From IMG/VR virus record IMGVR_UViG_3300012009_000262, positions 1 to 21,338 of that record: a DNA stretch of 21,338 bases. One strand, written 5' to 3'. Both the position numbers and the translations under genes were made by a program. Below are positions 1 to 21,338 of the stretch, one piece after another. The notes beneath the pieces are model-generated. The model was not told the origin of the DNA, searched no databases, and was given only the letters and a program-made list of their open reading frames with translations. Positions within the stretch are counted from its first letter, which is position 1. Every line of letters starts with the position of its first letter. The DNA is from a virus.

Positions 1-21
1 GATTTTATCTCTTAAAAAAAA

Positions 22-27
22 TATATA
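22..27 (+). promoter_or_regulatory. TATATA element before the first gene
   Basis: TATATA followed by A lies only 5 nt before the ATG at 33, much closer than the 18-24 nt seen at most other such elements here. It may be part of the AT-rich initiation region rather than a promoter. Confidence 0.25.
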
Positions 28-32
28 ATTTT

Positions 33-671
33 ATGTCTCCAGAAAAACTAGCAGAAGATTATGATGATCATCAATTAGAAGAAAATCTTGAAGAGGATAA
101 TCTTGAAGAGGATAATCTTGAAGAGGATAATCTTGAAGAGGATAATCTTGGAAATAATGAAGAAAATGAAAGTGATTTCGAGATTATGTTTAAACAAGGT
201 CAAAATAAACATAAACAAGAAGGTAAACATAGTTTAAGTCGTGATGTTATTTTCCAAGGTAAATTAGAAGAACGGGATGAAAATGAAGAATTTTTAACCA
301 CAGACTTCGAATATAGTGCTGAATTCACTAAAATTGATATTACTTCTATGTCAGATCAGGATGATTTTTTCATTGAAGTAGAATTAGAGCAAGATGTTTA
401 TGAAATTTTAGCGGAAGAAACGAACATTGATTTTACCCAAAATCGGCGTAAACCTAAAAGAGAAGATTTTAATCAATATTATGAAATTTTAACTTCCCGT
501 TTAAAATCCAAATTTACGTATTGTGAGATATTCGTAGCTTTGGCTTATTATTTTACGGATAATATTTTTAACATGTTTAAACTTTTAGATAAAAAGTTCG
601 CTTCCATTATTATTTTGGAACTTAAAGACAAAGGCTATCTAAAGGATATTGGTAATATCAACTTTGTCTAA
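33..671 (+). CDS. Acidic repeat protein; C-terminus possibly gp33-like late-transcription coactivator
   Basis: A 212-residue protein. Residues about 1-55 are extremely acidic and contain four perfect tandem copies of a five-residue unit (E-E-D-N-L), preceded by a four-residue version (E-E-N-L). The middle stays acidic. Residues about 140-212 change to a Lys/Arg-rich, helix-rich segment that starts near N-R-R-K-P-K-R and ends K-G-Y-L-K-D-I-G-N-I-N-F. The spacing of T-Y-x-E, a following Y-F, L-L-x-K and the final hydrophobic tail reminds me of the short gp33 coactivators of T4-like phages, which bridge the gp55 sigma factor and RNA polymerase at late promoters. That resemblance is an inference from memory, and it could be a chance helical pattern. 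The ATG at 33 is the only reasonable start; the ATG pair at 61 is out of frame. RNR begins 17 nt downstream, so the two are probably cotranscribed. Confidence 0.75.
   Translation: MSPEKLAEDYDDHQLEENLEEDNLEEDNLEEDNLEEDNLGNNEENESDFEIMFKQGQNKHKQEGKHSLSRDVIFQGKLEERDENEEFLTTDFEYSAEFTKIDITSMSDQDDFFIEVELEQDVYEILAEETNIDFTQNRRKPKREDFNQYYEILTSRLKSKFTYCEIFVALAYYFTDNIFNMFKLLDKKFASIIILELKDKGYLKDIGNINFV
90..149 (+). repeat. Four perfect 15-bp tandem repeats inside a coding region
   Basis: The 15-bp unit GAAGAGGATAATCTT occurs four times head to tail with no mismatch, preceded at 78-89 by a diverged 12-bp version. It keeps the reading frame and encodes E-E-D-N-L repeats. Perfect identity at the DNA level points to recent slippage or unequal recombination, so copy number could vary between related phages without breaking the gene. 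Confidence 0.95.
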
Positions 672-688
672 AAAATTATAACCTTTAT

Positions 689-3232
689 ATGTATAATAGA
701 GAAGAAGTATTTGCCGCTACGGTAGAGTATTTTAATGGTGATGAATTAGCCGCTAATGTTTGGATCAACAAATATTGTTTAAAAGATTCCGCCGGTAACC
801 TTTATGAAAAAACACCAGCCGATATGCACCGTCGATTGGCTAAAGAATTGGCTCGGATTGAAGCCAATTATCCTCAACCTCTTTCCGAAGAAGAAATATT
901 TGAACTTTTAAAAGATTTTAAATATATTGTTCCTGCTGGGAGTCCTATGGCCGGGATTGGTAACCAACATCAAATAATGTCAATTAGTAACTGTTTTGTC
1001 GTAGGTAATACTCATGAAGATTCTTATGGTAGTATTCTAAAAACTGATCAAGAACTAGTTCAATTATGTAAACGACGAGCGGGAGTGGGTACTACCTTAG
1101 AACATATTCGACCTAAAGGTTCTTCCGTGAAAAACGCAGCTTTAACTTCTACGGGAGTAGTACCTTTTATGGAAAGATATTCCAACAGTATTCGCGAAGT
1201 GGCTCAGTCAGGTCGCAGAGGAGCCTTACTTATTGCTACTCATATTAATTCTATTGACGCTGAAGATTTTATAAATGCTAAGGTCGATTTAAGTAAAGTC
1301 ACTGGTGCTAATATTTCAGTTAAAATTGATGATGAATTTATGCAAGCTGCAATGTCTGATAAGGATTATGTTCAAAAATTTCCTATTCAATCTACTAACC
1401 CTGAAAAAACAAAAACTATTTCCGCTAGAACTTTATGGCAAAAATTGATTCACAATAATTGGTCAAGTGCGGAACCTGGCATCCTATTTTGGTCTACGAT
1501 TAAAAAAGAATCTATTCCAGATTGTTATGCTGATGAAGGATTTGAATCTATCGCCACTAATCCTTGTGGTGAAATAATTTTGTGTAGTGAGGATTCTTGT
1601 AGATTAACCTCCATCAACCTTTTCAGTTATGTTAAAAATCCTTTTACTAATAAAGCCGAATTTGATTGGGATTTATTTGAAAAACATGTACAAATAGCCG
1701 AACGTTTAATGGATGATATTGTGGATTTAGAAATTGAAAAAGTAGATTTAATTTTGAATAAAATTCAACAAGATCCTGAATCTGAGGAAACTAAAAGAAT
1801 TGAATTAAATTTGTGGCAAAATATTAAACGTAAAGCTCAACAAGGAAGAAGAACTGGGTTAGGTGTTACGGGGGAAGGAGATATGTTAGCGGCTTTAAAT
1901 TTGAAATATGGTACAAAAGAAGCCACGAAATTTGCAACTCAAGTTCATCAAACTTTGGCTATAAATGCCTATCGTTCTTCAATTAATATGGCTAAAGAAA
2001 GAGGAGTTTTTCCTATTTTCAATTGGGATAAAGAAAAAGAAAATCCTTTTTTAAATCGCTTATTTGAAGTTGAACCAGACTTAAGGAAAGAAATTCAGAC
2101 TCATGGTCGACGTAATATTGCTTTATTAACCATTGCACCTAATGGTTCAGTTAGTCTTTTAACTCAAACTACTTCGGGTATAGAAAATGTATTTAAACCC
2201 GTTTATAAAAGGCGTAAAAAAGTAAACCCTAATGATAAAAATAGTCGGATTGATTTTATAGATGAGATGGGAGATACTTGGGAAGAATATAATGTTTTTC
2301 ATCATAAATTCAAAGATTGGTTGGAAATTAATGGCTACAATTTTTCAGAGGTTTGTAATATGGAAGATGTTGATTTAGAAGAAATCATCAAAGAATCACC
2401 TTATTATAAAGCTACTTCTGAAGATGTGGATTGGGTCGAAAAGGTTAAAATGCAAGGTCAAATTCAAAAATGGGTAGATCATTCTATTTCAGTTACGGTT
2501 AATTTACCAGCCGAAGCCACTGAAGAAATCGTAGATCAAGTTTATCAAACAGCTTGGCGTGAAGGTTGTAAAGGTATTACTATTTATCGTGAAGGTTCTC
2601 GTTCTGGTGTTTTAGTAGCTAAGAGTAATAAAAATAAAAATAAAGAATCTAACAAAACGGTTAATGAAATCTTAAAAGAAAGTAATGCCCCCCGGCGGCC
2701 TAAAAATTTAGAGTGTGAAATTATTCGCTTTCGAAATAAAGGTGAAAAATGGATTGCTTTTGTAGGTATTTTGAATGGTCGACCTTACGAGGTTTTTACC
2801 GGAGTAGAAGAATCTTTTCCGGTGCCGAAGAATATTAATAAAGCGTTCATTAAAAAAGTAAAAAAGAAGGTGGAAGGGGAAGATGAAAAAAGATATGATC
2901 TTATTTATAAAGATAAGGAAGGTTATGAAATCATCATCACTGGTTTAAGTCGCGCTTTTAATCCTCAATATTGGGATTATGCGAAATTGATTTCTGCTCT
3001 TTTACGACATGAAATGTCAATCCCTAAAGTAATCAACCTTTTAGAAACTTTACATTTGGATGGAGATTTAATTGGAACCTGGAAACAGGGAGTAAAAAGA
3101 GTTTTGAAAAAATTTATTGAAACCGGGACTAAAATTGAAAATAAATGTCCTAAATGTAATCAAGATACCTTAGTCTTCCAAGATGGGTGTGTACAATGTA
3201 TGAATAAAGATTGTGGTTATTCAGCTTGTTAA
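689..3232 (+). CDS. nrdJ: Class II (adenosylcobalamin-dependent) ribonucleotide reductase
   Basis: Reduces ribonucleotides to deoxyribonucleotides for phage DNA synthesis using adenosylcobalamin, so no separate radical subunit is needed and oxygen is not required. The 847 residues have the class II layout. N-terminal redox Cys102 sits in S-I-S-N-C. The N-P-C-G-E active-site motif (291-295) gives the thiyl-radical Cys293 and Glu295, and Cys304, 11 residues on, matches the second redox cysteine. A TSCPD-type segment lies at about 675-800. The C-terminal Zn-ribbon-like tail has cysteines at 820, 823, 834, 837, 842 and 847. Length and all key residues are intact, so it is probably active. It lies 17 nt after the acidic repeat gene and has no obvious Shine-Dalgarno. 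No cobalamin riboswitch is visible upstream. The host would need to make or import B12, which is common in Bacteroidota. Confidence 0.96.
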   Translation: MYNREEVFAATVEYFNGDELAANVWINKYCLKDSAGNLYEKTPADMHRRLAKELARIEANYPQPLSEEEIFELLKDFKYIVPAGSPMAGIGNQHQIMSISNCFVVGNTHEDSYGSILKTDQELVQLCKRRAGVGTTLEHIRPKGSSVKNAALTSTGVVPFMERYSNSIREVAQSGRRGALLIATHINSIDAEDFINAKVDLSKVTGANISVKIDDEFMQAAMSDKDYVQKFPIQSTNPEKTKTISARTLWQKLIHNNWSSAEPGILFWSTIKKESIPDCYADEGFESIATNPCGEIILCSEDSCRLTSINLFSYVKNPFTNKAEFDWDLFEKHVQIAERLMDDIVDLEIEKVDLILNKIQQDPESEETKRIELNLWQNIKRKAQQGRRTGLGVTGEGDMLAALNLKYGTKEATKFATQVHQTLAINAYRSSINMAKERGVFPIFNWDKEKENPFLNRLFEVEPDLRKEIQTHGRRNIALLTIAPNGSVSLLTQTTSGIENVFKPVYKRRKKVNPNDKNSRIDFIDEMGDTWEEYNVFHHKFKDWLEINGYNFSEVCNMEDVDLEEIIKESPYYKATSEDVDWVEKVKMQGQIQKWVDHSISVTVNLPAEATEEIVDQVYQTAWREGCKGITIYREGSRSGVLVAKSNKNKNKESNKTVNEILKESNAPRRPKNLECEIIRFRNKGEKWIAFVGILNGRPYEVFTGVEESFPVPKNINKAFIKKVKKKVEGEDEKRYDLIYKDKEGYEIIITGLSRAFNPQYWDYAKLISALLRHEMSIPKVINLLETLHLDGDLIGTWKQGVKRVLKKFIETGTKIENKCPKCNQDTLVFQDGCVQCMNKDCGYSAC

Positions 3233-3328
3233 TTTTTTTTAAGCAAAAAATAAAATAAATTCTGATTGTTAGTTTGCTGATTTAAAATTTAAGCAGAATC
3301 TATTTAAAAATAAAAGAAAGTTAAAATT

Positions 3329-3514
3329 ATGTTAATTATTCCTGTAAATGGTAATATTGAAAGAGCTCTTAAAAAGTATAAGAATAAGTATAATCGTACT
3401 GGTTTAGGATTAGAATTGCGTCAACGCCAAGAATATAATAAAAAATCTGTGAAATTAAGAGAACAGAAAATTAAGGCAATTTATGCTCAAAAAATGAAAA
3501 ATCAAGAAGAATGA
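3329..3514 (+). CDS. rpsU: Phage-encoded ribosomal protein bS21
   Basis: 61 residues that align along their full length with bacterial bS21, the small basic protein of the 30S platform near the 16S rRNA 3' end. Recognisable elements in order are M-L-I-I-P-V, N-I-E-R-A-L-K-K-Y-K, T-G, E-L-R-x-R-Q, K-K-S-V-K-x-R and K-A-I-Y-A-Q-K. It is slightly shorter than typical Bacteroidota versions, by two residues in the N-terminal loop and a few at the end. Tyr52 sits where Bacteroidota bS21 has the Tyr (about position 54) reported to help hide the anti-Shine-Dalgarno. The leader is A-rich with no GGAGG-like site. The stop overlaps the next start (ATGA, 3511-3514), implying translational coupling. Virus-encoded bS21 is known from large phages; the effect on host translation is inferred. 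Confidence 0.92.
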   Translation: MLIIPVNGNIERALKKYKNKYNRTGLGLELRQRQEYNKKSVKLREQKIKAIYAQKMKNQEE

Positions 3515-3786
3515 AACCTTTGACGTTAGAAGAAATTTATAGTGAACTAAATAACCTTCTAACCTCTGAGAAGTTGTTTGAAGAGCCTTTAGATTTTGAG
3601 AATATTACCGTTAGCGATGCCCTAAGCCAAATTTATAAAGCCACTCACCTCTTAGAATATCGTTTCTATCAGAAAAGGCGTAAAACCAAGGCTGTACCTC
3701 TCCGAAAGATACATACTTTATGTATCAAGCTACTTCAACATGAAAATAAACATATTTTAAATTTTCGTAAGTCAGAGTTAGACTGA
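3511..3786 (+). CDS. Small protein translationally coupled to bS21, function unknown
   Basis: 91 residues that I do not recognise. The first half is acidic and helical (E-E-I-Y-S-E-L, L-F-E-E-P-L-D-F-E). The second half is basic with a K-R-R-K-T-K cluster near residues 56-61, followed by a His/Lys-rich helix. Its ATG overlaps the bS21 stop codon by four bases, so it is probably translated by ribosomes that have just finished bS21, which suggests stoichiometric expression and perhaps a related job at the ribosome or on RNA. No transmembrane segment or metal motif is visible. An accessory translation factor is only one possibility. Confidence 0.75.
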   Translation: MKPLTLEEIYSELNNLLTSEKLFEEPLDFENITVSDALSQIYKATHLLEYRFYQKRRKTKAVPLRKIHTLCIKLLQHENKHILNFRKSELD

Positions 3787-3812
3787 CCCTTTTTTATTTT
3801 TTTTGTTAAAAA

Positions 3813-3826
3813 TGACATTTTTGTCA
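3813..3826. promoter_or_regulatory. Inverted repeat, candidate operator of the ribbon-helix-helix gene
   Basis: TGACA-TTTT-TGTCA is a perfect 5-bp inverted repeat around a 4-bp spacer, 20 bp upstream of the TATATATA element and about 47 bp upstream of the gene for a ribbon-helix-helix protein. RHH regulators commonly bind short inverted repeats and repress their own genes, so an autoregulatory operator is plausible. It could also form a weak RNA hairpin after the preceding gene. Confidence 0.35.
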
Positions 3827-3846
3827 AAAGAGGATTTTAAGTTACT

Positions 3847-3854
3847 TATATATA
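3847..3854 (+). promoter_or_regulatory. TATATATA element, candidate phage promoter
   Basis: TATATATA followed by G, 19 nt before the ATG at 3874 and at the head of a new transcription unit after an 87-nt gap. It fits the recurring TATATA-to-start spacing in this window. Confidence 0.5.
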
Positions 3855-3873
3855 GTAAAAAATAAATTTTGCT

Positions 3874-5208
3874 ATGAAAATTACAAAAACCTTCTCCGTA
3901 GAAAAAAAATTATATGAAAAGTTCGAACAGATTGTGTCTGATCGAAATTTAAATCGTTCCAAATTCATTGAAAGTAAAATCCGAGAATTTGTCCACAATA
4001 ATATTATTATTGATACCGATAGTTTATATTACTATAAATATGAAGATGAGTGTGAAGCTGAAAATGCTAATTCTCCTGATAGTTGTGTCTGGAAAAAGAA
4101 AACTCAAACTGACTATGTTAAGATTGTCGAAACTGAATTAAATAATGAAGGAGAACTCTTTGTTAATTTAGATGATGGTAATCGTTTGCGTTATGATTTG
4201 TTTGAAAAAGCTTATGAAATTGCCGTCGAACCGCAAAACTTTTTTACCAAAGGAGCCACTCCTATTGGAGAACAAATAAAAAATAGTTTGGAAAAGGTAG
4301 AGAAATTTAAAAAATCAGAAGATGATTTGGATAGTTTGGCAACTAGAGTTAATATAAATAATGATCCTTTTTTAGGGAGAGGACCTGAAGATTTAGAAAA
4401 CTCTGACAGAAACTTCAAAGCCGATGGTTTTTGGAATCAAAGTTGTGCTAAAACTCAAACCCAATCAGATAAACCGCAAGTCTCTGACCTATTTGAGCAA
4501 CCTTCTCTAAACGCTGATAAAATTTCGGAAGCCGTTGAACAATTTGAAGTAGAAAGTACCGTTAAATCCATTATAATTAGAGAAATCAAAGAAAATCCTG
4601 ACAATAATAAATATACTTTAGCGAAAGAAGATTTTGGATATCCTTTGACTCGGCTAGCTAACCGTTGGAAACAGAAAAAGAGTGAAACGGTGATAGGTAT
4701 GTTTCAAGATATGTTAGTTGAACATAATATCAATGCCAGTAATAAATATCCTTTTGAAGCGGAATATCTTGATTCCGAGATTAAAATCACTACCCCTGAA
4801 AGCTCTGAATATTTTCTAATTATAATTCAAGTGGGGTATAAGAAAGATATTTCACTAGATAATGATGGTAAATCTAATACGGTGGCCGCTAAAATTGTTT
4901 TTGAAACAGATGATTTATCTAATCAAGAATTTTATGTTTATAGTACAGAACCTAAACAATTAGTCTTTATGTTGGAAGCTTATTTAGAATATTTCCGCCA
5001 AAAGATTCACCTAACATTAGATTCGACATTGGAAGTTCTTATTCCTTCGGAATCAATGGATAAAGAATATAAAAATGAAAATATATCGGAAGTCAGTTAT
5101 GGCACGCTATATAAAAATACTAAAATTGGCATTAATGATCTTAGCGAAGTGAAAGATCTCTTAGAAAATATTAAAGATGATTTAACTAATGAAGACGATA
5201 TTAATTAG
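3874..5208 (+). CDS. Ribbon-helix-helix N-terminus with large unknown C-terminal region
   Basis: 444 residues. Residues about 1-45 look like a ribbon-helix-helix DNA-binding fold: a short strand (K-I-T-K-T-F-S-V), a helix containing K-K-L-Y-E-K-F-E-Q-I-V, a turn (N-L-N-R-S-K-F-I) and a second helix, typical of Arc/CopG-type proteins that dimerise and insert a beta ribbon into the major groove. The remainder is acidic. A probably disordered middle spans about 110-230, and a C-terminal globular region (about 235-420) is unlike families I know. The last 20 nt overlap the start of the gp47-like gene, so the two are coupled. The size, about five times that of a plain RHH repressor, suggests a DNA-bound scaffold or replication/recombination accessory rather than a simple regulator; that is inference. 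Confidence 0.75.
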   Translation: MKITKTFSVEKKLYEKFEQIVSDRNLNRSKFIESKIREFVHNNIIIDTDSLYYYKYEDECEAENANSPDSCVWKKKTQTDYVKIVETELNNEGELFVNLDDGNRLRYDLFEKAYEIAVEPQNFFTKGATPIGEQIKNSLEKVEKFKKSEDDLDSLATRVNINNDPFLGRGPEDLENSDRNFKADGFWNQSCAKTQTQSDKPQVSDLFEQPSLNADKISEAVEQFEVESTVKSIIIREIKENPDNNKYTLAKEDFGYPLTRLANRWKQKKSETVIGMFQDMLVEHNINASNKYPFEAEYLDSEIKITTPESSEYFLIIIQVGYKKDISLDNDGKSNTVAAKIVFETDDLSNQEFYVYSTEPKQLVFMLEAYLEYFRQKIHLTLDSTLEVLIPSESMDKEYKNENISEVSYGTLYKNTKIGINDLSEVKDLLENIKDDLTNEDDIN

Positions 5209-6106
5209 TAATACTTTATTTGGTTATAAGAATAATAATCTAGAATGGTTGAAAATAATGGCTAATTATTTCAACCATTCTTTTATTCCTTATTTAAAAA
5301 ATAATGATATTGATCAAGTTATTCATGCGGGTAATCTTTTTGTCAACACTAATCTTAATATTCAAACACTTAATTTAGTTCAAGATTTATTCACTAAAAT
5401 TACTCAACATTGTAATTTGAAGTTAATGGTAGGACACAAAGATCGGATTCGAAAGAATAGTATCAATGCTTTTAATATTTTCAAAGGCTTAACTAATATT
5501 GAAATTATTACTCAACCTCAACAAGAAGGTCTTATTTCTTATTTACCTTATAGTAAAAATATTGCGACTCAAATTACAGAGTATGAAAATCAATACCTAG
5601 TTTTAAATAACCAAATAGAGGTTAGTGAACAAACTATTTTTAATGGTTATTTCCTTCAACACCAAATTAAAGACCAACAATATTTTATTGGAGCACCTTA
5701 TTCTCTAAACTATAACCACCAAGGTGGATTTTTAGTTCTAGATTCAAAGACAAATAAAATTGAATATGTATTAAATGAATATAGTCCTCAATATGTGATA
5801 CTATCTCTCCGAACAGAGCAAGACTTAGATAATTTAGATCCAGTTTTTTTAGGTCAAAATTTTGTCAAATTAGAAATTGACAAAAAATTGTGGGAAAATT
5901 TAGGCACTAAACTAAGAGTGGTTTTAGCTCAATATCCTGTGGAAGAAGTTACTTACCAAGAAGAAGAAAAACCTAAACTTTTACCCGACACTGAAGAACT
6001 TCATTTAGAAGAAATGGTTCGAAAACATATTACTCAAAATAATAATCCCAACCTTATAACTGAATTTGAACATATTTTAAACCTTTACCATAGGAAAATT
6101 TCCTAG
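5189..6106 (+). CDS. gp47/SbcD-like metallophosphatase homologue with degenerate active site
   Basis: 305 residues with the order of elements of the T4 gp47/SbcD/Mre11 nuclease subunit, the partner of the gp46/SbcC ATPase in double-strand-end processing. The framework is clear: I-L-I-S-x-x-x-x-G at 4-12, A-G-x-L-F at 47-51, V-G-x-x-D at 81-85, then G-Y-F-L at 153-156 followed by the strand pattern Y-F-I-G-A-P-Y-S-L. The canonical ligands are replaced: Asn8 for Asp, Leu10 for His, Asn49 for Asp, His83 for Asn, Lys84 for His, and G-Y-F-L for G-H-x-H. Only Asp85 of the G-N-H-D block remains. It is therefore probably catalytically dead or altered, acting as a structural subunit. No gp46 gene follows. 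It overlaps the upstream RHH gene by 20 nt. Confidence 0.65.
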   Translation: MKTILISNTLFGYKNNNLEWLKIMANYFNHSFIPYLKNNDIDQVIHAGNLFVNTNLNIQTLNLVQDLFTKITQHCNLKLMVGHKDRIRKNSINAFNIFKGLTNIEIITQPQQEGLISYLPYSKNIATQITEYENQYLVLNNQIEVSEQTIFNGYFLQHQIKDQQYFIGAPYSLNYNHQGGFLVLDSKTNKIEYVLNEYSPQYVILSLRTEQDLDNLDPVFLGQNFVKLEIDKKLWENLGTKLRVVLAQYPVEEVTYQEEEKPKLLPDTEELHLEEMVRKHITQNNNPNLITEFEHILNLYHRKIS

Positions 6107-6159
6107 AAACTTTATGGAACCTTATTTAGATTTAGTTTGGATGGCCACTAAAACTTATC

Positions 6160-6639
6160 TTATCGGTAAGTACTAAAAATTTGTTGTGACTTTTGTCCCA
6201 AAGGAATTAAAGCTTGTTTATTAATTTTTTCGAACATTTCTACGGAAACCACTTCCACTTCTTGGAAATTACCTGTAGGTTGCGGATCAGTTAATGTTGG
6301 AGTTGATTGAGTTCTGACTACTTCATTTAAGTTCTCTTCCGCTAAATATTGGTTTAAGCCATTAGGATCTAAATCTTTTTTCTTTTTCCGAATTGGATTT
6401 TGATTATGAGAATTTTGAACCACTCCATTAATGCGGGTTTCAAATTCTACATAATTAGGATCCCAACCATCATTCACATTTTCTTGAATTTGGTATGATG
6501 AAACATCAGGAGTTTCATTCAAAGAAGGTAAATCACCGTATTGGGGGGTTTCATTCAAAGGTTTTAATTCCTCTTCTTCTTTGTTTTCTTGAATATTGCG
6601 GAATAAATTTAAATAATCTTCATTTAATTGTTCAGACAT
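6160..6639 (-). CDS. Acidic, largely disordered protein of unknown function
   Basis: 159 residues that I do not recognise, low in hydrophobic core residues and rich in Glu, Asn, Gln and Pro. A repeated phrase (L-N-E-T-P) occurs near residues 28 and 40, and an R-K-K-K-K patch lies near 84-88. The first residues contain Q-L-N-E and then L-F-R-N-I-Q-E, both matching the [LI]-x-E cleavage pattern of T4-type prohead proteases; this fits the idea of a packaged, processed internal or scaffold-like protein but is not proof. It is the last gene of the leftward block, with its own TATATATA element 22 nt upstream and an AAAGGA just before the start, unusual here. Its 3' end converges on the gp47-like gene with about 50 nt between. 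Confidence 0.65.
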   Translation of the reverse strand: MSEQLNEDYLNLFRNIQENKEEEELKPLNETPQYGDLPSLNETPDVSSYQIQENVNDGWDPNYVEFETRINGVVQNSHNQNPIRKKKKDLDPNGLNQYLAEENLNEVVRTQSTPTLTDPQPTGNFQEVEVVSVEMFEKINKQALIPLGQKSQQIFSTYR

Positions 6640-6661
6640 GTCCTTTCATTCTTTTTAATGG

Positions 6662-6669
6662 TATATATA
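6662..6669 (-). promoter_or_regulatory. TATATATA element upstream of the 159-aa gene
   Basis: TATATATA lies 22 nt before the ATG at 6639, read on the minus strand, and fits the spacing seen at other unit starts. It lies inside the short gap after the 371-aa gene, so the 159-aa gene may have its own transcript. Confidence 0.45.
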
Positions 6670-6686
6670 GGATTTTTAAACTCCCT

Positions 6687-7802
6687 TTAATCATAAGGTT
6701 GAAATTTTCTTATAGCTAAGGATTTTCTTTTTCTTCTATTTTTATTTACCAATTTTGGTTTTTTGAGTGGTGAAATTTCATGTGGTATACGAGGAGGGTT
6801 TAGATATTCCTGACTACCATATTTAGCCAAAGGAATAAACTTACTAGGTTTGTTATGGTTTTCAAAAATTTCTACTAAATATTCATTACCTTCAATTTTA
6901 ATTTTCAATTTTCGTTCCAATTCTTTCACAATAATTTTTAACATTGTTGGGCTAGGATAATCCCAAAAACCTATGATATGGTTTTTAGTCCAAATTCGAC
7001 CATCATAACGAGAAACTCCATATTCAAAATTTAACATATCTTCATGTTTACCACCCCAATGACCAATTTCTAAATGGGGTTCTATTGTTTCTCCTAGTTG
7101 AAAATATTTTTCATAGCCTGTAATCCAAGCAAAAGGAATGGCTTCTGAATCTTGATAGGTTAATTTTTTACCCCAAGGGGTAATTATTTGATTAATATCT
7201 TCGCTTAAAAAATCAGTATAATTAAGGATTAACTTCTCTTGTCTGATCCGCTGCTTCCAAACTGGAGTTATATCTTTAAAATTTTTTATGACTTTCTTTT
7301 TCTTTTTTAAAAGAGGTGATTTTTCATGCTCAGTTGGTTCGGGATCTACGGGTTGGGGTAAATAAGTTGAAAGAGGAACAAACTCAGAATTTAAATCTGA
7401 AGGTTTGTTGAAAACTTCTATTACCCAATCTGAATCATCAAAATCTACTTCATAATCCGTCTTTAATAAAACAGCTTCTTCAATATCTTCCAAAACTTTT
7501 TGGATCTTATTTTGAGGTGGATGTTCCCAAAAAGAAATTACTTTAGAATCTACCCATAATCGACCCGGGTAATCGAAACCAATTCTACCTTTTCGATCAT
7601 CTACAAAATTATGAGCATCTTGTTCAAACACTATCATTTCATAACGAGCTTCTTCAGGATCATCTTCAGGATCGTCGATAAGAACATAATTATTCGTCCA
7701 ATGGTAACCAAAACCAATGGCCTCAATATCCTCCCAAGTGAGAGGTTTATCTTGATAATTGGTATAATCCGCATTTTCATGTAATTTGTTCCAAATTGAC
7801 AT
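6687..7802 (-). CDS. Two-domain repeat protein (GR-[LI]-W / FW-[ED]-x-P domain), unknown function
   Basis: 371 residues built from two diverged copies of one domain I cannot name, at about 22-145 and about 215-345. Each copy has an E-A-I-G/P-F start, then G-R-L/I-W, then I-S/G-F-W-E/D-H/Y-P, a long amphipathic helix, a strand ending V/I-E-V/I-F, and a short end motif (F-[VI]-P-L-x-x-Y). A third copy is the 201-aa protein at 19922. Copy 1 is preceded by W-N-K-L-H-E and copy 2 by N-Y-T-D-F-L-S-E, a motif like the T4 capsid-targeting/protease site, so cleavage between the domains is possible. A K-K-K-K-K run precedes the second unit and the C-terminus is basic (N-R-R-K-R-K). The start overlaps the upstream 234-aa gene by 26 nt. 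Confidence 0.8.
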   Translation of the reverse strand: MSIWNKLHENADYTNYQDKPLTWEDIEAIGFGYHWTNNYVLIDDPEDDPEEARYEMIVFEQDAHNFVDDRKGRIGFDYPGRLWVDSKVISFWEHPPQNKIQKVLEDIEEAVLLKTDYEVDFDDSDWVIEVFNKPSDLNSEFVPLSTYLPQPVDPEPTEHEKSPLLKKKKKVIKNFKDITPVWKQRIRQEKLILNYTDFLSEDINQIITPWGKKLTYQDSEAIPFAWITGYEKYFQLGETIEPHLEIGHWGGKHEDMLNFEYGVSRYDGRIWTKNHIIGFWDYPSPTMLKIIVKELERKLKIKIEGNEYLVEIFENHNKPSKFIPLAKYGSQEYLNPPRIPHEISPLKKPKLVNKNRRKRKSLAIRKFQPYD

Positions 7803-8481
7803 AAGGTAGCTTACGAGTTTTTAAGTAATAAAGAAAAAACCTTTTCACGGTCTTTCTCCCATATATATTAATTAAATCTACTATATTTAAAGGTTTATTT
7901 ATAAAATCACTTATGGCTTCTTCAAAATTAAAAACTTCTCTTTTCAAATCACTTAAACCATCATCTCCTTTTACATCACTTAAATTAGCTACTTTTTTAA
8001 GGTCTTCGAAAAATACTTTTTCTATTTCTTCATATTCCGTAAGAAGCTGGTCTAATTTTCTTTTTTTAGCTGGGGTAGGTTGAAAATGTCCAGCTTTTAA
8101 AAATAAAATCGGATAGTTAACATCCAATAAATTAGCGATTTGGTTCAAATTAAGCTGTTGCCTTTCAATTTTCTCCCAAAATTCGCCAAAGTCATCACCC
8201 CTTTTTTTAAATTCATCCAAGATGAAATTTTTGTATAAATCACCATAGCTACTAAAAATGTAAATATTTTCGGGAGTAATTTGAAGAAAGAGATTATGTT
8301 TACGTGGATATTTTAGATAAGCAATAGCTAAGACTTCTTTGAAAGGGATTTCAAGCCATTGAGCGTTAGGATTAATTTGATAATCTCGTTCAATCATATA
8401 AAGCACTTCGCGAGGTAAACCAACCTCTGAAAGTGAAGATTTTTCATTTAAGAAAGATTGGTATAATTTTAATTTCTTCAT
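7777..8481 (-). CDS. Unknown protein with T4 capsid-targeting-like N-terminus
   Basis: 234 residues, not recognised. The N-terminus M-K-K-L-K-L-Y-Q-S-F-L-N-E resembles the T4 internal-protein capsid-targeting sequence (Y-Q-E-F-I-A-E in T4), which the prohead protease cuts after the Glu. The rest is a mixed alpha/beta protein with an aromatic strand region (about 60-85) and a basic/acidic helical middle (about 130-170). No catalytic motif is evident. It starts just after the SSB terminator with TATATATA six nt upstream of the start, and its end overlaps the next gene by 26 nt, so the two are probably translated together. An internal virion protein is a reasonable guess. Confidence 0.75.
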   Translation of the reverse strand: MKKLKLYQSFLNEKSSLSEVGLPREVLYMIERDYQINPNAQWLEIPFKEVLAIAYLKYPRKHNLFLQITPENIYIFSSYGDLYKNFILDEFKKRGDDFGEFWEKIERQQLNLNQIANLLDVNYPILFLKAGHFQPTPAKKRKLDQLLTEYEEIEKVFFEDLKKVANLSDVKGDDGLSDLKREVFNFEEAISDFINKPLNIVDLINIYGRKTVKRFFLYYLKTRKLPYVNLEQIT

Positions 8482-8487
8482 CCTTTT

Positions 8488-8495
8488 TATATATA
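8488..8495 (-). promoter_or_regulatory. TATATATA element upstream of the 234-aa gene
   Basis: TATATATA on the minus strand between the SSB terminator and the ATG at 8481. It sits only 6 nt from the start, closer than the usual 18-24 nt, so it is a weaker promoter candidate. Its position directly after a terminator does argue for a new transcript. Confidence 0.35.
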
Positions 8496-8497
8496 AA

Positions 8498-8526
8498 AAA
8501 AGCCAGTTAGAATCTAACTGGCTTTT
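8498..8526 (-). terminator. Rho-independent terminator of the SSB gene
   Basis: A 13-bp perfect stem (AAAAGCCAGTTAG paired with CTAACTGGCTTTT) around a 3-nt loop, followed on the minus strand by a run of T. It begins 24 nt past the SSB stop codon. The flanking A and T runs mean it could stop transcription in both directions. Confidence 0.9.
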
Positions 8527-8550
8527 ATCTTTAATATTATGATATTGATA

Positions 8551-9549
8551 TTATTCTTCATCATCCATGAAGAAATCATCTTCCGTCATTTCTACATTAT
8601 CTGGTTCATCGTCTAAAGAATCATCTACACTTTCGATCATATCATTAGAAGCGTTTTTAGCTTTTCTCTCTGCACCGGTAATATCTTGACCATTTAGAAT
8701 GGCTATGATATCATCTATTTTACCTTTAGTTTCTTCGCTCCAAGATACAGCTTCATATTTAGATAAATCAACAGCTTCATCTCGTTCAGTTAAAAAAGTT
8801 TTAATTTTCTTTTGAGCTTTAGCTTCTACTTTCCCTTCATTTACTGGGATAGGCACAAATTTCTTATTCTTTTCATTGTAAAGTTTAAGAGGTGAAGAGT
8901 CTTTAAAAGAAGAAGCGTCATAATTGGCATAGCCTGCTTTATCTTTAATGATAAGTACGAAATCTTTACCATTTACTAAATCATAAACATTACAAGGTTC
9001 ACCTGAAATTTCACCATTTCTTTCACTATTAATTTTCTCTTTAATGGTATAACCAAAAGGAAAAACTAAAATTTTACCTACTAAATCTGGTTTTTGTTCG
9101 TCTTCCAGAACTAAAACATAAGAATAATATTTAGTTTGACGAGAAATTAAATCAGATTTTTCAACGTCGGCTTGATTTTTACTATTTTTCAACTTCCAAA
9201 AAGTAGTGCAAAGTTCACATTTATTTTCTTCGAAGTTTTTACCACAGTCATAGTAGCCTGATAAATTAGCGTGACTTTTAAAATCAGCATAATGAATATG
9301 TTTTTCAATAGCTAACGGTCCTAATTTACCTGTTTCTAATACGTTAGGGAGAAAACGAATTACCGAACGGTAACCGGTTTTTCTGTCTTTCGCATCCTCT
9401 AGACGAGGACGATAAATACCATCCAAATTGGTGGTTTTTTTGTCAAATACACTAAGAGATTCCTCAGTGTCCATGTTAAATAAATCAACATTTTCTAATT
9501 CTTCCATGCTTTTAAAGCTTGTTTTTTGATGAGGCTTATTAAGTCTCAT
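8551..9549 (-). CDS. gp32-like single-stranded DNA-binding protein
   Basis: 332 residues with the plan of T4 gp32, the replisome and recombination SSB. A short basic N-terminus, which in gp32 mediates cooperativity, precedes an OB-type core carrying R-S-V-I-R-F-L-P-N (61-69). The zinc site has Cys102, Cys111 and Cys114 (C-x8-C-x2-C), with His84, His86 or His93 as the fourth ligand, matching H-C-C-C in gp32. Core strands around Y-S-Y-V-L-V and the later G-Y-A-N-Y-D segment also match gp32. The C-terminus (about 305-332) is almost entirely Asp/Glu, the usual protein-interaction tail. It is a monocistronic leftward gene with a terminator just after it. Its leader carries an 18-bp palindrome, which may matter because T4 gp32 represses its own mRNA. 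Confidence 0.9.
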   Translation of the reverse strand: MRLNKPHQKTSFKSMEELENVDLFNMDTEESLSVFDKKTTNLDGIYRPRLEDAKDRKTGYRSVIRFLPNVLETGKLGPLAIEKHIHYADFKSHANLSGYYDCGKNFEENKCELCTTFWKLKNSKNQADVEKSDLISRQTKYYSYVLVLEDEQKPDLVGKILVFPFGYTIKEKINSERNGEISGEPCNVYDLVNGKDFVLIIKDKAGYANYDASSFKDSSPLKLYNEKNKKFVPIPVNEGKVEAKAQKKIKTFLTERDEAVDLSKYEAVSWSEETKGKIDDIIAILNGQDITGAERKAKNASNDMIESVDDSLDDEPDNVEMTEDDFFMDDEE

Positions 9550-9573
9550 ATGGCTTTTGATGCTTTTGAAAAT

Positions 9574-9591
9574 TTTTGAAGGCCTTCAAAA
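9574..9591. promoter_or_regulatory. 18-bp perfect palindrome in the SSB leader
   Basis: TTTTGAAGGCCTTCAAAA is a perfect palindrome 25-42 nt upstream of the SSB start, flanked by a second inverted pair (GAAAATTT at 9568-9575 and AAATTTTC at 9593-9600). It could be a dimeric-protein operator or an mRNA hairpin controlling SSB translation. Confidence 0.5.
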
Positions 9592-9679
9592 TAAATTTTC
9601 TAAATCATATAAGAACACATTGAATAAAAGTTGTTTTTTATTTTGGCAACTTTTCAATCCAAGGCTTATACTACTCTCT

Positions 9680-9685
9680 TATATA
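9680..9685 (-). promoter_or_regulatory. TATATA element, possible SSB promoter
   Basis: On the minus strand this reads TATATAAGAG, about 130 nt upstream of the SSB start. If used, it gives a long leader that includes the 18-bp palindrome. Confidence 0.3.
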
Positions 9686-9755
9686 TTTTTAAAAATTAGC
9701 CTTTTTTTGACATTTTGTAAAAACCTCTATTTTTCAAGGTTTTTCAAAAACACCT

Positions 9756-9777
9756 AACCCTTATGACTTAAAGGGTT
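9756..9777. other. Hairpin-forming inverted repeat
   Basis: AACCCTT and AAGGGTT pair across an 8-nt loop, and the stem can extend by a wobble and one further pair. It lies between divergent genes, so it is either an attenuator or terminator on one leader or a protein-binding site. No clean T-run directly abuts it. Confidence 0.4.
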
Positions 9778-9838
9778 GGCTTATGTTAATTTTTTTTTCA
9801 AAAAAGTTTAATTTTTTTCGCGCCTATATAAATTTTAA

Positions 9839-9844
9839 TATATA
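9839..9844 (+). promoter_or_regulatory. TATATA element upstream of the 966-aa gene
   Basis: TATATA followed by G lies 21 nt before the ATG at 9866, and a second version (TATATAAAT, 9825-9833) lies 14 bp further upstream. The first fits the standard spacing, while the second is closer to the T4 late promoter TATAAATA. Confidence 0.5.
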
Positions 9845-9865
9845 GTTAAAATTTAAGAAACGTCG

Positions 9866-12766
9866 ATGGCTTTGAAAAGAACGATTGCTAATAATCAAGT
9901 AATCGTTAATCTCCCCACTGCTTATCAAGAAGCAGGTACTCGTAATAGTAGTTTGCTCATTAATAACTATGAGGACGAAAATGGTTACCTTGCTATTTTT
10001 ACGGAATTAGATACTCATCTTATGAAAGGGGATCGAGTTTTTATTTCTTCTCTGTCTTCCGTAACCACCTTAGATAACTATTTAACTTATTTTGAAAAAG
10101 ATAATTATCCTTTTACCCGTTATAATATGGGTTATGAGGTTTTAAATATAGATTTAGAACAAAATAAAGTAGTGTTGGATATTTTAATAGTTGAATTAGA
10201 GGATTCTTTCAATCTAATCGGAAGTTACTTAACTAAAATTAGAGGGGAAAAAGTTAATGTTAGTAATAGTGAAATTGATTCGGTTTTCTTCAAAGAAGGA
10301 ATATTTAAAAACAATCAATATAAACAAAGTATTATTATTGAAGGTCAAGTAACGGGTGGTACTTATCTTTCTAAATATAATTTTGATTATCAATCCTTAA
10401 AAAGAAATGAGGAGGAAATTATTTTCAATCAGAACAATGATAGTTATGGTTATAATTATTTAGGCAACCGTTTAGCTTTAGATGAAACGGCTTATGATTT
10501 ATTTTTGAATATTACTAGTGCTACTACTTCTACTAATGATAATACTGTAGATAGTGATCCTTGGCATCTTTATGATAATAGTAGTACCAATTATTGGAAA
10601 AGTAATGGTGTAACTCCTCAATGGGTAACATGGTCTTTCGAAAAAGCTTTAACTTTAATTGGTTTGACCGTTTATTGTTTTAGTGATGATAATATCGGTA
10701 ATATCGGTTTACCTAATGATCTTGATATTCAAGGTTGGAATGGTTCCAATTGGAATACTATTACGGGTTTTACCAATATTTGGGTGGGTTCTGGTTCGGC
10801 TAATGAACAAAATTTTACGTTAGAATTTGATAATAATATCACTTATAGTAAATATAGATTATATATTTACACAGGTTATATTGGAAATTCTGATACCGAA
10901 ACTAACACTGAACTTTTATTTAGAGAAGTGGTTCCTATGGTAAAAGAGTTTCCAGAAATTGGAGGTTCCTTTGGTAAAATCTTCTTTGCGGAAAATTTAT
11001 TAGATGGTAATACCGGTTTTAGTGAACGTAATATTCCTTGGGAACCTAATGATAGTTTTTTTATTACCGGTGCTGGTAAAGATTATTGGTGGGGTAGTAA
11101 TGATAATTACACTACAACTAATCGGTTTGAAATGATGAGTGATTTAGGGTTCGCTGGTGAAACTTATGATAGATATATTTTAACGTTATCTGGTTATAGT
11201 GATGGAACTGATATGTATGTTATGTTTCGAGATGGTAGTGATAATATAGCCTCTACTGACCAAACTTATACCAACTTTGGTCAATTTGAATCTCTTGATT
11301 TAACTTGTTTAGTTAATACGGACATCTACCTCATTCTAGGTGGAGATTCAATTGATAACAATGAAGTAGCCTATATGTATGGATTATTTCTCTATCAAGA
11401 AAAATTAGAATATCAACCCCTTAAATTATTTGATAAGGATTCATCCACCGAATTAATTAGTATTAACGAAACTTCTAAGGAACATACTGTAGAATTTGAT
11501 TTTCATAATCAACCTCAAATTATAACGAGCTTTAATTATCGCATTAATAATAAAATCTTTAGTAGTCCTTTTGATATTTATTCCTCCTTTAATCCTAGAG
11601 GAACTGTTTCCATAGAAGGTTATAACAATGGTTCTTGGGAAATTATTGAAAGTTTTTCTTTTGATGGTAGTGGGTTGTATAAAAATAATCTTAGTAAGGT
11701 ACAAGCTTTAAATCGTTTTAGATTAAGATTTGTTACTAATACCACTACTTTAATTTTAAGTGAAGTCGAACTTTTACGCAAAGCTAATCAAAGTGCTTAT
11801 AATGTAGAAATTGAAAATGGTAATTTTTATTTCTGTAATTTACAAGGAGAGGAAAATACTATCAGAGGCGGTTATTTTGAAAATTGTATCGTAGATAATT
11901 ATATCATTCAAGGTGGATTTTTTCTCAATTGTTATATTCAAAGTAATTGTGTCTGGGAAGGTGGTACTTTCAAAGGTTTTGGATCTTCTTTTGGACCAGA
12001 TACTTTTTATGATGGTAATTGGAATTCCGGAACTTTTTTTGATAAAACATGGGTCTCAGGTAATTTTAATGCGGGACTTTTCCTTAATTCACAATGGTTG
12101 AATGGTCGTTTCAATGGCGGTACTTTCTCAGCTTCTACTTGGGCTGACGGTTTCTTTGATGAAGGTCTATTTTTAGATTCTATGTGGAGTGCGGGTACTT
12201 TTAATTCTGGTACTTTTAATGATTCCTTTTGGATTACCGGATTATTTAATGATGGTGATGTTGATAATTCTACTATTTGGAGTGGGGGAACTTTTCGTAA
12301 TGGTCGCTTTAATCGTTCTACGTGGTATAATGGTGATTTTTGGGATGGTAGTTTTACTAATTCCGTATGGTTGGCTGGTAATTTTTACGGTGGTAATTTT
12401 AATAACTCTAATTGGACTGGGGGGACCTGGTATGACGGCACCTTCACTAATTCTAATTGGTTAAATGGAACTTGGTATAATGGTACCTTTGAAAATTCTT
12501 TCTGGGAAGATGGTTCTTGGTATAATGGTAATTTTAATAGTTCCGATTGGAAATATGGTACTTGGTATAATGGAGAATGGAATAATTCTTCTATTAATAA
12601 AGCTACCCCCACTTCTTATATTAATTGGAAATTTGGAGCCTTTAATGGGGGATATATAGATCCTGATAGTGAAGTTAATTGGAGTGGCGGTACCTGGAAT
12701 TTGGGAGAATTCGTAGCTAGAGATAATACGGATATTCGTATTATTTTTCCTAATGCTGAAATATAG
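9866..12766 (+). CDS. Large fibre/appendage protein: discoidin-like domains plus W/F-G repeats
   Basis: 966 residues with no signal peptide, consistent with a virion appendage. Domains in order: an unfamiliar N-terminal part (1-210); a discoidin (F5/8 type C)-like jelly roll at about 215-350 with Y-D-N-S-S-T-N-Y-W and a later Y-R-L-Y-I-Y strand; a further beta domain at about 355-510; a second discoidin-like domain at about 515-640 with L-F-D-K-D-S-S-T-E and F-R-L-R-F; and a C-terminal beta-helix-like part (about 650-940) made of W-x-x-G / F-x-x-G repeats. Discoidin-like domains usually bind glycans, so host-surface recognition is likely. It heads the rightward structural operon, is preceded by TATATA 21 nt upstream, and the next gene follows 7 nt later. 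Repeats sharing the W-Y-N-G motif also occur at the end of that next protein. Confidence 0.85.
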   Translation: MALKRTIANNQVIVNLPTAYQEAGTRNSSLLINNYEDENGYLAIFTELDTHLMKGDRVFISSLSSVTTLDNYLTYFEKDNYPFTRYNMGYEVLNIDLEQNKVVLDILIVELEDSFNLIGSYLTKIRGEKVNVSNSEIDSVFFKEGIFKNNQYKQSIIIEGQVTGGTYLSKYNFDYQSLKRNEEEIIFNQNNDSYGYNYLGNRLALDETAYDLFLNITSATTSTNDNTVDSDPWHLYDNSSTNYWKSNGVTPQWVTWSFEKALTLIGLTVYCFSDDNIGNIGLPNDLDIQGWNGSNWNTITGFTNIWVGSGSANEQNFTLEFDNNITYSKYRLYIYTGYIGNSDTETNTELLFREVVPMVKEFPEIGGSFGKIFFAENLLDGNTGFSERNIPWEPNDSFFITGAGKDYWWGSNDNYTTTNRFEMMSDLGFAGETYDRYILTLSGYSDGTDMYVMFRDGSDNIASTDQTYTNFGQFESLDLTCLVNTDIYLILGGDSIDNNEVAYMYGLFLYQEKLEYQPLKLFDKDSSTELISINETSKEHTVEFDFHNQPQIITSFNYRINNKIFSSPFDIYSSFNPRGTVSIEGYNNGSWEIIESFSFDGSGLYKNNLSKVQALNRFRLRFVTNTTTLILSEVELLRKANQSAYNVEIENGNFYFCNLQGEENTIRGGYFENCIVDNYIIQGGFFLNCYIQSNCVWEGGTFKGFGSSFGPDTFYDGNWNSGTFFDKTWVSGNFNAGLFLNSQWLNGRFNGGTFSASTWADGFFDEGLFLDSMWSAGTFNSGTFNDSFWITGLFNDGDVDNSTIWSGGTFRNGRFNRSTWYNGDFWDGSFTNSVWLAGNFYGGNFNNSNWTGGTWYDGTFTNSNWLNGTWYNGTFENSFWEDGSWYNGNFNSSDWKYGTWYNGEWNNSSINKATPTSYINWKFGAFNGGYIDPDSEVNWSGGTWNLGEFVARDNTDIRIIFPNAEI
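12050..12592 (+). repeat. Twelve 45-bp coding repeats (15-residue W-x-x-G-x-F-x-x-G units)
   Basis: Residues 729-909 of the 966-aa protein form twelve consecutive units, all 15 residues except the fifth (16). Each starts with Trp (729, 744, 759, 774, 789, 805, 820, 835, 850, 865, 880, 895) and follows W-x-x-G-x-[FW]-x-x-G-x-[FW]-x-x-S-x. This equals three pentapeptides per unit with an aromatic at each central position, resembling pentapeptide-repeat right-handed beta helices but with Trp/Phe in place of Leu/Phe. Looser repeats extend back to about 11870. Confidence 0.9.
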
Positions 12767-12773
12767 ATAAATT

Positions 12774-15044
12774 ATGAAAGAAATAAAATATTTAAGAAAT
12801 AAATACTCTAAAACCTATTGTTATTCTAGTACGAAAAACCAATTAAGAGTTTCTACAAAACCTTTTCATTATCTTTCTGGTAATAGTTGGGAAGAAATTG
12901 AAATTAATTTTCAAGATGAAGGACAACACCTTATTAATTGGACGAATGAAGTTACAGTTGGTTTCCGAAAGGATAAACAACTTTATAAATTCTTAGGTTT
13001 AAGGTATAATTACGATCATCAATTTGAACTTACTCCACATTCAATTGAAATTGATGATGAAGAAAAAATAACTCAATCTACATTCCAAGAAGTGTTCCTA
13101 AAAGAAGGACCGGTGAAAAAATTTTATCATCATTTACCTGATATTAGTTTTCTTACCATAATCAAAGAACAATCCTTATCTAATTACGTTAAAATTGAAG
13201 AACCCTTAGAAAAAGTTGATATTACTTATCAACTTCACTTAAAAGGTTTAGTGGTAACTAATGATTTAATAAATAATAAATATCTACCTGATAAAAATGG
13301 AACTTTTATTCTTAGTGGAGCTAGTGAAGAACAAATCTTCTTTATTCGAAAACCAAAGGTTTTTGATAGTGATAATAAGACTTATCAAGATTTAATGAGC
13401 CATAGTTTATATTTGAGTGGGGACACTCTTTTTTATACTAAATCTTCCTCTCCCGATTTTAACCTTAATAATTTTGAATATCCTATTTATGTTGATATTC
13501 AAAGTTTTTTTGAAAGAGATAGTTTTAATGGTATTTTAAAATTTGATAGTTCTGATAATGGTCTTGATGATTGGTATTATTTGAGAAATTCTCAACTTTG
13601 TGGTAATACTATCAATCCTTACTATTCTTCCGATGCTACTTACGGTAAATTAGGTTTGATTAGATGGCCTTATTCTACTGTAGGTCAATATTCTTGTTCT
13701 CGTATTTTTATTAATTGGAAAGACGTAAATATTCCCTCTAATGCTATCATAAATAATGATGCGTTTATTTCTGGTATCATTGACGCAAAGAGTTTTCTTA
13801 AGCCAAATAATCCTAACTATAATAGTTATAATCCTCAAGTGGTTTTAGTAGACAGTAATCATAATCCTAACACTCTCACTACTGATAATAATAATTTTTA
13901 CCTTACAGGTTCTACTTTTGCTTCTACACCCTTTGCCACCGGAGACGAAACAATTTCATTAGATGAAAGTGTTTTTAACATTATTCGTCAAAATATTTTA
14001 CAAGGTAATTTCACATTACAAATGGCTATAATGGATTATGATTATGATTATTTAGGTGCTAGACCGGCTCCGGTAGGAACTGATCCTCCATTAGATATAA
14101 ATGGAGCTAAGATGGAATTTAGAGAATCAGATGATATTACTGATCCTGATGAACCTCTTTGGTATGAACTTTATCTTAATTATAAAGTAGGTATTTCAGG
14201 AATAGAAATGATTCCTAGTTCGGGATCTACGTCTAATTGGACTACTGATGAATGGAGTTTTAATTCAGCCAATACTAATATAGTTAGTCAAATAGAAGAT
14301 TTTGATGTAATCAGTTTATTTACTTTGGGTGAAATTCCTTTCTCTTTAACACCTTGGGATAAACCTTCAGGTACTACACAATATTTAGGAGGTCGAGAAT
14401 ATATCATTACTTTAGACAATGATACTTTAAGTGATATTCAATATAATTCTTTAATTAAAGTAGAAGATTCTGATGATGTTTATGATTTTGTGGTCGAAGT
14501 GGCTGGTACCGGTCATACTTGTGAAGTGACTAGTAAAAGTGTTTCGGTGGGAAATATTGTTTATGGTTTACATGATTTTTATCAATCTGGGGGTACCTAT
14601 GAATCCATTCCAAATGGAAGTTGGCCTTGGCGTTCTAAATATAAAGATCGCTCTAGTTTTATAGATTCTAATTCCGCCGTAACTAGTACGGCTAGAGGTT
14701 TAGATTTTATTATTTCAGGAGTTAGTTATAAATCAAGAATTTACCCTGGAGATAGTAATGATTACACTACATTAAAATTTACAGACATTTTGGATTGGGT
14801 ACCTCCTAATAATTATCAACATAAAAAATTATACTGTGATCGCTTATCCAAGGCCGATAATAAGAAATGGTATAACGGTTCTTTCCGCAATGGGTATTTT
14901 TCCGCTTCTTGGTATGGTGGTCAATGGGTATTAGGAGAATGGTTTGGGCTTAATCAAAATAATATTAATAAGTTCCAAGTTCCAGGTAATAATCCCCAAA
15001 TACCTTATTTACCGGATAATAATAAAGAATTTCCTACAATATGA
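12774..15044 (+). CDS. Second large appendage/tail-fibre-like protein
   Basis: 756 residues, beta-rich and rich in Asn, Ser, Tyr and Asp, with no signal peptide. The region about 240-410 resembles carbohydrate-associated DNRLRE-type beta domains, with strands such as G-L-I-R-W-P and R-I-F-I-N-W followed by I-P-S-N-A-I-I. Residues about 699-723 carry the same W-Y-N-G-S-F / W-Y-G-G-Q-W motif that forms the repeats of the preceding protein, so the two share a module and probably belong to the same structure. It begins 7 nt after the 966-aa gene and its TGA overlaps the ATG of the next gene, indicating one operon. Receptor-binding or baseplate appendage is the best guess; no enzymatic motif is visible. 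Confidence 0.8.
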   Translation: MKEIKYLRNKYSKTYCYSSTKNQLRVSTKPFHYLSGNSWEEIEINFQDEGQHLINWTNEVTVGFRKDKQLYKFLGLRYNYDHQFELTPHSIEIDDEEKITQSTFQEVFLKEGPVKKFYHHLPDISFLTIIKEQSLSNYVKIEEPLEKVDITYQLHLKGLVVTNDLINNKYLPDKNGTFILSGASEEQIFFIRKPKVFDSDNKTYQDLMSHSLYLSGDTLFYTKSSSPDFNLNNFEYPIYVDIQSFFERDSFNGILKFDSSDNGLDDWYYLRNSQLCGNTINPYYSSDATYGKLGLIRWPYSTVGQYSCSRIFINWKDVNIPSNAIINNDAFISGIIDAKSFLKPNNPNYNSYNPQVVLVDSNHNPNTLTTDNNNFYLTGSTFASTPFATGDETISLDESVFNIIRQNILQGNFTLQMAIMDYDYDYLGARPAPVGTDPPLDINGAKMEFRESDDITDPDEPLWYELYLNYKVGISGIEMIPSSGSTSNWTTDEWSFNSANTNIVSQIEDFDVISLFTLGEIPFSLTPWDKPSGTTQYLGGREYIITLDNDTLSDIQYNSLIKVEDSDDVYDFVVEVAGTGHTCEVTSKSVSVGNIVYGLHDFYQSGGTYESIPNGSWPWRSKYKDRSSFIDSNSAVTSTARGLDFIISGVSYKSRIYPGDSNDYTTLKFTDILDWVPPNNYQHKKLYCDRLSKADNKKWYNGSFRNGYFSASWYGGQWVLGEWFGLNQNNINKFQVPGNNPQIPYLPDNNKEFPTI

Positions 15045-15865
15045 AAAAAACTATGAAAAAAACCTTAATCCAAATTTGGACCTTTTTGCGAGAACCCAAA
15101 AACCAACGATTATTAATGATTATAGCCACCGCTATTTTAGCCTTCTTTATAATTAAAAGTTGTAATCATAACGAAGCTCTCCAATTAAAAAATAAAAGAT
15201 TAAACTATAATTTAACGGCTGCTCAAGACACTGTGAAAGTCGTTAAAAATAAAAATGGAGAGTTACAAACTGAAATTAGTTCTTATGTTACTACCACCGA
15301 AGAGTTAAAAATTATTAATCAATATTTAAATCAAGAAGTAACGGCTCAAAAAGGTCATGTTATTTATATTTCTTCTCTGAATATTAAATTACAGAATAAA
15401 ATTGTAAAATTGAAAGATAGTCTCTCACAAGAAGAACCTATAGCTGAAAATGATAGTACATTTAAAATTCCTTGGAATTTTAATCAAATTTATGATTCTC
15501 TTAATTATCGTTTATTAGCAGGCCAAACTCGTTTTATAGCAACTAGTGATGGTAAAATTCTTAATTTAGGAACTAAATTAATGGAAGATGAATGGAGTTT
15601 TAATTTAACAACAGGTTTACGGGAAGAAAAGGGTAAATTGCGCATTTTTGCTAAATCGGATTATCCCGGTTTAACAATTCCTCAAATGCGAGGTTCCTTA
15701 ATTGATCCTAATGAATCAAAAGTAATTAAAAGTCTAATGCAAAAGAAACATTGGTTTCCTAATACTTTTAGTGTGGGGCCTCAATTAGGATTAGGTTATG
15801 GTTTTCCTGGACGTTGGGGGATTTACGTAGGAGTCGGAATTCAATATAATATATATCAATGGTGA
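15041..15865 (+). CDS. Membrane-anchored coiled-coil protein, possible spanin
   Basis: 274 residues. A basic N-terminus is followed by one transmembrane helix (about 22-40, L-L-M-I-I-A-T-A-I-L-A-F-F-I-I) ending in K-S-C. A long heptad-rich coiled coil runs from about 45 to 130, then a mixed domain. The C-terminal 30 residues alternate Gly and aromatic/hydrophobic residues and end Y-N-I-Y-Q-W, like the last strands of an outer-membrane beta barrel. An inner-membrane helix, periplasm-spanning coil and outer-membrane-like end fit a spanin-type lysis protein, but a tail-associated membrane protein is also possible. The start is overlapped by the preceding stop (ATGA), and a second in-frame ATG lies 12 nt later after a near-exact duplication of the start (M-K-K-T-M-K-K-T). 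Confidence 0.75.
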   Translation: MKKTMKKTLIQIWTFLREPKNQRLLMIIATAILAFFIIKSCNHNEALQLKNKRLNYNLTAAQDTVKVVKNKNGELQTEISSYVTTTEELKIINQYLNQEVTAQKGHVIYISSLNIKLQNKIVKLKDSLSQEEPIAENDSTFKIPWNFNQIYDSLNYRLLAGQTRFIATSDGKILNLGTKLMEDEWSFNLTTGLREEKGKLRIFAKSDYPGLTIPQMRGSLIDPNESKVIKSLMQKKHWFPNTFSVGPQLGLGYGFPGRWGIYVGVGIQYNIYQW

Positions 15866-15907
15866 TTCTTTCTTTTTCATCAAAAGAAAATGGGATTATT
15901 TATTTAA

Positions 15908-15913
15908 TATATA
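15908..15913 (+). promoter_or_regulatory. TATATA element upstream of the Gln-rich gene
   Basis: TAATATATAAAA, with the TATATA 21 nt before the ATG at 15935, at the start of a three-gene unit after a 69-nt gap. Confidence 0.5.
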
Positions 15914-15934
15914 AAAATAAAATAAACAAAGATC

Positions 15935-16480
15935 ATGAAACATTTGACTGAACAAAATGAATTCAAAAAGAAAAAACAAAATAAGTTGGTTACGGAAATG
16001 GTTCACACCGTCGGTAATGATTATTTAGTAGTCACTGATATTCCTATTCCTAAATCTTTGGTTAATGCTTTTATTAAAAAAGTAGCGGATACCAGTGGTC
16101 AAGATATTAAAGCCATGTATGGTGATCAATACTTAGCTGAAAAATTAGTAGAATACGTAAAAGTTAATTTAATTAATATTGACAATCTACCAGTTTCTAT
16201 TGTTTTGGGTGAAGATTATAATAAAGGTGTTCAAGTTCAACCTCAAGCTCAAACTCAAATTGATGCTCAAACTCAAATTGATGTTCAAGATACGGCAGCT
16301 CAAATTCCAGCTCAAGAAGGCGGTACTCAAGGTACTCAGGTTCAAGGCCAAGCCGTTCAAGGTCAAGGTCAAGTAATTCAAGGCCAAGGAGTTCAAGGTA
16401 CTCAAACTCAAACCACTCAAACTCAAGGACAAGTAGTAGCTCCACAAGGTCAAACTCCACAAGGTAGTCAAGAAATTTAA
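15935..16480 (+). CDS. Small protein with alternating Gln-rich C-terminal tail
   Basis: 181 residues in two parts. Residues 1-98 form a small globular domain I do not recognise, with a basic N-terminal patch (K-K-K-K-Q-N-K) and two helices around K-S-L-V-N-A-F-I-K-K and Y-L-A-E-K-L-V-E-Y-V. Residues 99-181 are low complexity, with Gln at nearly every second position (for example V-Q-V-Q-P-Q-A-Q-T-Q) and Gly, Thr and Val between. The N-terminus contains H-L-T-E, a possible [LI]-x-E processing site. It is the first gene of a unit with the 179-aa protein and the DHH protein. The tail could be a flexible linker or a self-assembling segment. Open frames on other strands and frames over the tail are artefacts of its repetitive codons. 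Confidence 0.75.
   Translation: MKHLTEQNEFKKKKQNKLVTEMVHTVGNDYLVVTDIPIPKSLVNAFIKKVADTSGQDIKAMYGDQYLAEKLVEYVKVNLINIDNLPVSIVLGEDYNKGVQVQPQAQTQIDAQTQIDVQDTAAQIPAQEGGTQGTQVQGQAVQGQGQVIQGQGVQGTQTQTTQTQGQVVAPQGQTPQGSQEI
16229..16477 (+). repeat. Low-complexity Gln-alternating coding tract
   Basis: The DNA has a strong six-base rhythm in which every second codon is usually CAA. It encodes residues 99-181 of the 181-aa protein. Gln is encoded almost only by CAA, so DNA repeat expansion probably built the tract. Confidence 0.85.
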
Positions 16481-16496
16481 GAAAGAAATAATTAAA

Positions 16497-17036
16497 ATGG
16501 GTTTACAAAAGTTTAATGATTTTGTAGGACAAGCGGAGTCAAAATTAGAAAAGAAAGTAACCTCTGATCGAAAAAAAACTTCACCAAAAAAGAGTATCAG
16601 TTCAAAATCGAAAGAAAAGAACGAAGAAAACTCTTCAAATATTGAAGAACAACTTTTAGAGAAATTGCATTTTTTCGGCCAAGTTGTGAAGTTTCCAACT
16701 AATTTTCAACCTTCGGTAGCTTATAAATTATTGGAAAATAATCAAATTTCCAAACAGAAATTACATTATATTATTACCGAGCAACCAAATAATTCTTTAT
16801 TGGTAGTCAAATATAATGAAAAAGCTAATGTCCGTTTAAAAGAATTTGTATCAACTTTAATAACTCATTATCAACAGAATGAACAATTAAAATATCATTT
16901 AAAAAACATATTAGTTGAGGGTAATGATACTTTTTCTATCATTCGTCAAATTCCTAATTTATCTTTTAAAGGTCGTCCTTTTATTCAAATTATAAATGAT
17001 GATTTGATGAGTTTGTTGAGTAAAATAAAAACTTAA
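16497..17036 (+). CDS. Unknown protein with basic linker
   Basis: 179 residues, not recognised. The N-terminus (M-G-L-Q-K-F-N-D-F-V-G-Q-A-E) loosely resembles the F-x-x-F-L-x-E pattern found in neighbouring proteins. Residues about 17-45 are a Lys/Ser-rich, probably disordered linker. Residues about 50-179 form a mixed alpha/beta domain with hydrophobic strands (L-L-V-V-K-Y, F-I-Q-I-I) and no obvious catalytic residues. It is 16 nt after the Gln-rich gene and 3 nt before the DHH gene, so it is part of the same operon and may partner one of them. Confidence 0.75.
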   Translation: MGLQKFNDFVGQAESKLEKKVTSDRKKTSPKKSISSKSKEKNEENSSNIEEQLLEKLHFFGQVVKFPTNFQPSVAYKLLENNQISKQKLHYIITEQPNNSLLVVKYNEKANVRLKEFVSTLITHYQQNEQLKYHLKNILVEGNDTFSIIRQIPNLSFKGRPFIQIINDDLMSLLSKIKT

Positions 17037-17039
17037 AAT

Positions 17040-18545
17040 ATGCAATTTTTAAAGAATTTTGAAAATTTTAATCAAACCTTATATGAATCCGGATTAAGAG
17101 GTATTCGCTCTTTAGCTGACCGCTATGATCAAGCTGAAATTTATTTCCATATTGATTTAGATGGAGTTACTAGTGCTATTGCCATGAAAGAATATCTTAA
17201 ACGATATGATATTAAAACCGTAGATTTTCATGTTATTCAATATGGTGGTCGAGAATTTGATGTTTTAAAACCTGAAAAAGACACTTTACCGGTTTTAGTA
17301 GATTTTGCTCACGGTAAAACTGAATTTAGAATTCACACCGATCATCATGATCATCAAGTAGGAGTAAAAACGAAAGCTAAACATTTTAAAACTTCGAAAA
17401 GTAATCTCGCTACTATTTCGGGAGAAATTGCTACTTCTGATATTTTTCCAGCAGAAGACGTACATATTATTAATACGGTAGATTCGGCTGATTTTGCTAG
17501 TCAAAACATTACTCCAGACGATATCATTCAGTTTATTTATCAAACCGATAAAAATTTATCGGCTCCTAAAAATCATCTTAAATTAGGATTAGTAGTTAAT
17601 AAACTCATTTTAGCCTATAAAAATAAGGTTAAACCTCAAATAAAACCTGGTAAAGAAAAACCCCGTAATGTTAGTTTCTTAGAAGAATTGGTAAGTAAAA
17701 GTCAACCTAGTTTGGTTTCTATGTATCATAATATTAAAAAAATTGCTAATAATATGAATTTAGATCCTGCCGAAGATTTAAAACGTTATGCAGATATTTA
17801 TCAACGTCGTTTACGAGGTGAAATTCTAAGTGATGAAGGTGAAAGACCTATTGATTATCGTGAAAAAACATCTTTTAATAAAGTTGTGTTGAAAAATGGT
17901 ATTTTAACCCAATATGGTGGTCCTCGAATGTTTAAGACAGGCTCTTATGATCGTTATGCTTCTTTTAAAGAATATCCTGAAGCTAAAGCTTTCATTATGG
18001 CTTGGCCTATGGGATTGGTACAAATCAGTAAAAACCCTTTTCAACCTAAAGAAGAAATAATCAAAGATGTTCATCTAGGAGAATTAAAGGATGAAATTTT
18101 GGCTTCAAATGAAGAAAAATTGAAAAACATTCGCATCACTCTAAATAATATGAAAAGAATTAGCGAATTAGATATTATGAAAAAATATAATAAACGTTAT
18201 AACCCCGAATTATATGCGGATGAAAAATTTGGTTATCGTTTAGAAGATTTTGAAAACTTATTCCAAAATAAATCCCGAGGTTTAACTAAAGAAAATCGTG
18301 CTGAAATTAAAAAAATAATGGAGGAAAAATATCAACATTTAAACCCAGAAGACAAGAAAAAACTGAATCAAATTTCAGTTTCAGCTTGGGATGTTATTAA
18401 CTCTTTTTCCGGAGGCCATAAAGATATTACTAATATTTCTGGGCTTAGTTATTTACCTAATTCCGTAGCTTGGGTTAAAAGTTTATCCAGACAAGCTTTC
18501 TTTAAATTAGACCAGATATTAAATAAACAAAAAGCTTCTGCTTAA
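17040..18545 (+). CDS. DHH-family phosphoesterase
   Basis: 501 residues. The DHH catalytic domain is clear: H37-I-D39-L-D41-G binds metals, D88 follows a hydrophobic strand, D101-H102-H103 is the name-giving motif, and D148 with D151 lies in V-D-S-A-D. A G-G-H motif at 458-460 near the C-terminus is like the substrate-binding loop of DHHA1 domains (RecJ, NrnA, GdpP). All metal ligands are present, so a manganese-dependent phosphodiesterase acting on short oligonucleotides, single-stranded DNA or cyclic dinucleotides is expected; which one cannot be decided here. About 250 residues between the two parts are longer than in NrnA. The N-terminus contains F-x-x-F-N-Q-T-L-Y-E, possibly a processing/targeting peptide. 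It is the last gene of the unit; its TAA shares TTAA with the convergent gene's stop. Confidence 0.88.
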   Translation: MQFLKNFENFNQTLYESGLRGIRSLADRYDQAEIYFHIDLDGVTSAIAMKEYLKRYDIKTVDFHVIQYGGREFDVLKPEKDTLPVLVDFAHGKTEFRIHTDHHDHQVGVKTKAKHFKTSKSNLATISGEIATSDIFPAEDVHIINTVDSADFASQNITPDDIIQFIYQTDKNLSAPKNHLKLGLVVNKLILAYKNKVKPQIKPGKEKPRNVSFLEELVSKSQPSLVSMYHNIKKIANNMNLDPAEDLKRYADIYQRRLRGEILSDEGERPIDYREKTSFNKVVLKNGILTQYGGPRMFKTGSYDRYASFKEYPEAKAFIMAWPMGLVQISKNPFQPKEEIIKDVHLGELKDEILASNEEKLKNIRITLNNMKRISELDIMKKYNKRYNPELYADEKFGYRLEDFENLFQNKSRGLTKENRAEIKKIMEEKYQHLNPEDKKKLNQISVSAWDVINSFSGGHKDITNISGLSYLPNSVAWVKSLSRQAFFKLDQILNKQKASA

Positions 18546-19246
18546 TCAGAATTATTATTGTCTGTTTTATTCGGTATGTCATCTATATTTTCTTGGCCTT
18601 CACTTAACTTTTTGAGTAAAGTAGGATCATCCTTAATTTGTTCGAATAATTCATTTAATTTTTTAGGATCACCAAAAGTTGTAAGATTCTCATCTTCATT
18701 ATTAGTAGGGCCCGCATTTATTTCGTCTTGTTCTTCTTTCAAAATTTTATAAAACTCTTTCATTTTTACATGAATTAACTCATAAGCCACTTTAATAGTG
18801 TCTCGTAATTCTTTTTGAAAGTTTGTTACTGAATTAAATAATTCCGGGTTATTGCTCCCCATATCCACTTGTCGCATACATTGAATTAAGGCTCTTTTGG
18901 AACAAGAAATACTAAAATTGAGATCCGCTACTTTATCAGCATCGTCTTTAATAATAGTATTGATGTTTTTATTTTTCATCTTTTCTTCATCTAAATAAAG
19001 ATTAGCTAGACAGTTAATAGTTTCTTTAGCATCAATTTTAATAGTTTCAATATCGCGTTCATAATCATGAGCTAACTCTTTTAAATCTAACCCTGGCAAC
19101 ATGTCATCCTCTGGAAAAAAATCATCTGACATATCTATCTGCTCTAACATACCATTAATGTTACCTCTTAAATTTTCGATATTATTTTTCAAATTTTCTT
19201 TTTTTTCTTGTTCGAATTCTTCATTAATATTTTTTTCTTTAGCCAT
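18542..19246 (-). CDS. Helical acidic protein; candidate T4 gp16-type small terminase subunit
   Basis: 234 residues, mostly predicted helix with acidic, probably disordered ends. The order of features recalls T4 gp16, the DNA-recognition subunit of the packaging motor: an acidic start containing L-P-G-L-D, a long helix around D-Y-E-R-D-I-E-T-I-K, a central helical hairpin (about 110-175), then T-T-F-G-D-P-K-K-L-N-E-L-F-E-Q-I, similar in spacing to the T-V-F-x-G-x-P-x-E-L segment of gp16, and an acidic tail. The match is weak and the large subunit gp17 is not in the window, so this is tentative; a generic coiled-coil scaffold is the alternative. Transcription probably starts at the shared TATATATA (19271-19278), 24 nt upstream. 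Confidence 0.7.
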   Translation of the reverse strand: MAKEKNINEEFEQEKKENLKNNIENLRGNINGMLEQIDMSDDFFPEDDMLPGLDLKELAHDYERDIETIKIDAKETINCLANLYLDEEKMKNKNINTIIKDDADKVADLNFSISCSKRALIQCMRQVDMGSNNPELFNSVTNFQKELRDTIKVAYELIHVKMKEFYKILKEEQDEINAGPTNNEDENLTTFGDPKKLNELFEQIKDDPTLLKKLSEGQENIDDIPNKTDNNNSD

Positions 19247-19270
19247 AAACTATTATTTTAACTTTTTATT

Positions 19271-19278
19271 TATATATA
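19271..19278. promoter_or_regulatory. Shared, possibly bidirectional TATATATA element
   Basis: The palindromic TATATATA sits between divergent genes. It is 24 nt from the leftward start at 19246 and 18 nt from the rightward in-frame ATG at 19297, but directly touches the annotated ATG at 19279. The spacing argues that 19297 is the true start of the kinase. Confidence 0.5.
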
Positions 19279-19896
19279 ATGAAAACATATAGCCTAATGA
19301 AAACAGATTTTAGAAGTTTTTTAAAAAATGAACGTCCTTTATTATTCGTTCCCATCGGAATTTCTGGTTCGGGTAAATCTACCTATTTTCAACAATCTTT
19401 TGTTAAGGATTTTCCTTGGGTAGAAAAAATAATATTCGATAATGGTTTTGAATTAGAAGATATTATTGTTTGTCCTGATAATATTCGGCGAGAAGTTTTA
19501 GGAAATGTTAATGATCAAAGACAAGGTTCTAGAATATTTGAATTAGCTCGTGAACGCTTAACCGATATATTATCTATTGTCGGGATAGGTATTTTTGATT
19601 CTATTAATGTTTCTAAATACCGGAATCAATTTCTAAATAAGTTTCCAACTTGTGATAAAATCGCTTTGGTATTTAAGCCAGATGTCGAACTTTCTTATGA
19701 AAGAATTCGAAACCAAATTTTAAAAGGAGAAGATCGTTCGGCTGTGTCTTTAGATGTTCTTAAAAAGCAAATAATTAACTTTACTAAAACCGTGGTGGGA
19801 GATCCTCAATGGGATGGTACTTGGAATGAAAAAACTAAACAAAAAATCGAAAAAAGATTAGGTTCTCACTTTCAACAAATCATTTTCATTGATTAA
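19279..19896 (+). CDS. P-loop kinase, polynucleotide-5'-kinase-like (AAA_33 type)
   Basis: 205 residues. Walker A is G-I-S-G-S-G-K-S-T (27-35). After it come P-D-N-I-R-R-E near 66-72, an F-D-S-I-N strand (about 110-114), and a lid-like segment ending A-V-S-L-D-V-L-K-K-Q, which closely resembles the region of T4 polynucleotide kinase around its catalytic arginine (A-V-P-I-D-V-L). It probably phosphorylates a 5'-OH nucleic acid end, for DNA/RNA repair, although other small-molecule kinases share this fold. There is no 3'-phosphatase domain and no RNA ligase nearby. The start is uncertain: a second in-frame ATG at 19297 (Met7) gives the same M-K-T beginning and better spacing (18 nt) from TATATATA. 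Confidence 0.85.
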   Translation: MKTYSLMKTDFRSFLKNERPLLFVPIGISGSGKSTYFQQSFVKDFPWVEKIIFDNGFELEDIIVCPDNIRREVLGNVNDQRQGSRIFELARERLTDILSIVGIGIFDSINVSKYRNQFLNKFPTCDKIALVFKPDVELSYERIRNQILKGEDRSAVSLDVLKKQIINFTKTVVGDPQWDGTWNEKTKQKIEKRLGSHFQQIIFID

Positions 19897-19902
19897 TATA
19901 TA
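19897..19902 (+). promoter_or_regulatory. TATATA element upstream of the 201-aa gene
   Basis: TAATATATAAAG begins at the kinase stop codon and places TATATA 19 nt before the ATG at 19922, the same spacing as at other unit starts. Confidence 0.5.
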
Positions 19903-19921
19903 AAGAAAATGAAAATGATTT

Positions 19922-20527
19922 ATGGCTTGTGATCAGTTATATTATGAGGGTAAGGTCATACCTTATAATAATACTTCAGGTATTATTCCTTTTGCTTATT
20001 CTTGGGTTGAAAACCATTATGAAATAGGTTTGGGAGAAGATAGTTTTTCGCATAGTACTATTCCTTTCAAATATCAAACTTCAGCCTTTAAAAATGGTCG
20101 TTTGTGGATACCTTTTAAAATTTTAACTTTTTGGGAATATCCTTTACCTGCTCGTTGGTCTCGTTTTTTAGAAGAATTGACAACGATTTTAAATGAGGAA
20201 TATCCTGAATTTGAAATAGATTTTCAAGATCCGACCTGGCGAGTAGAAGTTAAAATTGAAAATGATGAAGGTCCAGCTTATCCTAATAAGATTCCCACCG
20301 AAAAAATTTCTGATACCGAAGACTATAAATTAATTCCTTTCCGTTATTATCGTGGTAGTAATTTAGACGTTTTAGCTCGCTTAAGACATTTAGCCTCTCA
20401 AAAAGATAAAGAAGCTTTAAAAAAATTAGGCTATTTAAAAAAAACTAACCACTCTAAAAATATAAAATGGCGTCAACGTCTCTCTCAAGAGAAATATATT
20501 TTAAATTTTAAATCCTTTCTAAAATAG
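19922..20527 (+). CDS. Single-domain paralogue of the 371-aa protein (GR-[LI]-W / FW-[ED]-x-P domain)
   Basis: 201 residues. It contains one copy of the unrecognised domain found twice in the 371-aa protein at 7802-6687: G-I-I-P-F-A-Y-S-W, then N-G-R-L-W, then L-T-F-W-E-Y-P, a long helix, a strand V-E-V, and K-L-I-P-F-R-Y. Its C-terminal 20 or so residues (W-R-Q-R-L-S-Q-E-K-Y-I-L-N-F-K-S-F-L-K) match the linker that joins the two domains of the larger protein (W-K-Q-R-I-R-Q-E-K-L-I-L-N-Y-T-D-F-L-S-E) but stop where that motif ends. It therefore looks like the first half of a two-domain protein whose second half was lost. A terminator follows at once. Confidence 0.8.
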   Translation: MACDQLYYEGKVIPYNNTSGIIPFAYSWVENHYEIGLGEDSFSHSTIPFKYQTSAFKNGRLWIPFKILTFWEYPLPARWSRFLEELTTILNEEYPEFEIDFQDPTWRVEVKIENDEGPAYPNKIPTEKISDTEDYKLIPFRYYRGSNLDVLARLRHLASQKDKEALKKLGYLKKTNHSKNIKWRQRLSQEKYILNFKSFLK

Positions 20528-20553
20528 AAAAAGTGAGCAAGCGCTCACTTTTT
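20528..20553. terminator. Bidirectional Rho-independent terminator
   Basis: An 11-bp perfect stem (AAAAAGTGAGC with GCTCACTTTTT) around the loop AAGC directly follows the TAG of the 201-aa gene. A and T runs on both sides let it work in either direction. Confidence 0.9.
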
Positions 20554-20781
20554 CTGACATCAAATTAAAATCACTAAACTACTAAAACTAAAAACCAGAC
20601 ATCATATTTTTGAGGGTATTTTTTCTTTTTTTGTCTATTTCAAAGATACGGGAAATTTTTGAAAAAATAAAATTTTATATCTTTAAGTGGAAAAGATTTT
20701 TCCTAATTCGTGAAGATCAAGAAAACATTACAATTCTTTTTGTTTAGATTGAATTAATCTAAAACAGCAAGAATAAAAACC
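20554..20781. other. Non-coding gap between converging units
   Basis: About 230 bp with no credible gene. A minus-strand TATCTTTG at 20641-20648 matches the Bacteroidota sigma-A -7 consensus TAnnTTTG but lacks a clear TTG about 19 nt upstream. A leftward transcript from there would be about 109 nt and end at the terminator 20528-20553. The rest is A/T-rich with no other structure that I can support. Confidence 0.4.
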
Positions 20782-20985
20782 TTATTTTTTAAGGTTCTCT
20801 TTAACTTTCTGTTGTAAATTCTTAAATACTTTTTTTCGAGTGACTTTTAAATTTGAATAATTACAATAAAAACGATCGGAAAAGATACCAGTTGCTACAT
20901 GTTTAGAAATTACTATCATGTTTGATTTTTGATCTGGTGCTTGATAATCTAAAATGAAAGTTTCACATTCACAAGGTTTAATCAT
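20782..20985 (-). CDS. Small basic protein of unknown function
   Basis: 67 residues. The N-terminal half has two close cysteines (C5 and C7 in K-P-C-E-C-E) and another near residue 41; the C-terminal third is strongly basic (R-K-K-V-F-K-N, ending E-N-L-K-K). I do not recognise the family. The start overlaps the stop of the upstream gene in an ATGA arrangement, so the two are translationally coupled. A small nucleic-acid-binding protein is possible but unsupported beyond charge. Confidence 0.6.
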   Translation of the reverse strand: MIKPCECETFILDYQAPDQKSNMIVISKHVATGIFSDRFYCNYSNLKVTRKKVFKNLQQKVKENLKK

Positions 20986-21224
20986 AAATATGATTTGATT
21001 TTTGTTTGTTCTTGTTTCAACAATTTTTCTAAACCAAAATGTTTAGGTTCAATATTCAATAATTCTTCCCAATCTACCCATTTATAACCTTCACTTTCCC
21101 AATCTAAATCTGGAATAAATTCTCCGGGTAGAAGACCTAAAAAATTATGATATTCAAAAGTTTGATTAGGAATGCGGTAAACATAGTTAAATAAAATCAT
21201 ATAATTTGTCATAAAATAAACCAT
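20982..21224 (-). CDS. Nudix hydrolase C-terminal remnant lacking the Nudix box
   Basis: 80 residues. From about residue 18 on it matches the last part of Nudix hydrolases: a Y-R-I-P-N-Q-T-F-E-Y-H-N-F-L-G strand pair, then G-E-F-I-P-D-L-D-W-E-S-E-G-Y-K-W-V, then E-L-L-N-I-E-P-K-H-F-G-L. The catalytic Nudix box (G-x5-E-x7-R-E-x-x-E-E), normally upstream, is absent, and the preceding 100 bp encodes the end of a different gene, so the N-terminal half is missing. It is either a decayed gene or a trimmed domain reused for binding. The first 15 residues are hydrophobic and may be new sequence. It is coupled to the following 67-aa gene. Confidence 0.55.
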   Translation of the reverse strand: MVYFMTNYMILFNYVYRIPNQTFEYHNFLGLLPGEFIPDLDWESEGYKWVDWEELLNIEPKHFGLEKLLKQEQTKIKSYL

Positions 21225-21244
21225 TTAATATAAAATGATATAAT

Positions 21245-21338
21245 TTAAACCATGATCTTACTGTTTTTTCCTAATTCATAGACCAATCCAATGATTCGAT
21301 CTCCAAAGGCGTTAATTCGGGCAAACTCATCCCTATCT
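21245..21338 (-). CDS. Partial gene entering from the right edge (C-terminal 30 codons)
   Basis: On the minus strand an open frame runs from the window edge to a TAA at 21245-21247, encoding about 30 residues that include F-A-R-I-N-A-F-G-D-R-I-I-G-L-V-Y-E-L-G. The composition looks like real protein, and the other two frames contain stops. The gene ends 20 nt before the Nudix-remnant start and has the same direction, so it is probably in the same operon. Function cannot be told from this fragment. Confidence 0.6.
   Translation of the reverse strand, partial: DRDEFARINAFGDRIIGLVYELGKNSKIMV

Follow-up and report, generated by a model that had tools for sequence, protein, structure and literature searches.

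Judged from its sequence, a 21,338-base viral contig, analysed here over its whole length and referred to below as the window, encodes a Mahaphage-related copy of the ribosomal protein bS21, which retains, as Tyr52, the residue that contacts the anti-Shine-Dalgarno (anti-SD) tail of 16S rRNA and is expressed, like the other readable genes of the window, from a leader without a Shine-Dalgarno (SD) sequence. In Bacteroidota, bS21 decides whether ribosomes see SD sites, and in many species it regulates its own synthesis through that property. Within the 30S subunit of Bacteroidia, bS21 holds the 16S tail together with bS18 and bS6; loss or mutation of bS21 raises rpsU translation and lowers initiation on SD-less mRNAs, and in Flavobacterium johnsoniae both bS21 and its C-terminal part increase initiation-complex formation on SD-less mRNA (PMC9976891).

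The explanation that we favour, with somewhat better than even confidence, is that the phage bS21 joins the host 30S subunit, holds the 16S tail via Tyr52, and supports SD-less initiation. During infection of a Bacteroidota host, the protein would enter the 30S platform, either replacing host bS21 or alongside it, and with bS18 and bS6 would form the pocket for the 16S 3′ tail. The completed pocket may then aid initiation on SD-less, A-rich leaders, which is the look of all readable phage genes. Translated from an ordinary SD-less leader, the phage bS21 would be made independently of bS21-deficient ribosomes, unlike the product of F. johnsoniae rpsU. The steps that we infer are entry into the ribosome, formation of the pocket, an advantage for phage mRNAs, and independence from host feedback. 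Incorporation need not help the phage, as the one viral bS21 tested in ribosomes, from a pelagiphage, enters those of Escherichia coli and cuts translation to about 5% (PMC6375957). The initial annotation had further proposed that the phage copy keeps ribosomes SD-blind. Host ribosomes carrying their own bS21 already have a blocked anti-SD and are SD-blind, so that the phage copy would contribute only where the host protein is lost, diluted, replaced, or limiting. Removal of host bS21 by a phage protease has been raised as a speculation (PMC9976891).

The bS21 protein and its pocket residue

The gene (3329-3514, plus strand) begins with ATG at 3329, has TTA as its second codon, and ends with TGA at 3512-3514, encoding 61 amino acids. 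The product matches the Pfam family PF01165 (Ribosomal_S21) with an E-value of 9.2e-11 and a score of 41.7 bits, above the cut-off of 27, across nearly the whole domain (residues 6-54 of 61; profile positions 5-54 of 55), and the ORF also matches PHROG 21469, ribosomal protein S21 (E 8.8e-6). When PDB chains were searched with phmmer, the top two matches were bS21s, 9i5v_9 (E 6.7e-11) and F. johnsoniae 7jil_z (E 7.1e-10), both aligned nearly end to end. These matches bear out the earlier description of a full bS21. A single-chain AlphaFold model, built with sequences from the window and from viral-contig loci only, contains helices at residues 10-24, 26-34, and 39-60, with a mean pLDDT of 86. 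Foldseek returned nine matches to this model, all of them ribosome entries and none significant; with E-values of 0.5 or worse for a helical protein of 61 residues, they were dropped as proof of bS21 identity.

In the phmmer alignment, Tyr52 (codon TAT, 3482-3484, plus strand) lies opposite Tyr54 of F. johnsoniae 7jil_z, the residue that stacks on A1534 in the 16S tail (PMC9723584, PMC9976891). Tyr occupies this column in 77 of the 80 rpsU products from hosts and in 76 of the 95 phage bS21s; Y, F, H, or W occurs in 86 of the 95, both phage counts including the window. Among bacterial bS21s, position 54 is Y, H, or F in 84 of 88 ML/MI-type proteins, whereas it is R in 75 of 78 others, so that Tyr52 marks the Bacteroidia type and is no universal feature of bS21. 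By its residue 54, which in the Bacteroidia-type, anti-SD-sequestering class is aromatic or His, the window protein falls within that class. The claim that the anti-SD-contacting Tyr is kept thus holds, although the idea had already been published: Chen et al. 2022 (PMC9723584) described phage bS21s that keep Tyr54 and may mimic the Bacteroidota protein, the stacking of this residue on A1534, and a proposed substitution in host ribosomes.

Identity between the window bS21 and the sampled host bS21s does not exceed 57%. At positions 21, 23, 24, and 28 (F. johnsoniae numbering), the window protein carries N, Y, N, and L, where host proteins have R, F, D, and mostly T. These substitutions favour a model, proposed together with a report of N-terminal divergence in PMC9723584, in which an altered, mRNA-facing N-terminal helix would select phage messages while the C-terminal anchor mimics that of the host. 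Here such selection is a tentative possibility, given that host and phage messages both lack SDs, which leaves no evident target for discrimination, and that the divergence could be drift. The same divergence bears on a simpler account, in which the phage protein, without any selectivity, tops up a dissociable ribosomal component and thereby keeps 30S subunits complete during heavy phage translation. Although bS21 is exchangeable and is by far the commonest ribosomal protein carried by phages (PMC6375957, PMC9976891), the low identity to sampled host bS21s is more divergence than supply needs, and we consider this account doubtful.

Locus, genome of origin, and host

Upstream of bS21 lies a ribonucleotide reductase gene (689-3232, plus strand), and downstream a 91-residue ORF (ORF91; 3511-3786, plus strand) overlaps the bS21 stop codon (ATGA) and is probably co-translated with it. 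As relatives of ORF91 were found neither in the phage collection nor in a pattern scan of viral contigs, it was rejected as a conserved partner of bS21. The bS21-ORF91 unit is closed by a terminator-like hairpin and T run of the intrinsic type (3771-3797, plus strand; one found, 0.2 expected), which is followed by a gene for a protein with a weak ribbon-helix-helix match (3874-5208, plus strand).

Three related contigs (L472, L474, and L475) share the order of a homologue of the ORF at 33-671, the reductase, and a homologue of the 3874-5208 gene. The last directly follows the reductase in L474 and L475, while in L472 a histone H1-like Hc1 gene (L472:5803-6027; Pfam E 3.9e-10) stands between them; a further Hc1 gene lies 3′ of the reductase in L473 (7619-7810). 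In the window, bS21 and ORF91 occupy the place that Hc1 takes after the reductase in L472 and L473. Since the relatives have Hc1 or nothing between the reductase and the 3874-5208 homologue, gene order indicates that bS21 was gained at, or moved to, this place. In L474 (2969-6935) and L475 (2910-6876), the reductase match is split into two pieces about 1.5 kb apart, which suggests an intron, an intein, or another insert.

The motif TATATA occurs 14 times in the 1,237 intergenic bases of the window versus five times in its 20,101 coding bases, and most sites lie 25-32 bases ahead of a start codon (they include 3847, 6662, 9839, 15908, 19271, and 19897). It is likely to be a phage promoter element, of another class than whatever serves bS21 and the reductase, upstream of which it is absent; late-promoter control of bS21 was rejected on the same ground. 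In many other bS21-bearing phage contigs, TATTTAT/ATATTTA plays the same part as TATATA. Elsewhere in the window, positions 9866-12766 encode 966 residues in which W-x-x-G-x-F-type repeats are numerous; related pieces occur in several huge phages, and the product probably belongs to a tail or another surface appendage. The protein encoded at 15935-16480 has a long, low-complexity, Q/G-rich C-terminal tail (QAQTQIDAQTQ...GTQVQGQ), and its relative in the 735-kb phage matches for only about 79 residues.

Several window genes are closest to those of phages with genomes of 634-735 kb. The reductase shares, along 100% of its length, 58% identity with that of LR745206 (634 kb), the gp32-type SSB is 44-48% identical to those of LR756501-4 and LR745206, the DHH protein 37-45% to those of LR745206 and LR756502, and bS21 itself 46-54% to those of the same genomes. 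The 21,338-base record yielded no recognisable terminase or capsid gene. Because the reductase, SSB, DHH protein, and bS21 are all nearest to these phages, the window is probably a small fragment of a very large Mahaphage-type genome. Mahaphage relatives are predicted to replicate in Bacteroidetes (PMC7162821), and an aromatic residue or His at position 54 is the norm in ML/MI-type Bacteroidota bS21s and is absent from nearly all MVG/MVS-type proteins; both observations support the Bacteroidota-type host that had been assumed.

Start signals in the window, its relatives, and host rpsU

The bS21 leader (3299-3328, plus strand) is A-rich, SD-less, and weakly structured. It has 13 A in 20 nt, including A at -3, -6, and -12, with G at -13, so that A occupies three of the four determinant positions described for Bacteroidia (PMC9976891). 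Its best pairing with the anti-SD, by AGAAAG, reaches -5.1 kcal/mol (-0.2 with an 8-nt tail), far from the -13 kcal/mol or better that marks the extended SD of autoregulated rpsU; the A-rich, SD-less leader of the initial annotation is confirmed by these values. AGAAAG is not claimed as a remnant of a host extended SD, as shuffles of so A-rich a leader give -2.8 kcal/mol, and two other window genes score lower. A structured leader was likewise rejected, folding being weaker than in most shuffles (z +1.68), and an Rfam search of the leader gave no match.

Across the window, pairing with the 16S tail is weaker than -7 kcal/mol for all 21 genes; in a mock window placed further upstream, one of 21 reaches that value. 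The description of a genome without SD sites therefore stands for these genes, the "genome" being a 21-kb record only. The 634-kb relative has fewer SD-like leaders than its mock (2.4% versus 6.6%; 546 genes), which resembles the depletion described in Flavobacteriales. In the 735-kb relative LR756501 (L432-L451), strong SDs are mildly enriched (3.4% versus 0.8% in the mock at -11 kcal/mol or better; 497 genes, that is, 17 versus 4); many of these leaders carry AAAGGAGGA, and the bS21 of this phage (L447:8927) is among the strong-SD genes, at -12.1 kcal/mol.

For bS21 itself, SD strength was surveyed in host and phage leaders. Pairing with a 13-nt tail (UCACCUCCUUUCU) was calculated with RNAduplex over leader positions -22 to -3 for 80 host rpsU leaders, mostly from Flavobacteriaceae, and 94 distinct phage bS21 leaders. 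Host leaders have a median of -18.7 kcal/mol, with 74 of 80 (93%) at -13 or better, in agreement with the strong SD that the initial annotation gave for Flavobacterium rpsU and with PMC9976891; for the phage leaders the median is -1.2 kcal/mol, none of the 94 reaches -13, and 4% reach -7 or better. The contrast persists with an 8-nt tail and with a variant anti-SD. Clustering of the phage proteins at 70% identity gave 29 clusters whose residue 54 is aromatic or His; none of these reaches -13, and four reach -9 or better. Lack of an SD is a genuine feature of phage bS21 leaders. No such comparison of host and phage bS21 leaders turned up in the papers searched.

The host side of this contrast depends on the taxon sampled. 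Extended SDs precede rpsU in 80% of Flavobacteriales, nearly all Sphingobacteriales, and no Bacteroidales (PMC9976891); in our samples, 67 of 106 rpsU leaders reach -13 across the phylum Bacteroidota, and 7 of 56 do so in a sample of the class Bacteroidia (Fisher p 0.09 for the comparison with 0 of 29 phage clusters). With 7 of 56, an SD-less bS21 leader is a common host state, too.

Feedback, phylogeny, and comparison with known systems

A bS21 tree of 136 rows and 60-odd columns, with many forks open, groups 36 of 48 phage rows with six bacterial copies that lack an SD, next to Flavobacteriales; among the Flavobacteriales host rows, 15 of 17 have an extended SD. The window bS21 lies outside this main phage group without a resolved placement, and a clade uniting it with the bS21 of a 636-kb phage is not rejected (p 0.34). 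An independent-pairs test of SD loss had only four usable pairs, too few origins to give it power. Two Flavobacteriales-type chromosomes carry a second, SD-less bS21 directly downstream of an apparent rpoD (L502:9813-10004 in G092; L503:9952-10146 in G107) and an SD-bearing main bS21 elsewhere; such second copies are rare (2 of 79 genomes of the order) and adjoin the phage clade on the tree. Given this ordinary chromosomal setting, a prophage origin was rejected for the two examined. Three contigs of the viral collection (L069, L024, and L102) have a bS21 that falls beside bacterial rpsU, the L069 leader being nearly identical to the bacterial L350/L379 leader, and they are possibly bacterial contigs or recent transfers.

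The leaders and the tree together bear on a further alternative, in which SD-independent phage bS21 fills the 30S subunits, whereupon the feedback loop of the host shuts down host rpsU and locks in the replacement. Extended SDs in 0 of 94 phage leaders against 74 of 80 mostly Flavobacteriaceae ones, whichever tail is used, and the position of the main phage clade next to hosts with extended SDs agree with it, as does the finding that rpsU is translated best by ribosomes lacking bS21 (PMC9976891). We nevertheless judge it unlikely, as the window bS21 is not within that clade, few Bacteroidia rpsU leaders have an extended SD, and the SD-less chromosomal paralogues are a possible source of phage bS21 that requires no SD loss; moreover, PMC9976891 proposes the reverse, namely that autoregulation protects the host. 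Escape from feedback is unproven, both as an evolutionary event and for the host of the window phage. If the host has such feedback, the SD-less leader does imply, as the initial annotation held, that bS21 could be made regardless of it, but a Flavobacterium-type autoregulated host is not supported by the tree or by the class-wide leader count. It is an improbable generalisation that phages of Flavobacteriales-type hosts, possibly including the window phage, use a bS21 freed from SD feedback for one-way repression of host rpsU, with the 735-kb relative, in which strong SDs precede bS21 and some other genes, following a contrasting strategy that uses bS21-free ribosomes.

The favoured reading, in which phage bS21 enters the host 30S subunit and holds the 16S tail, places the window among systems already described. 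S21 proteins in huge phages were reported by Al-Shayeb et al. 2020 (PMC7162821), and autoregulation of rpsU through an extended SD, with a possible phage link, by McNutt et al. 2023 (PMC9976891). The novelty lies in the window bS21 as a further member, in its position next to the reductase, and in the measured difference between host and phage leaders. The bS21s of Bacteroidetes lake phages (PMC9723584) and the window protein are alike in being full-length, in having an aromatic residue or His as residue 54, in their diverged N-terminal helix, in their Bacteroidota hosts, predicted in the case of the window, and in the proposed substitution into host ribosomes. In the lake phages, however, bS21 lies on the reverse strand amid structural genes and is expressed late, whereas the window gene stands between the reductase and the weak ribbon-helix-helix protein and lacks the TATATA of other window genes. 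Mahaphages (LR745206 and LR756501-4; PMC7162821) are the nearest phage relatives by bS21, reductase, SSB, and DHH protein; unlike in the window, bS21 in LR745206 is away from the reductase (296 kb versus 410 kb), the 735-kb Mahaphage precedes its bS21 with a strong SD, and the window protein has no N-terminal extension in this comparison. Flavobacterium rpsU (PMC9976891) encodes the same protein family with the same Tyr54 pocket residue, but it is autoregulated through its extended SD, while the window bS21 has neither an SD nor any sign of such control. An autoregulated host rpsU set against an SD-less phage bS21 offers a direct reporter test of phage takeover of translation.

Follow-up and report, generated by a model that had tools for sequence, protein, structure and literature searches.

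A conserved clade of phage gp47/SbcD/Mre11 homologs that has lost the metal-binding active site

A gp47 homolog with its active-site motifs replaced

The window, the whole stretch of viral DNA that was analysed (21,338 nt, IMG/VR record IMGVR_UViG_3300012009_000262), carries at 5189–6106 on the plus strand an open reading frame of 305 aa without an internal stop, which overlaps the frame upstream by 20 nt. The features discussed here are as follows.

3874–5208, plus strand: 444-aa protein, its N-terminal part giving a weak RHH-like match; a neighbour that lies outside the finding and shares the 20-nt overlap with pseudo-gp47
5189–6106, plus strand: gp47/SbcD/Mre11 homolog, predicted to be nuclease-dead (pseudo-gp47), 305 aa; PHROG 100, AlphaFold2, VIA-align and a clade of 11
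5204–5227, plus strand: motif I remnant, residues 6–13, ISNTLFGY (intact: ITDTHFGx), with D8 to N and H10 to L; alignments, N8 in 11 of 11 clade members
5327–5350, plus strand: motif II remnant, residues 47–54, AGNLFVNT (intact: LGDxFDNR), with D49 to N, D52 to V and R54 to T; alignments, N49 in 11 of 11
5432–5443, plus strand: motif III remnant, residues 82–85, GHKD (intact: GNHD); alignment
5603–5629, plus strand: motif IV region, residues 139–147, the ligand His is substituted and the loop after it is shorter by about 22 residues; alignment
5645–5656, plus strand: motif V remnant, residues 153–156, GYFL (intact: GHxH); alignment
5789–5962, plus strand: capping domain, residues 201–258; segment comparison and secondary structure of the model
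5993–6100, plus strand: C-terminal helix-loop-helix, residues 269–304; model helices 269–283 and 287–304
8551–9549, minus strand: gp32-like ssDNA-binding protein (PF08804, E=4.7e-18), the marker that found relatives (18 related loci)

The product of 5189–6106 is a homolog of gp47/SbcD/Mre11. Its best PHROG match is the SbcD-like family PHROG 100 (E=2.8e-11), and a tblastn comparison pairs it with LR756502 (E=1e-19). The top public phage matches are the megaphages LR756502 (642 kb) and LR745206 (635 kb), at 25–28% identity, and the nearest intact relatives are the gp47 proteins of the LR records, to which the window protein is 25–30% identical, and of the Prevotella Lak phages. Pfam Metallophos gives no match to the window protein but does match the intact homolog of LR745206. 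Amber recoding as a source of wrong frames was rejected, as the window genes close under the standard code; readthrough of the TAG that ends the gene would add just 15 residues.

The original prediction listed D8 to N, H10 to L, D49 to N, N83 to H, H84 to K and GHxH to GYFL, and every one of these substitutions is borne out by alignment to intact relatives. Losses beyond that list are the motif IV His, which is aligned to Asn, together with about 22 loop residues, and D52 and R54 of motif II (GDxxDxR), which have become Val and Thr. The two-metal ligand set (DxH, GD, GNH, H and GHxH; motifs I–V) is absent, and the sole His or carboxylate at a ligand position of the window protein is H83, in place of N83. 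In contrast, the gp47 proteins of LR745206, LR756502, LR756500 and the Prevotella Lak phages keep the full set D-H-D-N-H-H-H-H; the ligand positions are also intact in the alignment of 80 gp47-encoding IMG/VR loci and in five annotated or megaphage references. Our comparison set of 33 intact homologs shows no variation at ten catalytic or motif positions. The window protein retains none of these (0/10) but does retain 8 of 10 other near-invariant columns, all of them Gly, Pro, Asp or Asn (Fisher p=0.0007). The loss was therefore targeted at the active site and, since the two-metal motif set is missing, we class the protein as a dead homolog and not as a gp47 nuclease. Judging from these residues, it would be expected to have no nuclease activity.

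Comparison by segment shows the same division. Identity between dead and intact proteins is 34% in helix a1, 25% in helix a2, 20% in the capping domain and 15% in the weakly conserved C-terminal helices; when intact gp47 proteins from different phage groups are compared with one another, the corresponding values are 21%, 12%, 12% and 12%. The dead proteins have thus preserved these parts at least as well. The segments of motifs III, IV and V drop to 19%, 10% and 13%, from 43%, 20% and 50% in the comparison among intact proteins.

The predicted fold is that of Mre11

An AlphaFold2 model of the window protein, built from 57 sequences, has a pLDDT of 87 and a pTM of 0.77, and comprises both the phosphoesterase core and the capping domain of an Mre11-type fold. 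Among the matches listed by Foldseek, all of the best are Mre11/SbcD. The best VIA-align match is Staphylococcus aureus SbcD (7dog, nuclease and capping domain), with a Z of 22.9 and 2.7 Å over 248 residues; Mre11/SbcD chains fill the first 39 rows of this ranking, and other phosphoesterases follow from Z 16.8. Structure prediction thus agrees with the earlier reading that the fold signature is preserved. Two C-terminal helices are predicted at residues 269–283 and 287–304. The C-terminal helix-loop-helix of Mre11 binds the Rad50 coiled coil, and on the model residues 269–304 may be the counterpart of this part of Mre11.

The loss is conserved in one clade

Searches of IMG/VR with the window protein alone, with the RHH-like protein or with the DHH protein of the window returned no relatives. 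When the neighbouring gp32-like gene was used as the query, 18 related contigs were found, 10 of which carry a gp47-like ORF of about 250–311 aa, all dead, and a profile search with the family added two further contigs with dead members. The host genome collection yielded no relatives of the dead clade. With identical proteins on overlapping or duplicate contigs counted once, the family has 11 members, the window protein and ten more.

All 11 members have open frames, and all 11 have lost the two-metal ligand set and the ten motif positions, keeping 5–8 of the 10 other near-invariant positions. Asn8 and Asn49, which stand for Asp8 and Asp49, are invariant (11/11); Leu or Lys occupies position 10, no member has kept the GNHD or GHxH motif, and the replacements at ligand positions other than 8 and 49 differ between members. 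The dead proteins span 249–314 aa, against about 344–378 aa for full-length intact homologs. The shortest, encoded on the contig G017 (249 aa), has lost about 50 more residues, with motifs IV and V altogether deleted, and is still predicted to be Mre11-like (pLDDT 85.5, Z 14.1); polymerase zeta structures are among the lower-ranked matches of its model.

The dead proteins form one clade with a support of 100/99, or 98/95 with the ten ligand columns removed. Its branches are long, that of the window protein measuring 1.67 changes per column, and neither the branching order among the members nor the position of the window protein is certain. The window gene is not a lone inactivation, as the loss is conserved in this one clade; the closest relatives found share it and are not intact, which speaks against a recent event in this copy. 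Inside sub-clades of close relatives, dN/dS is 0.07–0.24 in 8 of the 10 pairs above 60% identity, with dS saturated in the other two and synonymous sites near saturation. These values indicate purifying selection in the close pairs and, together with the invariant Asn8 and Asn49, support the earlier proposal of selection for a non-nuclease role over decay. As the window protein is without a relative close enough for the dN/dS test, the argument in its case draws on conserved columns that are shared, together with an uninterrupted frame and a fold predicted with confidence.

Gene neighbourhood

The gene neighbourhoods of dead gp47 vary between members. Around its dead gp47, G017 has NrdA, a 91-aa ORF, a 159-aa ORF, a DHH protein, gp32 and others in common with the window, and this shared content marks the window as a piece of a related phage, likewise very large. 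The 20-nt overlap with the RHH protein was described correctly from the start, but the RHH domain is a sub-threshold match to Pfam RHH_1 (E=0.011, 16.1 bits against a gathering score of 20.5; 18.0 bits for the homolog in LR756501), and the protein is not a consistent neighbour of dead gp47. We rejected it as a partner, since a homolog lies near dead gp47 only at the locus L158 and is absent from the other seven neighbourhoods.

A relative of the first window gene upstream of gp47 in LR756500 was not accepted as proof of synteny (E=0.059), and the assignment of that first gene as gp55 was rejected. A search for a replacement exonuclease gave no YqaJ/lambda-exonuclease match. A 5'-3' exonuclease (PF02739) is present in G017 and its overlapping contig G026, and a DHH-family gene in the window; both kinds of protein also occur in phages with intact gp47, and we therefore rejected them as a clade-specific replacement nuclease.

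Several other genes deserve mention in their own right. The 159-aa low-complexity protein (window 6160–6639, minus strand) adjoins dead gp47 on the other strand, and its homologs lie directly beside dead gp47 in G017 (L160 9120–9587) and G021 (L158 6504–7052), and no other gene was seen to adjoin dead gp47 in three genomes. Window genes 6687–7802 (minus strand) and 19922–20527 (plus strand) are a paralogous pair of unassigned function (about 27% identity over 219 aa, E=4e-12). The 966-aa product of 9866–12766 (plus strand) ends, over its C-terminal third, in degenerate repeats of the form W-x-x-G-x-F/W-x-x-G-x-F and is perhaps a fibre or adhesin. The NrdA homolog of G021 (L158 1371–4886) is 1171 aa long, whereas those of the window and G017 have about 845 aa, which suggests an insertion such as an intein. 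G017 also encodes 35 tRNA genes by ARAGORN (L165/L166–L183), two of which have the anticodon CTA (called Pyl) and are possible amber suppressors.

gp46 (Rad50), the presumed partner

A gp46 gene was found in both lineages of the dead clade that are represented by long contigs, G017/G026 (345 and 348 kb) and G029 (132 kb). In these phages the Walker A, zinc-hook CPxC, signature and Walker B motifs of gp46 are readable. No gp46 was found in the shorter dead-clade fragments or in the 21-kb window record, itself a fragment. G017 and G026 are 100% identical in the overlapping stretches compared; the pair was expected to form a circle but does not close, so that their union is about 434 kb of sequence and not a closed genome. 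Within it the gp47 profiles detect only the dead copy and no second gp47. In the other related records searched, one gp47-like gene each was likewise found, intact in LR756502, LR745206 and LR756500; LR756501 has in its place a gp47-gp46 fusion and a 262-aa phosphoesterase match.

That gp46 is not next to the window gene had been pointed out earlier. The observation is true but uninformative, and we rejected it as evidence for a new role, because gp46 also lies far from gp47 in megaphages where gp47 is intact (about 128 kb in LR745206 and about 136 kb in LR756502).

Two gp46 genes have an unusual organization. In the 735-kb phage LR756501.1, a 1202-aa ORF (L203 726–4334, minus strand) reads as a gp47-gp46 (Mre11-Rad50) fusion, in which N-terminal phosphoesterase motifs are followed by Walker A, CxxC and Walker B, and the GHxH-like motif is GDIH; Mre11/Rad50 fusions are known from Mimivirus (PMC3175470). 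The gp46 of G017 (L165 5152–8577; G017 about 85,150–88,576) is interrupted within Walker A, where an apparent split intein separates the Lys from the Ser. Its N part ends GKNGSGK-CVSPDT and its C part ends FRTHN-SS, and a separate endonuclease-like ORF lies between the halves.

A probable structural partner without a nuclease

We think it probable that dead gp47 descends from an ordinary phage recombination nuclease subunit and is kept in very large phages, catalytically dead, as a structural partner of gp46. Dead gp47 would still bind gp46, with its capping domain and C-terminal helices holding the ATPase heads and the base of the coiled coil, and the complex, controlled by ATP, would be able to bind DNA ends, clamp them or tether them, and would thereby feed recombination-dependent replication (UvsX, gp32). 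Cutting would be delegated to other nucleases, a step that we leave conditional because the PF02739 exonuclease and the DHH gene also occur with intact gp47. The more specific proposal, that gp46 with its intact ATPase motifs and dead gp47 form a natural nuclease-free Mre11-Rad50 complex acting as an ATP-driven DNA-end clamp or tether, seems to us evenly balanced between true and false.

Position 49 of the window protein is presumably that of Asp56 in yeast Mre11. The yeast allele mre11-D56N is known to be nuclease-dead (PMC12453631), and the nuclease-deficient E. coli SbcCD-H84Q shows an ATPase lowered by only about 15% (PMC6265447). With about 85% of the ATPase retained in that mutant, ATP-driven DNA handling can evidently survive without cutting. 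Counting against a scaffold are the C-terminal part, whose conservation (15% identity) is no higher than distant gp47s would be expected to show, and the co-occurrence of gp46 with dead gp47 in two lineages only (G017/G026 and G029); the further loss of about 50 residues in G017 means that the requirement may be loose.

The alternative that fares best, and which we still consider unlikely, is that the protein no longer belongs to the gp46 complex. It might instead be, for example, a decoy that binds and poisons host SbcC (Rad50), thereby blocking host SbcCD, or an accessory subunit of some other DNA enzyme. Inhibition of host Mre11-Rad50 by phages is known, as with N15 TelN (PMC12624138), and the inactive calcineurin-fold B subunits of eukaryotic DNA polymerases offer a precedent (PMC4996933), to which may be added the polymerase zeta structures among the matches of the G017 model and the differing neighbourhoods of dead gp47. 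Against it, gp46 is retained in both long-contig lineages, about 434 kb from one of them showed no gp47 besides the dead copy, the Mre11-specific capping domain is retained, and Mre11/SbcD ranks far above other phosphoesterases (Z 22.9 versus 16.8). It is decidedly improbable that the window phage has an intact gp47 elsewhere and that the dead copy is a divergent paralog: the window spans only 21 kb of its genome, which leaves room for one, but LR756502, LR745206, LR756500 and G017/G026 each have a single gp47-like gene per record, LR756501 departing from this with its fusion and 262-aa match.

Still less credible is DNA cutting through a rebuilt metal site, formed for instance by the invariant Asn8 and Asn49 and clade-specific residues. 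The constancy of these two Asn (11/11) could point to a pocket that still binds something, but the ligand positions of the window protein offer no carboxylate or His save H83, the motif IV His is deleted, G017 lacks motifs IV and V wholly, and the replacements at the other ligand positions vary between members. A decaying pseudogene, which the loss of all catalytic residues and the long window branch (1.67 changes per column) might evoke, is very improbable given the open frames in 11/11, dN/dS of 0.07–0.24 in close pairs where it could be estimated, the invariant Asn at two former ligand positions and the confident predicted fold.

Relation to known systems and significance

Like gp47 of T4 and T4-like phages (PHROG 100), to which it is homologous over the whole length, dead gp47 has a phosphoesterase core, a capping domain and predicted C-terminal helices; unlike them it is shorter, has all metal ligands and catalytic residues replaced and has the motif IV loop deleted. 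The predicted structure of the window protein likewise matches E. coli SbcD and archaeal Mre11 (7dog, 4lty, 3auz, 1ii7) with Z of 20–23 over about 250 residues, but at 13–16% identity and without their metal site. The B subunits of eukaryotic DNA polymerases went through the same kind of change, a phosphoesterase fold like that of Mre11 giving up its metals and turning into a structural subunit (PMC4996933); they belong to another family with another partner, whereas dead gp47 retains the Mre11 capping domain and predicted C-terminal helices. In yeast mre11-D56N and H125N (PMC12453631) and E. coli SbcD-H84Q (PMC6265447), nuclease activity is likewise lost through replacement at the metal site, but these are engineered single changes in the laboratory, while in dead gp47 the whole site disappeared naturally and a clade has conserved this state. 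The literature searched, which covers few subscription papers, gave no account of dead gp47/SbcD as a natural clade. Inactive calcineurin-fold subunits and laboratory nuclease-dead Mre11 alleles were already known; what appears to be new here is a natural, conserved clade of dead gp47.

A review of jumbo phages describes the SbcC/SbcD pair as practically universal, with SbcD as the nuclease partner (PMC7824862). For the dead clade, gp47 is probably misannotated where it is labelled a nuclease.

Few machines that act on DNA breaks are conserved as widely as Mre11-Rad50, and the separability of its nuclease from its structural, ATP-driven roles has been approached mainly via engineered mutants. 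Dead gp47 beside a kept ATPase partner in two long-contig lineages suggests an Mre11-Rad50 machine that handles DNA without cutting it. A clade without the nuclease site, with a selected partner fold and with gp46 on its long contigs, is a natural separation-of-function experiment; if the clamp or tether reading is true, the structural and cutting roles of the Mre11-Rad50 complex would have been separated in these phages.

Follow-up and report, generated by a model that had tools for sequence, protein, structure and literature searches.

Do the proteins of this virus fragment include a set that would be carried in the phage head and delivered with the DNA? T4 provides the precedent, in that its internal proteins Ip1-3 form a payload of host-takeover and counter-defence proteins (PMC12373910), and in phiKZ and SPN3US internal head proteins are cut by the prohead protease after Glu and ejected with the DNA (PMC5694885). 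A sequence-only reading of the fragment, a stretch of 21,338 bases referred to here as the window, had proposed that a leader of the T4 internal-protein kind recurs on unrelated window proteins, one of them of the DHH type, and that these proteins are packaged in the head.

In this paper we follow the leader through the window and through complete genomes of its relatives, together with the predicted cut site, protease, scaffold and upstream sequences. We consider it probable that these N-terminal leaders target proteins to the capsid, much as the leaders of T4 internal proteins do, and that an unusually large set of cargo proteins bears them.

Genomes and methods

The nearest relatives of the window proteins are found in uncultured huge phages with complete genomes of 634–735 kb. 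Those larger than 634 kb belong to the Mahaphage clade, and their predicted hosts are Bacteroidetes (PMC7162821). The window DHH protein has relatives in LR745206 and LR756502, the single-strand DNA-binding protein shows 44-48% identity to proteins of LR756501, LR756504, LR756502 and LR745206, and the B12-type ribonucleotide reductase is 58% identical to that of LR745206. About half of the window ORFs have homologues in LR745206 or LR756502. Because the nearest relatives of its proteins are such huge phages, the window is a piece of the genome of a huge, T4-related phage that belongs to that group or lies near it.

LR745206 (W01; 634,780 bases) and LR756502 (W02; 642,428 bases) were read whole, and 883 and 916 ORFs were called. 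A leader profile of 12 residues was trained on these two genomes, with the window excluded, and was then applied to the window, where 22 ORFs were scored.

Genome-wide enrichment of the leader

The capsid-leader proposal had been staked on N-terminal enrichment across a whole genome, and in both complete relatives such enrichment was found by a wide margin. The strict pattern [FYH]xx[FY][ILV]xE occurs within the first 25 residues of 22 of the 883 ORFs in W01 and 27 of the 916 in W02, against about 4-5 in shuffled or internal stretches, and an unsupervised motif search on the two genomes returned a fuller leader, K-[Y/H]-[L/I]-K-x-[Y/F]-x-x-F-x-E. Each genome also predicts the leaders of the other: at 8 bits, a profile trained on W01 found 172/916 ORFs in W02 (10-14 expected), and one trained on W02 found 143/883 in W01 (4-8 expected). 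With the combined profile, 164/883 ORFs in W01 and 193/916 in W02 are tagged, that is, about one protein in six.

After removal of the first 30 residues the tagged ORFs fall into 155 (W01) and 172 (W02) separate families, and 97 tagged proteins of W01 lack a W02 orthologue, so the leader is not inherited along one gene family. The tag calls are concordant in only 45 of the 87 W01/W02 orthologue pairs in which either member is tagged. Codon use within the leader is close to the genome background, which points to selection on the protein and not on the DNA, and lends no support to a DNA-level signal, such as a promoter or ribosome site, inside the leader.

Other members of the clade that were sampled word the leader differently: MIKKYIQFINEA and MIKTFDEFINES in W07 (735 kb), MKYLKLFED in W08 and MKYIKSYENFIFE in W09 (462 kb). 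Scored with the leader profile, the genomes of T4, Lak, MaF61 and MA9V-1 were not clearly enriched as a whole; phiKZ gave only a few profile matches and no de novo motif. A literature search, with subscription papers outside its reach, did not return any description of leaders of this kind from huge phages.

Predicted cut site, protease and scaffold

The final residues of the leader are [I/L/F]-x-E, and S, A or N comes next. Of 326 tagged proteins, 88% have a hydrophobic-x-Glu close to the N-terminus (shuffled sequences, 58%). In 54% of the tagged proteins the Glu is followed by S, A or N; in untagged proteins K, I and L are the commonest residues at that place. This sequence geometry is the one that a protease of T4-like specificity would need.

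The sequence-only reading had suggested looking for a gp21-like protease elsewhere in the genome. A search for Peptidase S77 gave no match in the window and was also silent on its control genomes; in the relatives, weak Peptidase S77 matches were obtained. In W01 (198546-200669) and W02 (225272-227371) the gp21-like protease is fused to a long scaffold-like region that holds ten repeats, spaced by 14 residues, of the form Y-x-E-Y-[I/L/V]-x-E, with the unit Y-x-E-Y-[I/L]-A-E-N-L-D-K; its Y-x-E-Y-[I/L]-A-E matches the leader unit. The next gene in both genomes encodes a gp23-type capsid protein, which has, shortly ahead of its conserved region, EFHSINE|N in W01 and EFHQINE|N in W02. The same protease–scaffold arrangement is present in W07 and W08, with 14-15 copies of the motif.

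As a capsid-targeting tag, the leader would make a protein resemble a scaffold repeat during head assembly, a mimicry suggested by the matching units, so that the protein would be gathered into the core of the prohead. The gp21-type prohead protease would then cut after the leader Glu while destroying the scaffold and trimming the capsid protein, and the freed cargo, predicted to include counter-defence and host-takeover enzymes, would remain in the head and enter the next host along with the DNA. A different role, as a localisation tag that works independently of the protease and directs proteins elsewhere, for instance to the membrane, to the site of replication or to a different virion part such as the tail, with the Glu left uncut, would agree with the differences in leader wording between genomes and with cleavage being a prediction; but the geometry of the cut site, the residue following the Glu and the identity of the leader with the repeat of the scaffold and with the site in the capsid protein argue against it, and we regard such a role as unlikely.

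Late-type boxes and timing

A de novo search of the sequences 5' of tagged genes returned TTAATATATA, a box of the TATATA type that resembles the T4 late box, TATAAATA. Among W01 genes with an upstream gap it precedes 46/51 tagged and 91/255 untagged genes, and in W02 58/64 and 95/248, so that about 90% of tagged genes have the box against 36–38% of untagged ones (Fisher p about 1e-13 to 1e-14). Within the window a late-type box precedes the gene of the 234-aa protein and likewise those of the 181-aa and 159-aa proteins. The genes of the DHH and 371-aa proteins are further along these runs; the single-strand DNA-binding protein and ribonucleotide reductase genes are without a box. These upstream sequences suggest that tagged genes would be expressed together with the late (head) genes.

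The distance from the end of the box to the start codon is often no more than about 5 bases (in W01 and W02, and at 8488-8495 in the window), and many late mRNAs of tagged genes may thus be leaderless. This spacing, with the strong association between leader and box, would suit a leader that is merely a start signal of late genes, helping the translation of mRNAs with a near-absent 5' UTR and having no part in packaging. We think this decidedly unlikely, since the genes for capsid, portal, terminase, sheath and protease lie behind the box yet encode no leader, the choice of synonymous codons within the leader is close to background, and a start signal does not predict either a conserved Glu-Ser at residues 8-16 or a matching repeat in the scaffold.

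RNA ligase 1 carries the leader in both W01 and W02, and in W01 the late box is directly upstream. Its W08 counterpart has no leader, begins at the conserved domain and has a TAnnTTTG-type sequence 5' of it; from this comparison the leader looks like an extension added ahead of the conserved domain.

Leaders in the window

All peptides quoted in the sequence-only reading were found in the window translations. Its claim of a leader common to the listed proteins held for the 234-aa and DHH proteins, each of which scores at least 12 bits with the profile from other genomes (Table 1), and it failed for two others. The 179-aa protein scores 1.4 bits and has orthologues without a leader, and the FKSFLK at the C-terminus of the 201-aa protein is the end of a shared domain, with no recognisable second domain or E-site beyond it. 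The 159-aa protein is weak by score, although it has an I-Q-E site and an upstream late-type box, and the internal NYTDFLSE of the 371-aa protein is not significant alone, although it sits at a junction of homologous domains. A third leader of at least 12 bits was found on the 181-aa protein, which is absent from the earlier list and whose orthologues in W01 and W02 also start with the leader (MKHIRTYENY... and MKHIRQFESY...).

Table 1. Positions in the window of candidate leaders, late-type boxes and predicted cargo; bit scores are from the profile trained on W01 and W02
Feature	Position	Strand	Basis
234-aa protein, N-terminal leader MKKLKLYQSFLNE	8443..8481	-	13.9 bits; gene 7777-8481
Late-type TATATATA box, 6 bases 5' of 234-aa gene	8488..8495	-	Upstream-box analysis
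181-aa protein, N-terminal leader MKHLTEQNEF	15935..15964	+	13.3 bits; tagged W01/W02 orthologues; gene 15935-16480
Late-type AATATATA box before the 181-aa/179-aa/DHH gene run	15906..15913	+	Upstream-box analysis
DHH protein, N-terminal leader MQFLKNFENFNQTLYE	17040..17087	+	12.3 bits; orthologue leaders with Glu aligned
DHH protein, remainder, predicted cargo	17088..18545	+	Weak PF01368 match, motif residues kept
371-aa protein, internal leader-like NYTDFLSE	7200..7223	-	9.2 bits; domain junction; gene 6687-7802
371-aa protein, N-terminus MSIWNKLHE, weak candidate site	7776..7802	-	Aligned with the internal site through the domain duplication
159-aa protein, N-terminus with LFRNIQE, weak candidate leader	6586..6639	-	6.0 bits; gene 6160-6639
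Late-type TATATATA box 5' of 159-aa gene	6662..6669	-	Upstream-box analysis

That the window matches are accidental, [LI]-x-E being common in proteins rich in Lys, Glu and Leu, is most unlikely, for although this loose pattern is frequent and several examples of the sequence-only reading are not separable from chance, three of the 22 ORFs reach at least 12 bits against a mean of 0.03 in composition-matched shuffled N-termini (none of 3000 shuffles reached three) and two of these three ORFs have tagged orthologues. Chance is contradicted for the 234-aa, 181-aa and DHH proteins, and is not for the 159-aa and 371-aa proteins. As candidates for capsid-targeted cargo in the window the first three rank best, with the 371-aa and 159-aa proteins weaker.

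The DHH orthologues in the two relatives start with MISKYNQFINEEVGLRNI and MLRKYGQFINEEVGFKNL, with the leader Glu aligned. The window protein matches PF01368 with an E of 0.0006, short of the curated cut-off, and H-x-D-L-D-G-V and D-H-H-D are invariant across the three orthologues; on this weak match, 17040-18545 would encode a DHH-family protein with its motif residues intact. A profile of the three orthologues found no relative among solved structures, and with a mean pLDDT of 34 the single-sequence AlphaFold model of the protein was of low quality. Annotated phages yielded no relative of either the 234-aa or the 371-aa protein, and pattern scans of viral contigs with the DHH, 234-aa and 756-aa proteins gave no confirmed relative.

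Two tandem copies of one domain make up the 371-aa protein, and the 201-aa protein (19922-20527) consists of the same domain, of which no further relatives turned up. NYTDFLSE lies just ahead of the second copy of the domain, and in an alignment of the two copies it matches the L-H-E with which the first begins, an arrangement which is suggestive only: cleavage at both sites would free two similar proteins. In W01, an Acb1-like/exonuclease fusion was seen by eye to have SINE|N between its domains.

Predicted cargo

Most of the tagged proteins are without a known family. Those with one include Acb1-like proteins, a SMODS-associated NUDIX, other NUDIX proteins, T4 RNA ligase 1 and a 2H phosphoesterase, and further tagged kinds are guanylate cyclase-like, radical SAM, methyltransferase, lysozyme-type and DHH proteins. 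The clade has four Acb1-like proteins, identified by modest-scoring matches, and three of them bear the tag. Few T4-homologous ORFs carry the tag: 3/31 in W01 (NudE, RNA ligase 1 and a doubtful helicase match) and 3/27 in W02 (lysozyme, NrdC.10 and RNA ligase 1). The tag on the W01 gp41 helicase homologue was judged a chance match. By analogy with T4, the tagged set fits a payload of host-takeover and counter-defence proteins, a fit that does not amount to proof.

A C-terminal tag

At the opposite end of proteins the same unsupervised search detected R-[D/N]-x-K-[I/L]-x-x-[I/L]-[L/G], a motif lying no more than a few residues from the stop. It is present on 177 ORFs of W01 and 192 of W02, otherwise unrelated small proteins that belong to 175 and 187 families, and it is rare on T4-homologous genes. 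The N-terminal and C-terminal tags occur together on 13 (W01) and 6 (W02) proteins, against 33 and 40 expected. Genes with the C-terminal tag tend to follow TAnnTTTG-type sequences, not the late-type box. TAnnTTTG, of the Bacteroidetes vegetative -7 type, is read here as an early-type promoter, and the C-terminal tag tends to mark genes of this apparently early type. The window has no clear case of it; W08 has a variant.

Comparison with known systems

The huge-phage leaders resemble those of T4 internal proteins in being short, in standing at the N-terminus of otherwise unrelated proteins, in ending Y/F-x-x-F-[I/L]-x-E and in occurring, in the complete relatives, with a gp21-type protease. 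In the T4 record IpII and IpIII begin MKTYQEFIAEA, essentially the same as the scaffold and leader unit. Unlike those of T4, the huge-phage leaders are extended to K-[Y/H]-[L/I]-K-x-[Y/F], and the leader unit is itself the repeat of the scaffold to which the protease is fused. T4 leaders score below zero with the huge-phage profile, so the likeness to T4 is one of architecture and site and not of close sequence.

The Sphingomonas phage PAU, a cultured T4-related jumbo phage, also has leaders: 14 of its proteins begin MKT[L/I]xxL[Y/F]E, where none is expected, several of them at 107-113 kb around the portal, protease, scaffold and capsid genes, and one is annotated 'internal capsid protein'. 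PAU differs from the huge phages in the wording of the leader, in having far fewer tagged proteins and in having separate protease and scaffold genes. In phiKZ and SPN3US, by contrast, the propeptides are mostly long (more than 100 residues for several) with S-x-E or A-x-E motifs, and no short leader common to scores of proteins was reported there (PMC5694885).

At the sequence level, the huge-phage leaders thus have the features of the T4 capsid-targeting leader and appear to be a variant of it, and packaging, cleavage and injection would follow by analogy with T4. We favour capsid targeting because of the cross-genome enrichment, the unrelated families, the background codon use, the cut-site geometry, the scaffold repeats, the late-type boxes, the kinds of cargo, the contrast between the RNA ligase orthologues and the PAU leaders near head genes. 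Counting against it are the number of cargo kinds, 150-190 tagged proteins compared with the ten or so internal proteins reported from T-even phages (PMC12373910), the limited agreement of tags between orthologues, the scores of the T4 leaders below zero, and the window fragment itself, in which the search found no protease. The idea first drawn from the window has gained from the genome-wide counts, scaffold repeats, cut-site geometry and promoters, while about half of its listed examples have been lost.

A broader proposal, which we judge to stand at about even chances, is that the largest phages load their heads with more than 100 pre-made proteins by means of a leader that copies the scaffold repeat, and so deliver ready anti-defence enzymes (Acb1-like, NUDIX, tRNA-repair RNA ligase and perhaps DHH), while early-type proteins carry the mutually exclusive C-terminal tag, about 40% of the proteome being sorted by two end tags. 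If the capsid-targeting reading is right, the first dozen residues would suffice to label as head cargo roughly every sixth gene of the largest phages, almost all of which lack a known function. Such labels would make of these genes a set of candidates for injection at infection that is open to test, and one likely to yield new counter-defence proteins. They would also explain what the huge volume of the head is used for, and would provide a readable address label for loading chosen proteins into phage capsids in the laboratory. The injected content of huge phages becomes directly testable by proteomics.

Other genes of the window

Four further window genes were noted. The gene at 3329-3514 encodes a 61-aa product like ribosomal protein S21, with orthologues in W01 and W02. 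A 212-aa protein (33-671) has acidic tandem repeats, E-E-D-N-L, at its N-terminus, and the remainder past the repeats has W01 and W02 orthologues. The ORF at 20982-21224 (80 aa) matches only the C-terminal half of a NUDIX hydrolase and is possibly a degraded or split gene. The 966-aa protein at 9866-12766, which has pentapeptide-like repeats (G-x-F/W-x-x-G) in its C-terminal region and is related to large proteins in W02 and W07, is probably a structural or fibre protein.
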